Origin: an uncultured Clostridia bacterium
GTDB lineage: Bacteria; Bacillota; Clostridia; HGM11327
Direction of reading: 5' to 3'
DNA: 39,537 nucleotides
Assembly: GCA_945918795.1 (NCBI GenBank)
Contig: CAMEIT010000017.1
Coordinates: 1 to 39,537, forward strand
Each line of letters begins with the position of its first letter. The stretch's first letter is position 1. The notes under the pieces were generated by a model, which had not been told where the DNA came from, did no database searches, and saw only the letters and a program-made list of their open reading frames with translations. This document shows, piece after piece, positions 1 to 39,537 of the stretch. Made by a program: the position numbers and the translations under genes.

Positions 1-207
1 AAGGACGGCGCAATGAACGGAACGAACAGGCAGCTGTACAGTGATTTATCGCAAAAATTCTCGATGAATATAATTGCCTCGGGAGGTATTTCCTCCATTG
101 ACGATGTAAAAGCGCTCAAAGCTATGAACATATACGGCGCAATAATCGGGAAAGCATATTACACAGGTGCAATAAAAATAAAGGATGCAATAGAGGTAGC
201 GCGATGA
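1..207 (+). CDS. hisA: HisA, phosphoribosylformimino-AICAR-phosphate isomerase (3' part only)
   Basis: The reading frame is open from base 1, so the window begins inside the gene and only about the last 68 residues are present. HisA is the TIM-barrel isomerase that opens the ribose ring of ProFAR to PRFAR in histidine synthesis. The visible C-terminal half-barrel includes a DGxMxGTN-like start and the phosphate-binding segment IIASGGISS followed by GAIIGKAYYTG, both typical of HisA. The stop TGA overlaps the hisF start by four bases (ATGA at 204-207), which indicates translational coupling and a histidine operon that extends to the left of the window. Confidence 0.93.
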   Translation, partial: KDGAMNGTNRQLYSDLSQKFSMNIIASGGISSIDDVKALKAMNIYGAIIGKAYYTGAIKIKDAIEVAR

Positions 208-962
208 TTACAAAAAGAATAATTCCGTGCCTTGACGTAAAGAACGGCAGGGTTGTAAAGGGTGTAAATTTTCTCGGACTTGCCGATGTGTCGTCGCCTG
301 TCGAGCTTGCTTCATATTACAGCAACAGCGGTGCAGACGAGCTTGTATTTTATGATATAACGGCTTCGGCTGAAGGGCGCTCGCTGTTTACGGATATACT
401 TGTTGAAGCTGCAAGCAAAATTTTCATTCCGCTCACAGTAGGCGGAGGAATAAACACGGTTGAAGATTTTGACAGAGTCCTCAACTGCGGAGCCGATAAA
501 GTAAGCGTAAATTCCGGTGCAATAAAAAATCCGAATCTCATAAGAGACGCCGCCATAAAATACGGCAATCAATGCGTTGTTCTGTCGGCAGATATTAAAA
601 GAGTAGACGGAGTATTCCGTGTTTTTGCAAAGGGCGGACGCGAAAATACGGGGATGGAAGCAATATCGTGGATAAAAAGATGCGTTGATATGGGTGCAGG
701 CGAGGTCGTTGTAAACTCAATAGATACAGACGGCGTAAAGAACGGATTCGATATAGAAATGCTTGACGCAGTATGCAACGCCGTAAACGTTCCCGTTATA
801 GCATCCGGCGGCGCAGGCTCAAAAGAAGATTTTGTGACGCTCTTCAAAACACTTGACAAGGTTGACGCAGGACTTGCCGCATCTGTATTCCACTTCGGAG
901 AAATAGAAATATCCGACTTAAAGAAAACGCTTCGTGACAACGGCATTACCGTAAGGATTTAA
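204..962 (+). CDS. hisF: HisF, imidazole glycerol phosphate synthase cyclase subunit
   Basis: Full-length protein of 252 residues, the usual HisF size. With the glutaminase HisH it converts PRFAR and ammonia to imidazole glycerol phosphate and AICAR. It starts with IIPCLDVKNGRVVKGV, and the two catalytic aspartates fall at the expected positions, D11 and D130 (LSADIKR). Phosphate-binding segments TVGGGI (about 78-83) and VIASGGAGS (about 217-225) are present. It overlaps hisA by four bases. Downstream, at 972-992, a 7-bp hairpin (GCTTCAC/GTGAAGC) lies before hisIE. It has no T-run on this strand, so it is probably a processing or spacing structure and not a terminator. hisH is not in the window. 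Confidence 0.97.
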   Translation: MITKRIIPCLDVKNGRVVKGVNFLGLADVSSPVELASYYSNSGADELVFYDITASAEGRSLFTDILVEAASKIFIPLTVGGGINTVEDFDRVLNCGADKVSVNSGAIKNPNLIRDAAIKYGNQCVVLSADIKRVDGVFRVFAKGGRENTGMEAISWIKRCVDMGAGEVVVNSIDTDGVKNGFDIEMLDAVCNAVNVPVIASGGAGSKEDFVTLFKTLDKVDAGLAASVFHFGEIEISDLKKTLRDNGITVRI

Positions 963-1046
963 GAAATACGTGCTTCACTTGATTTGTGAAGCTTGAAAAA
1001 AAATGGAGGATACTGTCTTTGCACTGCACTGACATATTATACTGTT

Positions 1047-1697
1047 ATGCTTGATATAAATGAATTGAAATTTGATGAAAATGGACTTATCCCGGCAGTT
1101 ATTGTTGATTCAATAAGCAAAAAGGTTCTCACCGTTGCTTACATGAACAGAGAGAGTCTTAAAATATCTCTTGAAAAAGGGCTTACCTGTTTCTGGAGCC
1201 GTTCAAGAAAAGAGCTTTGGCTCAAGGGTGAAACAAGCGGAAATTATCAGCACATTGTGTCTGTCACGGCCGACTGCGACAGAGACGCTTTGACGATAGT
1301 CGTAGAAAAGGACGGCCCCGCTTGTCATACGGGCAGTGATTCATGTTTTAACGAAAAAGTATGGCAAAGCAATGAATATTCGGAGTTTTCTCTCGAAGGT
1401 CTGTACAACCTGCTTGTCGAGCGCAAAGAGCAGCGTCCTGAGGGCTCGTACACGACGTATCTTTTTGAAAAGGGCATCGACAAAATATTGAAAAAAGTAG
1501 GCGAGGAATCGACCGAAGTAATTATTGCAGGAAAAGCCGACGACAAAAAGGAAACGATTTACGAAATCGCCGACCTTGCTTATCATGTAATGGTGCTCAT
1601 GGTTCAAATGGGAATTTCAGTTGAAGATATACACAGAGAGCTTCAGTCGCGTCATATAATCGACCACAAGGTAAAGCAGGAAAAAATGACCAAATAA
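1047..1697 (+). CDS. hisIE: HisIE, bifunctional phosphoribosyl-AMP cyclohydrolase / phosphoribosyl-ATP pyrophosphohydrolase
   Basis: 216-residue fusion catalysing steps 2 and 3 of histidine synthesis. The N-terminal PRA-CH domain (about 1-105) carries AYMNRESL, CFWSRSRKELWLKGETSGN and the metal-site motif ADCDRDALT with CHTGSDSCF. The C-terminal PRA-PH domain (about 115-216) carries the MazG-like helices with GEESTEVIIAGK and YEIADLAYH. I chose ATG 1047 because homologues begin close to MLDINELKFDENGLIPA. An upstream TTG at 993 would add 18 residues unlike the family. The start is odd: the only good Shine-Dalgarno (GGAGGA, 1005-1010) is about 36 bases upstream and overlaps a ten-codon mini-ORF (1003-1032), so initiation may be coupled or weak. 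Confidence 0.94.
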   Translation: MLDINELKFDENGLIPAVIVDSISKKVLTVAYMNRESLKISLEKGLTCFWSRSRKELWLKGETSGNYQHIVSVTADCDRDALTIVVEKDGPACHTGSDSCFNEKVWQSNEYSEFSLEGLYNLLVERKEQRPEGSYTTYLFEKGIDKILKKVGEESTEVIIAGKADDKKETIYEIADLAYHVMVLMVQMGISVEDIHRELQSRHIIDHKVKQEKMTK

Positions 1698-1708
1698 CGT
1701 CATTTTTT
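1681..1708 (+). terminator. Weak AT-rich intrinsic terminator after hisIE
   Basis: A perfect 10-bp inverted repeat (AAAAAATGAC at 1681-1690, GTCATTTTTT at 1699-1708) with an 8-base loop containing the hisIE stop codon. The 3' arm supplies the T-run. Only two pairs are G-C, so termination is probably partial and the downstream P-loop gene may still be read from the his operon. Confidence 0.45.
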
Positions 1709-1728
1709 CACATCAAAAAAGCATTGCC

Positions 1729-2253
1729 ATGGTAATACTTATTGCAGGAGGCACTCACACGGGCAAAACACGTCTTGCGCAAAGGCTTGTTGCAGAATAC
1801 GGATTTTTTTGTTTATCCATAGACCACATAAAAATGGGGCTGATAAGAAGCGGATACTGTGCATTGACGCCCGAAAGCAATGACGAAGAGCTGACAGAGT
1901 ATCTTTGGCCTGTCATACGTGAAATAATAAAGACAAACATAGAAAATTCACAGGATATAATAATAGAGGGCTGTTACATACCTTTCGACTGGAAAAAGGA
2001 TTTTAGTTTGGAGTATCTGCCTTATATTAAATATAAATGTCTCATATTTACCGAAAGGTACATAAACGAGCATTTTGATGATATTATCGGGCACGAAAAT
2101 GATGCCGAAGCAAGGCTTAACGATAACTCGTGCGACAAAGAAAGCATGATTGAGGAAAGCATAAAAAATCTTGATATGTGCCGTAAATACGGCCTTGAGT
2201 ATGTGCTTTCGGACGATGAATACATACCCGCATCGAGAAAAAATTTATTCTGA
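1729..2253 (+). CDS. P-loop ATPase/kinase-like protein of unknown function
   Basis: 174-residue soluble protein. It begins with a strand and a Walker A motif, GGTHTGKT (residues 7-14), followed by a conserved-looking SIDHIKMGL segment, as in small P-loop kinases (2-phosphoglycerate-kinase-like, AAA_33 or zeta-toxin-like folds). A further strand, DIIIEGCYIP (about 84-93), sits where the Walker B or substrate strand is expected. The substrate cannot be read from sequence. There is no clear Shine-Dalgarno before ATG 1729. It lies 31 bases after hisIE across a weak terminator, so it may be co-transcribed with the his genes. No toxin-antitoxin partner is adjacent. Confidence 0.7.
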   Translation: MVILIAGGTHTGKTRLAQRLVAEYGFFCLSIDHIKMGLIRSGYCALTPESNDEELTEYLWPVIREIIKTNIENSQDIIIEGCYIPFDWKKDFSLEYLPYIKYKCLIFTERYINEHFDDIIGHENDAEARLNDNSCDKESMIEESIKNLDMCRKYGLEYVLSDDEYIPASRKNLF

Positions 2254-2272
2254 AGTTTTATTTATTTCGGTA

Positions 2273-2301
2273 TTGCCAATATAATAGTTAAGTGGTATAA
2301 T
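2273..2301 (+). promoter_or_regulatory. Sigma-A promoter of feoAB
   Basis: TTGCCA (2273-2278), 17-bp spacer, TATAAT (2296-2301). This is a perfect -10 with a good -35 and lies 50 bases before feoA. I looked for a Fur box and saw no convincing one around the promoter. Confidence 0.8.
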
Positions 2302-2351
2302 ATTAAATCGGTAAAAGCCATAAGCTGTTATTTAATAAACGGAGGATAAAT

Positions 2352-2570
2352 ATGAGTCTTGCTGATGGCACTGTCGGAAGTTCGTATACAGTAAAAAACA
2401 TATGTCTTGACGAGGCTGCAAAGCGTCGTCTTGAAGTGTTGGGAATGGTACAGGGTACGTCTGTACAGATATTGACTCGCAAACGCGGTTCCGCTATGGT
2501 AATAAAAGTAAGGGGAACGCGATTTGCGATAGGCAAAGAATTTGCAATGGGCATTAACGTTGAAGCATAA
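2352..2570 (+). CDS. feoA: FeoA, ferrous iron transport accessory protein
   Basis: 72-residue SH3-like cytoplasmic protein, the usual FeoA size. It works with FeoB in ferrous iron uptake and is thought to modulate the FeoB G domain. Family signatures are the segment YTVKNICLDEAAKRRLEVLGM and the C-terminal KVRGTRFAIGKEFAMGI. A strong ribosome binding site (GGAGG, 2341-2345) fixes the ATG start. It is transcribed from the promoter at 2273-2301 and followed after 21 bases by feoB. Confidence 0.93.
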   Translation: MSLADGTVGSSYTVKNICLDEAAKRRLEVLGMVQGTSVQILTRKRGSAMVIKVRGTRFAIGKEFAMGINVEA

Positions 2571-2591
2571 TGCAAAGGAGCTTGTAATTTT

Positions 2592-4640
2592 ATGAAAGAT
2601 GTTATTAATGTTGCGTTTATAGGCAATCCGAACTGCGGAAAAACAACTCTTTTCAACGCATATACCGGTGCAAAGCTTAAGGTCGCCAATTGGCCCGGCG
2701 TAACCGTCGAAAAAAAAGAGGGGCAATTTGAATTTGAAGGGCAGAAAATGAAGCTTGTCGATTTGCCCGGAATATATTCTCTCACGTCATACACAATGGA
2801 AGAAAAGCTTTCAAGGCAGTACGTTCTCGGCGACGACGTCGATATAATAATAGACGTTGTTGACGCATCGTCTCTCGAGCGAAATCTTTATCTTGCATTG
2901 CAATTCATAGAGCTTGGGAAGCCTGTCGTACTCGCTTTGAACATGATGGATATTGTCGAAGAGCGCGGCATGGAAATAGACCTGCACCGTCTGCCTGAAA
3001 TGCTCGGCATACCTGTAATTCCGGTAAGCGCTCGTAAAAAAACAGGTCTTGACATACTCATGCACGCCGTACTGCATCACGTTCAGTCAAGCAAAGCAGA
3101 CCCGATAGAGCATCATCATGCCGGCGGAAAACACATACATGATCACCATGCGGAATACGCCATGGTATACAGCGATGATATTGAGGACAAAATCGATATA
3201 CTCAGCTCTCGCCTGAAGGAAAAATATCCCGATTTTGCAAATATAAGGTGGCTTGCCATAAAGACGCTCGAGCATGACGAGGAAGTTCTAAAAGAATATC
3301 CGATTGACATGAGCGGCGTTGCCGAAAACAGTCTTGAGACAGAGCTTGTAAACCAGAAGTTTTCGTTTATTGAAGAAATAATAGGTGAGGTGCTCGTCAA
3401 CAAGGATAAAAAGAGTCAGACAACGGATAAAATCGATGCTGTGCTTACTCATCCCGTATGGGGCGTGCCGGCGTTTTTGTTAATAATGGCTTTTGTATTC
3501 TTCCTTACGTTCACAGTCGGAGATTTCCTCAAGGGGTATTTTGAAATAGCTCTCGAATGGGTATCAAACGGCGCATCGGAACTGCTTTTAAGCCTCGGTG
3601 TAAGCGATTGGATACGCTCGCTCGTTGTTGACGGCATAATCGCAGGCGTAGGCGGAATACTCACGTTCCTGCCGAATATTTTCATTTTGTTCCTTGCGCT
3701 TGCGTTCCTTGAGGACAGCGGATATATGTCAAGAGTTGCGTATGTAATGGATTCGCTTATGTCAAAGCTCGGGCTTTCCGGCAGAGCGTTCATACCTATG
3801 CTGTTGGGCTTCGGATGTTCCGTTCCCGCAGTAATGGCTTCAAGAGCACTCGAGGACAAGTCCGACAGAATCCGCACGATCCTTGCAACGCCTTTTATGT
3901 CATGCAGTGCAAGACTGCCTATATACGTGCTCCTTTCGGAAACGTTTTTCCCGCACAATGCCATGATAGCCGCATACTCAATGTATGTAATAGGCATAGT
4001 AGTTGCAATAGCGGTAGCAAAATTCATTAAAATAGGCAAGGGCAAGAAAAAGACAAACACACTGCTCATAGAGCTGCCCGAATACAAGACGCCTAATGCC
4101 CACACGATATTCATTTACGTTTGGGAAAAGATAAAGGACTACCTCACAAAAGCAGGTACCACAATATTTATTGCTTCAATCGTTCTCTGGGTTCTGCTCA
4201 ACTTCGGTCCGTCCGGTATGACGTCGTATATAAACGAAAGCTATGCCGCATACATAGGCAAATTCATAGCTCCTGCGCTTGCACCGGCAGGGCTTGGACA
4301 ATGGCAGCTTGCGGTAGCATTAATATCGGGTATCGCGGCAAAGGAAGTCGTTGTGTCGAGTCTCAGCGTGCTTTACGGAATAGGCAACATACTCTCCGCA
4401 GAGGGCATGGCATCACTTGCCACAGCACTTTCCGCAACAGGCTTTACCGCAATAAACGCATATTCAATGATGCTTTTCTGTTTGCTGTATGTGCCGTGTA
4501 TAGCTACTGTCGCAACAATAAAGCGAGAGACAAATTCGCTCAAATACACATGGCTCAGCATAGGACTTCACATTGCCACGGCATGGCTCGTTTCGACGCT
4601 GTTTTATCAGGTTGCAAGCCTCATTGCGGGAATATTGTGA
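2592..4640 (+). CDS. feoB: FeoB, ferrous iron transport GTPase/permease
   Basis: 682-residue inner-membrane ferrous iron transporter. The N-terminal G domain has G1 GNPNCGKTT (11-19), the G2 Thr in WPGVTVEKKEG, G3 DLPG (57-60) and G4 NMMD (117-120). The membrane part has the two family gate regions with cysteine, GFGCSVPAVMASR and PFMSCSARLPIY. An unusual histidine cluster (residues 174-186, seven His within 13 residues) lies right after the G domain and before the GDI-like linker. It could bind metal, but this is inference. ATG has a good Shine-Dalgarno (AAAGGAG). The gene ends at a strong shared terminator. Confidence 0.97.
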   Translation: MKDVINVAFIGNPNCGKTTLFNAYTGAKLKVANWPGVTVEKKEGQFEFEGQKMKLVDLPGIYSLTSYTMEEKLSRQYVLGDDVDIIIDVVDASSLERNLYLALQFIELGKPVVLALNMMDIVEERGMEIDLHRLPEMLGIPVIPVSARKKTGLDILMHAVLHHVQSSKADPIEHHHAGGKHIHDHHAEYAMVYSDDIEDKIDILSSRLKEKYPDFANIRWLAIKTLEHDEEVLKEYPIDMSGVAENSLETELVNQKFSFIEEIIGEVLVNKDKKSQTTDKIDAVLTHPVWGVPAFLLIMAFVFFLTFTVGDFLKGYFEIALEWVSNGASELLLSLGVSDWIRSLVVDGIIAGVGGILTFLPNIFILFLALAFLEDSGYMSRVAYVMDSLMSKLGLSGRAFIPMLLGFGCSVPAVMASRALEDKSDRIRTILATPFMSCSARLPIYVLLSETFFPHNAMIAAYSMYVIGIVVAIAVAKFIKIGKGKKKTNTLLIELPEYKTPNAHTIFIYVWEKIKDYLTKAGTTIFIASIVLWVLLNFGPSGMTSYINESYAAYIGKFIAPALAPAGLGQWQLAVALISGIAAKEVVVSSLSVLYGIGNILSAEGMASLATALSATGFTAINAYSMMLFCLLYVPCIATVATIKRETNSLKYTWLSIGLHIATAWLVSTLFYQVASLIAGIL

Positions 4641-4688
4641 TTTCCTTCTACACAGCATAATACGTCAATATAAAAATCAAAATAATAA

Positions 4689-4723
4689 AAGGAGGACATT
4701 TGCCGCTTTCGGCTGTCCTCCTT
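4689..4723. terminator. Bidirectional terminator between feoB and the ACT gene
   Basis: Stem AAGGAGGACA (4689-4698) / TGTCCTCCTT (4714-4723) with an inner GCC/GGC pairing. It is followed by TATTTTTATT on the plus strand and preceded by an A-run that gives a U-run on the minus strand. It serves the converging feoAB and ACT/paaK transcripts. Confidence 0.88.
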
Positions 4724-4775
4724 ATTTTTATTCATGCTTTCGGATAAGCTTTCCTTTTAGTTTTCGATTACAGCA

Positions 4776-5207
4776 TCATATTCTGTAAATATAAGCCGGA
4801 TTTACTTTTCCGAATCCGTTTTCGCACAGTATCTTTTCTGCACGATTTGTATCCTCTGTACGGATTACCATGAGAGCCTTGCCCGTTGTCTTGCCGACAC
4901 ACGCATACATATATTCAATGCTTATATCATTGTCGGATACAACCTTGAGTGCCTGTGCAACGCCGCCCGGCACATCATCCATAACAACCGCAATAACGTC
5001 GGTTATCTTAACAGTAACGCCTGCTTTGGTAAGAGCTTCCTGTGCAACGTCCGGCTTATCTACTATCAATCTCAATATTCCGAAATCAGATGTGTCCGCA
5101 AGTGACAAAGCGCTTATATCCACATCATTTTCTGCAAGAATGTCTGTGATAGCCGCCAATCTGCCTTTTTTGTTTTCAACAAAAACCGATATTTGCTTGA
5201 TGATCAT
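4776..5207 (-). CDS. Tandem ACT-domain protein
   Basis: 143-residue cytoplasmic protein made of two ACT domains (about 1-68 and 70-143): MIIKQISVFVENKKGRLAAI then a second beta-alpha-beta unit beginning VIAVVMDDVPGGVAQAL. ACT domains bind amino acids or other small effectors. Small double-ACT proteins commonly sit beside PaaK-like ligases in Clostridia and archaea. The gene follows the paaK-like gene by 48 bases and is probably last in the iorAB-paaK transcript. A natural guess is that it senses an aromatic amino acid or aryl acid, but nothing in the sequence names the ligand. Shine-Dalgarno GGAGAAAGC precedes the ATG. Confidence 0.85.
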   Translation of the reverse strand: MIIKQISVFVENKKGRLAAITDILAENDVDISALSLADTSDFGILRLIVDKPDVAQEALTKAGVTVKITDVIAVVMDDVPGGVAQALKVVSDNDISIEYMYACVGKTTGKALMVIRTEDTNRAEKILCENGFGKVNPAYIYRI

Positions 5208-5255
5208 ATGCTTTCTCCTTATAAAATATAAATTGAACGAATGCCGCTTATAAAA

Positions 5256-6557
5256 TCACAGCTTACGCTTATCTATTACACGCTTTGCTTTGCCTTCACT
5301 GCGCTGTATTGACTTCGGATTTACAAGATGTACCTTAGCGCCGATGCCGAGAGTTGAACGCAGCTTTTCCGTAATCGTCTTTTCTATTGCTTCTATCGAC
5401 TTAACATCATCCGCAAAGAGCTGCTCGCTCATTTCCACATTGACGTCAAACGTATCCGTATTATTAACTCTGTCAACGATTATCTGGTAATTTGGTGTTA
5501 TGTCATTATGGCTTACGTTCAGAAGAACCTCTTCTATCTGTGACGGGAATACATTTACGCCTCTTATGATAAGCATATCGTCGCTTCTGCCCGTAGGCTT
5601 GCGCATACGCACGTGAGTTCTTCCGCACGCACACGGCTCATAATTAAGTGAACAAATATCTCTTGTTCTGTATCTTATAACGGGGAATCCTTCTTTGGTT
5701 ATCGTCGTAAATACGAGTTCTCCCGTGCTTCCCTCAGGCAAAACCTCGCCCGTATCGGGATCTATTATTTCGGGAATGAAATGATCCTCCCATACGTGCA
5801 TACCTGCCTGACATTCACATTCGCAAGCAACGCCCGGTCCCAGAATTTCCGAAAGTCCGTAAATATCGTATGCTTTTATGCCAAGCTTTGCCTCTATTTG
5901 CGCTCTCATTTCTTCCGTCCACGGTTCCGCACCGAATATTCCGGCTTTAAGCTTGAGCTGATTCGTTACGCCGAGTCTTTCCGCTTCTTCACCGAGATAA
6001 AGCGCATATGAAGGCGTACAGCATATAGCCGTTGCTCCGAAGTCAACCATTGTCTGTATCTGCAAAGCCGTATTGCCCGATGACATAGGTATTACGGTTG
6101 CGCCCAGCTTTTCAGCTCCCTGATGTGCTCCGAGGCCGCCCGTAAAAAGTCCATAACCGTAAGAAACCTGAACAATATCCTCTGCGCCGAGGCCTACTGC
6201 GGTCATCATCCTTGCAACGCATTCCGCCCACATATCAAGATCATTGCGCGTATATCCCACAACGATTCTCTTGCCTGTTGTTCCTGACGAAGCATGAACG
6301 CGAACAATATCCTTCATCGGTACTGCAAACAGACCGTAAGGATAATAGTCTCTCAAATCTCTCTTGTAAGAGAAAGGAAGCTTTGACAGGTCCTCTATGC
6401 CGTGAATATCCTCCGGTTTAATGCCTGCCGCGTCCATTCTGTTGCGGTAGCATTCTACATTTTCATACACACGCTTTACCTGTTTTACGAGAAGCTGAGA
6501 CTGAAGCTTTCTCAGTTCCTCGCGAGGCATACATTCTTTTTCGGGATTTAATATCAT
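5256..6557 (-). CDS. paaK: Phenylacetate-CoA ligase family (PaaK-like) aryl-acid:CoA ligase
   Basis: 433-residue AMP-forming ligase that activates phenylacetate or related aryl acids to CoA thioesters. Seen: the P-loop [10 protein letters not shown], the adenylate motif [10 protein letters not shown], the hinge region [21 protein letters not shown] and a C-terminal domain ending RVIDKR. I start at ATG 6557 because AAAGGTG lies six bases upstream. A GTG at 6566 is in frame but sits on top of that ribosome binding site. Its neighbours (iorAB upstream, ACT protein downstream) are the classic partners for arylpyruvate/aryl-CoA interconversion. It is a second CoA ligase in this operon, alongside the frameshifted one at 9714-11347. 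Exact substrate uncertain. Confidence 0.92.
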
Positions 6558-6629
6558 GATTTTCACCTTTCAAAAATAAATTCTGTTGGTATAATAATAC
6601 TGTCAGTAAGTATTTCAAAAAATAATTTA

Positions 6630-7262
6630 TCAGTTTTTCCTGACAGGATGTCTGATGACCGTTTTCAGCTTTTCGGGAGCTGTTTTTCTCGCATCCGACA
6701 AATAAATTTCGTGATGAAGTCTGTTAATGCCGAAATCGTTTTCGTATCCGTTTTGTCTTATGTATTCATCCATAAGTGCTATTGTTGCAGGCTCATCATC
6801 ATAAGAGCCTATGTGCATTATCTGAACACACAGCCCCTCGCAAAGCTCCAAAAATTCAGCCTTCGAACAATCCAGCTTCTTTTTTATTCGGGCGGTTTCT
6901 TTTGCCCACTCAAGGTCTTTTTTGCTCACAAAATCAGGCAGACGTATAACCGAGATCCAATTAAAGCTCGATTTTGCGGAATAATCCACTCCGTCAATGC
7001 CGTCCTGCCACCAGAAGCCCTCAAGCGGCGGAACAACATATTCAAAAAAGCCTTTGATCTTATAATCTGTCTTGTAGCTCATTTTCAGTGTATAAGCTAC
7101 CGAATATAAAATGCCTATTGACCTCTTATATTCCCCGTCCTCTTCGTTCGGATCGCCTTTTCCCCTCACGGCAATATAATTCGCCTTCGGTACGTTCACA
7201 AGCTCGGGCTTGTTTTTCGGCAAATAAAATTCCTTGTACTCTTTTTTATAATCAAAAGCCAT
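6630..7262 (-). CDS. GyrI-like small-molecule-binding domain protein
   Basis: 210-residue cytoplasmic protein with the AraC effector-binding/GyrI-like fold seen as a standalone protein in many Firmicutes. Recognisable segments include MAFDYKKEYKEFYLPKNKPE, VPKANYIAVRGKGDPN, a central EGFWWQ-type segment and QIMHIGSYDDEPATI near the C-terminus. Such proteins bind hydrophobic small molecules, and some relatives act as multidrug sensors or hydrolases. ATG 7262 has GGTGAGG upstream. A start 36 bases earlier would cover the ribosome binding site. It lies 42 bases after iorB without an obvious terminator, so it is probably in the operon. Its role there is unknown. Confidence 0.8.
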   Translation of the reverse strand: MAFDYKKEYKEFYLPKNKPELVNVPKANYIAVRGKGDPNEEDGEYKRSIGILYSVAYTLKMSYKTDYKIKGFFEYVVPPLEGFWWQDGIDGVDYSAKSSFNWISVIRLPDFVSKKDLEWAKETARIKKKLDCSKAEFLELCEGLCVQIMHIGSYDDEPATIALMDEYIRQNGYENDFGINRLHHEIYLSDARKTAPEKLKTVIRHPVRKN

Positions 7263-7304
7263 TATTACCTCACCGGATAATTGTTCACTCAGCCGCAAAT
7301 GCTG

Positions 7305-7880
7305 TTATTGTTTTGAATTATAACCCAAATCGAAAGCCTTAAGGTTGACCTCAAGAAACTTTTCAGGGACCGTTGTTTTGATAGTATCCGTCCACGTTTC
7401 ATACGGAATATCGGTGTTCTTTGCCATAACTCCTATGAGTACGACGTTAACGGCCTTTATATTTCCTGCCTTTTCAGCCATAGACAGCGCATCGACAACC
7501 GTAATATCGCACACTTGAGAAAGCTTTTCCTTAATGTTCTGCGGATACTGTGCCGCCCCCGTTATAACGGGCATAGGATTTATCTGCTGATCGTTTATTA
7601 TCATCTTTCCGCCTTTTTTAAGATAAGGCAGTGCTCTGTACGCTTCAAGAAGCTCAAAAGCAAGTATTATATCAGCCTCGCCCTTGTCAACAATAGGCGA
7701 ATACACCTTATCGCCGAACTTAACATATGTAACGACGCTTCCTCCGCGCTGGCTCATACCGTGAACCTCAGACACCTTTACGTCGTATCCTTCGCTTATT
7801 ACTGCGTTGCCGAGTATTCTGCTTGCAAGCAGAGTTCCCTGTCCGCCGACGCCCACGATCATTATATTAAATGTACTCAT
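7305..7880 (-). CDS. iorB: IorB, indolepyruvate:ferredoxin oxidoreductase beta subunit
   Basis: 191-residue gamma-type domain of a 2-oxoacid:ferredoxin oxidoreductase. It starts STFNIMIVGVGGQGTLLASR, has the family segment EVHGMSQRGGSVVTYVKFG, and ends in the helical part typical of IorB. With IorA it interconverts arylpyruvates plus CoA with aryl-acetyl-CoA, CO2 and reduced ferredoxin. ATG 7880 is preceded by AAGGAGG, which lies inside the last codons of iorA. Only four bases separate the two genes, so they are tightly coupled. A longer frame to 7922 overlaps iorA and is not needed. Confidence 0.94.
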   Translation of the reverse strand: MSTFNIMIVGVGGQGTLLASRILGNAVISEGYDVKVSEVHGMSQRGGSVVTYVKFGDKVYSPIVDKGEADIILAFELLEAYRALPYLKKGGKMIINDQQINPMPVITGAAQYPQNIKEKLSQVCDITVVDALSMAEKAGNIKAVNVVLIGVMAKNTDIPYETWTDTIKTTVPEKFLEVNLKAFDLGYNSKQ

Positions 7881-7884
7881 ATGC

Positions 7885-9618
7885 TCAGTCCTCCTTTTTG
7901 ATTGCGCCAAACGGACATACATTCGTACAAAGTCCGCAGCCGTTGCACTGTGTCGTATCGATTCTTACAGCATCGCCTTCAAGTGAAATTGCAGGGCATC
8001 CGAGCTTCATGCACATTTTGCATTTTTTGCAGGCATCTGTTATCACGCAGTGTCCCTTGTACTTTACCGTTTTAAGAAGCGCACACGGACGTTGAGCTAT
8101 TATGACAGACGGAGCCTGTCTGTTTATCTCTTCTTTTACGACCTTTTCAAAATTCTTAACATCAAACGGGTCCGCAACCGTAACATAGTCTATTCCGACA
8201 GCCTGGCAAAGGCGTACCAGATCTACCTGCTTTGTTGCCTCTCCCCTTATCGTCTTGCCCGTTGTAGGATTGTCCTGATGTCCCGTCATTCCAGTAATGG
8301 AATTGTCAAGAATTATAACCGTATTTATGCCCTTGTTGTATACAATATCGATAAGTCCCGTAATTCCCGAATGAATGAATGTTGAGTCGCCTATAACGCT
8401 CACAAGCTTTTTGTTGAATTCATCGCCTCTTGCTTTTGCCATGCCGTGTGCCGCGCTTACGGAAGCACCCATACATATTGTTGTATCGACAGACTGAAGC
8501 GGAGCCGCCGCGCCGAGCGTGTAACAGCCAATATCACCCGAAACAGTAAGTCCGAGCTTTTTCAGCACGTAAAATGTGCCTCTGTGCGGACAGCCTGCGC
8601 ACATTACAGGCGGACGAACCGGAATCGCCTCGTCAGCTGAAATCGATTCGGCACTTTCCTCGCCGAGAACAGCCTTCTTTATCATAGACGGCGTATATTC
8701 GCCGAGCATCGTGAACACATCCTTGCCGATAACCTGAACACCTATTGCCTTGCAGTGCTCTTCTATGAATGGGTCAAGCTCCTCTATTACGTAAACCTTG
8801 TCGCACATTGCGGCAAAATCCTTGATTTTTTTCTCGGGAAGCGGATATACCATTCCGAGCTTCAAATAATTTACTTTGTCCCCGAGAGCCTCATGCGCAT
8901 ACATATCGCAAATGCCCGACGTTATAACGCCAATTTTGCCGTTATTGTTCTCGATGCAATTCAGATCGGTGTTTTCGGCAAATTCAATAAGCTCGAGATT
9001 TCTTTTTTCAACAAGCACATGGCGCTTTACCGCATTTGCCGGCATCATTACGTTTTTTGCAATGTTTTTCTCGTACGGCTTCAGTTCTATCTCTTCGCGA
9101 TCTTCCAATTCAACAAGGCTCTGCGAATGCGATACTCTTGTGGAAAGGCGTATGAATACCGGAACATCGAATTTCTCCGACAATTCGAATGCGCGCTTTG
9201 TGAACTCCTTACATTCGGATGAATCAGACGGCTCGAGCATCAATGTCTTTGATGCCTTGGCATAGTGTCTTGAATCCTGCTCATTCTGAGAAGAGTGCAT
9301 ACCCGGATCATCCGCAACGCAGAAAACGAGTCCTGCGTTTGCGCCAATATAGCTTACCGTAAAAACAGGGTCAGCCATAACGTTCAATCCGACGTGCTTA
9401 CAGCATGACATTGCTCTTCCGCCTGCTACCGACGAACCTATTACAACCTCCGCAGCCACCTTTTCGTTAGGTGCCCATTCTACGAATATTTCCGGATACT
9501 GCACTATGCTCTCCGTAATCTCCGTACTCGGTGTGCCCGGATATGATGAGACAACTCTGACGCCTGCCTCATATGCGCCTCTTGCAACGGCGGCGTTACC
9601 CAATAACAATTTTTTCAT
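7885..9618 (-). CDS. iorA: IorA, indolepyruvate:ferredoxin oxidoreductase alpha subunit
   Basis: 577-residue catalytic subunit. Domains in order: N-terminal pyrimidine-binding domain starting KKLLLGNAAVARGAYEAG; TPP-binding domain with GDIGCYTLG, the GDSTF...N metal/TPP motif (GDSTFIHSG then ILDNSITGMTGHQ); and a C-terminal di-cluster ferredoxin domain with CKKCKMCMKLGCP and CNGCGLCTNVCP for two [4Fe-4S] centres. The ATG at 9618 matches family N-termini. A TTG at 9642 is in frame but has no better ribosome site. It lies 95 bases after the frameshifted CoA ligase. The enzyme is reversible in principle: oxidative in fermentation, reductive (arylpyruvate-forming) in methanogens and some rumen anaerobes. 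Confidence 0.95.
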   Translation of the reverse strand: MKKLLLGNAAVARGAYEAGVRVVSSYPGTPSTEITESIVQYPEIFVEWAPNEKVAAEVVIGSSVAGGRAMSCCKHVGLNVMADPVFTVSYIGANAGLVFCVADDPGMHSSQNEQDSRHYAKASKTLMLEPSDSSECKEFTKRAFELSEKFDVPVFIRLSTRVSHSQSLVELEDREEIELKPYEKNIAKNVMMPANAVKRHVLVEKRNLELIEFAENTDLNCIENNNGKIGVITSGICDMYAHEALGDKVNYLKLGMVYPLPEKKIKDFAAMCDKVYVIEELDPFIEEHCKAIGVQVIGKDVFTMLGEYTPSMIKKAVLGEESAESISADEAIPVRPPVMCAGCPHRGTFYVLKKLGLTVSGDIGCYTLGAAAPLQSVDTTICMGASVSAAHGMAKARGDEFNKKLVSVIGDSTFIHSGITGLIDIVYNKGINTVIILDNSITGMTGHQDNPTTGKTIRGEATKQVDLVRLCQAVGIDYVTVADPFDVKNFEKVVKEEINRQAPSVIIAQRPCALLKTVKYKGHCVITDACKKCKMCMKLGCPAISLEGDAVRIDTTQCNGCGLCTNVCPFGAIKKED

Positions 9619-9713
9619 AATCAAACAAAATATCTTCTTCAATAAAAGGCATATGCTCTTTTACGTCAAAAGATTTCCTTTCTTCGGAATTATGCAGCAG
9701 ATTTACTGCCTTA

Positions 9714-11347
9714 TCATTTTTCTATCTGCTGCGCCACAACGCTCTCGCCGCAATATATCTCGCGCAGCTTCGGTTTTTCAATCTTTCCTGTCGGATTTCT
9801 CGGCACATCGGCGAATATGATTTTTCTCGGTCTCTTATAACGCGGAAGTCCAGAGCAAAATGCGTTTATATCCTCTTCAGTGCATTCAGCGCCCTCTTTA
9901 AGCTCGATTATTGCCGCGGCAATCTCACCCAATCTCGCATCGGGGAGACCTATTACCGCAACATCCTTTACGGCATCGTGACGGCGTATGTAGTTTTCAA
10001 TCTGAACCGGATAAAGATTTTCTCCGCCCGTAATTATGACGTCCTTTTCCTGTCCACAAGATATATAAATCCGTCCTCATCCTCCATAGCCATATCGCCC
10101 GTGTAGAGCCAGCCGTCCTTAAGAGACTCGTTTGTGGATTTCTCGTCCTTATAATAGCACTTCATAACGCCGGGGCCCTTTACGCAAAGCTCACCGACTT
10201 CTCCCTGCTTAACGGGATTTGAGTTTTCATCGACAATTTTCGTCTGCCAGCCGTAGCCTGCCTTACCTATTGCGCCGACCTTATCAATATTGTCCATACC
10301 GAGATGTACGCACCCCGGACCAATCGACTCCGAGAGGCCGTAATTTGTGTCGTATTTATGATTCGGGAAAACGCTCATCCAACGTTTTATCAAAGACGGC
10401 GGAACAGGCTGTGCGCCTATATGCATGAGACGCCACTGGTCAAGCTTGTAATTGCCCAAATTAATATCGCCTCTGTCTATTGCATCGAGTATATCCTGCG
10501 CACACGGCACCAAATGCCATACTATTGTGCATTGTTCATCGGAAACAGCCTTTATGATCCATTCAGGCTTTGTGCCTTTAAGCAGAACGGCCTTGCCACC
10601 AACCAAAAAGCTGCCGAACCAATGCATTTTTGCACCTGTGTGATACAGCGGAGGTATGCAAAGGAACACATCCTCATGAGTCTGCTTGTGATGATTCTGC
10701 TCCGTTTTAGCCGAGTGCATAAGGCTTTGATGAGTATGCAGTATCGCCTTCGGGAAGCCTGTTGTTCCTGATGAAAAATATATAGCCGCGTCATCGTCAT
10801 CTGAAATTGAAATATCCGGTGCATGGGAAGAGCAGTAGCGTATCATGCGGTCATAGCTGTCGGCAAAGCTCGGGCATTCTTCACCCACATAAAACATATG
10901 CGCTATCTGTGGGATTCTGTCGTATATTTCTTCCATTCTTCCGATGAACTCAGGGCCAAACGCAAGCATCGTACAGTCAGCCTTATTCAGACAGTACAAA
11001 ATTTCCTCTGCCGTATAACGGTAATTAAGAGGAACCGCAATCGCACCTGCTTTTAATATACCGAAATAAATCGGCAGCCATTCAAGAGAATTCATAAGAA
11101 GTATTGCTACCTTATCTCCCTTTTTGCAACCTCTTGTGAGCAGGAGATTTGCAAAACGATTTGCTTTCTTATCAAAATCCAGCCATGACAGTTCACGTCT
11201 GAACGGTTCACCTGCCTGCGGCTGCATGAGAGCGTATTCCCTCCACGTAATGCGGCTGGACGGCTCGAATTCGGGATTAATTTCCACCAGCGCCGTATCA
11301 ATCGGGAAACGCTTGGCATTCTGCGCTAAAATTTCTGTAATGGGCAT
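9714..11347 (-). pseudogene. Acyl/aryl-CoA ligase (AMP-forming) split by a -1 frameshift
   Basis: The first 437 codons (11347 to 10034) encode most of an ANL-superfamily ligase: adenylation P-loop YFSSGTTGFPKAI, A5 motif YGLSESIGPG and GWLYTGDMAMEDEDGFIYLVDRK. The frame then stops. The missing C-terminal domain continues in the next frame down to 9714: DVIITGGENLYPVQIE, then LPRYKRPRKIIF and the catalytic-lysine motif NPTGKIEKP. The break is in the A-run of the hinge codons (T4 at 10045-10048 on the plus strand). One more A would restore DRKKDVIITGG and a protein of about 545 residues. It is first in the T-box-controlled operon with Shine-Dalgarno AAAGGAG. It could be a true pseudogene, an assembly error or, less likely, programmed slippage. 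Confidence 0.88.
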
Positions 11348-11378
11348 TTATAAAACTCCTTTTGTTTGCAGAAAGACG

Positions 11379-11640
11379 AATGCCCTCTGCAAAAATTATT
11401 TTTGCAGAGGGCGATAATAATTTACCGTGTTACCACCTCTATTGCAGTTTGAAAAAAACTGCCTCTCAAGTACAACAAATATGCGTATACTTTACCGCTG
11501 TAACGGGCGCCCCGGCATAGCCTACTCAAAATTCGGTATGCGACTCCCGGAATGTATTCATTTTCCTCTGTATGCCGTCTTGCACCTACCGACAGCTCTC
11601 TGTAATACATAAAGAAAAACTACTTTTTTCCGATCAACGT
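11379..11640 (-). promoter_or_regulatory. T-box leader with a tyrosine (UAC) specifier, upstream of the CoA ligase-iorAB operon
   Basis: The T-box sequence GAGGTGGTAACACGG lies at 11440-11426, followed by a terminator hairpin GCCCTCTGCAAA/TTTGCAGAGGGC near 11412-11380. Stem I folds well: base CGGAA (11632-11628)/TTCCG (11552-11548); specifier loop TGAATACA (11560-11553); helix TTTTTC/GGAAAA; helix TGTAT/ATACA; AG bulge TACAGAGA; apical GCTGTC/GACGGC closing GGTAGGTGCAA. The specifier loop reads GAA-UAC-A, a Tyr codon at 11556-11554. The UGGU of the T-box can pair with an ACCA tRNA end. The conserved GAGTAG...CCGTTACAG part lies between. Uncharged tRNA-Tyr would prevent termination and switch the operon on. 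Confidence 0.88.
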
Positions 11641-11653
11641 ATTTACGATAATC

Positions 11654-11682
11654 ATTATAACATACGGCAATTTTTTTGTCAA
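11654..11682 (-). promoter_or_regulatory. Consensus sigma-A promoter of the T-box operon
   Basis: TTGACA (11682-11677), exactly 17 bp, TATAAT (11659-11654) on the minus strand. Transcription should start near 11647, just before T-box stem I, leaving a leader of about 300 nt before the ligase start codon. Such a perfect promoter fits control by attenuation. Confidence 0.9.
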
Positions 11683-11774
11683 CCGAATTTCCTTAAATTA
11701 ACGGTAAATACGATGTTATATTCCGAAAAATGTAAAAATATTTAAAAAGCTTGGGTTTGTATTGAAATCAATGT

Positions 11775-13076
11775 TTACAACACATCATTTGCAACCAGAT
11801 CCGCAAGTGATTCACGTTTTACCGCAACATAGCTTTCGTTTCCGCGAACCATAACTATCGGCGGGCGCGGAATGCGGTTGTAATTAGATGCCATAGAGTA
11901 ATTGTATGCACCTGTTGTAAGCACTGCCGCAATATCTCCTCTTGATACGTCATCGGGAAGCTTTATATTCTCCTGAATAATATCTCCGCTTTCACAGCAT
12001 CTTCCGACGAGCGAGCATTCAAAGTCGCAGGGCTTGTCGGCTTTATTCGCCAATATGACCGTATACGGCGAGCGGTAAAGTGCAAAACGCGGATTATCCG
12101 TCATACCGCCGTCTATCGATACATAATTTTTATATCCCGGGATCTTCTTTATCGTTCCGACAGTATAAAGCGTCATGCCGGCGTCTGCAACTATGCTTCT
12201 GCCCGGCTCCATGTGAATAACAGGCATTTCAATGTTGAGCTGTGCTGCCTTTGCCTTTATGGAATCCGCAACCTGCTTTATGTTCGCGTCAATATCAATG
12301 TGCGGATGCGATTCAATATATCTGACTCCGTAGCCGCCGCCGAGATCAAGCCTTTTTGCCGAATAATTGTATTTCTTTTTCATATCCGAAATAAATTCAA
12401 GCATAACATCTGATGCTCTGAGGTATACGTCCGAATCAAACACTTGTGAGCCCACATGACAATGGAAGCCGTCAAGCACAACGTGCTCCAATGAAAGCGC
12501 ATACTTTGTAATTTCCTCTGCCTGCCCCGTCTCGATTGCGGACCCGAATTTTGAGTCAACCTTGCCCGTTGCAACAGCCGCATATGTGTGCGGATCTATT
12601 CCGGGTGTGAGTCTTAAAAGAACCTTTTGCTTTACATTCTTTTGAGCGGCAATTCTTTCTATTGCATTGAGCTCTTCCACGTTATCCGCAACAAAAAATC
12701 CTATTCCACAGCTTATCGCATAAGCTATATCCTCATCTGTTTTGTTGTTGCTGTGGAAAAACGCTTTCGACATATCAAAGCCGGCAGCCATAGCCGTATA
12801 AATTTCTCCCGACGAAACAACGTCTGCACCCAGACCTTCCTCGCTTACTATCGAGTATATTTTTGCAAACGATGCCGCCTTGCTCGCATAGAGAGCCATA
12901 GATTCGCCGCCGAAATATTTTTCCATTGCTCTGCGGTATACGCGGCAGTTATATCTTATTCTGTCCTCGTCCATAAGATAAACGGGTGTGCCGTACTTTT
13001 GAGCAAGCTCTACCGTATCCTGACCGTCAAAGCAAAGATGCCCCTTTCCATTAACAGTTATGTTATCACAAACCAT
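11775..13076 (-). CDS. lysA: LysA, diaminopimelate decarboxylase
   Basis: 433-residue PLP enzyme converting meso-diaminopimelate to lysine. It has the fold-type III signature YASKAAS with the PLP lysine at residue 66, HCHVGSQ, the glycine-rich phosphate loop LGGGYGV, EPGRSIV and the dimer-interface motif CESGD, and ends with GAYNYSM. ATG 13076 matches family N-termini (CFDGQDTVELAQKYGTPVY). A TTG at 13172 would add 32 residues and read through a terminator-like hairpin. It is the last gene of the lysine operon, 129 bases after lysC. No strong terminator follows; only a weak AT-rich hairpin is seen near 11750-11774. Confidence 0.95.
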   Translation of the reverse strand: MVCDNITVNGKGHLCFDGQDTVELAQKYGTPVYLMDEDRIRYNCRVYRRAMEKYFGGESMALYASKAASFAKIYSIVSEEGLGADVVSSGEIYTAMAAGFDMSKAFFHSNNKTDEDIAYAISCGIGFFVADNVEELNAIERIAAQKNVKQKVLLRLTPGIDPHTYAAVATGKVDSKFGSAIETGQAEEITKYALSLEHVVLDGFHCHVGSQVFDSDVYLRASDVMLEFISDMKKKYNYSAKRLDLGGGYGVRYIESHPHIDIDANIKQVADSIKAKAAQLNIEMPVIHMEPGRSIVADAGMTLYTVGTIKKIPGYKNYVSIDGGMTDNPRFALYRSPYTVILANKADKPCDFECSLVGRCCESGDIIQENIKLPDDVSRGDIAAVLTTGAYNYSMASNYNRIPRPPIVMVRGNESYVAVKRESLADLVANDVL

Positions 13077-13148
13077 ACTTATTTCCACGCCTCTGACGTT
13101 AACTCGTACAGGGCTTTCCTTTCTTTTGTATACAAGCTTTAACAATTT

Positions 13149-13184
13149 CAAAAAAGCGGCCGCAAAAATCAATTCTGCCGCCGC
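13149..13184 (-). terminator. Possible intra-operon terminator between lysC and lysA
   Basis: On the minus strand a GCGGC arm (13184-13180 or 13181-13177) can pair with GCCGC (13160-13156) and is followed by six T residues (13155-13150). The loop is about 20 bases and alternative pairings exist, so it probably gives partial termination that lowers lysA expression relative to the upstream genes. Confidence 0.4.
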
Positions 13185-13205
13185 ACTGCATTACATATAA
13201 ACGGC

Positions 13206-14516
13206 TTACTTTACAAATTCCGAATAAATTGCTCTTATTGCCGTAACATAATCTTTTTCTTCTATGCCTATTATTATATTAAGCTCGCTTGAGCCCTGAT
13301 CTATCATTCTGATGTTGACATGAGCCATTGCAAGCGCCGTAAAAATACGCATTGCAGTACCCTCTGTCCTTATCATACCTCTGCCGACAACTGCGATAAG
13401 CGCAAGATTTTCAAAAAGCGTTATCGAATCCGGATCGACCGCTTTTACAAGCTCAGCCGTAATATTGCCTTTAATATCTCTTATGTCGTTTGAATTTACA
13501 ACAACAGACATCGTGTCTATGCCAGACGGCAGATGTTCAAAGCAAATATGATGATTTTCTATTACTTCAAGCACCTTTCTGCCGAATCCGACCTCAGAGT
13601 TCATCATATCCTTTTCCACAAATATCGCGGTAAAGCCTTTTTTGCCGGCAATACCGGTAATTACGTTTTCTGACGTACCCATCGATCTCGGAACTATCAT
13701 TGTACCCTTATCCTCGGGGCGGTTGGTGTTTCTGATATTGATAGGTATGCCTGCTTTTCTTACAGGGAATATAGCGTCCTCATGAAGCACCGATGCACCC
13801 ATATAAGAAAGCTCTCTGAGCTCGGCATATGTTATCTCGTCAATAGGCTTCGGATTGTCAACAAATCTCGGGTCTGCCATAAGCATACCGGAAACATCGG
13901 TCCAATTTTCGTACAAATCGGCATTTGCCGCCCTTGCAACTATCGAGCCTGTAATGTCCGAGCCGCCTCTTGAGAATGTTTTTATTGTTCCGTTGGGCAT
14001 CGAGCCGTAAAATCCCGGTATTACGGCATACTCATGCTGTGCGAGGATAAGGCGCATTGCCTCGTTTGTTCTTTCGGAATCAAACGCACCGTTTTCAAAG
14101 AAGAATATACCTTCCGCGGCATCGATAAACGGGAAGCCGAGAAATGCCGCAAATATCTTTGAATTGAGATATTCGCCTCTGCTTGCGATATAATCTCTGC
14201 CCACGTGATTGAGGATCGCAAAGCGAATGTTTGCAAAATCCTCATCCAAAGAAATATCCACATTCAGATCTTTTATTATCTGATTGTATCTGTCCTTTAT
14301 TTTTCCGAATAATTCATCAATGCTCTTTTTTGCCGATGCCAGCTCAAAGCATTTCAGAAGCATATCCGTCACTTTAACGTCCTCGGAATCTCTTTTGCCC
14401 GGTGCAGACGCCACAACGTATCTTCTGCAATCATCAGCCTTTACAATATCAGCCGCCTTGCGGAACTGATTTGCGTCGGCAAGAGAGCTTCCTCCGAATT
14501 TCACTACCTTAATCAT
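13206..14516 (-). CDS. lysC: Aspartate kinase (monofunctional)
   Basis: 436-residue aspartokinase, the first step of the aspartate family pathway. The kinase domain (about 1-285) begins VVKFGGSSLADANQFRKAADI and contains TFSRGGSDITGSIVA and WTDVSGMLMADPR. Two ACT-like regulatory units follow (about 300-436, with IDTMSVVVNSND and LIAVVGRGM then RMIDQGSSELNIIIGI), as in lysine- or threonine-sensitive enzymes. There is no homoserine dehydrogenase fusion. It sits between ddh and lysA in a lysine-riboswitch operon, so it is probably the lysine-dedicated isozyme. Shine-Dalgarno AAGGATG lies 8 bases before the ATG. Confidence 0.94.
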   Translation of the reverse strand: MIKVVKFGGSSLADANQFRKAADIVKADDCRRYVVASAPGKRDSEDVKVTDMLLKCFELASAKKSIDELFGKIKDRYNQIIKDLNVDISLDEDFANIRFAILNHVGRDYIASRGEYLNSKIFAAFLGFPFIDAAEGIFFFENGAFDSERTNEAMRLILAQHEYAVIPGFYGSMPNGTIKTFSRGGSDITGSIVARAANADLYENWTDVSGMLMADPRFVDNPKPIDEITYAELRELSYMGASVLHEDAIFPVRKAGIPINIRNTNRPEDKGTMIVPRSMGTSENVITGIAGKKGFTAIFVEKDMMNSEVGFGRKVLEVIENHHICFEHLPSGIDTMSVVVNSNDIRDIKGNITAELVKAVDPDSITLFENLALIAVVGRGMIRTEGTAMRIFTALAMAHVNIRMIDQGSSELNIIIGIEEKDYVTAIRAIYSEFVK

Positions 14517-14561
14517 GTTTGTTTCATCCTTTATATAAATTTTTTATTTTCGTTTTGTATA

Positions 14562-15542
14562 TCAGAGCATATGAGCGCGTATCTCTTCTGCACTCAAAGC
14601 GCTTAAGTCTGCCGGAGCAATATCAAATACAGTCTTGCAACCCGTTTCGCCGCGATTTTTCATCTTGAAAGCGGCTCTTGCATATGCCGCAAGAACCGAT
14701 GCCGTAAACTCCGGATTGGAATCGAGCTTGAGGCTATATTCAATAATATGACTGTTTTCATTGTTCTGTCCCGTTTTTCCGCTGCGAATAACAAGACCGC
14801 CGTGAGGTATTCCCGAATGGTGCTTCATAAGCTCCTCTTTTGATATGAAATGCACAGTCGTATCGTAATCGGCAAAATAATTCGGCATTGTTTTTATTTC
14901 GTTTTCTATTCTTGCTTTGTCGGCGCCTTCCTTTGCAACTACAAAGCATTCTCTCGTATGCTTTTCTCTTGCGGAAAGAACAGGATTCTCTCCTCTTCTT
15001 ACTGCATCAAGCGCCGTCGGAACCGGAATGGTGTATTGTCTTGCATCCTCTACGCCCTCGATTCTGCGGATAGCGTCCGAATGGCCTTGGCTGACGCCCT
15101 TACCCCAGAATGTGTAGTCCACTCCGCACGGAAGGATCGCATTTGCATAAAGTCTGTTAAGCGAGAACATTCCCGGATCCCAGCCTACCGAAATTATCGC
15201 AATGTTTGAGCCTTTCTTTGCCGCCGCATCAACATTGGCAAAGTGCTCGGGAATTTTCGCGTGTGTATCAAAGCTGTCAATAACATTGAAATTTTCCGCA
15301 AGAGCAGGAGTCATCACGGGCAGATCCGTGGCACTGCCTCCGCATATTATCATAACATCTATTTCATTTTTATATAAAAGCACGTCTTTTGCAGGATATA
15401 CCTTGACATTTTCTCCGACAGGCTTTATATCCTCCACAGGTCTTCTCGTGAATATACCGAAAAGCTCCATATCGGCGTTCTGCATTACGGCGCATTCAAC
15501 GCCCTTTCCCAAGTTACCGTAACCGTATATAGCAATTTTCAA
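14562..15542 (-). CDS. ddh: meso-diaminopimelate D-dehydrogenase
   Basis: 326-residue NADPH-dependent enzyme that makes meso-diaminopimelate from tetrahydrodipicolinate and ammonia in one step, bypassing the succinylase, acetylase and aminotransferase routes. It has an N-terminal Rossmann segment IAIYGYGNLGKGVECAV, then FGIFTRRP, SVGWDPGMFSLNR and GKGVSQGHSDAIR, all characteristic of Ddh, and length matches the family. It starts with TTG (15542), supported by GGAAAGG upstream and by the family N-terminus. No dapL, dapD/H or asd gene is in the operon, so the dehydrogenase shortcut is the encoded route here. Confidence 0.95.
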   Translation of the reverse strand: MKIAIYGYGNLGKGVECAVMQNADMELFGIFTRRPVEDIKPVGENVKVYPAKDVLLYKNEIDVMIICGGSATDLPVMTPALAENFNVIDSFDTHAKIPEHFANVDAAAKKGSNIAIISVGWDPGMFSLNRLYANAILPCGVDYTFWGKGVSQGHSDAIRRIEGVEDARQYTIPVPTALDAVRRGENPVLSAREKHTRECFVVAKEGADKARIENEIKTMPNYFADYDTTVHFISKEELMKHHSGIPHGGLVIRSGKTGQNNENSHIIEYSLKLDSNPEFTASVLAAYARAAFKMKNRGETGCKTVFDIAPADLSALSAEEIRAHML

Positions 15543-15600
15543 AACAAAAACCTTTCCGAATCCGCCTCAAAAATAAGGATTCAACAAACACATAATTTTT

Positions 15601-16350
15601 TTACATTATAGACACCATATCCTGCATGGAATAAAGTCCCGCAGGTCTGGTTATCAAAAAGCTTGCCGCGGCAAGTGCGCCCTCTGCAAACAAAGCTCTG
15701 TTGTGAGCCTCATGCTTGATTGTAATCGTTTCGTTGTCAGTGCCTATAAGCACCTCGTGTTCCCCGACGATATTACCCATTCTCACCGCATGAATGCCTA
15801 TTTCATCACTGCTGCGTTTTGCCTGACCGTATCTTCCGAATACGAATCTTGACTTTTCACGCACCTTCTTTATTGCATTTGCTATCATAAGTGCCGTACC
15901 GCTCGGAGCATCCAGCTTTCTGTTATGATGCTTTTCTATTATTTCTATATCGGCATCCGGCATTGTTTTTGCCGCAACCTTTGCAAGCTCAACAAGCAAC
16001 GCCACTCCGAGCGACATATTTGCCGACCGGAATACGGGAATCTGCTTGCTTGCTTCCTTAATCATGAGTATTTCCCTGTCCGTGTGACCTGTTGTCGCAA
16101 CAACAACGGGAATCTTTTTTGCGACGGCATATGAGAGCAGCATTGCCGTTCCCTGGTGATTTGAAAAATCCACAATACAATCTGCCGTCTCACTGACGTC
16201 CTTTAAGTTCTTATAGCACGGATATTCCGTTTTCTGCTGTATATTTATATCCACTCCGGCAGCGAGTTCGGCTCCTCTGAAGCCTGCTTGTGCAAGATTT
16301 ACTACTTCCTTGCCCATTCTGCCTCCGGCGCCGTTCACTATTATCTTCAT
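15601..16350 (-). CDS. dapB: DapB, 4-hydroxy-tetrahydrodipicolinate reductase
   Basis: 249-residue NAD(P)H-dependent reductase acting after DapA. The nucleotide site is NGAGGRMGKEVV (6-17), with VVATTGHT and the catalytic region EKHHNRKLDAPSGTA (His141/His142, Lys145). It starts at ATG 16350 with AAAGGAATTG upstream and follows dapA by 44 bases. Its product feeds ddh, encoded 58 bases downstream. Confidence 0.96.
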   Translation of the reverse strand: MKIIVNGAGGRMGKEVVNLAQAGFRGAELAAGVDINIQQKTEYPCYKNLKDVSETADCIVDFSNHQGTAMLLSYAVAKKIPVVVATTGHTDREILMIKEASKQIPVFRSANMSLGVALLVELAKVAAKTMPDADIEIIEKHHNRKLDAPSGTALMIANAIKKVREKSRFVFGRYGQAKRSSDEIGIHAVRMGNIVGEHEVLIGTDNETITIKHEAHNRALFAEGALAAASFLITRPAGLYSMQDMVSIM

Positions 16351-16394
16351 ATGTCAATTCCTTTCCCGAGAAAACACATTTTTATCGGTATATT

Positions 16395-17285
16395 TTATTT
16401 TATAAGACCTTCATTTCGCATAAGGTCGAGAAGATGCTTTTCATGCTCCTCTTCCATTTGAGTAAGCGGCAGTCTCAACGTATTCTCGCAGAAGCCCATA
16501 GCCGCCATTGCCGCCTTTACGGGAATCGGATTTACCTCGCAGAAAAGCGCATTTATAATCGGAAGCAGATCAAGCTGAAGCTTTGTGCTTGCCTTTACAT
16601 CACCCGAAAAGAACCTGTCGCAAATTTCCACTGTCTTTTTGGGCATTATATTTGAAAGAACGGATATTACGCCTATTCCGCCAAGCGAAAGAACGGGAAC
16701 GATCTGGTCGTCATTGCCCGAATAAATATCGAGCTTTCCTCTTGTGAGAGACGCAAGCTGAGCTATCTGAGAAATATTTCCGCTCGCCTCTTTCATTGCC
16801 ACAATATTCGGATGATCCGCAAGTACGGCGGCTGTCTGAGGAAGTATGTTGCAGCCCGTTCTTGACGGCACATTATAAAGAATTATAGGCTTTGTGCTTG
16901 CATCTGCAATAGCACTAAACGACTTTATAAGTCCGTTCTGTGTTGCTTTATTGTAATACGGTGACACTACAAGCATAGCATCAGCGCCTATATCGCAGGC
17001 AAATTTTGTCATATCTATCGCATAAGCCGTATCGTTTGAGCCTGTGCCCGCAATAACCGGTATTCTTCCGCCAACGTGGTCAACGGCAAACTTCAAAGCC
17101 GCTCTGTGTTCCTCATCGGTAAGCGTCGAGCCCTCACCCGTCGTACCGCATACTACTACCGCATTTATTCCTTCCGCTATCTGCCAATCCAAAAGACGGG
17201 CAAATTTTGTGTAATCAACTCTGTTTTCATTGTCAAACGGCGTTATTATCGCTGTTGCCGCGCCCTTAAATACTGTGTTTTTCAT
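16395..17285 (-). CDS. dapA: DapA, 4-hydroxy-tetrahydrodipicolinate synthase
   Basis: 296-residue TIM-barrel aldolase condensing pyruvate with aspartate semialdehyde. The Schiff-base lysine is Lys165 in VAMKEASG; Tyr137 (LYNVPSRTG) and the CGTTGEGSTL substrate loop (46-55) are present. Good Shine-Dalgarno AAGGAG eight bases before the ATG. It is the first gene of the lysine operon and lies directly downstream of a lysine riboswitch, which places the committed step under transcriptional feedback. Confidence 0.97.
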   Translation of the reverse strand: MKNTVFKGAATAIITPFDNENRVDYTKFARLLDWQIAEGINAVVVCGTTGEGSTLTDEEHRAALKFAVDHVGGRIPVIAGTGSNDTAYAIDMTKFACDIGADAMLVVSPYYNKATQNGLIKSFSAIADASTKPIILYNVPSRTGCNILPQTAAVLADHPNIVAMKEASGNISQIAQLASLTRGKLDIYSGNDDQIVPVLSLGGIGVISVLSNIMPKKTVEICDRFFSGDVKASTKLQLDLLPIINALFCEVNPIPVKAAMAAMGFCENTLRLPLTQMEEEHEKHLLDLMRNEGLIK

Positions 17286-17319
17286 TTCTGTATCTCCTTA
17301 CAAATATTAATTTCCGAGC

Positions 17320-17359
17320 AAAACAAAAGGCAGTTATACACAAAATGCGTCAAACTGCC
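17320..17359 (-). terminator. Second terminator-like hairpin in the dapA leader
   Basis: On the minus strand GGCAGTT (17359-17353) pairs with AACTGCC (17335-17329), followed by TTTTGTTTTG. It lies about 70 bases downstream of the riboswitch's own terminator and 44 bases before dapA. A further hairpin, TGTATCCC/GGGTACA (17399-17392/17379-17373, one bulge), sits between the two. It may be a second attenuation point or a rho-independent backstop. Confidence 0.65.
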
Positions 17360-17399
17360 ATACAAATCAATCTGTACCCATACAAAACAAAGGGATACA

Positions 17400-17599
17400 T
17401 CTGAAAAACAGCCGCTCAAACGGCCATCAAATAAGTAAGGATAGCTCTCCGCAAATTGCGACAGCAAAATACATCTTATTATATTTTGCCAGATCAACCC
17501 TCTGCATGGTTGTCTTCGGCATCCTGCACCTTTCAAAGCCGCAACATCCCGCAACGGATTTTTGCACGGCAAATACTATTTACAAAATGCGCCTCTATC
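17400..17599 (-). promoter_or_regulatory. Lysine riboswitch (L box) with expression platform
   Basis: The minus-strand RNA begins GATAGAGGCGC (17599-17589) and closes with GGAGAGCTATC (17450-17440), giving the P1 pairing GATAG/CTATC. Between them are the hallmark elements GAAAGG and GCCGAAG and a CTGTC preceding a small GCAA/TTGC hairpin, as in the L-box consensus. Directly downstream is a short terminator (GGCCG/CGGCT, near 17425-17407) followed by TTTTT. High lysine should favour termination before dapA. Identification rests on conserved motifs and on the lysine genes downstream. Confidence 0.9.
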
Positions 17600-17609
17600 A
17601 AGTGAGCAC

Positions 17610-17638
17610 ATTATATCACGTTTTGTCGAAATTGTCAA
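17610..17638 (-). promoter_or_regulatory. Consensus sigma-A promoter of the lysine operon
   Basis: TTGACA (17638-17633), 17-bp spacer, TATAAT (17615-17610) on the minus strand. Transcription would start near 17603, a few bases before the riboswitch P1 helix. Confidence 0.93.
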
Positions 17639-17641
17639 CGC

Positions 17642-17672
17642 CCGTATATATGCCGTTTATACGGTGTTTTTT
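17642..17672 (+). terminator. Plus-strand terminator upstream of the divergent deacetylase gene
   Basis: CCGTATA (17642-17648) / TATACGG (17658-17664) followed by TGTTTTTT on the plus strand. No plus-strand gene ends here, because the region to the left is the lysine leader on the other strand. It could stop antisense transcripts from entering the deacetylase gene. Confidence 0.4.
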
Positions 17673-17848
17673 AATTTTTTGTAAACATAGCGTCATGGAA
17701 GCGTTGCAAAATAAAATTTTACGGATACATTGGCACATTCGGTTTGCAGTGCTTGATATTTCAAAAAATTTATATGTTTAATGTCATACCCGCAACCTCA
17801 CTCATCATATAATGCAGTGTAAAAAACAAATCATAGTGAGGCACTGCC

Positions 17849-18655
17849 ATGAAGAAAATTACATTACCGCCAAAAGAAAAAGTAAAAGAAATTCTTGTGC
17901 AGACAAAAAATATATTTCTTTCTCCTACCGTAACACTTTGCATTTTGCTTGTAATAAGCATAATTCTTACCCACGTGAGCCAATCATACGTAAATGCGTC
18001 AAAAAACAGGCTTGTACCCATATATTCCGTTGACAGGGACGACAAATATATTTCTCTTACAATTGACGCCGCATGGGGAAATGAATACACCGCCCAAATA
18101 ATCGACATTCTCGACAAATATGATGTAAGAATTACATTTTTTACTGTCGACTTCTGGGCAAATAAGTATCCCGACGATATAAACGCGCTCAAGCTCCACG
18201 GACACGAGATTGGAAACCATTCCGCGACTCATCCCGATATGGCAAATCTTTCAAAAAACAAAATAGAAGAGGAATTGCTCACCACATGGGAAACTCAGCA
18301 GAAATATGCAGGCAGCAGTGCCGTCAGACTTTTCAGAGCACCTTACGGTAGTTACAGCAACACACTCATTGAAACGTGTCACGAATACGGATTTGAGTGT
18401 ATACAGTGGGACGTGGATTCCGTTGATTGGCGCGAGGGTGCAAAAGCTCAGGACGTAATAAACAGAGTTTTAAGCAAGACAAAGTCGGGTTCCATAATTC
18501 TCATGCACAACAATTCCGCCGTAATAACCGAGGTTCTCCCCGTTGTGCTTGAAAAGCTCATTGCTCAAGGGTATACATTTGTCCCCGTATCTCAGCTCAT
18601 ATACAAAGGCGATTACACCATAGACGCAAACGGTGTACAGCATAGATCAAATTAA
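17849..18655 (+). CDS. Membrane-anchored polysaccharide deacetylase (NodB domain, PdaB-like)
   Basis: 268 residues. One N-terminal membrane segment (about 27-44) is followed by an extracytoplasmic NodB-homology domain. Motif 2 HEIGNHSATHPDM supplies the zinc histidines (124, 128), motif 3 is FRAPYG (162-167), motif 4 is WDVDSVDW (187-194) and motif 5 is ILMHNN with His220. Motif 1 is TIDAAWG instead of TFDDG: the first Asp (73) is kept but the second, normally a metal ligand, is Ala. That resembles the sporulation-type PdaB group, so catalysis may be altered. GTGAGGC precedes the ATG. Likely substrate is peptidoglycan. I see no unambiguous promoter in the 200 bases upstream. Confidence 0.88.
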   Translation: MKKITLPPKEKVKEILVQTKNIFLSPTVTLCILLVISIILTHVSQSYVNASKNRLVPIYSVDRDDKYISLTIDAAWGNEYTAQIIDILDKYDVRITFFTVDFWANKYPDDINALKLHGHEIGNHSATHPDMANLSKNKIEEELLTTWETQQKYAGSSAVRLFRAPYGSYSNTLIETCHEYGFECIQWDVDSVDWREGAKAQDVINRVLSKTKSGSIILMHNNSAVITEVLPVVLEKLIAQGYTFVPVSQLIYKGDYTIDANGVQHRSN

Positions 18656-18684
18656 AGAAAGGGCGGATTATCCGCAAAAGTACT

Positions 18685-19308
18685 ATGGAAATGTTGACAA
18701 ACAGAATCGATATAGCAGGAAGAATCAGCGGCATAACATTATCGCACACAGTATTTGACGAAAGATTTTTTTCAGCATTCATGGAAATAAAGCGACTGAG
18801 CGGCAGTGCAGACGTGATACCGGTGACAATATCGGAAAAGCTTATAATCAGCAACAACATATCTGACGGAGCCTTTGCACGCATAGACGGTCAGCTCCGT
18901 TCATACAACTACTATCTGAAAATAAACAACCTCACTGAAAACAGGCGCAGTAAGCTTATAGTTACCGCCTTTTGCAAAAACATATTTCCGTTTGACGGTT
19001 ACGTAAACGACGTTCAGCTTGACGGTTTTGTCTGCAAAAAACCGATTTTCCGTTCAACTCCGTTCGGCAAGCAGATAACAGACCTGCTCGTTGCCGTAAA
19101 CCGCAATTACGGCAAATCGGATTACATACCCGTTATATTCTGGGGAGCAAACGCGCTCAAGGCATCGGAGCTTTCCATAGGTTCGCACATCGTCCTGTCG
19201 GGAAGAATACAAAGCCGCGAATATGAAAAACGCACTCCGACCGGAGAATCACTGCAAAAAACAACATACGAGGTATCGGGATTCAAATTTGAACAAAAAG
19301 AGCCTTAA
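18685..19308 (+). CDS. Single-stranded DNA-binding-like protein with OB fold
   Basis: 207 residues. The C-terminal half (about 110-200) is a recognisable SSB-type OB fold: KSDYIPVIFWGANALKA, GSHIVLSGRIQSREYEK, then TYEVSGFKFE. The N-terminal half (ISGITLSHTVFDERFFSAFM, then VIPVTISEKL) looks like a second, diverged copy of the fold, giving a tandem arrangement. It lacks the acidic SSB C-terminal tail (it ends FEQKEP), so it is probably an accessory protein and not the housekeeping SSB. The start is uncertain (ATG 18685 or 18691) and the ribosome site is weak. It follows the deacetylase by 29 bases and ends at a strong terminator. Confidence 0.75.
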   Translation: MEMLTNRIDIAGRISGITLSHTVFDERFFSAFMEIKRLSGSADVIPVTISEKLIISNNISDGAFARIDGQLRSYNYYLKINNLTENRRSKLIVTAFCKNIFPFDGYVNDVQLDGFVCKKPIFRSTPFGKQITDLLVAVNRNYGKSDYIPVIFWGANALKASELSIGSHIVLSGRIQSREYEKRTPTGESLQKTTYEVSGFKFEQKEP

Positions 19309-19312
19309 TCAA

Positions 19313-19340
19313 AAAGAGCGGACAAATTCATCCGCTCTTT
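19313..19340 (+). terminator. Intrinsic terminator after the SSB-like gene
   Basis: Perfect 10-bp stem AAAGAGCGGA (19313-19322) / TCCGCTCTTT (19331-19340), 8-base loop, T-rich 3' arm and tail. Confidence 0.85.
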
Positions 19341-19374
19341 GTTCGTATTTTCGCACCGCAATCATTCAGATGTT

Positions 19375-19482
19375 GCTATTCTTCCGTTACTTTTGCGAGC
19401 CACTTCTTGTTAAAAATATATAACGGCACGCATAAGAGCACCAAAATAATAACGGGAATAAGGAAGCTTTGTACGATATATT
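19375..19482 (-). pseudogene. Short membrane-protein C-terminal remnant
   Basis: Minus-strand frame ending at TAG 19377-19375 encodes about 36 residues with one strong hydrophobic segment, FLIPVIILVLLCVPLYIF, followed by a basic NKKWLAK tail. This looks like the end of an integral membrane protein. The frame is closed upstream by a stop and has no start codon. It may be the debris of a gene lost when the adjacent helicase gene arrived. Length is short, so chance cannot be excluded. Confidence 0.3.
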
Positions 19483-19556
19483 TTTAAATACTTCACATCT
19501 ATCAGCGTATGGACTTTACAAAATATTTTATTCTATTCTCTTCCTATATCATATTG

Positions 19557-22184
19557 TCAATTGAAGTGAGACACCTTATACTTCTTCCCCATTGCCTTTT
19601 CATTGAACGTAATGTACGAGTGTTTTCTGCATTTGAGTATCAGCCTTCTGCCGTCCTCGCGATGCGTGTACACAGGTTCAAAATTACCCGTTGTGCTTTT
19701 CAGGTATTTGGCAAGCACGTCAACGTATTCTTTCTTTTTCCCTATAATCGAAGGGCAAGCAAATGAAAGTCGATAGTTATGCCTATTTAATTTTGTTTTA
19801 GCAATCAGAATATACCGCGGATTCTCTATTGGGGACAGCATTTCCGTCATGGCAGTGTTAAAAACATTCTGATCATGAATCGAGGCATTGCGCAAATACA
19901 ATGTAACATAAGAAAGCTGTTTGTGTTCTATCGTTTCAACCTTCGCAGACGGCGATATAAGGTCGCATTCGCAAAGCGTCCTGTAAATCGCAACGCCAAG
20001 TGTCTTGACGGAATTTGCCGGATTAATATGCAATATTATTTTCTTTACAATGCTGTACAAAAAAATACACAGCACAATCATTATTGCCCAATATACCGGC
20101 ATCAACGGAATATTGTTTTGGGTAAGCATATTCAACAACGGTCGCAAAACAGAAACCGCTGCTACCATTAAAATCATATCAAGTGCAAAATTCCGGAATG
20201 TAAATATCGGAACACGTTTTTCATTCGGAACATACGTTTCTACTCCCACATCAAAGCATCCGTTTACAACTTCATTTTGCCACTTGCTTTTAACCTCGCC
20301 GCGCTTTGAGGAAAGCTCAAGCATTTCGTCATTAATGCGCTTGATCCCTTTTTCATCATAAGGCGGTTTTATCGCAGTTATGCGTTCAATTCCGCTTTCA
20401 ATAACGCCTGTTGCATAATTCGGTCCCATAAACGAATCAAATCTGCGTTTGAGAACTTCATAATCATATGATGTCAGTTCGTTGTAATCCCTATTAAGGT
20501 AATCGGAAATCCGCTCGACTGCATTTTCCTTGAACAGGTATTCCGGCTCAACCGTCACAAGATGCCATATGTTTGCCGTTTTTTCGGGATCATTTTTATC
20601 TATGCGGATTGCACGTCCTCGCATCTGATTGGATAATACAAAGCTGCCCACAAAGCTTGCCAATATGAGCGAATTGATGCACGGCGAATCCCACCCTTCG
20701 CCGAGCAGAGATTTTGTTCCGACAAGGATTTGAAGCTTTCCTTGCTCGAACAGCTTACCCACACAGTCAACAGAACTGTGTGTAGAACCCGAAAATTCAA
20801 CAGTACAATAATCAGTACCCAGAATATCCTCTTTTTTATGTTTTGTATCTGCAATTGCAACAGTTTTCGGCAGAATAACAAGTGTTCCCGTAAGAACGCC
20901 TATATTGACGTCCGGATTGTCGCGGCGGAGCGTTTCAAAAATGCTGACAACATTCACGGAATTGAATTTCTCCTCAGTTGCAATTTTCGAAATGTTTTCC
21001 TTTTTTATGTAATCTGTCAGAACGAGCATATGGAGGCGCTCGCCCATTGTATTGATCTCGTTTTTTGCAATCCTTTTAATGCTGTCCAGCTTCCCTACAG
21101 ATGAAATGAGTGTCCGCTTTAGCTTTTCGTTTAATACAAGCGTGACCTTTCTCTTTTCATAAACAGAATTATTTTTGAGTATAACGACAATTTCCGACTT
21201 TTGCTCTTCGGTGAGCAAGTCTGAGTCAAGAAGAAACTGAATCGCCGTTTGTGCATACTGCATTTTGAAAGGCGGCAGAGCTCTTTTTAATGTCAGCTCA
21301 CGAATCAGCTTCTTATCAATTGCAAAGCCGTAATGGCAAAGCAGAATAATGAGTGCAATGTACTCCGGCGCAGACGAAAACAGTGTATCATAATTTTTTT
21401 CCGCGTTTAATGTGCGGCACATCTCGGCAAACAAATCAAGCTTGCCAAGCTCCTCCACGGCATTTGCGGCGCGTTCTTTTTGAACGTTGAAGTCCGAAAT
21501 TTCCGCTTCTGTGGGATAATTGAAGTACACATAATCCTGATGCGGACAAAGCGTATTTTGTGCCACAAGCTCGGGAACAAATATTTCCTCATCTATTTCG
21601 CCGCAAATATCCGTATATCTGTTCCACTCCGATTCCTGCGCATCATACGGAGGCGTGGCAGTAAGAGATATGATCTTTACATTTTTATCAAGTGCGGATA
21701 TAAACTTTTCGAGTGCTTTCTGCCATTCGTTTTTCAAATGATGAGCCTCATCAAGGCATACTGTATTTATCCCGGACTTCTTCATTGCAATAAAAATGTC
21801 AACATCGGAGCAATCAATATCATCGTCGTCATCTGACGGCGTTTTCTCGATTGCGGTATAGAGTGCCTGATACGTTACCGAGTTCAGAAGCTTCACATCA
21901 TGGAGGTCATAAGAAAACAGGCTGTCAAATTCATCCTCGTTTTCAATAAAAAGAGTTTTGAATCTCTCTCCCCATTGCTGACGGATAGCCCTCGTCGGAG
22001 AAAGTATGATACAAGCCTCGCCAAGCCTGCGAATCAGCTCAAGCCCGAGAACTGTTTTTCAGCTTCCCGGCGCGGCGACAATATTTATTTTCCCGTCTTT
22101 CAAATATTTATCTGAATTATCAATCACTCGTTGTTGATAATCGCGTAAAGTCCCCTTGAAATGTATTTTCTCAAATCCTGTCAT
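19557..22184 (-). pseudogene. SF2 (DEAD/DEAH, Res-type) helicase with C-terminal membrane segments, interrupted by TGA in Walker A
   Basis: One frame from ATG 22184 (Shine-Dalgarno GAGG) to 19557 would encode 875 residues but contains a TGA at 22061-22059, codon 42, exactly where Walker A needs glycine (AAPGS-stop-KT; GGA to TGA). The rest is intact: DYQQRVID near the N-terminus, DEAHH (about 145-149), SLTATPP, and motifs V/VI as LLGEGWDSP and NQMRGRAIR. After the helicase core come two hydrophobic segments (about 669-687 and 696-718), then a 150-residue C-terminal domain I do not recognise. Membrane-anchored SF2 helicases are unusual. A standalone phage-defence role is possible but unproven. 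No methylase or nuclease gene is adjacent. Confidence 0.85.
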
Positions 22185-22268
22185 TTTATTTCCTCGCATT
22201 TTTGATGTCAAATTCATTTTTCGCAAAGCAAAAAACTTTATTCTCCCCACTTTGACCACATCATATAT

Positions 22269-22296
22269 ATTATACATTAATTCATAAAAATATCAA
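22269..22296 (-). promoter_or_regulatory. Promoter of the helicase gene
   Basis: Minus-strand TTGATA (22296-22291), 16-bp spacer, TATAAT (22274-22269), leading to a leader of about 80 nt with a small GC hairpin flanked by A and T runs (near 22210-22235). Confidence 0.65.
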
Positions 22297-22349
22297 TAAG
22301 TTTTGATCCGCAAATTTCAAAGTGCAAATTAAAACCCCAATTTATATGA

Positions 22350-22378
22350 TTGACTAATAAAAGACTTTATTGTATAAT
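22350..22378 (+). promoter_or_regulatory. Promoter of the TetR gene
   Basis: TTGACT (22350-22355), 17-bp spacer, TATAAT (22373-22378), 38 bases before the tetR-like start. It is divergent from the helicase promoter, with about 50 bases between the two -35 boxes. I see no clear palindromic operator. Confidence 0.8.
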
Positions 22379-22415
22379 ATAATAATAAAAAGAATTCAAT
22401 ATTTATGGTGGAAAA

Positions 22416-22973
22416 ATGTCCGCAAATACAATAAAGCAAAACATAAAATCAAGCGCATTGGAATTATTCAACACAAAAGGCTTCGAGGCTACAAGCATAA
22501 GGGATCTTTCATCAAAGGCTGACTGCTCTTTGCCGATGATGTACTATTATTACGAAAGCAAGGAAAAACTGCTTTATGAGATAGTAGCCACCGATTTTAT
22601 CGAAATAATGAACGGAATATTCTTAAAAGCGTACAAGACAGGCAACCTCAGACAGTTTGTTATAAGCTTCGTTTCGGATATACTTGCGCTTTCGGGAAGC
22701 GAAAAGCAAACCGTGCAGATAGCTCTCAGGCTGCATATGGGTTCCCCCAAGCATGAAGAATTGAACAAAATAATTCTTCAATACAAATATTCAAAGGAAA
22801 ATTCTCTTAAGGATTTGCTTATAAACACGTGGCGAACGGATAAGAACATAGAAACAAAAACTCATTTGACGTTTGACATCATATACAACGCAATGATCGC
22901 CGCACTGCTCACAAACAGACCGGTATCTGTAAAACAGGCAGAAACGGATATACTGTTTTTGCTTCAGGATTAA
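22416..22973 (+). CDS. TetR/AcrR family transcriptional regulator
   Basis: 185 residues. The N-terminal helix-turn-helix (about 8-55) is typical: KSSALELFNTKGFEATSIRDLSSKADCS followed by MYYYYESKEKLLYEI. The C-terminal helical effector domain is variable and gives no ligand. ATG has GGTGG upstream. A small membrane protein gene follows by 34 bases and is the likely partner or target. Autoregulation from the promoter at 22350-22378 would be usual for the family, but I see no operator. Confidence 0.9.
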   Translation: MSANTIKQNIKSSALELFNTKGFEATSIRDLSSKADCSLPMMYYYYESKEKLLYEIVATDFIEIMNGIFLKAYKTGNLRQFVISFVSDILALSGSEKQTVQIALRLHMGSPKHEELNKIILQYKYSKENSLKDLLINTWRTDKNIETKTHLTFDIIYNAMIAALLTNRPVSVKQAETDILFLLQD

Positions 22974-23007
22974 AATATATATTCAGTATAGGAGTAAATA
23001 AACCGAT

Positions 23008-23466
23008 ATGGAAGAAATACTTTTATTGACAGATGTAACGACCGCATCCGTATATATAATTATATTTGCGCTTATTTTTATGATAGGCTATGTAACGCGC
23101 GCACTTTCGCTCTACAACACAAGCATCGATAAGGGCTATACAAAGGAAGCGGCTTTTGCATGGTATCCGTTCACGAGCGCCGTAACAATGGGCAAATTGG
23201 CAGGAAGCACATTTTATCCGGCACTAATAACGTCGATTCTGTTTTTCGGAACACTTCTTTCGGCTGTTGTTGTAATGGCTCTCAACAAAATAATAATTTC
23301 GTGGCTTATATGGCTTTGCGTTGGACTTTATGCAATATACAGCATCTCCTGTTTTTTCCTGTTGAAAAAATATATGAATAAATTTCATCCCGATGTTTCC
23401 GATTCATATATAGCTTTTGCAAGCGCAGTTCCGTTCTTCAAATACCTCATTCACATATCATTCTGA
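23008..23466 (+). CDS. Small integral membrane protein, function unknown
   Basis: 152 residues with about four hydrophobic segments: VYIIIFALIFMIGYV (15-30), an apparent re-entrant or membrane stretch around 50-60, SILFFGTLLSAVVVMAL (76-93) and IISWLIWLCVGLYAIYSISCFF (97-117), plus a hydrophobic C-terminus. Shine-Dalgarno TAGGAG lies 12 bases upstream. It probably forms an operon with the TetR gene. I do not recognise the family. Confidence 0.8.
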   Translation: MEEILLLTDVTTASVYIIIFALIFMIGYVTRALSLYNTSIDKGYTKEAAFAWYPFTSAVTMGKLAGSTFYPALITSILFFGTLLSAVVVMALNKIIISWLIWLCVGLYAIYSISCFFLLKKYMNKFHPDVSDSYIAFASAVPFFKYLIHISF

Positions 23467-23492
23467 AATAACGCACATTTTTGAACACAAAA

Positions 23493-23538
23493 ATTGCCGG
23501 GCACCATACGTATTTTTCGTATTGATGTCCGGCATTGA
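23493..23538. terminator. Convergent terminator between the membrane protein gene and proS
   Basis: Hairpin TGCCGG (23495-23500)/CCGGCA (23529-23534), with an inner ATACG/CGTAT helix and a T-rich loop. The plus strand continues TTGATTTTAT; on the minus strand the flank AATTTTTGTG gives a U-run. Confidence 0.7.
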
Positions 23539-23552
23539 TTTTATGTTTTTTA

Positions 23553-24998
23553 TTAATATGCTCTTGCTATATATACCATGTGCTTTGCAGGTTTTCCGCA
23601 CAAAGCGCATACGTCGGAAAGATGCTCCTGTTCAAACGGCATATTTCTGATTGTAGCTCCCGTTTGAGCCTTGAGTTCCTTTTCGCATTCCGTGCATCCG
23701 CACCACATAGCCTTTACGTAGCCCTTCTTGTTTGCGAGCGCATCCATAAGCTCTTCGTGCGTCGTTGCGGGGTACGTATGCTCGTCTCTTGCCTTTGTTG
23801 CTTCCACAAGCATATTCTTTTGAATATCATCGAGAAGCTTTTTAATTGTATCGGCTATATTTTCCATAGGCACAGTGATCTTCTCAAACGTATCGCGTCT
23901 TACAAGAACGACTGTTCCGTTTTCAATATCTCTCGGACCCACTTCAAGGCGTACCGGAATACCCTTCATTTCGCATTCGTTGAACTTATATCCGGGCGAC
24001 TGCGAATCATCATCGTCAATATCAACCCTTATGCCCGCCTTCTTGATTTCATCAAACAGCTCGTTTGCCTTATCGAGAACGCCCGGCTTGAACATTGCAA
24101 TCGGAATAATCATAACCTGCTTCGGAGCAACCATAGGCGGCAGCTTAAGACCTCTGTCATCTCCGTGAACCATTATAAGTCCGCCGATAAGACGTGTCGT
24201 AACGCCCCATGATGTTTGCCAAGCGTATTTCTGCTGGCTGTCCTTATCAAGGAATTTTATATCGTAAACCTTGCTGAAGTGCTGTCCGAGGAAATGCGAT
24301 GTGCCTGCCTGAAGAGCTTTTCCGTCGTGCATGAGAGCTTCTATCGAATATGTGTCAACAGCTCCCGCGAATTTTTCATTTTCCGTTTTTCTGCCGGCCG
24401 TAACAGGCATAGCGAGAACATTTTCGCAAAACTCTCTGTACACATTAAGCATCTTTATTGTTTCTTCTTCGGCTTCCTCTCTTGTGGCGTGAATGGTATG
24501 TCCCTCCTGCCAGAGAAATTCTGCCGTGCGCAGGAACGGACGTGTCGTTTTTTCCCACCTTACAACGTTTGCCCACTGATTGTAGAGCAAAGGCAGGTCG
24601 CGGTAGGACTGAACCCACTTTGAATACATGGAACATATTATCGTTTCCGATGTAGGTCTTATAGCAAGTCTTTCCGTGAGCTTTTCCGTGCCGCCTTCAG
24701 TTACCCACAGCACCTCAGGTGCAAAGCCCTCAACGTGCTCAGCCTCTTTTTGAAGCAGACTTTCCGGAATAAGAAGAGGGAAATACGCGTTCTGATGACC
24801 TGTTTCCTTAAAGCGTCTGTCAAGCTCGGACTGTATAAGCTCCCATATTGCATATCCGTACGGTTTTATTACCATACATCCGCGTACAAGCGAATAATCA
24901 ACAAGATTTGTTTTAAGCACAACGTCTGTATACCACTGTGGAAAATCAACGTCGCGGCTTGTTATCTGCTGTACGAACTCTTCATTCTTTTTTGCCAT
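23553..24998 (-). CDS. proS: Prolyl-tRNA synthetase (short, eukaryote/archaea-like type)
   Basis: 481 residues, the size of the ProRS form without the bacterial editing insertion. Class II motif 1/2 elements are visible ([35 protein letters not shown]) and the motif 3 region [16 protein letters not shown], followed by the anticodon-binding domain and the C-terminal zinc-type domain ([17 protein letters not shown]). Start ATG 24998 with GGAGA upstream. It is preceded by a T-box leader with a proline CCC specifier, so it is induced by uncharged tRNA-Pro. Confidence 0.96.
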
Positions 24999-25046
24999 AA
25001 TTCAATATATCTCCAATCTAAAATAAATCTTTATAATTTTTGCGAA

Positions 25047-25289
25047 TAAAAAAACGCCTTTGCCGAATGCACACTGCATACTCTGCAAAGGACGAATCAA
25101 ATCCGCGGTACCACCTTTATTAAAGGCAAAAGCCTTTCACTCACTTGCATTATAACGGCTGCCGCCGGCATTGAATACTACATTTTTCCTCAACACTGCT
25201 CCAAAGCGGGTTCTTGTGCCTTACCGACTCTCAGCATTTGTCGGCTCTCTGTTTTTTGGGCGCAATTATTCTTTCTCATAGCATATATT
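25047..25289 (-). promoter_or_regulatory. T-box leader of proS with a proline (CCC) specifier
   Basis: T-box sequence AAGGTGGTACCGCGG (25117-25103) and an intrinsic terminator CCTTTGC (25063-25057 arm) / GCAAAGG (25091-25085) followed by seven to eight T residues. The upstream part has AGAGAGCCGAC...GTCGG for the AG bulge and stem I, and a specifier region reading GAA-CCC-G, placing CCC (Pro) at 25210-25208. This matches the downstream proS gene and supports the GAA-NNN reading used for the Tyr T-box. Confidence 0.93.
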
Positions 25290-25295
25290 TTGTTT

Positions 25296-25324
25296 ATTAT
25301 ACCATATAATTTTATTTTTTGCAA
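25296..25324 (-). promoter_or_regulatory. Sigma-A promoter of proS
   Basis: TTGCAA (25324-25319), 17-bp spacer, TATAAT (25301-25296) on the minus strand, immediately upstream of the T-box leader. Confidence 0.85.
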
Positions 25325-25377
25325 TCCGTATTTTGAGTAATAATGCTTGATTTGTCGCCGCAAAGCCCGAAAAACAA

Positions 25378-25410
25378 ACGCTTCGGCACAAAATTCACGT
25401 GCCGAAGCGT
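25378..25410 (-). terminator. Strong terminator after the lipoprotein gene
   Basis: 12-bp perfect stem ACGCTTCGGCAC / GTGCCGAAGCGT (25378-25389 and 25399-25410), 9-base loop, followed on the minus strand by TTGTTTTTC. It lies about 20 bases past the lipoprotein stop. Confidence 0.88.
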
Positions 25411-25430
25411 AAGCTCGTTTTTGTTTTATG

Positions 25431-26258
25431 TCATATTCCGCGAAGCTCATCGAGAGCACGGTCAACCGATTCCAAAGATGTGAAACCGGAAAGCCACGTT
25501 CCCGAATTTTGCAACGCATTATGATATTTTTCATAATATGCCGGGCTTATTACGCCATACTCAGACATATCCGCCTCGCGAGGAGAACAGTCAATCGAAA
25601 TATAAGCATTATCTGTCATAATATTTATAGTGTACAATTGGCCGCCCATATATGAATACAATACATTATTGCCCTTTGTCACAAATACAGAGCCCTTATT
25701 TGACTCGGAATTAAAGCTCATTATAGAATTATTTGCGAAACGTGAATCTGTAAAGCTTATGAATTTTGCATCATATTCGGCGCGTGTAATTCCCGTTATT
25801 TTGTTCATAAAATCAAATTCGCACTCTATTATATCGGAATATTTTGCGCCGTAATTTTTACATGTGATTCCGACATTCATACGAACGCCGTCATCGGTTT
25901 CAAAAACATAACAGTAGCTGTTATCACCCTTTGGCAATCTCATACTTACAAAGTATTCTTTATCAAAAAAGTTTTCAGCCCTTATAAATCCTTCGAGAAG
26001 TGCATGAGTGTCTATATAGTCAATATAATCTTCATACGACTCGATGTATTCAAATATAGGGTCAATGAAAACTTTCTGACTGTCTGAATTCTCCGTTTCA
26101 GTCGTTTGAAGAAATCCGCATCCGTTGTCATACATTTTTTCAAAGCTGTGATAAGAAGTGCTGCTTTTTTCATCGGGAGATGACGTTATTTTGCCGCAAC
26201 CCGACAGCGCGCACATACACAATGCAATAACCAATGCGCATACCATACTTTTCTTCAT
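25431..26258 (-). CDS. Putative secreted lipoprotein, function unknown
   Basis: 275 residues. It has a lipoprotein signal peptide: positive n-region MKKS, hydrophobic core and lipobox LSGC with Cys21 as the modified residue. The mature part is acidic and polar with no domain I recognise; it has a central stretch rich in Asp, Tyr and Phe (IESYEDYIDYIDTHALLEG). Good Shine-Dalgarno AAAGGAG. It starts 22 bases after the lectin-protease gene on the same strand and ends at a strong terminator, so the two are probably one transcription unit encoding extracellular products. Confidence 0.82.
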   Translation of the reverse strand: MKKSMVCALVIALCMCALSGCGKITSSPDEKSSTSYHSFEKMYDNGCGFLQTTETENSDSQKVFIDPIFEYIESYEDYIDYIDTHALLEGFIRAENFFDKEYFVSMRLPKGDNSYCYVFETDDGVRMNVGITCKNYGAKYSDIIECEFDFMNKITGITRAEYDAKFISFTDSRFANNSIMSFNSESNKGSVFVTKGNNVLYSYMGGQLYTINIMTDNAYISIDCSPREADMSEYGVISPAYYEKYHNALQNSGTWLSGFTSLESVDRALDELRGI

Positions 26259-26280
26259 ATTGTTTTATCTCCTTTTGTTG

Positions 26281-27500
26281 TTATTTCTTTATATTTGCAT
26301 AAATTGATTCATAGCATCCTCTGCACATAGTTGCATTTTCTCTTATATCAGAGCGCTCCTTATTTGCGCCATATATACAATCATCATGAAAAATATTCTG
26401 TCCGACTTTATCATTCAACGCTTTTGTTTCACCTCGATAATAATGATCCGGAGCACCAAACATATGTCCTACCTCGTGAATCAATGTAGTTGATTCATGT
26501 ACGGCACTAACAAAATCGTCTATAATTACCGTTCTTAAATCAGGAGCTGTTACACCGTACGCAAAGTAACTATAATGAGTGTTACCATTCATATAACACA
26601 GTTCTCTTCCTGTAAAAACGACGTTAAATTGTATTATGTTAGTTGGAGTAGGCATTCTATACAACACATTAGTAATATTTGTATGATGATAATTATTAAG
26701 TACAAGAGTCTCTGTATTTGTATAATATGAATTTGTACAAGTTCCATGAGTGCAATCCGAATCATAGTTCAAGCTGCAATTATCGGCATATGATGATATA
26801 TTTTGTGCAGTATATGGATATGAAATATATGTTCCAAATCTTTCCAAATAGAACTGATTTAAGCGTAGCATAGCATCATTTATTCTGCTTCTTGAAACAT
26901 TTAATGTTAAATATCTATCAAGATATCCTGTATCAAAGCTTGGACTAATATGATAATCATTGCTCACTTTGTAAAAGTACTACCGATTATCATATCTTGC
27001 GCTAAAATTACCCTGAGAAAGAGTAACGCCATCAGAATTATAGTGTGTATCATATGCAGTCGGATCCAGGCAAAGCTTCAATCCACTGCATTTTGCACTT
27101 AGCTCATAAACATTATCGTATAACCACTCTATATTCCACTTTGATCCGTCTGACGTTGCGCTATCGCTCACTACAATATTCGCACCTTGCTGATTTGAGT
27201 TATTTTCAACAGATAAATACAAATTCGTCGCATTGTTATACATAGTATAATACCCGTCACTTGTTTTGTTAAGAACCCATTGCTGTGAATATATATTGCC
27301 ATAGGTCCATTGCTTAACTAAAGAACCAACAGATGGCTGAGGACAAAATACATATTTACGAGAGTATTGATTTAATATATAATATGTCCCATTTGCAATT
27401 TCATTCTCGTCATCATCTGCAATAGCATATTTCATATCAACTCTGCACACTAAGGAAAGTACCATAAATAATGTCAAAATTGATATACAAATTTTTTCAT
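26281..27500 (-). pseudogene. Secreted ricin-type lectin / metzincin protease, broken by a start-proximal frameshift and an amber codon
   Basis: The best start is ATG 27500 (GGAGGA six bases upstream), but it reads only eight codons. Adding one A to the A6 run (27497-27492) would give a normal signal peptide (KKICISILTLFMVLSLV) fused to the downstream frame. That frame encodes a beta-trefoil lectin (GTYYILNQYSRKYVF, QQWVLN, SKWNIEW), then hits TAG at 26982-26980 where the third QxW-type Trp is expected (DNR-stop-YFYKVS; TGG to TAG). The same frame continues into a protease with HEVGHMFGAPDH, the HExxHxxGxxD pattern of snapalysin-like metzincins. Repaired length is about 406 residues. Two lesions favour a real pseudogene; sequence error is the alternative. 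Confidence 0.82.
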
Positions 27501-27602
27501 AAGAATCCTCCAAATTTAATAGTTCTAAAATATATTGATATTACCACAATTCGGAGCGTATATAACCGGCATCATTATGCTTATCCGAATATATACGCGA
27601 TT

Positions 27603-27671
27603 CTAACTGAAAATTAAATGATACCTCCTCCACCGCATCGTACAGCGGTGAGTTGTACACGTTTTATTCAT
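27603..27671 (-). CDS. 22-codon ORF in the leader of the lectin-protease gene
   Basis: ATG 27671 has an excellent ribosome site (GAGGGGAG, six bases upstream) and encodes MNKTCTTHRCTMRWRRYHLI plus two residues. It is arginine-rich with Cys-His-Cys. The codons overlap a hairpin CACCGC/GCGGTG (27650-27645/27636-27631) and an AGGAGGT that could be a second ribosome site. It may be a leader peptide, a small toxin-like peptide or chance. The rest of the gap 27514-27957 holds the promoter, the downstream terminator of the glycosidase gene and AT-rich sequence. Confidence 0.35.
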   Translation of the reverse strand: MNKTCTTHRCTMRWRRYHLIFS

Positions 27672-27809
27672 AAATTTCTCCCCTCAATAAAAGTGTATCC
27701 ATTATCATTTATATGCACAATACATACAAATACGTACATTTAACACAATTATATATTTTATTTTAACGATTTTACAATTTAGCACAATATTTTCAACCAT
27801 CTTTATTTA

Positions 27810-27838
27810 ATTGTAGCATATATTTTCTAAAAAGTCAA
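27810..27838 (-). promoter_or_regulatory. Promoter of the lectin-protease/lipoprotein unit
   Basis: TTGACT (27838-27833), 17-bp spacer, TACAAT (27815-27810) on the minus strand. It implies a leader of about 300 nt before ATG 27500, unusually long for an unregulated gene. Confidence 0.72.
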
Positions 27839-27871
27839 TGTCATTTAATTAATTTTTCAATAAAAACTTAC

Positions 27872-27926
27872 AGTCCGGCACACAATTTCTCGCGCAATAA
27901 TATGCAAGAGATTTTCATGCCGGACT
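27872..27926 (-). terminator. Terminator after the glycosidase gene
   Basis: 9-bp outer stem AGTCCGGCA (27872-27880)/TGCCGGACT (27918-27926) with a further partial pairing inside (TCTC/GAGA), followed on the minus strand by GTAAGTTTTTATTG. Confidence 0.75.
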
Positions 27927-27957
27927 ATGCGATGTTTCTTAACTTAAACCAAGTCAA

Positions 27958-29472
27958 TTATGCCTTTGCATTAATAATTTCCGATTGACCGTTCCAAATA
28001 ACCTCAACGGTTACGGGCTTATCCGATTTTACGGTTATTATCGGTTTTTCATTTTCCGATGCGCGCGCATCACATATAATGTCAACCGTTGCGTCCCCGA
28101 GAGGATACTGCATAATGCCGTGTCTGTCGGTAAGATTGACATACCATGTAATTTTTTTGTTCTGTGCGTCCGGTCTGATTCCGAATACGTATTCAAACAT
28201 TATCGATATGGGAGCAAGACCTGTCCAGCCTACAAAATCTGATTTTGCGTCGCCTTTTGCGGCTCTTTCAGGGCAATAGTTTTCAAATACAGTGCCTGTC
28301 TCATTGAATACCTCAACAACGTTATTAAGATAATCACGTGCAATTTCAAAAGCGAGTCTGTTGTAGCCGTGATCCTTAAGTCCGCAAAGCACCATGTAAT
28401 TTGTAGGTGCCCATACGCCGCCGTTCCAATAGCCGCCGGTCGATGGATTGTAATGCGGATTGTCTTTAGGTATTGTCGGAACCCTGTTCGGGCGCTTGAA
28501 TTCATCCTCGTTGTCAAGGTGGGCAACAAAGCGGTCAACTCTGTCCTCGGGAACCATATCGGCAATAAGCGTCCAATATGCGCCTACCGTTTTGAAATCG
28601 CTCAGCGTGCCGTCGCGGCGCTTATCGTAATAGAAGCCGTCCTTTTCGCTCCACATAGTATTGTTTACAGTGTTGCTCAGAAGAACAGTCTCGTCCTTAA
28701 GCCACTGAACCTCATCCTCTCTGCCGAGAACCTTTGCCATTTTTATGAGTATTTTTGCGCTGAGATACTGCTGAGCGCACGTATCTATCCAGCTCATAAA
28801 GCCGTGTGACAATTCGTGATTATATCCGAGGTCAAGGCGCGGCTGATTGTCCATGCCGCAAGCAAGGCCGCAGCTCCAATAGCTGCCGTCGGGCCATGAA
28901 CGGTTAAGCTGCAACCAGCGGTGATATGCGCACAGCGGATCGAATACTCGGGAAAGTCTTTCCGTATTGCCTGTTGAAAGGAAATATTCCCATTCCGACC
29001 ACGGCATTACGTTGGGACCTGTCGATGCGGGGTCGTCACGTGTAAACTGTTCTCCGCTTTCACGCTCGCATATTTCGCGGCATATAAAGCCGTCCTGATG
29101 CTGATGCGAATACATATTGTCAAGAGTGCGCTGGAAGTCAAAAATTCTGCTCGCATACTTTCCGAACATAACGATAAAGGCCGAGTCCCACATAAAAAGA
29201 TAGCCGTTAAATGCGGTATCTATGAAATTTGATACAAAGCCGGCTTCGGGATTTGCTTTTCTGAGGTTGCCGAAAGCAAGCTGCCATGTTCTGTCGTAGC
29301 ATTTTACGGCGTCATCGTGACCGTCCCAGACAGGCTTCGGAAGCTGACCTTTTATTTCATCGTACACGGGAAGCTCCTCATTTTGAGGCTCGGCACCTAT
29401 AAATGTATTTTTCTTTACAAAATCATTCCGTGCATAAAAAAGGTTGTCATTTACTTTGAATAATTTACCCAT
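27958..29472 (-). CDS. GH63-like (trehalase-type alpha/alpha barrel) glycosidase
   Basis: 504 residues, cytoplasmic (no signal peptide). It resembles bacterial mannosylglycerate-hydrolase/glucosidase-like proteins of clan GH-G: YLFMWDSAFIVMFGKYA (about 91-107, candidate acid Asp96), GLACGMDNQPRLD, the loop GGYWNGGVWAPTNYMV and the C-terminal ENYCPERA...DFVGWTGLAPI with a candidate catalytic Glu. It probably releases glucose or mannose from imported oligosaccharides or glycosides. It stands alone with its own promoter and terminator, and no transporter gene is adjacent. Start ATG 29472 with AAGGAGG. Family membership is inferred from motifs; the substrate is not known. Confidence 0.85.
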   Translation of the reverse strand: MGKLFKVNDNLFYARNDFVKKNTFIGAEPQNEELPVYDEIKGQLPKPVWDGHDDAVKCYDRTWQLAFGNLRKANPEAGFVSNFIDTAFNGYLFMWDSAFIVMFGKYASRIFDFQRTLDNMYSHQHQDGFICREICERESGEQFTRDDPASTGPNVMPWSEWEYFLSTGNTERLSRVFDPLCAYHRWLQLNRSWPDGSYWSCGLACGMDNQPRLDLGYNHELSHGFMSWIDTCAQQYLSAKILIKMAKVLGREDEVQWLKDETVLLSNTVNNTMWSEKDGFYYDKRRDGTLSDFKTVGAYWTLIADMVPEDRVDRFVAHLDNEDEFKRPNRVPTIPKDNPHYNPSTGGYWNGGVWAPTNYMVLCGLKDHGYNRLAFEIARDYLNNVVEVFNETGTVFENYCPERAAKGDAKSDFVGWTGLAPISIMFEYVFGIRPDAQNKKITWYVNLTDRHGIMQYPLGDATVDIICDARASENEKPIITVKSDKPVTVEVIWNGQSEIINAKA

Positions 29473-29608
29473 AATGTCCTCCTTAAAAACAATTAATGCA
29501 ATAAATATTTAATCAAAGCCCTGCTTGTTGCAAAGCTTTCTTAAAAAAATCAAGCGCGCACAAAATATGTGCCGCAATAATGTCCTCGCATTTCTTGCGG
29601 CTGTATTT

Positions 29609-29637
29609 ATTATACCACACGGATTTAATTCTGTCTA
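29609..29637 (-). promoter_or_regulatory. Promoter of the glycosidase gene, in the 29473-29851 gap
   Basis: TAGACA (29637-29632), 17-bp spacer, TATAAT (29614-29609) on the minus strand. The 130-nt leader contains small hairpins (CCGCAA/TTGCGG at 29572-29600; GCACA/TGTGC at 29558-29572) and a run of seven T, too weak to call an attenuator. The remainder of the gap (29640-29851) has no gene I can support. Confidence 0.65.
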
Positions 29638-29851
29638 TGCAAAAAATTTTCGCTGTTTCTCAAGCGTCCAAAACCTCGCGTAAAAGATGTGCGCCATCAA
29701 AAGCGAATCCGCGAAGTCATTTAAATTTTCTTTCGGAAATATGTTGCCGTCTTTTTTCGGCATTGTTTTTTGATAAGTCGGAATTCAACGATATTACCCG
29801 TCTCGGATGATTTGAAAGCTAATCGTCATTGATGTTTTTCTCTATGTTACA

Positions 29852-30538
29852 CTAACGCTTCATTTTTCTTATTATGCTTTTTGTTTCATCACTTACTCTG
29901 TATGATTCCGTGATTTTTTGAAGCGCTTTATTGAACGTGAAATCATCAAGTCTGTTATTGTTAAGAAAGTGCATAGTCTTTTCGGGGCAATGCACAAAAT
30001 ATACCGAAATTGCCCACGCCGACGCCATTTTTACGTAATATGAATCATTATCGAGCGAATCAAGTATTTCAAATGCTCTGTCGGCATATTCATCGCGTGC
30101 AAAATGCGAAAGAAGCATTACAACGGCAAACCTTACATAATATTCCCTTGAATCATGAAAATACGGCAGTATAAAATCCCAAAAATCGCGCTCGTTTTGC
30201 TTTGTAGGCTTCAGCGTATTGCAAAACGTGTCGCACACCATCCAATTGTCTATCATGGGCAGAAAACTTCGTATATGTTCAAAGCGTTTTGCATCCGGCA
30301 TTTTTGCCGTTGCCGTAACGAATCCGCACAGCATACTCTCCTCAAGAGTATTACCCTTTGCCTGTTGAAGGAAACACTGCCAATCCGATTTTACTATGTC
30401 CTTTGCGATTTTGCGAAGGTCGGGGACCTTTACGCCTATAACCTGTTCACTTTGAAGTGTGGGTGTTGTGCGTAATACATAAAAGCGTGCCTTTTCATCG
30501 GCAAGCATATCGAGTTTTGCGCGAATTTCATCTGTCAT
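29852..30538 (-). CDS. DNA alkylation repair protein (AlkD-like, HEAT-repeat glycosylase)
   Basis: 228 residues, all-helical. It has the AlkD/AlkC-like pattern: GVKVPDLRKIAKDIVKSDW, FLPMIDNWMVCDTFCNTLK (the DNW...D region seen in the family), YVRFAVVMLLSHF and YYVKMASAWAISVYF. These proteins excise or process alkylated bases such as N3- and N7-alkylpurines. Shine-Dalgarno GAGGAG overlaps the end of ogt, eleven bases upstream, so the two repair genes are translated from one message. Catalytic competence was not checked residue by residue. Confidence 0.9.
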   Translation of the reverse strand: MTDEIRAKLDMLADEKARFYVLRTTPTLQSEQVIGVKVPDLRKIAKDIVKSDWQCFLQQAKGNTLEESMLCGFVTATAKMPDAKRFEHIRSFLPMIDNWMVCDTFCNTLKPTKQNERDFWDFILPYFHDSREYYVRFAVVMLLSHFARDEYADRAFEILDSLDNDSYYVKMASAWAISVYFVHCPEKTMHFLNNNRLDDFTFNKALQKITESYRVSDETKSIIRKMKR

Positions 30539-30549
30539 TTTTTATCTCC

Positions 30550-31020
30550 TCAAGTAAATTCGTATTTCTTTTCCAAATCAAGCAGATACTTTTTTATCTC
30601 AATACCCCCGGCAAACCCAACAAGTCCCCCGTCAGAGCCTATCACTCTGTGGCACGGAATTATTATTGCAATCGGGTTCAAGTGTACGGCACTGCCGACA
30701 GCACGGCAGGCTTTCGGATTTCCTGTTTTTTGAGCAATGTATTTATATGAAACCGTTTTTGAGTATTCGATTTTGCAAAGCTCGCCCCACACTCTCATTT
30801 TGAACTCGGAATCGGATATTTTAAGAGGCAGATCAAATTTCTTCCTTTGTCCGTCGAAATATTCATCAAGCTGTTCGCACGCGCGGGAAAGCGTCTTAGA
30901 GGAAGTGCGGAATATGCCGTCGTATTCGCCCTTGCCGAATCCGAGCCTTGTTATAAATCCGTTTTCTTCCGATATGTGCATATAACCTATGTGTTCTTCA
31001 AAGTAAACAATTCCGTTCAT
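30550..31020 (-). CDS. ogt: Methylated-DNA--protein-cysteine S-methyltransferase
   Basis: 156 residues. It contains the suicide-acceptor motif IPCHRVIGSDGGLVGFAGG with Cys123, and the DNA-binding helix region YKYIAQKTGNPKACRAVGSA. It repairs O6-alkylguanine by irreversible transfer to cysteine. There is no fused Ada regulatory domain. It is the first gene of a two-gene alkylation-damage operon with the AlkD-like gene. The start lacks a strong Shine-Dalgarno. Transcription is from the promoter at 31111-31139, and the leader is about 90 nt. Confidence 0.95.
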   Translation of the reverse strand: MNGIVYFEEHIGYMHISEENGFITRLGFGKGEYDGIFRTSSKTLSRACEQLDEYFDGQRKKFDLPLKISDSEFKMRVWGELCKIEYSKTVSYKYIAQKTGNPKACRAVGSAVHLNPIAIIIPCHRVIGSDGGLVGFAGGIEIKKYLLDLEKKYEFT

Positions 31021-31110
31021 ATCAAAAAGCCGTATTGCGTTATATATTTGATATGCTCTCTTTAATCACAGCATAACCCGAACAGCACTACGGCAATATT
31101 TATTTTTATA

Positions 31111-31139
31111 ATTTTATCACATATAACTATAATTTGCAA
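31111..31139 (-). promoter_or_regulatory. Promoter of the ogt-alkD operon
   Basis: TTGCAA (31139-31134), 17-bp spacer, TAAAAT (31116-31111) on the minus strand, just downstream of the amidase stop codon. Confidence 0.7.
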
Positions 31140-31146
31140 TCACTTT

Positions 31147-31923
31147 TCAGCAATATCTTATAATCGTGTTGAAGCCTGCCTCCCGAAGCCTTTCTGCCGC
31201 CTTTTCGGCATTTTCTTTCGACGAATACGCGCCTGCCTGAACGCGGTAAGATTTTTTTGTACTGATGGCCCTCTTTATGCTCTTTGCAATCGTATCGAGA
31301 ATAAAATCAATATTTTCAATAATCCACTTTTCATCGTGCTCACAGCCGCACTCATCTTTCGTGGTGCTCTCCTCTTCATCGGGAGCTTCAATTTTTCTCG
31401 GTAGCTCCTCAAAGCGTGCAATCGTCTCCCCTATCGTCTCACCCAGAAGCGTCGTATTTGCCTTTATCCACTTTGCCTTTTCCGGATTTGAATGAAATTC
31501 CACCTCAATATACGCTCTTGTGCCAAGCGGAGTATTCAGTTCTATGAGCGAATCGTTTGCTTTTAAGCGACGCTTGATACCCGTAAGAGCGCCTACTGAA
31601 TCAAGCAGTGCCTGAGCCAAAAGCTTACCCTTATCATCGGCGGAGTAATAAAACGCTTCCGTTCCGCTGACCGATTTGTCGCTGAACGCATTTGTGTGTA
31701 TTGCAACATATACGTCAACACCCAAAGCATTTGCGTATGACGCACGTGTTTTCATATTATCCGACTGCTCGGCAATTTGAGTAATACAGTCATAATTTTT
31801 GTCGAGGTACGCTTTTGCCGCTTCGGCTATCAGCTGACATTGTTCATGTTCATTTGTGTTTTCATACGCACCAATATTTGCGGTCTGATTCGACGGTGAA
31901 AGAAATATCCTTTTTTGTTCCAT
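31147..31923 (-). CDS. N-acetylmuramoyl-L-alanine amidase (Amidase_3) with C-terminal SPOR domain
   Basis: 258 residues. The amidase domain (about 1-175) has a zinc histidine and catalytic glutamate in HTNAFS (His76) and EVEFHSNP (Glu142). The usual DPGHGG entry motif is replaced by LSPSNQTAN, as in a clostridial subgroup, so the first zinc ligand is less obvious. A linker rich in Glu and Cys follows, then a SPOR domain (YRVQAGAYSSKENAEKAAERL) that binds denuded peptidoglycan. There is no signal peptide, as in CwlC-like mother-cell lysis enzymes or lysins exported by holins. No phage genes surround it. GGAGGA precedes the ATG. Confidence 0.88.
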   Translation of the reverse strand: MEQKRIFLSPSNQTANIGAYENTNEHEQCQLIAEAAKAYLDKNYDCITQIAEQSDNMKTRASYANALGVDVYVAIHTNAFSDKSVSGTEAFYYSADDKGKLLAQALLDSVGALTGIKRRLKANDSLIELNTPLGTRAYIEVEFHSNPEKAKWIKANTTLLGETIGETIARFEELPRKIEAPDEEESTTKDECGCEHDEKWIIENIDFILDTIAKSIKRAISTKKSYRVQAGAYSSKENAEKAAERLREAGFNTIIRYC

Positions 31924-32059
31924 AAATATAATAATCCTCCGTTTATTGATTACAGGTATATTGTTTCATAATATTTTTAAATTTTTTTCTGAAATGCGTA
32001 TATTAAATTTTATTATCGGCATATACATTTAGTGACAACTATTAAAGGAGAGATGCAAA

Positions 32060-32557
32060 ATGATATTTCTGATAGGCGCATTATTTACGGTTCTCGTCGG
32101 TACGGCGGAGCTTTATTTGTGCAGACGATTCGGAGCAAGCAAAAGATTTTCCGTGCTTTTGCCTGCAAACAGAAGCATATGGGAACAGCTCAAGGTAATT
32201 TTCTGGCCGATGGTTATATTTTCGGTAGCCGAATATTTCAATTACGGTACATACTTTGAAAATTTCATAGCATCAAAGGCAGCATCCGTTTTGTTTGCAA
32301 TGATATGGAGTATAGCTCTTTCGTACGTTTTCGATTCCGTATGGGGCAAACGCGGTTTTGCTTCGGACGTATGTATTACATCATTGTCCTCTTCCGCAGG
32401 CTGGACGGCAAACTATGCTCTTGTAAAAAACTACTGCTTATCGTCGCAGTTTGAAAAGGTATCGGGCACAGCCGTAATACTTGCTTTGATGCTGTGCTTT
32501 GTGCTGTTTACATTCACGGTACCTCAAAAAAGCATATTCAAGGAACGCGATATGTAA
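32060..32557 (+). CDS. DUF6512-like integral membrane protein
   Basis: 165 residues with about four or five membrane segments: 2-20, an amphipathic PANRSIWEQLKVIFWPM stretch, 46-62, 75-95 and 135-153. The motif NRSIWEQLK followed by a WP-containing helix is characteristic of a small clostridial membrane family of unknown function. Shine-Dalgarno AAAGGAGAG nine bases upstream sets the ATG. It is a single gene. I do not see a convincing promoter in the AT-rich sequence before it. Confidence 0.75.
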   Translation: MIFLIGALFTVLVGTAELYLCRRFGASKRFSVLLPANRSIWEQLKVIFWPMVIFSVAEYFNYGTYFENFIASKAASVLFAMIWSIALSYVFDSVWGKRGFASDVCITSLSSSAGWTANYALVKNYCLSSQFEKVSGTAVILALMLCFVLFTFTVPQKSIFKERDM

Positions 32558-32645
32558 GGAAAGCTCACAATATGGTAAAAAATAAGGTAAATTTATCCTT
32601 TTGCAGGCTTTTTTGGAATTGTTTCCGCAAAATCAAATAAAAATA

Positions 32646-32675
32646 TTGGACTTTTTTTATTATATGTTGTATAAT
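32646..32675 (+). promoter_or_regulatory. Promoter of the UPF0104-pssA unit
   Basis: TTGGAC (32646-32651), 18-bp T-rich spacer, TATAAT (32670-32675), about 30 bases before the start codon. Confidence 0.65.
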
Positions 32676-32706
32676 ATTGAAGATAGAGCGGAAAGGAATT
32701 CAAAAT

Positions 32707-33759
32707 ATGACTAAATCGAAAAAAAAGTATAAATACCTGCTGAGCATAGCCTTTCTCATTGTTATTTCAGTGCTGACGGTATATTCTCTGTTGAAAGAAG
32801 TTGACATCGACGAGATGTTCAGTATACTTTTCAGTGTTGATATAAAATATGTCCTGCTCGGAATGTTGCTTATAGTGTTTTACTTTTTTTGCGAGGGTGC
32901 TTCACTTAAGGTTATCATCAATTCACTCGGGCATAAATCAGGCATGAAGGATACCTACGTGTACGGATGTATAAACTCATTCTACTCACTTATTACTCCG
33001 TTCGGAACAGGAGGTCAGCCGTTCACCATATATTACATGATGCACGACGGTATCCCCGGTTCAAAGGTAAGCATAGCCACACTGCTGAATTTGCTTGAAT
33101 ATAAGCTTGTTCTTTTGGTTTACTGCTTTATTATCGTAATATTCAGACCTTCGCTCGTTTTCTCAAACGGAATACTCGTACTGTTGCTCTTTATATTCGG
33201 AGCTGTGGTAGGCATTGTAATGATAGCCATAATAGCATTGTCTGTTATAAACGTTAAATGGGTTCGCAGTATAGGTATAGGCATTTACAAGCTTTTATCC
33301 AAGGTTGGCATTATTAAAAAAGAAAACTTCGACGCACGACTTGAAAGCTTCAACAAACAGGTTGATGAATACAGAAAAGGCGCGATATATATAAAGGATC
33401 ATCCTGCAATATTTTTCAAAGCATTTTTCTATAACTTTTTGCGTCAAACGTCTTTTTTCGCAATTTCGTATATGGTATATCTGAGCTTCGGGCTTGACCC
33501 GGCAGCTTGGTTTGACGTAATAATAGCGCAGGCTCTTATATACATTACGGTCGATTCGCTTCCTTTGCCGGGCGGCGTTGGAGCAACGGAAAAGCTTTTT
33601 CTTGTGGTATACAGCCTGACTTATACAACGTCCATGATAACACCGGCGGTATTGCTTACACGCTTGATAAACTATGTTTTCGCAATACTGTTCGGAGGTG
33701 CTTTCGCGTTTATCAAGCAGATAAGCGTAATGAGAGGTAACAAATTGAATGCAAAATAA
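32707..33759 (+). CDS. UPF0104 / lysylphosphatidylglycerol-synthase-type transmembrane protein
   Basis: 350 residues with about eight membrane helices. Family signatures include FFCEGASLKVIINSLG, the segment YGCINSFYSLITPFGTGGQPF and the C-terminal DSLPLPGGVGATEKLF, which match the flippase-like membrane half of MprF and the UPF0104 family. The soluble synthase half of MprF is absent, so a lipid-translocating role is inferred and not shown. ATG 32707 has GGAAAGGAA upstream. A TTG at 32677 lies within the promoter region and is not used. The gene overlaps pssA by eleven bases, pointing to coupled translation and a joint lipid role. Confidence 0.87.
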   Translation: MTKSKKKYKYLLSIAFLIVISVLTVYSLLKEVDIDEMFSILFSVDIKYVLLGMLLIVFYFFCEGASLKVIINSLGHKSGMKDTYVYGCINSFYSLITPFGTGGQPFTIYYMMHDGIPGSKVSIATLLNLLEYKLVLLVYCFIIVIFRPSLVFSNGILVLLLFIFGAVVGIVMIAIIALSVINVKWVRSIGIGIYKLLSKVGIIKKENFDARLESFNKQVDEYRKGAIYIKDHPAIFFKAFFYNFLRQTSFFAISYMVYLSFGLDPAAWFDVIIAQALIYITVDSLPLPGGVGATEKLFLVVYSLTYTTSMITPAVLLTRLINYVFAILFGGAFAFIKQISVMRGNKLNAK

Positions 33760-34393
33760 ATTAATAGGTTATTATAATTATACTGTAATACTGACTTATA
33801 TAGGTTTATGCGCGGGCGTTATCGGAATATTCTCCGCCTGCGGACGTGGCAGCACATTCGGCGGAGTAATGTGTCTTATGGCAGCCGGACTGTGCGATGC
33901 GTTTGACGGAAAAATAGCCGGCACAATGAAGCGTACCGAAAATGAAAAAAGCTTCGGAATACAAATAGATTCTCTCAGCGATATAGTGTGCTTCGGCATT
34001 CTGCCTGCAGCCATATGCTATTCCGCAGGTATGAAATCAGCATGGTGCTTTGTTATACTTGCTCTTTATGTATTGTGCGCACTTATAAGGCTTGCTTATT
34101 ACAACGTAACGGAGGAAGCAAGGCAGAAAAGCGAGTCCGGAGCACGAGTATATTATATGGGCTTGCCCGTAACAGCAGCATCAATAATATTCCCGATTCT
34201 GTTTTTGATATGTTATTTATCAGGAGAAAAAATAAACGAGTATTTATACATAGTATATTCCGTTGTATGCATTGCTACCGCCGTCGCTTTCATTGCGCCG
34301 TTCAAGGTAAAAAAATTCAAGCTCATGGGTCTTATTGTAACCGTACTTCTCGGAACGATCATCGCGGCAGTTCTCGCAATAATCAATTTGTAA
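33749..34393 (+). CDS. pssA: CDP-alcohol phosphatidyltransferase, PssA-like
   Basis: 214 residues, six or so membrane helices. The CDP-alcohol phosphotransferase signature spans residues 50-79: DAFDGKIAG...FGIQIDSLSDIVCFG. The four aspartates are present, but the usual Arg of DGxxAR is Gly here (GKIAGTMKR), although Lys/Arg residues follow closely. The downstream DSLSDxxxFGxxPA block favours phosphatidylserine synthase over phosphatidylglycerophosphate synthase. It starts inside the last codons of the UPF0104 gene. The Arg-to-Gly change may reduce activity or reflect family variation. Confidence 0.88.
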   Translation: MQNKLIGYYNYTVILTYIGLCAGVIGIFSACGRGSTFGGVMCLMAAGLCDAFDGKIAGTMKRTENEKSFGIQIDSLSDIVCFGILPAAICYSAGMKSAWCFVILALYVLCALIRLAYYNVTEEARQKSESGARVYYMGLPVTAASIIFPILFLICYLSGEKINEYLYIVYSVVCIATAVAFIAPFKVKKFKLMGLIVTVLLGTIIAAVLAIINL

Positions 34394-34450
34394 GCCAAAA
34401 AGGCAGTAATATTCAAAACAATAATATATTACAGTCTTGATCTGAATATG

Positions 34451-34491
34451 AAAAGTGATCGAAGCAATATTGAATTATCGGTCACTTTTTT
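34451..34491 (+). terminator. Terminator after pssA
   Basis: 11-bp stem AAAAGTGATCG (34451-34461)/CGGTCACTTTT (34479-34489) with one G-T pair, ending in a T-run. Confidence 0.82.
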
Positions 34492-34562
34492 GCATACGGT
34501 AATTTTTCATTACTTTTTCGCAAATAAATTACATAGCTTAAAAATCCGGAGTTAAACCGTCA

Positions 34563-35018
34563 ATGAAAGAAAACATCAAAGAAAAACTGACCTCAAAAGA
34601 CGATACAAGCGCTTGCGCTCTCGCTGACAAAATAATAGCCGAAAGTCGCGAATCCGACAAATGGTATGAATATTTTGATGACTTTGCAGCATTGCTTGAC
34701 CACCCGAAGTCATTGGTAAGAAATCGTGCATTGCATATTCTTGCGGCAAATGCCGTATGGGATGCAAATAATCGTTTTGACTTGATTTTACCCGATTTTC
34801 TCGCACATATAACAGACGAAAAACCGATCACGTCAAGGCAGTGCATAAAAGCGCTCGCAATGGTAGGCACGGCAAAACCGCAGTATATTCCGAGAATATT
34901 GTCATGCTTGCAAAGTGCAGATCTGTCAGGATATAAAGACAGTATGCGGCCGTTGATTGAAAAAGATATTGTCCAAACAAAAAATATATTGTCAAATTTC
35001 ATTCAGGCAAAATATTAA
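34563..35018 (+). CDS. Small HEAT-like helical protein, function unknown
   Basis: 151 residues, soluble and all-helical. Helix pairs such as FAALLDHPKSLVRNRALHIL and RQCIKALAMVGTAKPQYIP look like two or three HEAT-type repeats. Similar clostridial proteins are annotated only as hypothetical or, misleadingly, SufBD-like. GGAG lies eleven bases before the ATG. It is a single gene between two terminators. Confidence 0.75.
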   Translation: MKENIKEKLTSKDDTSACALADKIIAESRESDKWYEYFDDFAALLDHPKSLVRNRALHILAANAVWDANNRFDLILPDFLAHITDEKPITSRQCIKALAMVGTAKPQYIPRILSCLQSADLSGYKDSMRPLIEKDIVQTKNILSNFIQAKY

Positions 35019-35022
35019 ACAA

Positions 35023-35063
35023 AAAAATCCTCCGTATGAATTCTTGCCATGCGGAGGATTTTT
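35023..35063. terminator. Bidirectional terminator between the HEAT-like gene and putP
   Basis: Perfect 12-bp stem AAAAATCCTCCG (35023-35034)/CGGAGGATTTTT (35052-35063) with T-runs on both strands. Confidence 0.88.
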
Positions 35064-35132
35064 ATATACTTTTTATTTTCGGTGTAAAAAACAATTTTCA
35101 CACTTTTTCAATATAATTAACGTGCTTTTCGA

Positions 35133-36680
35133 TCAGTCGTCAATGCTCTTGTCCGTAGCTCTGTTGAAAATCTGCATAACTTTTTCATCGGGAGCCTTTG
35201 TGCAAAGAGCCACAATGACTGCCGCAACAAGGCCGGCAATAAATCCCGGAATTATCTCGTAAACGCCCGTTCCCATAATGAGCGCCGGTATAACCGTATC
35301 CGTAAACAGCAACAGCCATGCTATATCAACCGCCGCACCTGCAATAATTCCGGCAACAGCGCCGTGATAATTAAGGCGTCTCCAGAACAGCGAAAGGATA
35401 ACAACCGGACCGAATGCAGCTCCGAACAAGCCCCATGCGTTTTCAACCATGTTCATAATATCCGATGCCCATGAGCCGCTGTTGTTGAGTCCGCTTGCGG
35501 CAATTGCAAAGCCTATAAGTGATACTATGAGCACAACGATACGTCCAACCCACATCATTTCGCGGTCAGAAGCCTTGTCCTTACGGATTATCGGCTTGTA
35601 AATATCGCTTGTGAACGAAGATGACGCAACGAGCAGCTGTGAGTCGGCTGTTGACATCGAAGCGGCAATTATTGCCGCCAACATAAGGCCTGCAATAAAC
35701 TGCGGGAATATATCCTTGATTATTTTGATGAAAACAGTGCTTTGTTCTCCCGTCGGCAAAATCAATTCCGCAAGAGATTCTCCAGAGCTTAGTATGTATG
35801 TTCTGCCGAGGCACGCAATCGCAATAGCCGCACCGAGCGTAAGAATGAGCCATGTTATGGCCACGCTTGCGGATTTTTTAATCATGGATGATTTCTTTAC
35901 AGACATAAAACGAATCAGTATATGCGGCATACCGAAATATCCCAATCCCCAGCCGAGACCTGAAACAATATCCTGCCATTTAACATCAAACGGGCTTGTA
36001 CCGAAAGCATTAATGCCCTCTGCAAAAGCTCCCGAATATGTGCTGTCAAATCTGCCTGTCGAAACCATTGCTATCGGAACGGCAAGCAATGCTATAAGCA
36101 TGAGAAGTCCCTGGAAAAAGTCAGTCCAGCAAACAGCCTTGTAGCCTCCGAGGAATGTGTATATTAAAATAATAAGCGCAAAAATACTCATTGCGAGCAG
36201 CTTGTGATCTGCAAACCACGGAATAACAGCTACAAAAACAGCCATACCTGCGTTGAATGCGGATGCAACATATACCGTAAAGCTGATTAAAAAAATAACA
36301 GCACAAATTACCTTGAGTGCGGCTCCCTGTGATGCAAATCGGTTTGTCAGATATTGCGGCAGAGTAATGGAATCTCCCGACGCCTTTGAAAAACGGCGCA
36401 AACGAGCGGCAACAAAAATCCAATTTGCAATTGTACCGAGTGCAAGACCTATACCGATCCATACCTTACCTAAGCCGAATGCAATAATACTGCCCGGGAA
36501 TCCCATAAGCAGCCAGCCGCTCATGTCGGACGCCTGCGCGCTCATGGCTGTAACAAACGGTCCTATCTGACGGCCACCGAGAAAATACTCCTTCTCTCCA
36601 CCTTTTTTCGTCTTAAAGAAAAATACAAGACCTATCACGAGGATGATAAGGAAGTAAATTCCGAATGCAAAAATCTCCAT
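35133..36680 (-). CDS. putP: PutP, sodium/proline symporter (SSS family)
   Basis: 515 residues with about 13 membrane helices, matching PutP length. Features: EYFLGGRQIGPFVTAMSAQASDMSGWLLMG near the N-terminus (sodium and substrate site in helix 2), GGYKAVCWTDFFQG, and AAIIAASMSTADSQLLVASSSF in helix 8, the classic SSS signature with sodium-coordinating Ser/Thr. It imports proline with sodium. Proline uptake complements the proS T-box as another sign of proline dependence, though they are separate units. Shine-Dalgarno GGAGG lies nine bases before the ATG. Confidence 0.95.
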   Translation of the reverse strand: MEIFAFGIYFLIILVIGLVFFFKTKKGGEKEYFLGGRQIGPFVTAMSAQASDMSGWLLMGFPGSIIAFGLGKVWIGIGLALGTIANWIFVAARLRRFSKASGDSITLPQYLTNRFASQGAALKVICAVIFLISFTVYVASAFNAGMAVFVAVIPWFADHKLLAMSIFALIILIYTFLGGYKAVCWTDFFQGLLMLIALLAVPIAMVSTGRFDSTYSGAFAEGINAFGTSPFDVKWQDIVSGLGWGLGYFGMPHILIRFMSVKKSSMIKKSASVAITWLILTLGAAIAIACLGRTYILSSGESLAELILPTGEQSTVFIKIIKDIFPQFIAGLMLAAIIAASMSTADSQLLVASSSFTSDIYKPIIRKDKASDREMMWVGRIVVLIVSLIGFAIAASGLNNSGSWASDIMNMVENAWGLFGAAFGPVVILSLFWRRLNYHGAVAGIIAGAAVDIAWLLLFTDTVIPALIMGTGVYEIIPGFIAGLVAAVIVALCTKAPDEKVMQIFNRATDKSIDD

Positions 36681-36718
36681 ATTAATGGACCTCCGTAAAA
36701 AATAAAAGAATAATATCT

Positions 36719-36747
36719 ATTTTAACATAATATCGTATAAAACGCAA
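36719..36747 (-). promoter_or_regulatory. Promoter of putP
   Basis: TTGCGT (36747-36742), 17-bp spacer, TAAAAT (36724-36719) on the minus strand. Confidence 0.68.
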
Positions 36748-36836
36748 TACTTAATTTTTAAATATTTTTGTTTTGCACAATTTTTTGACTTTGTTTTCGG
36801 CATCTTTACCGAAACAGCATATGTTCCACGGCTCGA

Positions 36837-36859
36837 TTACGGCATACAGAACGCCGTAA
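36837..36859. other. Hairpin in the 36681-37148 intergenic gap
   Basis: TTACGGC (36837-36843)/GCCGTAA (36853-36859), 9-base loop. It has a short A-run on the right but no T-run, so on the plus strand it is not a standard terminator. The gap otherwise contains the putP promoter, the promoter at 37044-37072 and AT-rich sequence; I see no gene. Confidence 0.4.
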
Positions 36860-37043
36860 AAACGCCAAATGTTAATTTATTATTAACAAAATATAGTGTC
36901 TGTTACCATTTGTTAAAGGTCAAAACCCCTATATATTGATTTTGCACGAATTAAGCGAAAAAATGCGGATTGGCTTCCCGGCGCCAAACATAACAAAAAA
37001 TGATAAAATTCAACAAAATATGACATTGTGGTTTCTTTAGCCC

Positions 37044-37072
37044 TTGCAAAAGAAGATTTTTTATAGTATAAT
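37044..37072 (+). promoter_or_regulatory. Promoter of the peptidoglycan-binding protein gene
   Basis: TTGCAA (37044-37049), 17-bp spacer, TATAAT (37067-37072). A GGAAAGGAG at about 37103 is too far from ATG 37149 to be its ribosome site. Confidence 0.8.
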
Positions 37073-37148
37073 ATAGTTAATTGATTGTACTCTTATTAAG
37101 TCGGGAAAGGAGTCGGCTGCGGATTTGCCCGTTGCGTTTTTGTAAGTC

Positions 37149-38219
37149 ATGAAGCGTTCCAAAAAAGAAAAACGAAACTACGGATCAAAAATTAAAACGG
37201 CAGTTGCACTCGCTTTATCGACTGCTTTTTTACTCCCGGGAAGAGCTTCCGCGGATGCCGATATACTCAGAGTCGGCGACAAGGGTGAAAAGGTGGAAGA
37301 GCTCCAGCGCACTCTGCGCGTGCTTGAGCTTTACGAATATCCCGAGTTGGAAGGGTATTTCGGCACAGACACAAGAAGCGCCCTCATGAATTTCCAAAAG
37401 GAACACGGTCTTGAGGTAAACGGAGTGGCAGATCAGGAAACATTCAGAGCAATGGACAAGGCTCTTGATGAATTTTATCCTGAAATCAATTACATACGCA
37501 CTATGCGCCTTAAAACTGTCGGCGATGATGTCAAGGCTCTCCAACAGGTTCTCAAAACTATGGGATACTATGGCACACGCCCCGACGGTATATATAATGC
37601 AAATACAGCGTCCGCAGTCAGAACATTCCAGTTCGATTACGGTATGGCTGTTGACGGTATCGTCAATGAAAGACTTGTTAAAAAGATAAACAGCGTTGCC
37701 GCATCATTGAGACCGCTCAGAGAACCTACAAAAGAACAGCTCGCAGACTCTTTGCCCGAAAACAATGCCAATGCCGAAAAAGCTTCGGACAGGCTCTACC
37801 GTACCGACGCCGTAAAAATGCAGTGGAGCGCTGTTGATAAAGCATGGCCGCTCGGTAAAGTAATGAAGGTTACTGACGTCGAAACAGGCATATCCCTTAA
37901 TCTTAAACGTACAGGCGGTATTAATCACGCTGATGTTGAACCGTGTACAGAAGAAGATACCGATAGCCTTAAAGAGATTTTTTCCGGTACGTGGTCGTGG
38001 CAAAGAAGACCTGTTATCGTTGAAATTTCTTATATAACTTCCGCAGCGTCTATTTGCGGAATGCCTCATGGCGAAAATAATATTCTGGGTAATGGATTGA
38101 ATGGACATTTCTGTATGCACTTCTTCGAAAGTACAGATGATGATGGCTTCGATTTGACCGATAAGGCTCATCAGAAAGCCGTTGATATCGCCGCTGAATA
38201 CAGCTTCAATAAAGAATGA
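37149..38219 (+). CDS. Secreted protein with two peptidoglycan-binding (PG_binding_1) domains
   Basis: 356 residues. An N-terminal signal peptide (basic MKRSKKEKRNYGSKIK, hydrophobic ALALSTAFLLPG, cleavage near ASADA) is followed by two PG_binding_1 repeats (about 38-103: LRVGDKGEKVEELQRTL...GYFGTDTRSALMNFQ; about 118-180: VGDDVKALQQVLKTMGYY...GIYNANTASAVRTFQ). The C-terminal domain (about 225-350) has GMPHGENNILGNGLNGHFCMHF and KAHQKAVDIA, a conserved clostridial module of unknown activity whose His/Gly pattern suggests a hydrolase-like or binding fold. Probably cell wall associated. The ribosome site is weak; an in-frame stop at 37143 rules out a longer form. Confidence 0.9.
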   Translation: MKRSKKEKRNYGSKIKTAVALALSTAFLLPGRASADADILRVGDKGEKVEELQRTLRVLELYEYPELEGYFGTDTRSALMNFQKEHGLEVNGVADQETFRAMDKALDEFYPEINYIRTMRLKTVGDDVKALQQVLKTMGYYGTRPDGIYNANTASAVRTFQFDYGMAVDGIVNERLVKKINSVAASLRPLREPTKEQLADSLPENNANAEKASDRLYRTDAVKMQWSAVDKAWPLGKVMKVTDVETGISLNLKRTGGINHADVEPCTEEDTDSLKEIFSGTWSWQRRPVIVEISYITSAASICGMPHGENNILGNGLNGHFCMHFFESTDDDGFDLTDKAHQKAVDIAAEYSFNKE

Positions 38220-38226
38220 TGCTATT

Positions 38227-38553
38227 CGGGGCGGCAGCCCCGTTCCCCACCAAGACACTTTCCCGGGGCTGCCGCCCCGCACCCTGCCAAGCCTTTGAAA
38301 AGGCTTGACCGAAACTTTAAAATACTTTGTAGCTGTCCTCAAGCGATGCCTGTGGTAGTCATCGCTCGAGGACATTTAATTTTCTTTTCTCTTTAAGTAT
38401 AATGTACCGTATATTAAAATTCCGCCGTAAAAACCTTAAATAAAGTCGCAAAAGTTAATGCGCATCTTTTCGCCATACTCTCGGCGGAAAGATGCGCGAG
38501 CTGCAAAGCAGTTTAAAGTTTTCGGGTCCGGGGACTTTTTTCAAAAGTCCCCG
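38227..38553. repeat. Structured intergenic repeat, copy A
   Basis: Order: two 37-nt units each led by a 16-nt GC palindrome (38227-38242, 38264-38279); hairpin CAAGCCTTT/AAAGGCTTG (38288-38307); left terminal segment CCGAAACTTTAAA (38309-38321); hairpin 1 TGTCCTCAAGCGATG/CATCGCTCGAGGACA (38334-38374, one mismatch); a T-rich linker; hairpin 2, a 15-bp stem 38460-38474/38483-38497 with loop ATACTCTC; hairpin 3 CTGC-AAA-GCAG (38501-38511); right terminal segment TTTAAAGTTTTCGG (38512-38525), nearly complementary to the left one; hairpin 4, 11 bp, 38529-38539/38543-38553. The core between the terminal segments is 217 bp. A matching copy lies at 39156-39523 in the same orientation. Confidence 0.92.
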
Positions 38554-38581
38554 AAATTTTCAAAAGCGTCCAATAAAATAT

Positions 38582-38610
38582 TTGGAAAAATGCGCAAAAT
38601 GTGGTATAAT
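38582..38610 (+). promoter_or_regulatory. Promoter of the small membrane protein gene between the repeats
   Basis: TTGGAA (38582-38587), 17-bp spacer, TATAAT (38605-38610), just outside repeat copy A and 22 bases before the start codon. Confidence 0.75.
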
Positions 38611-38631
38611 AACAAAAAGGCGGTGAAAAAA

Positions 38632-39141
38632 ATGCAAAACACCAATTCAAAAAAGCCCAAGAGCATAAGTAAATTATTATATCTGTTTGCCATTTTGCTT
38701 TGGGTTATCAATCTCACCTATTCTGTAATGCGATTATTTTTTGAATTATCGCTGGCATGGAATTTACTGTTTTTTATTGCAGTGATAATTGTAGGTATTT
38801 TATCCAACGCTTTCAACGACGAAAACGCTTTCCCGGATATTACATACAGCAAAAAATTCTTAGACTACTGCTTAACCGTTTCACTTATCATTTCTGTTAT
38901 ATGCGCCGTTGCCAGTGGTCTTTGCCTTTTGATTGCAGGCGGAGGCCCCAAAATAGTAGACGATGCGTATTATATATATAACAACGGTCAAATGGTCCGC
39001 CCAATCTCCGAACAACAGTTTTTCTTCTTCTCCGTATGTGAATCATTGGTATTTTCGTGCGTAGTCTTGATTTTTTCCTCCGCTATGGCAAAAAGAGTGC
39101 ATACAATGTATTCTTTGCAAAAATTGAGCATGAAAGCATAA
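38632..39141 (+). CDS. Small membrane protein, function unknown, flanked by the structured repeats
   Basis: 169 residues with four membrane helices (about 14-33, 39-57, 76-100 and 134-155). The N-terminus is basic (MQNTNSKKPKSISK). I chose ATG 38632 because AAGGCGGTG precedes it and the promoter at 38582-38610 would lie inside any longer form; the frame open to 38458 reads through repeat copy A. I do not recognise a family. The gene is bracketed by two same-orientation copies of the repeat, so recombination between them would delete it. Confidence 0.78.
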   Translation: MQNTNSKKPKSISKLLYLFAILLWVINLTYSVMRLFFELSLAWNLLFFIAVIIVGILSNAFNDENAFPDITYSKKFLDYCLTVSLIISVICAVASGLCLLIAGGGPKIVDDAYYIYNNGQMVRPISEQQFFFFSVCESLVFSCVVLIFSSAMAKRVHTMYSLQKLSMKA

Positions 39142-39155
39142 AACAAGTCTTTTCC

Positions 39156-39523
39156 CGGGGCTGCCGCCCCGTTCCCCGCCAAGCCTTTTTTCCGGGGCTG
39201 CCGCCCCGCTCCCCGCCAAGACACTTTCCCGGGGCTGCCGCCCCGCACCCTGCCAAGCCTTTGAAAAGGCTTGACCTAAACTTTAAAATACTTTGTATCT
39301 GTCCTCAAGCGATGCCTGTGGTAGTCATCGCTCGAGGACATTTAATTTTCTTTTCTCTTTAAGTTAAATGTACCGTATACTAAAATCTTGCCGTAAAATA
39401 CCTTAAATAAAGTCGCAAAAAGCAATGCTCATCTGCCCGTCATACTCTCGACGGGCAGATGAGTAAACCGCAAAGCGTTTTAAAGTTTTCGGGTTTGCGT
39501 AATAATCTCGAAGAGATTATTAC
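39156..39523. repeat. Structured intergenic repeat, copy B
   Basis: Same layout as copy A: three GC-palindrome units at exact 37-nt spacing (39156, 39193, 39230); hairpin CAAGCCTTT/AAAGGCTTG; left terminal segment CCTAAACTTTAAA (39275-39287); hairpin 1 identical to copy A (39300-39340); linker; hairpin 2, a 14-bp stem 39428-39441/39450-39463 with the same loop ATACTCTC but a different stem sequence; hairpin 3 CGC-AAA-GCG (39469-39477); right segment TTTAAAGTTTTCGG (39479-39492); hairpin 4, 11 bp, GTAATAATCTC/GAGATTATTAC (39499-39523), unrelated in sequence to that of copy A. The core is 218 bp. The window ends 14 bases later. Confidence 0.92.
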
Positions 39524-39537
39524 TGGCTTCTTTCAAA

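Follow-up and report, generated by a model that had tools for sequence, protein, structure and literature searches.

A modular interspersed repeat at gene ends of an uncultured Clostridia bacterium as a candidate two-way transcription terminator

The genome of an uncultured Clostridia bacterium carries approximately 75 copies of a modular interspersed repeat resembling MITEs and BOX elements, which, judged from its anatomy and its position beside gene ends, probably acts as a two-way transcription terminator. Two copies are found in the window, i.e. the whole analysed stretch of 39,537 nucleotides (contig C17 of a source genome with 2,395,516 bases on 122 contigs). If this reading is true, copies of a single repeat have taken the place of the native terminators at dozens of gene ends of this bacterium, and the 25 versions of one of its stems represent a natural experiment on stem pairing and on selection versus template switching, a question for which individual RNA genes are the usual object of study. 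When a multicopy repeat covaries, this alone does not prove a functional RNA.

The first-pass annotation had described two copies of a structured element of about 218 bp, and both are indeed present with approximately 220 bp each (38309-38528 and 39275-39494), sharing 88% identity over 219 nt. The shared part is wider than annotated, it starts at the upstream GC-rich hairpins (38227 and 39193), and one extra hairpin follows 3' of each copy, ending at 38553 and 39523, respectively (Table 1). The segments bounding the core, which had been claimed to be complementary, match over 23 nt with 87% complementarity in copy 1. Compared with shuffled sequence, the two copies fold with z values of -9.2 and -9.1. 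In hairpin 2 the four announced compensatory double changes were found again at pairs 3, 9, 10 and 14, which differ on both sides and are still paired, together with the T-G to C-G change at pair 11 and an unchanged loop, ATACTCTC; a sixth difference, G-C to G.T at the foot, had been missed. The double change reported for hairpin 3 is also present, the two versions being TGCAAAGCA and CGCAAAGCG. Elsewhere in the window, Rfam matches indicate two T-box leaders and one lysine riboswitch (11404-11646, 25085-25288, 17434-17605, minus strand).

Table 1 Positions of the element's parts and of neighbouring genes in the window
Feature	Position	Strand	Remarks
Gene upstream of copy 1, ends at its left edge	37149..38219	+	356 aa, repeated peptidoglycan-binding-like segments
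GC-rich outer hairpin CGGGGCGGCAGCCCCG, copy 1	38227..38242	+	7 nt past the upstream gene's stop codon
Outer hairpin CGGGGCTGCCGCCCCG, copy 1	38264..38279	+	elsewhere GTGAGGC..GCCTCAC or CGGGGCGTTGCCCCG
Outer hairpin CAAGCCTTTGAAAAGGCTTG, copy 1	38288..38307	+	left outer hairpin, 74 exact occurrences in the source genome
Left inverted end CCGAAACTTTAAAATACTTTGTAGC, copy 1	38309..38333	+	
Hairpin 1 (left subterminal), copy 1	38335..38373	+	other copies: wholly different stem GGCAATCAGCCTCG..CGAGTCAGATTGCC
T-rich tract past hairpin 1, copy 1	38374..38395	+	terminator-like for the upstream gene
Hairpin 2 (right subterminal), copy 1	38460..38497	+	15-bp covarying stem; GCGCATCTTTTCGCC-ATACTCTC-GGCGGAAAGATGCGC
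Mini-hairpin 3 CTGCAAAGCAG, copy 1	38501..38511	+	one covarying pair: UA 27 / CG 21 in 53 distinct copies
Right inverted end GCAAAGCAGTTTAAAGTTTTCGGG, copy 1	38503..38526	+	
Right outer hairpin CGGGGACTTTTTTCAAAAGTCCCCG, copy 1	38529..38553	+	other copies: GGACGCTTTT..AAAAGCGTCC and others
Gene between the copies	38632..39141	+	169 aa, probable membrane protein; promoter-like site 38582-38610
Three tandem GC-rich outer hairpins, copy 2	39156..39245 (starts 39156, 39193, 39230)	+	tandem 37-nt units
Outer hairpin CAAGCCTTTGAAAAGGCTTG, copy 2	39254..39273	+	
Left inverted end, copy 2	39275..39299	+	
Hairpin 1 (T-rich tract follows), copy 2	39301..39339	+	
Hairpin 2, copy 2	39427..39464	+	terminator-like on the minus strand; GCTCATCTGCCCGTC-ATACTCTC-GACGGGCAGATGAGT
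Right inverted end, copy 2	39470..39492	+	
Right outer hairpin GTAATAATCTCGAAGAGATTATTAC, copy 2	39499..39523	+	

Searches of the source genome revealed a large family. BLAST with the window element gave at least 63 matches (among the best 40 of 107 candidates) and with its 3' half at least 41 (among the best 40 of 93 candidates), while a covariance model of the 3' module found 83 matches, 75 of them strong (E about 1e-12 or better). Many copies are situated at contig ends, where the assembly breaks, hence the true copy number may be higher. The element was not found in two congeners or in a third genome of their family, assemblies that are only 78-84% complete; with 78-79% completeness in the congeners, absence there is no proof. 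Rfam 15 gave nothing on the element above the gathering score in the window, 18 insert-bearing loci and 16 loci of the genome G159 from the same class; the best sub-threshold match, of one hairpin to RNA-OUT (E 0.013), was taken as chance. The exact linker pattern had no match in a genomic-contig collection, which possibly does not include the source genome, and the hairpin pattern had none among viral contigs. When the covariance model was applied to 291 genomes of the class, it yielded a single weak match elsewhere, in G042 with 34 bits, and this proved to be a bidirectional terminator of the ordinary kind separating two convergent genes. The source genome (C19:18558-18627) also contains what looks like an ordinary bidirectional terminator, CCTCATC..GATGAGG, with a resemblance to hairpin 2 (34.8 bits); it is possibly a solo form, the ancestral form, or a chance likeness. 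Our literature search turned up no description of this repeat family. The earlier suggestion of an undescribed family with a covarying hairpin is supported by the copy number, the Rfam result and the covariation reported below.

Read inward from either gene, the element consists of one or more outer hairpins, a linker, an inverted end, a subterminal hairpin and a T-rich linker. The inverted end reads (A)CCGAAA(A)CTTTAAA..CTTTG, the left end, once reverse-complemented, is similar to the right one, and the same ends were found in about 30 copies. The length between the ends varies from 217 to 902 bp, without a convincing ORF inside: insert-free copies have 217-220 bp, and in the others an insert between the subterminal hairpins adds up to about 680 bp. 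Three inserts (C46:3210-3925, C59:7172-7816 and C6:126-658) carry sequences like AAGGCTCCCTTGTGTAAAGGGAGCTGTCATCGAAGATGACTGAGGGATTG; exact matches to the core of this sequence are present in at least 119 stretches from many gut Clostridia/Oscillospiraceae MAGs, and it represents a separate widespread repeat family. The consensus fold of 13 copies shows closing helices with hairpins on both sides, i.e. nested junctions, in which 23 of 65 pairs are compensated at least once; the closing helices between the inverted ends are nearly invariant and therefore have little evidential weight. The flanks beside the outer hairpins contain stop codons and T/A runs, a clean target duplication was not seen by eye, and the exact outer boundary is blurred. 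We also considered TGAT...ATCA at the edges as element ends, but these are mostly the stop codons of flanking genes.

The covariation extends well beyond the two window copies. Among 53 distinct copies, double changes occur in 7 of the 15 pairs of hairpin 2, and 95.5% of the cells are paired. The covariation of the whole structure in the same set amounts to 0.219, compared with 0.117 +/- 0.008 after shuffling (0 of 500 shuffles reached it), which ignores relatedness, and 0.03-0.08 in slid controls, which keep it. Hairpin 2 exists in 25 stem versions among 75 copies; its pair 3 appears as T-A, G-C or A-T and its pair 2 as C-G, T-A or A-T, in both cases without one-sided intermediates. Hairpin 1 has two unrelated stems within the same loop frame and linkers. 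Two copies deserve attention: C93 looks like a chimera with arms from different stem versions and poorer pairing, and in C5:61096-61177 the tip of hairpin 2 is inverted, with GTCGAGAGTATGAC in place of GTCATACTCTCGAC. Judged from these two copies, the hairpins appear to be subject to recombination and strand switching. As a means of distinguishing a constraint on RNA from one on DNA, an asymmetry between G.T and A.C mismatches (17 vs 4 cells among the distinct hairpin 2 versions) is suggestive for the plus strand, but was set aside, since it reflects few independent events and partly chimeric copies.

The position of the elements relative to genes is highly biased. The neighbouring gene points toward the element in 60/70 cases at the right end and in 25/28 cases at the left end. 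Where both neighbours are known, 18 pairs are convergent, 7 tandem and none divergent, compared with 35/251/36 in the background, so that convergent pairs make up 18/25 at the element vs 35/322 in the background (Fisher p 3e-11, with genes called as longest ORF only and the flanking and background sets drawn differently; because contigs break at elements, the contig interiors sampled as background hold few of them). Typically, 30-75 nt separate the right inverted end from the stop codon, and the outer hairpin lies within this interval. In the window, both copies are located 3' of plus-strand genes, copy 1 between tandem genes of which the second has its own promoter-like site.

Terminators were sought with a home-made heuristic (stem of at least 6 plus T-rich tail). 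The left module gives a terminator-like signal in the sense of the near gene in 48/49 copies, against 1/49 in the opposite sense, the right module in 54/66 against 21/66, with about 10% in shuffled sequence. What is found is thus the GC-rich hairpin plus T-rich tract of an intrinsic terminator in gene sense, although the T-rich tracts contain interruptions and the right-hand tract is the weaker. Other terminators between stop codon and inverted end are scarce (3/31 and 1/53) compared with ordinary convergent gaps (18/29 and 16/29). The orthologs of the gene at 37149-38219 in the congeners G001 and G002 have a plain terminator downstream, as have the congener orthologs of an EF-G-like gene beside copy C58; a flotillin-like neighbour of copy C4:9440 had no relative in the congeners. 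Because of the plain congener terminators at these two loci and the few other terminators beside it, the element appears to replace the native terminator. Position, direction and terminator scarcity are direct observations, from which we infer termination itself.

We propose the following scenario. Just inside each inverted end lies a strong hairpin with a T-rich tract behind it, as read in the direction of the nearer gene, and converging transcripts entering the element would each stop at their own hairpin-plus-U-tract. The letters of the stem would matter little provided that pairing holds, such that stem sequences could drift without loss of pairing. The likeness of loops, linkers and inverted ends may be due to a young age of the copies or to recognition by a mobilising protein. 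Another repeat family is the source of at least some inserts between the two hairpins, and the dispersal of the element together with its absence in congeners suggests spread by transposition.

Alternatively, the element could be a neutral or parasitic MITE-like repeat, its location at gene ends reflecting tolerated insertions, its hairpins serving transposition or nothing, and its terminator look being a by-product. The MITE-like character had already been proposed in the first-pass annotation, and part of it stands: we found terminal inverted repeats on a short, dispersed multicopy sequence with no transposase gene inside and two orthologous congener sites without it. The convergent bias of BOX, RUP and SPRITE has also been read as a parasite pattern, in which harmful insertions are removed by selection (PMC3049150), and the presumed relatives in G159 (see below) sit in tandem gaps too. 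On the other hand, neither a target duplication nor a matching transposase was seen, where the transposase search was limited to Y1 (PF01797) and gave one short damaged match with an internal stop in the source genome. Moreover, tolerance alone explains neither the direction of the T-rich tracts (48/49 vs 1/49) nor the near absence of other terminators beside the element, and we regard this explanation as rather unlikely. Far less probable is a repeat-encoded functional small RNA or trans-acting structured RNA; the strong fold (z about -9), the covariation and the multi-branch structure would fit such a role, but it has no Rfam relative, the nearly symmetric element is structured on both strands, it sits at gene ends, and it contains variable inserts of up to about 680 bp. 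Least credible of all are REP/REPIN palindromes mobilised by a RAYT (Y1) transposase or integron attC sites, which share the palindromic, extragenic, gene-end character and would match the gene-element-gene-element order in the window. However, the hairpin foot is not a fixed GTAG/GGAG (GTAG, GTAT, GTAC and GTGG occur) and the damaged Y1 match remains the only one; an attC array was dropped because the copies are spread among ordinary genes on dozens of contigs instead of forming a single cassette array.

A different question is how the pairing is kept. The first-pass annotation stated that maintained pairing implies selection, which is too strong, because template switching between palindrome arms in RNA stems also yields double changes in one step (PMC8794818), and loop inversion, as in the tip of copy C5:61096-61177, is a footprint of this process (PMC8604942). 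Hence, the pairing may originate from selection on the hairpin, from template-switch copying between the arms, or from both. That replication template switching copies one arm onto the other, which is compatible with the terminator reading, is a serious possibility, even if we do not presume it. It would explain why double changes of the transversion type (T-A to G-C, C-G to A-T, T-A to A-T) show up among the 25 versions at pairs 2, 3 and 8 with one-sided intermediates lacking there. The share of G.T pairs also seems lower than that of ordinary terminators (4-5% vs 8%, only indicative, as the finder accepts G.T and not A.C). Yet selection could equally remove intermediates, only one inversion was found in 75 copies, and a G.G mismatch kept in 28 copies, along with other persisting upper-stem mismatches, shows that homogenisation is incomplete.

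Similar elements exist in G159, which belongs to another family of the same class. There, the left outer hairpin and the linker CAAGCCTTTGAAAAGGCTTGACC(G/T)AAACTTT recur in elements of about 140-220 nt, and the 13 elements we examined (loci within L276-L295) mostly form five hairpins in nested junctions. They share linkers and have similar loops, but many stems differ, mostly with perfect pairing; these pairs were read from a hairpin table, because a DNA alignment puts the variable stems out of register and was left out of the pair counts. Many adjoin stop codons or occupy gaps between tandem genes, hence convergence is no general rule of this architecture. The common architecture and one shared module suggest a link to the window family, with common descent unproven. 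Another hairpin array is present in the congener G001 (L141:2710-2850), where linkers near ACTTCAC are kept and the palindromes between them differ (TTTACCGTAGGTAAA, TATCCAAAGGATA). We can speculate about a Clostridia class of gene-end nested-junction elements with the window family and that of G159 as two branches, in which shape, loops and linkers would be inherited and the stems of most copies rewritten by arm-to-arm template switching under transcript-end selection; this idea is tentative and, on the whole, doubtful.

Among known repeats, BOX of S. pneumoniae comes close, with end modules plus a variable number of inner modules and about a hundred copies per 2-Mb genome (PMC3049150). Both families are modular, have similar copy numbers and terminal inverted repeats that pair in the fold, and are enriched between convergent genes (PMC3049150), although the convergent share of BOX is 16/86 (two tabulated classes, PMC3049150) against 18/25 here. 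The window family differs from BOX in its terminator-like hairpins in the sense of the near gene and in its stems, which vary with pairing kept. SPRITE is a terminator-like repeat near 3' ends that is strongly enriched between convergent genes, and its co-option as terminator has been suggested (PMC3049150). It is likewise interspersed, but represents a single 18-bp stem with a U-rich tail, whereas the window family combines two opposed terminator-like hairpins with outer hairpins, inverted ends and inserts; the comparison with BOX and SPRITE is one of described features. REP/BIME palindromes are extragenic and often found between convergent genes (PMC1525189); compared with these and with REPINs, the window family is larger and modular, without a fixed foot tetranucleotide and without an intact RAYT found. 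Finally, it resembles ordinary bidirectional intrinsic terminators in position, hairpin, T-rich tract and a sequence that is free as long as the stem pairs, but unlike those it repeats the same sequence of about 220 bp or longer at dozens of loci, with ends and linkers conserved.
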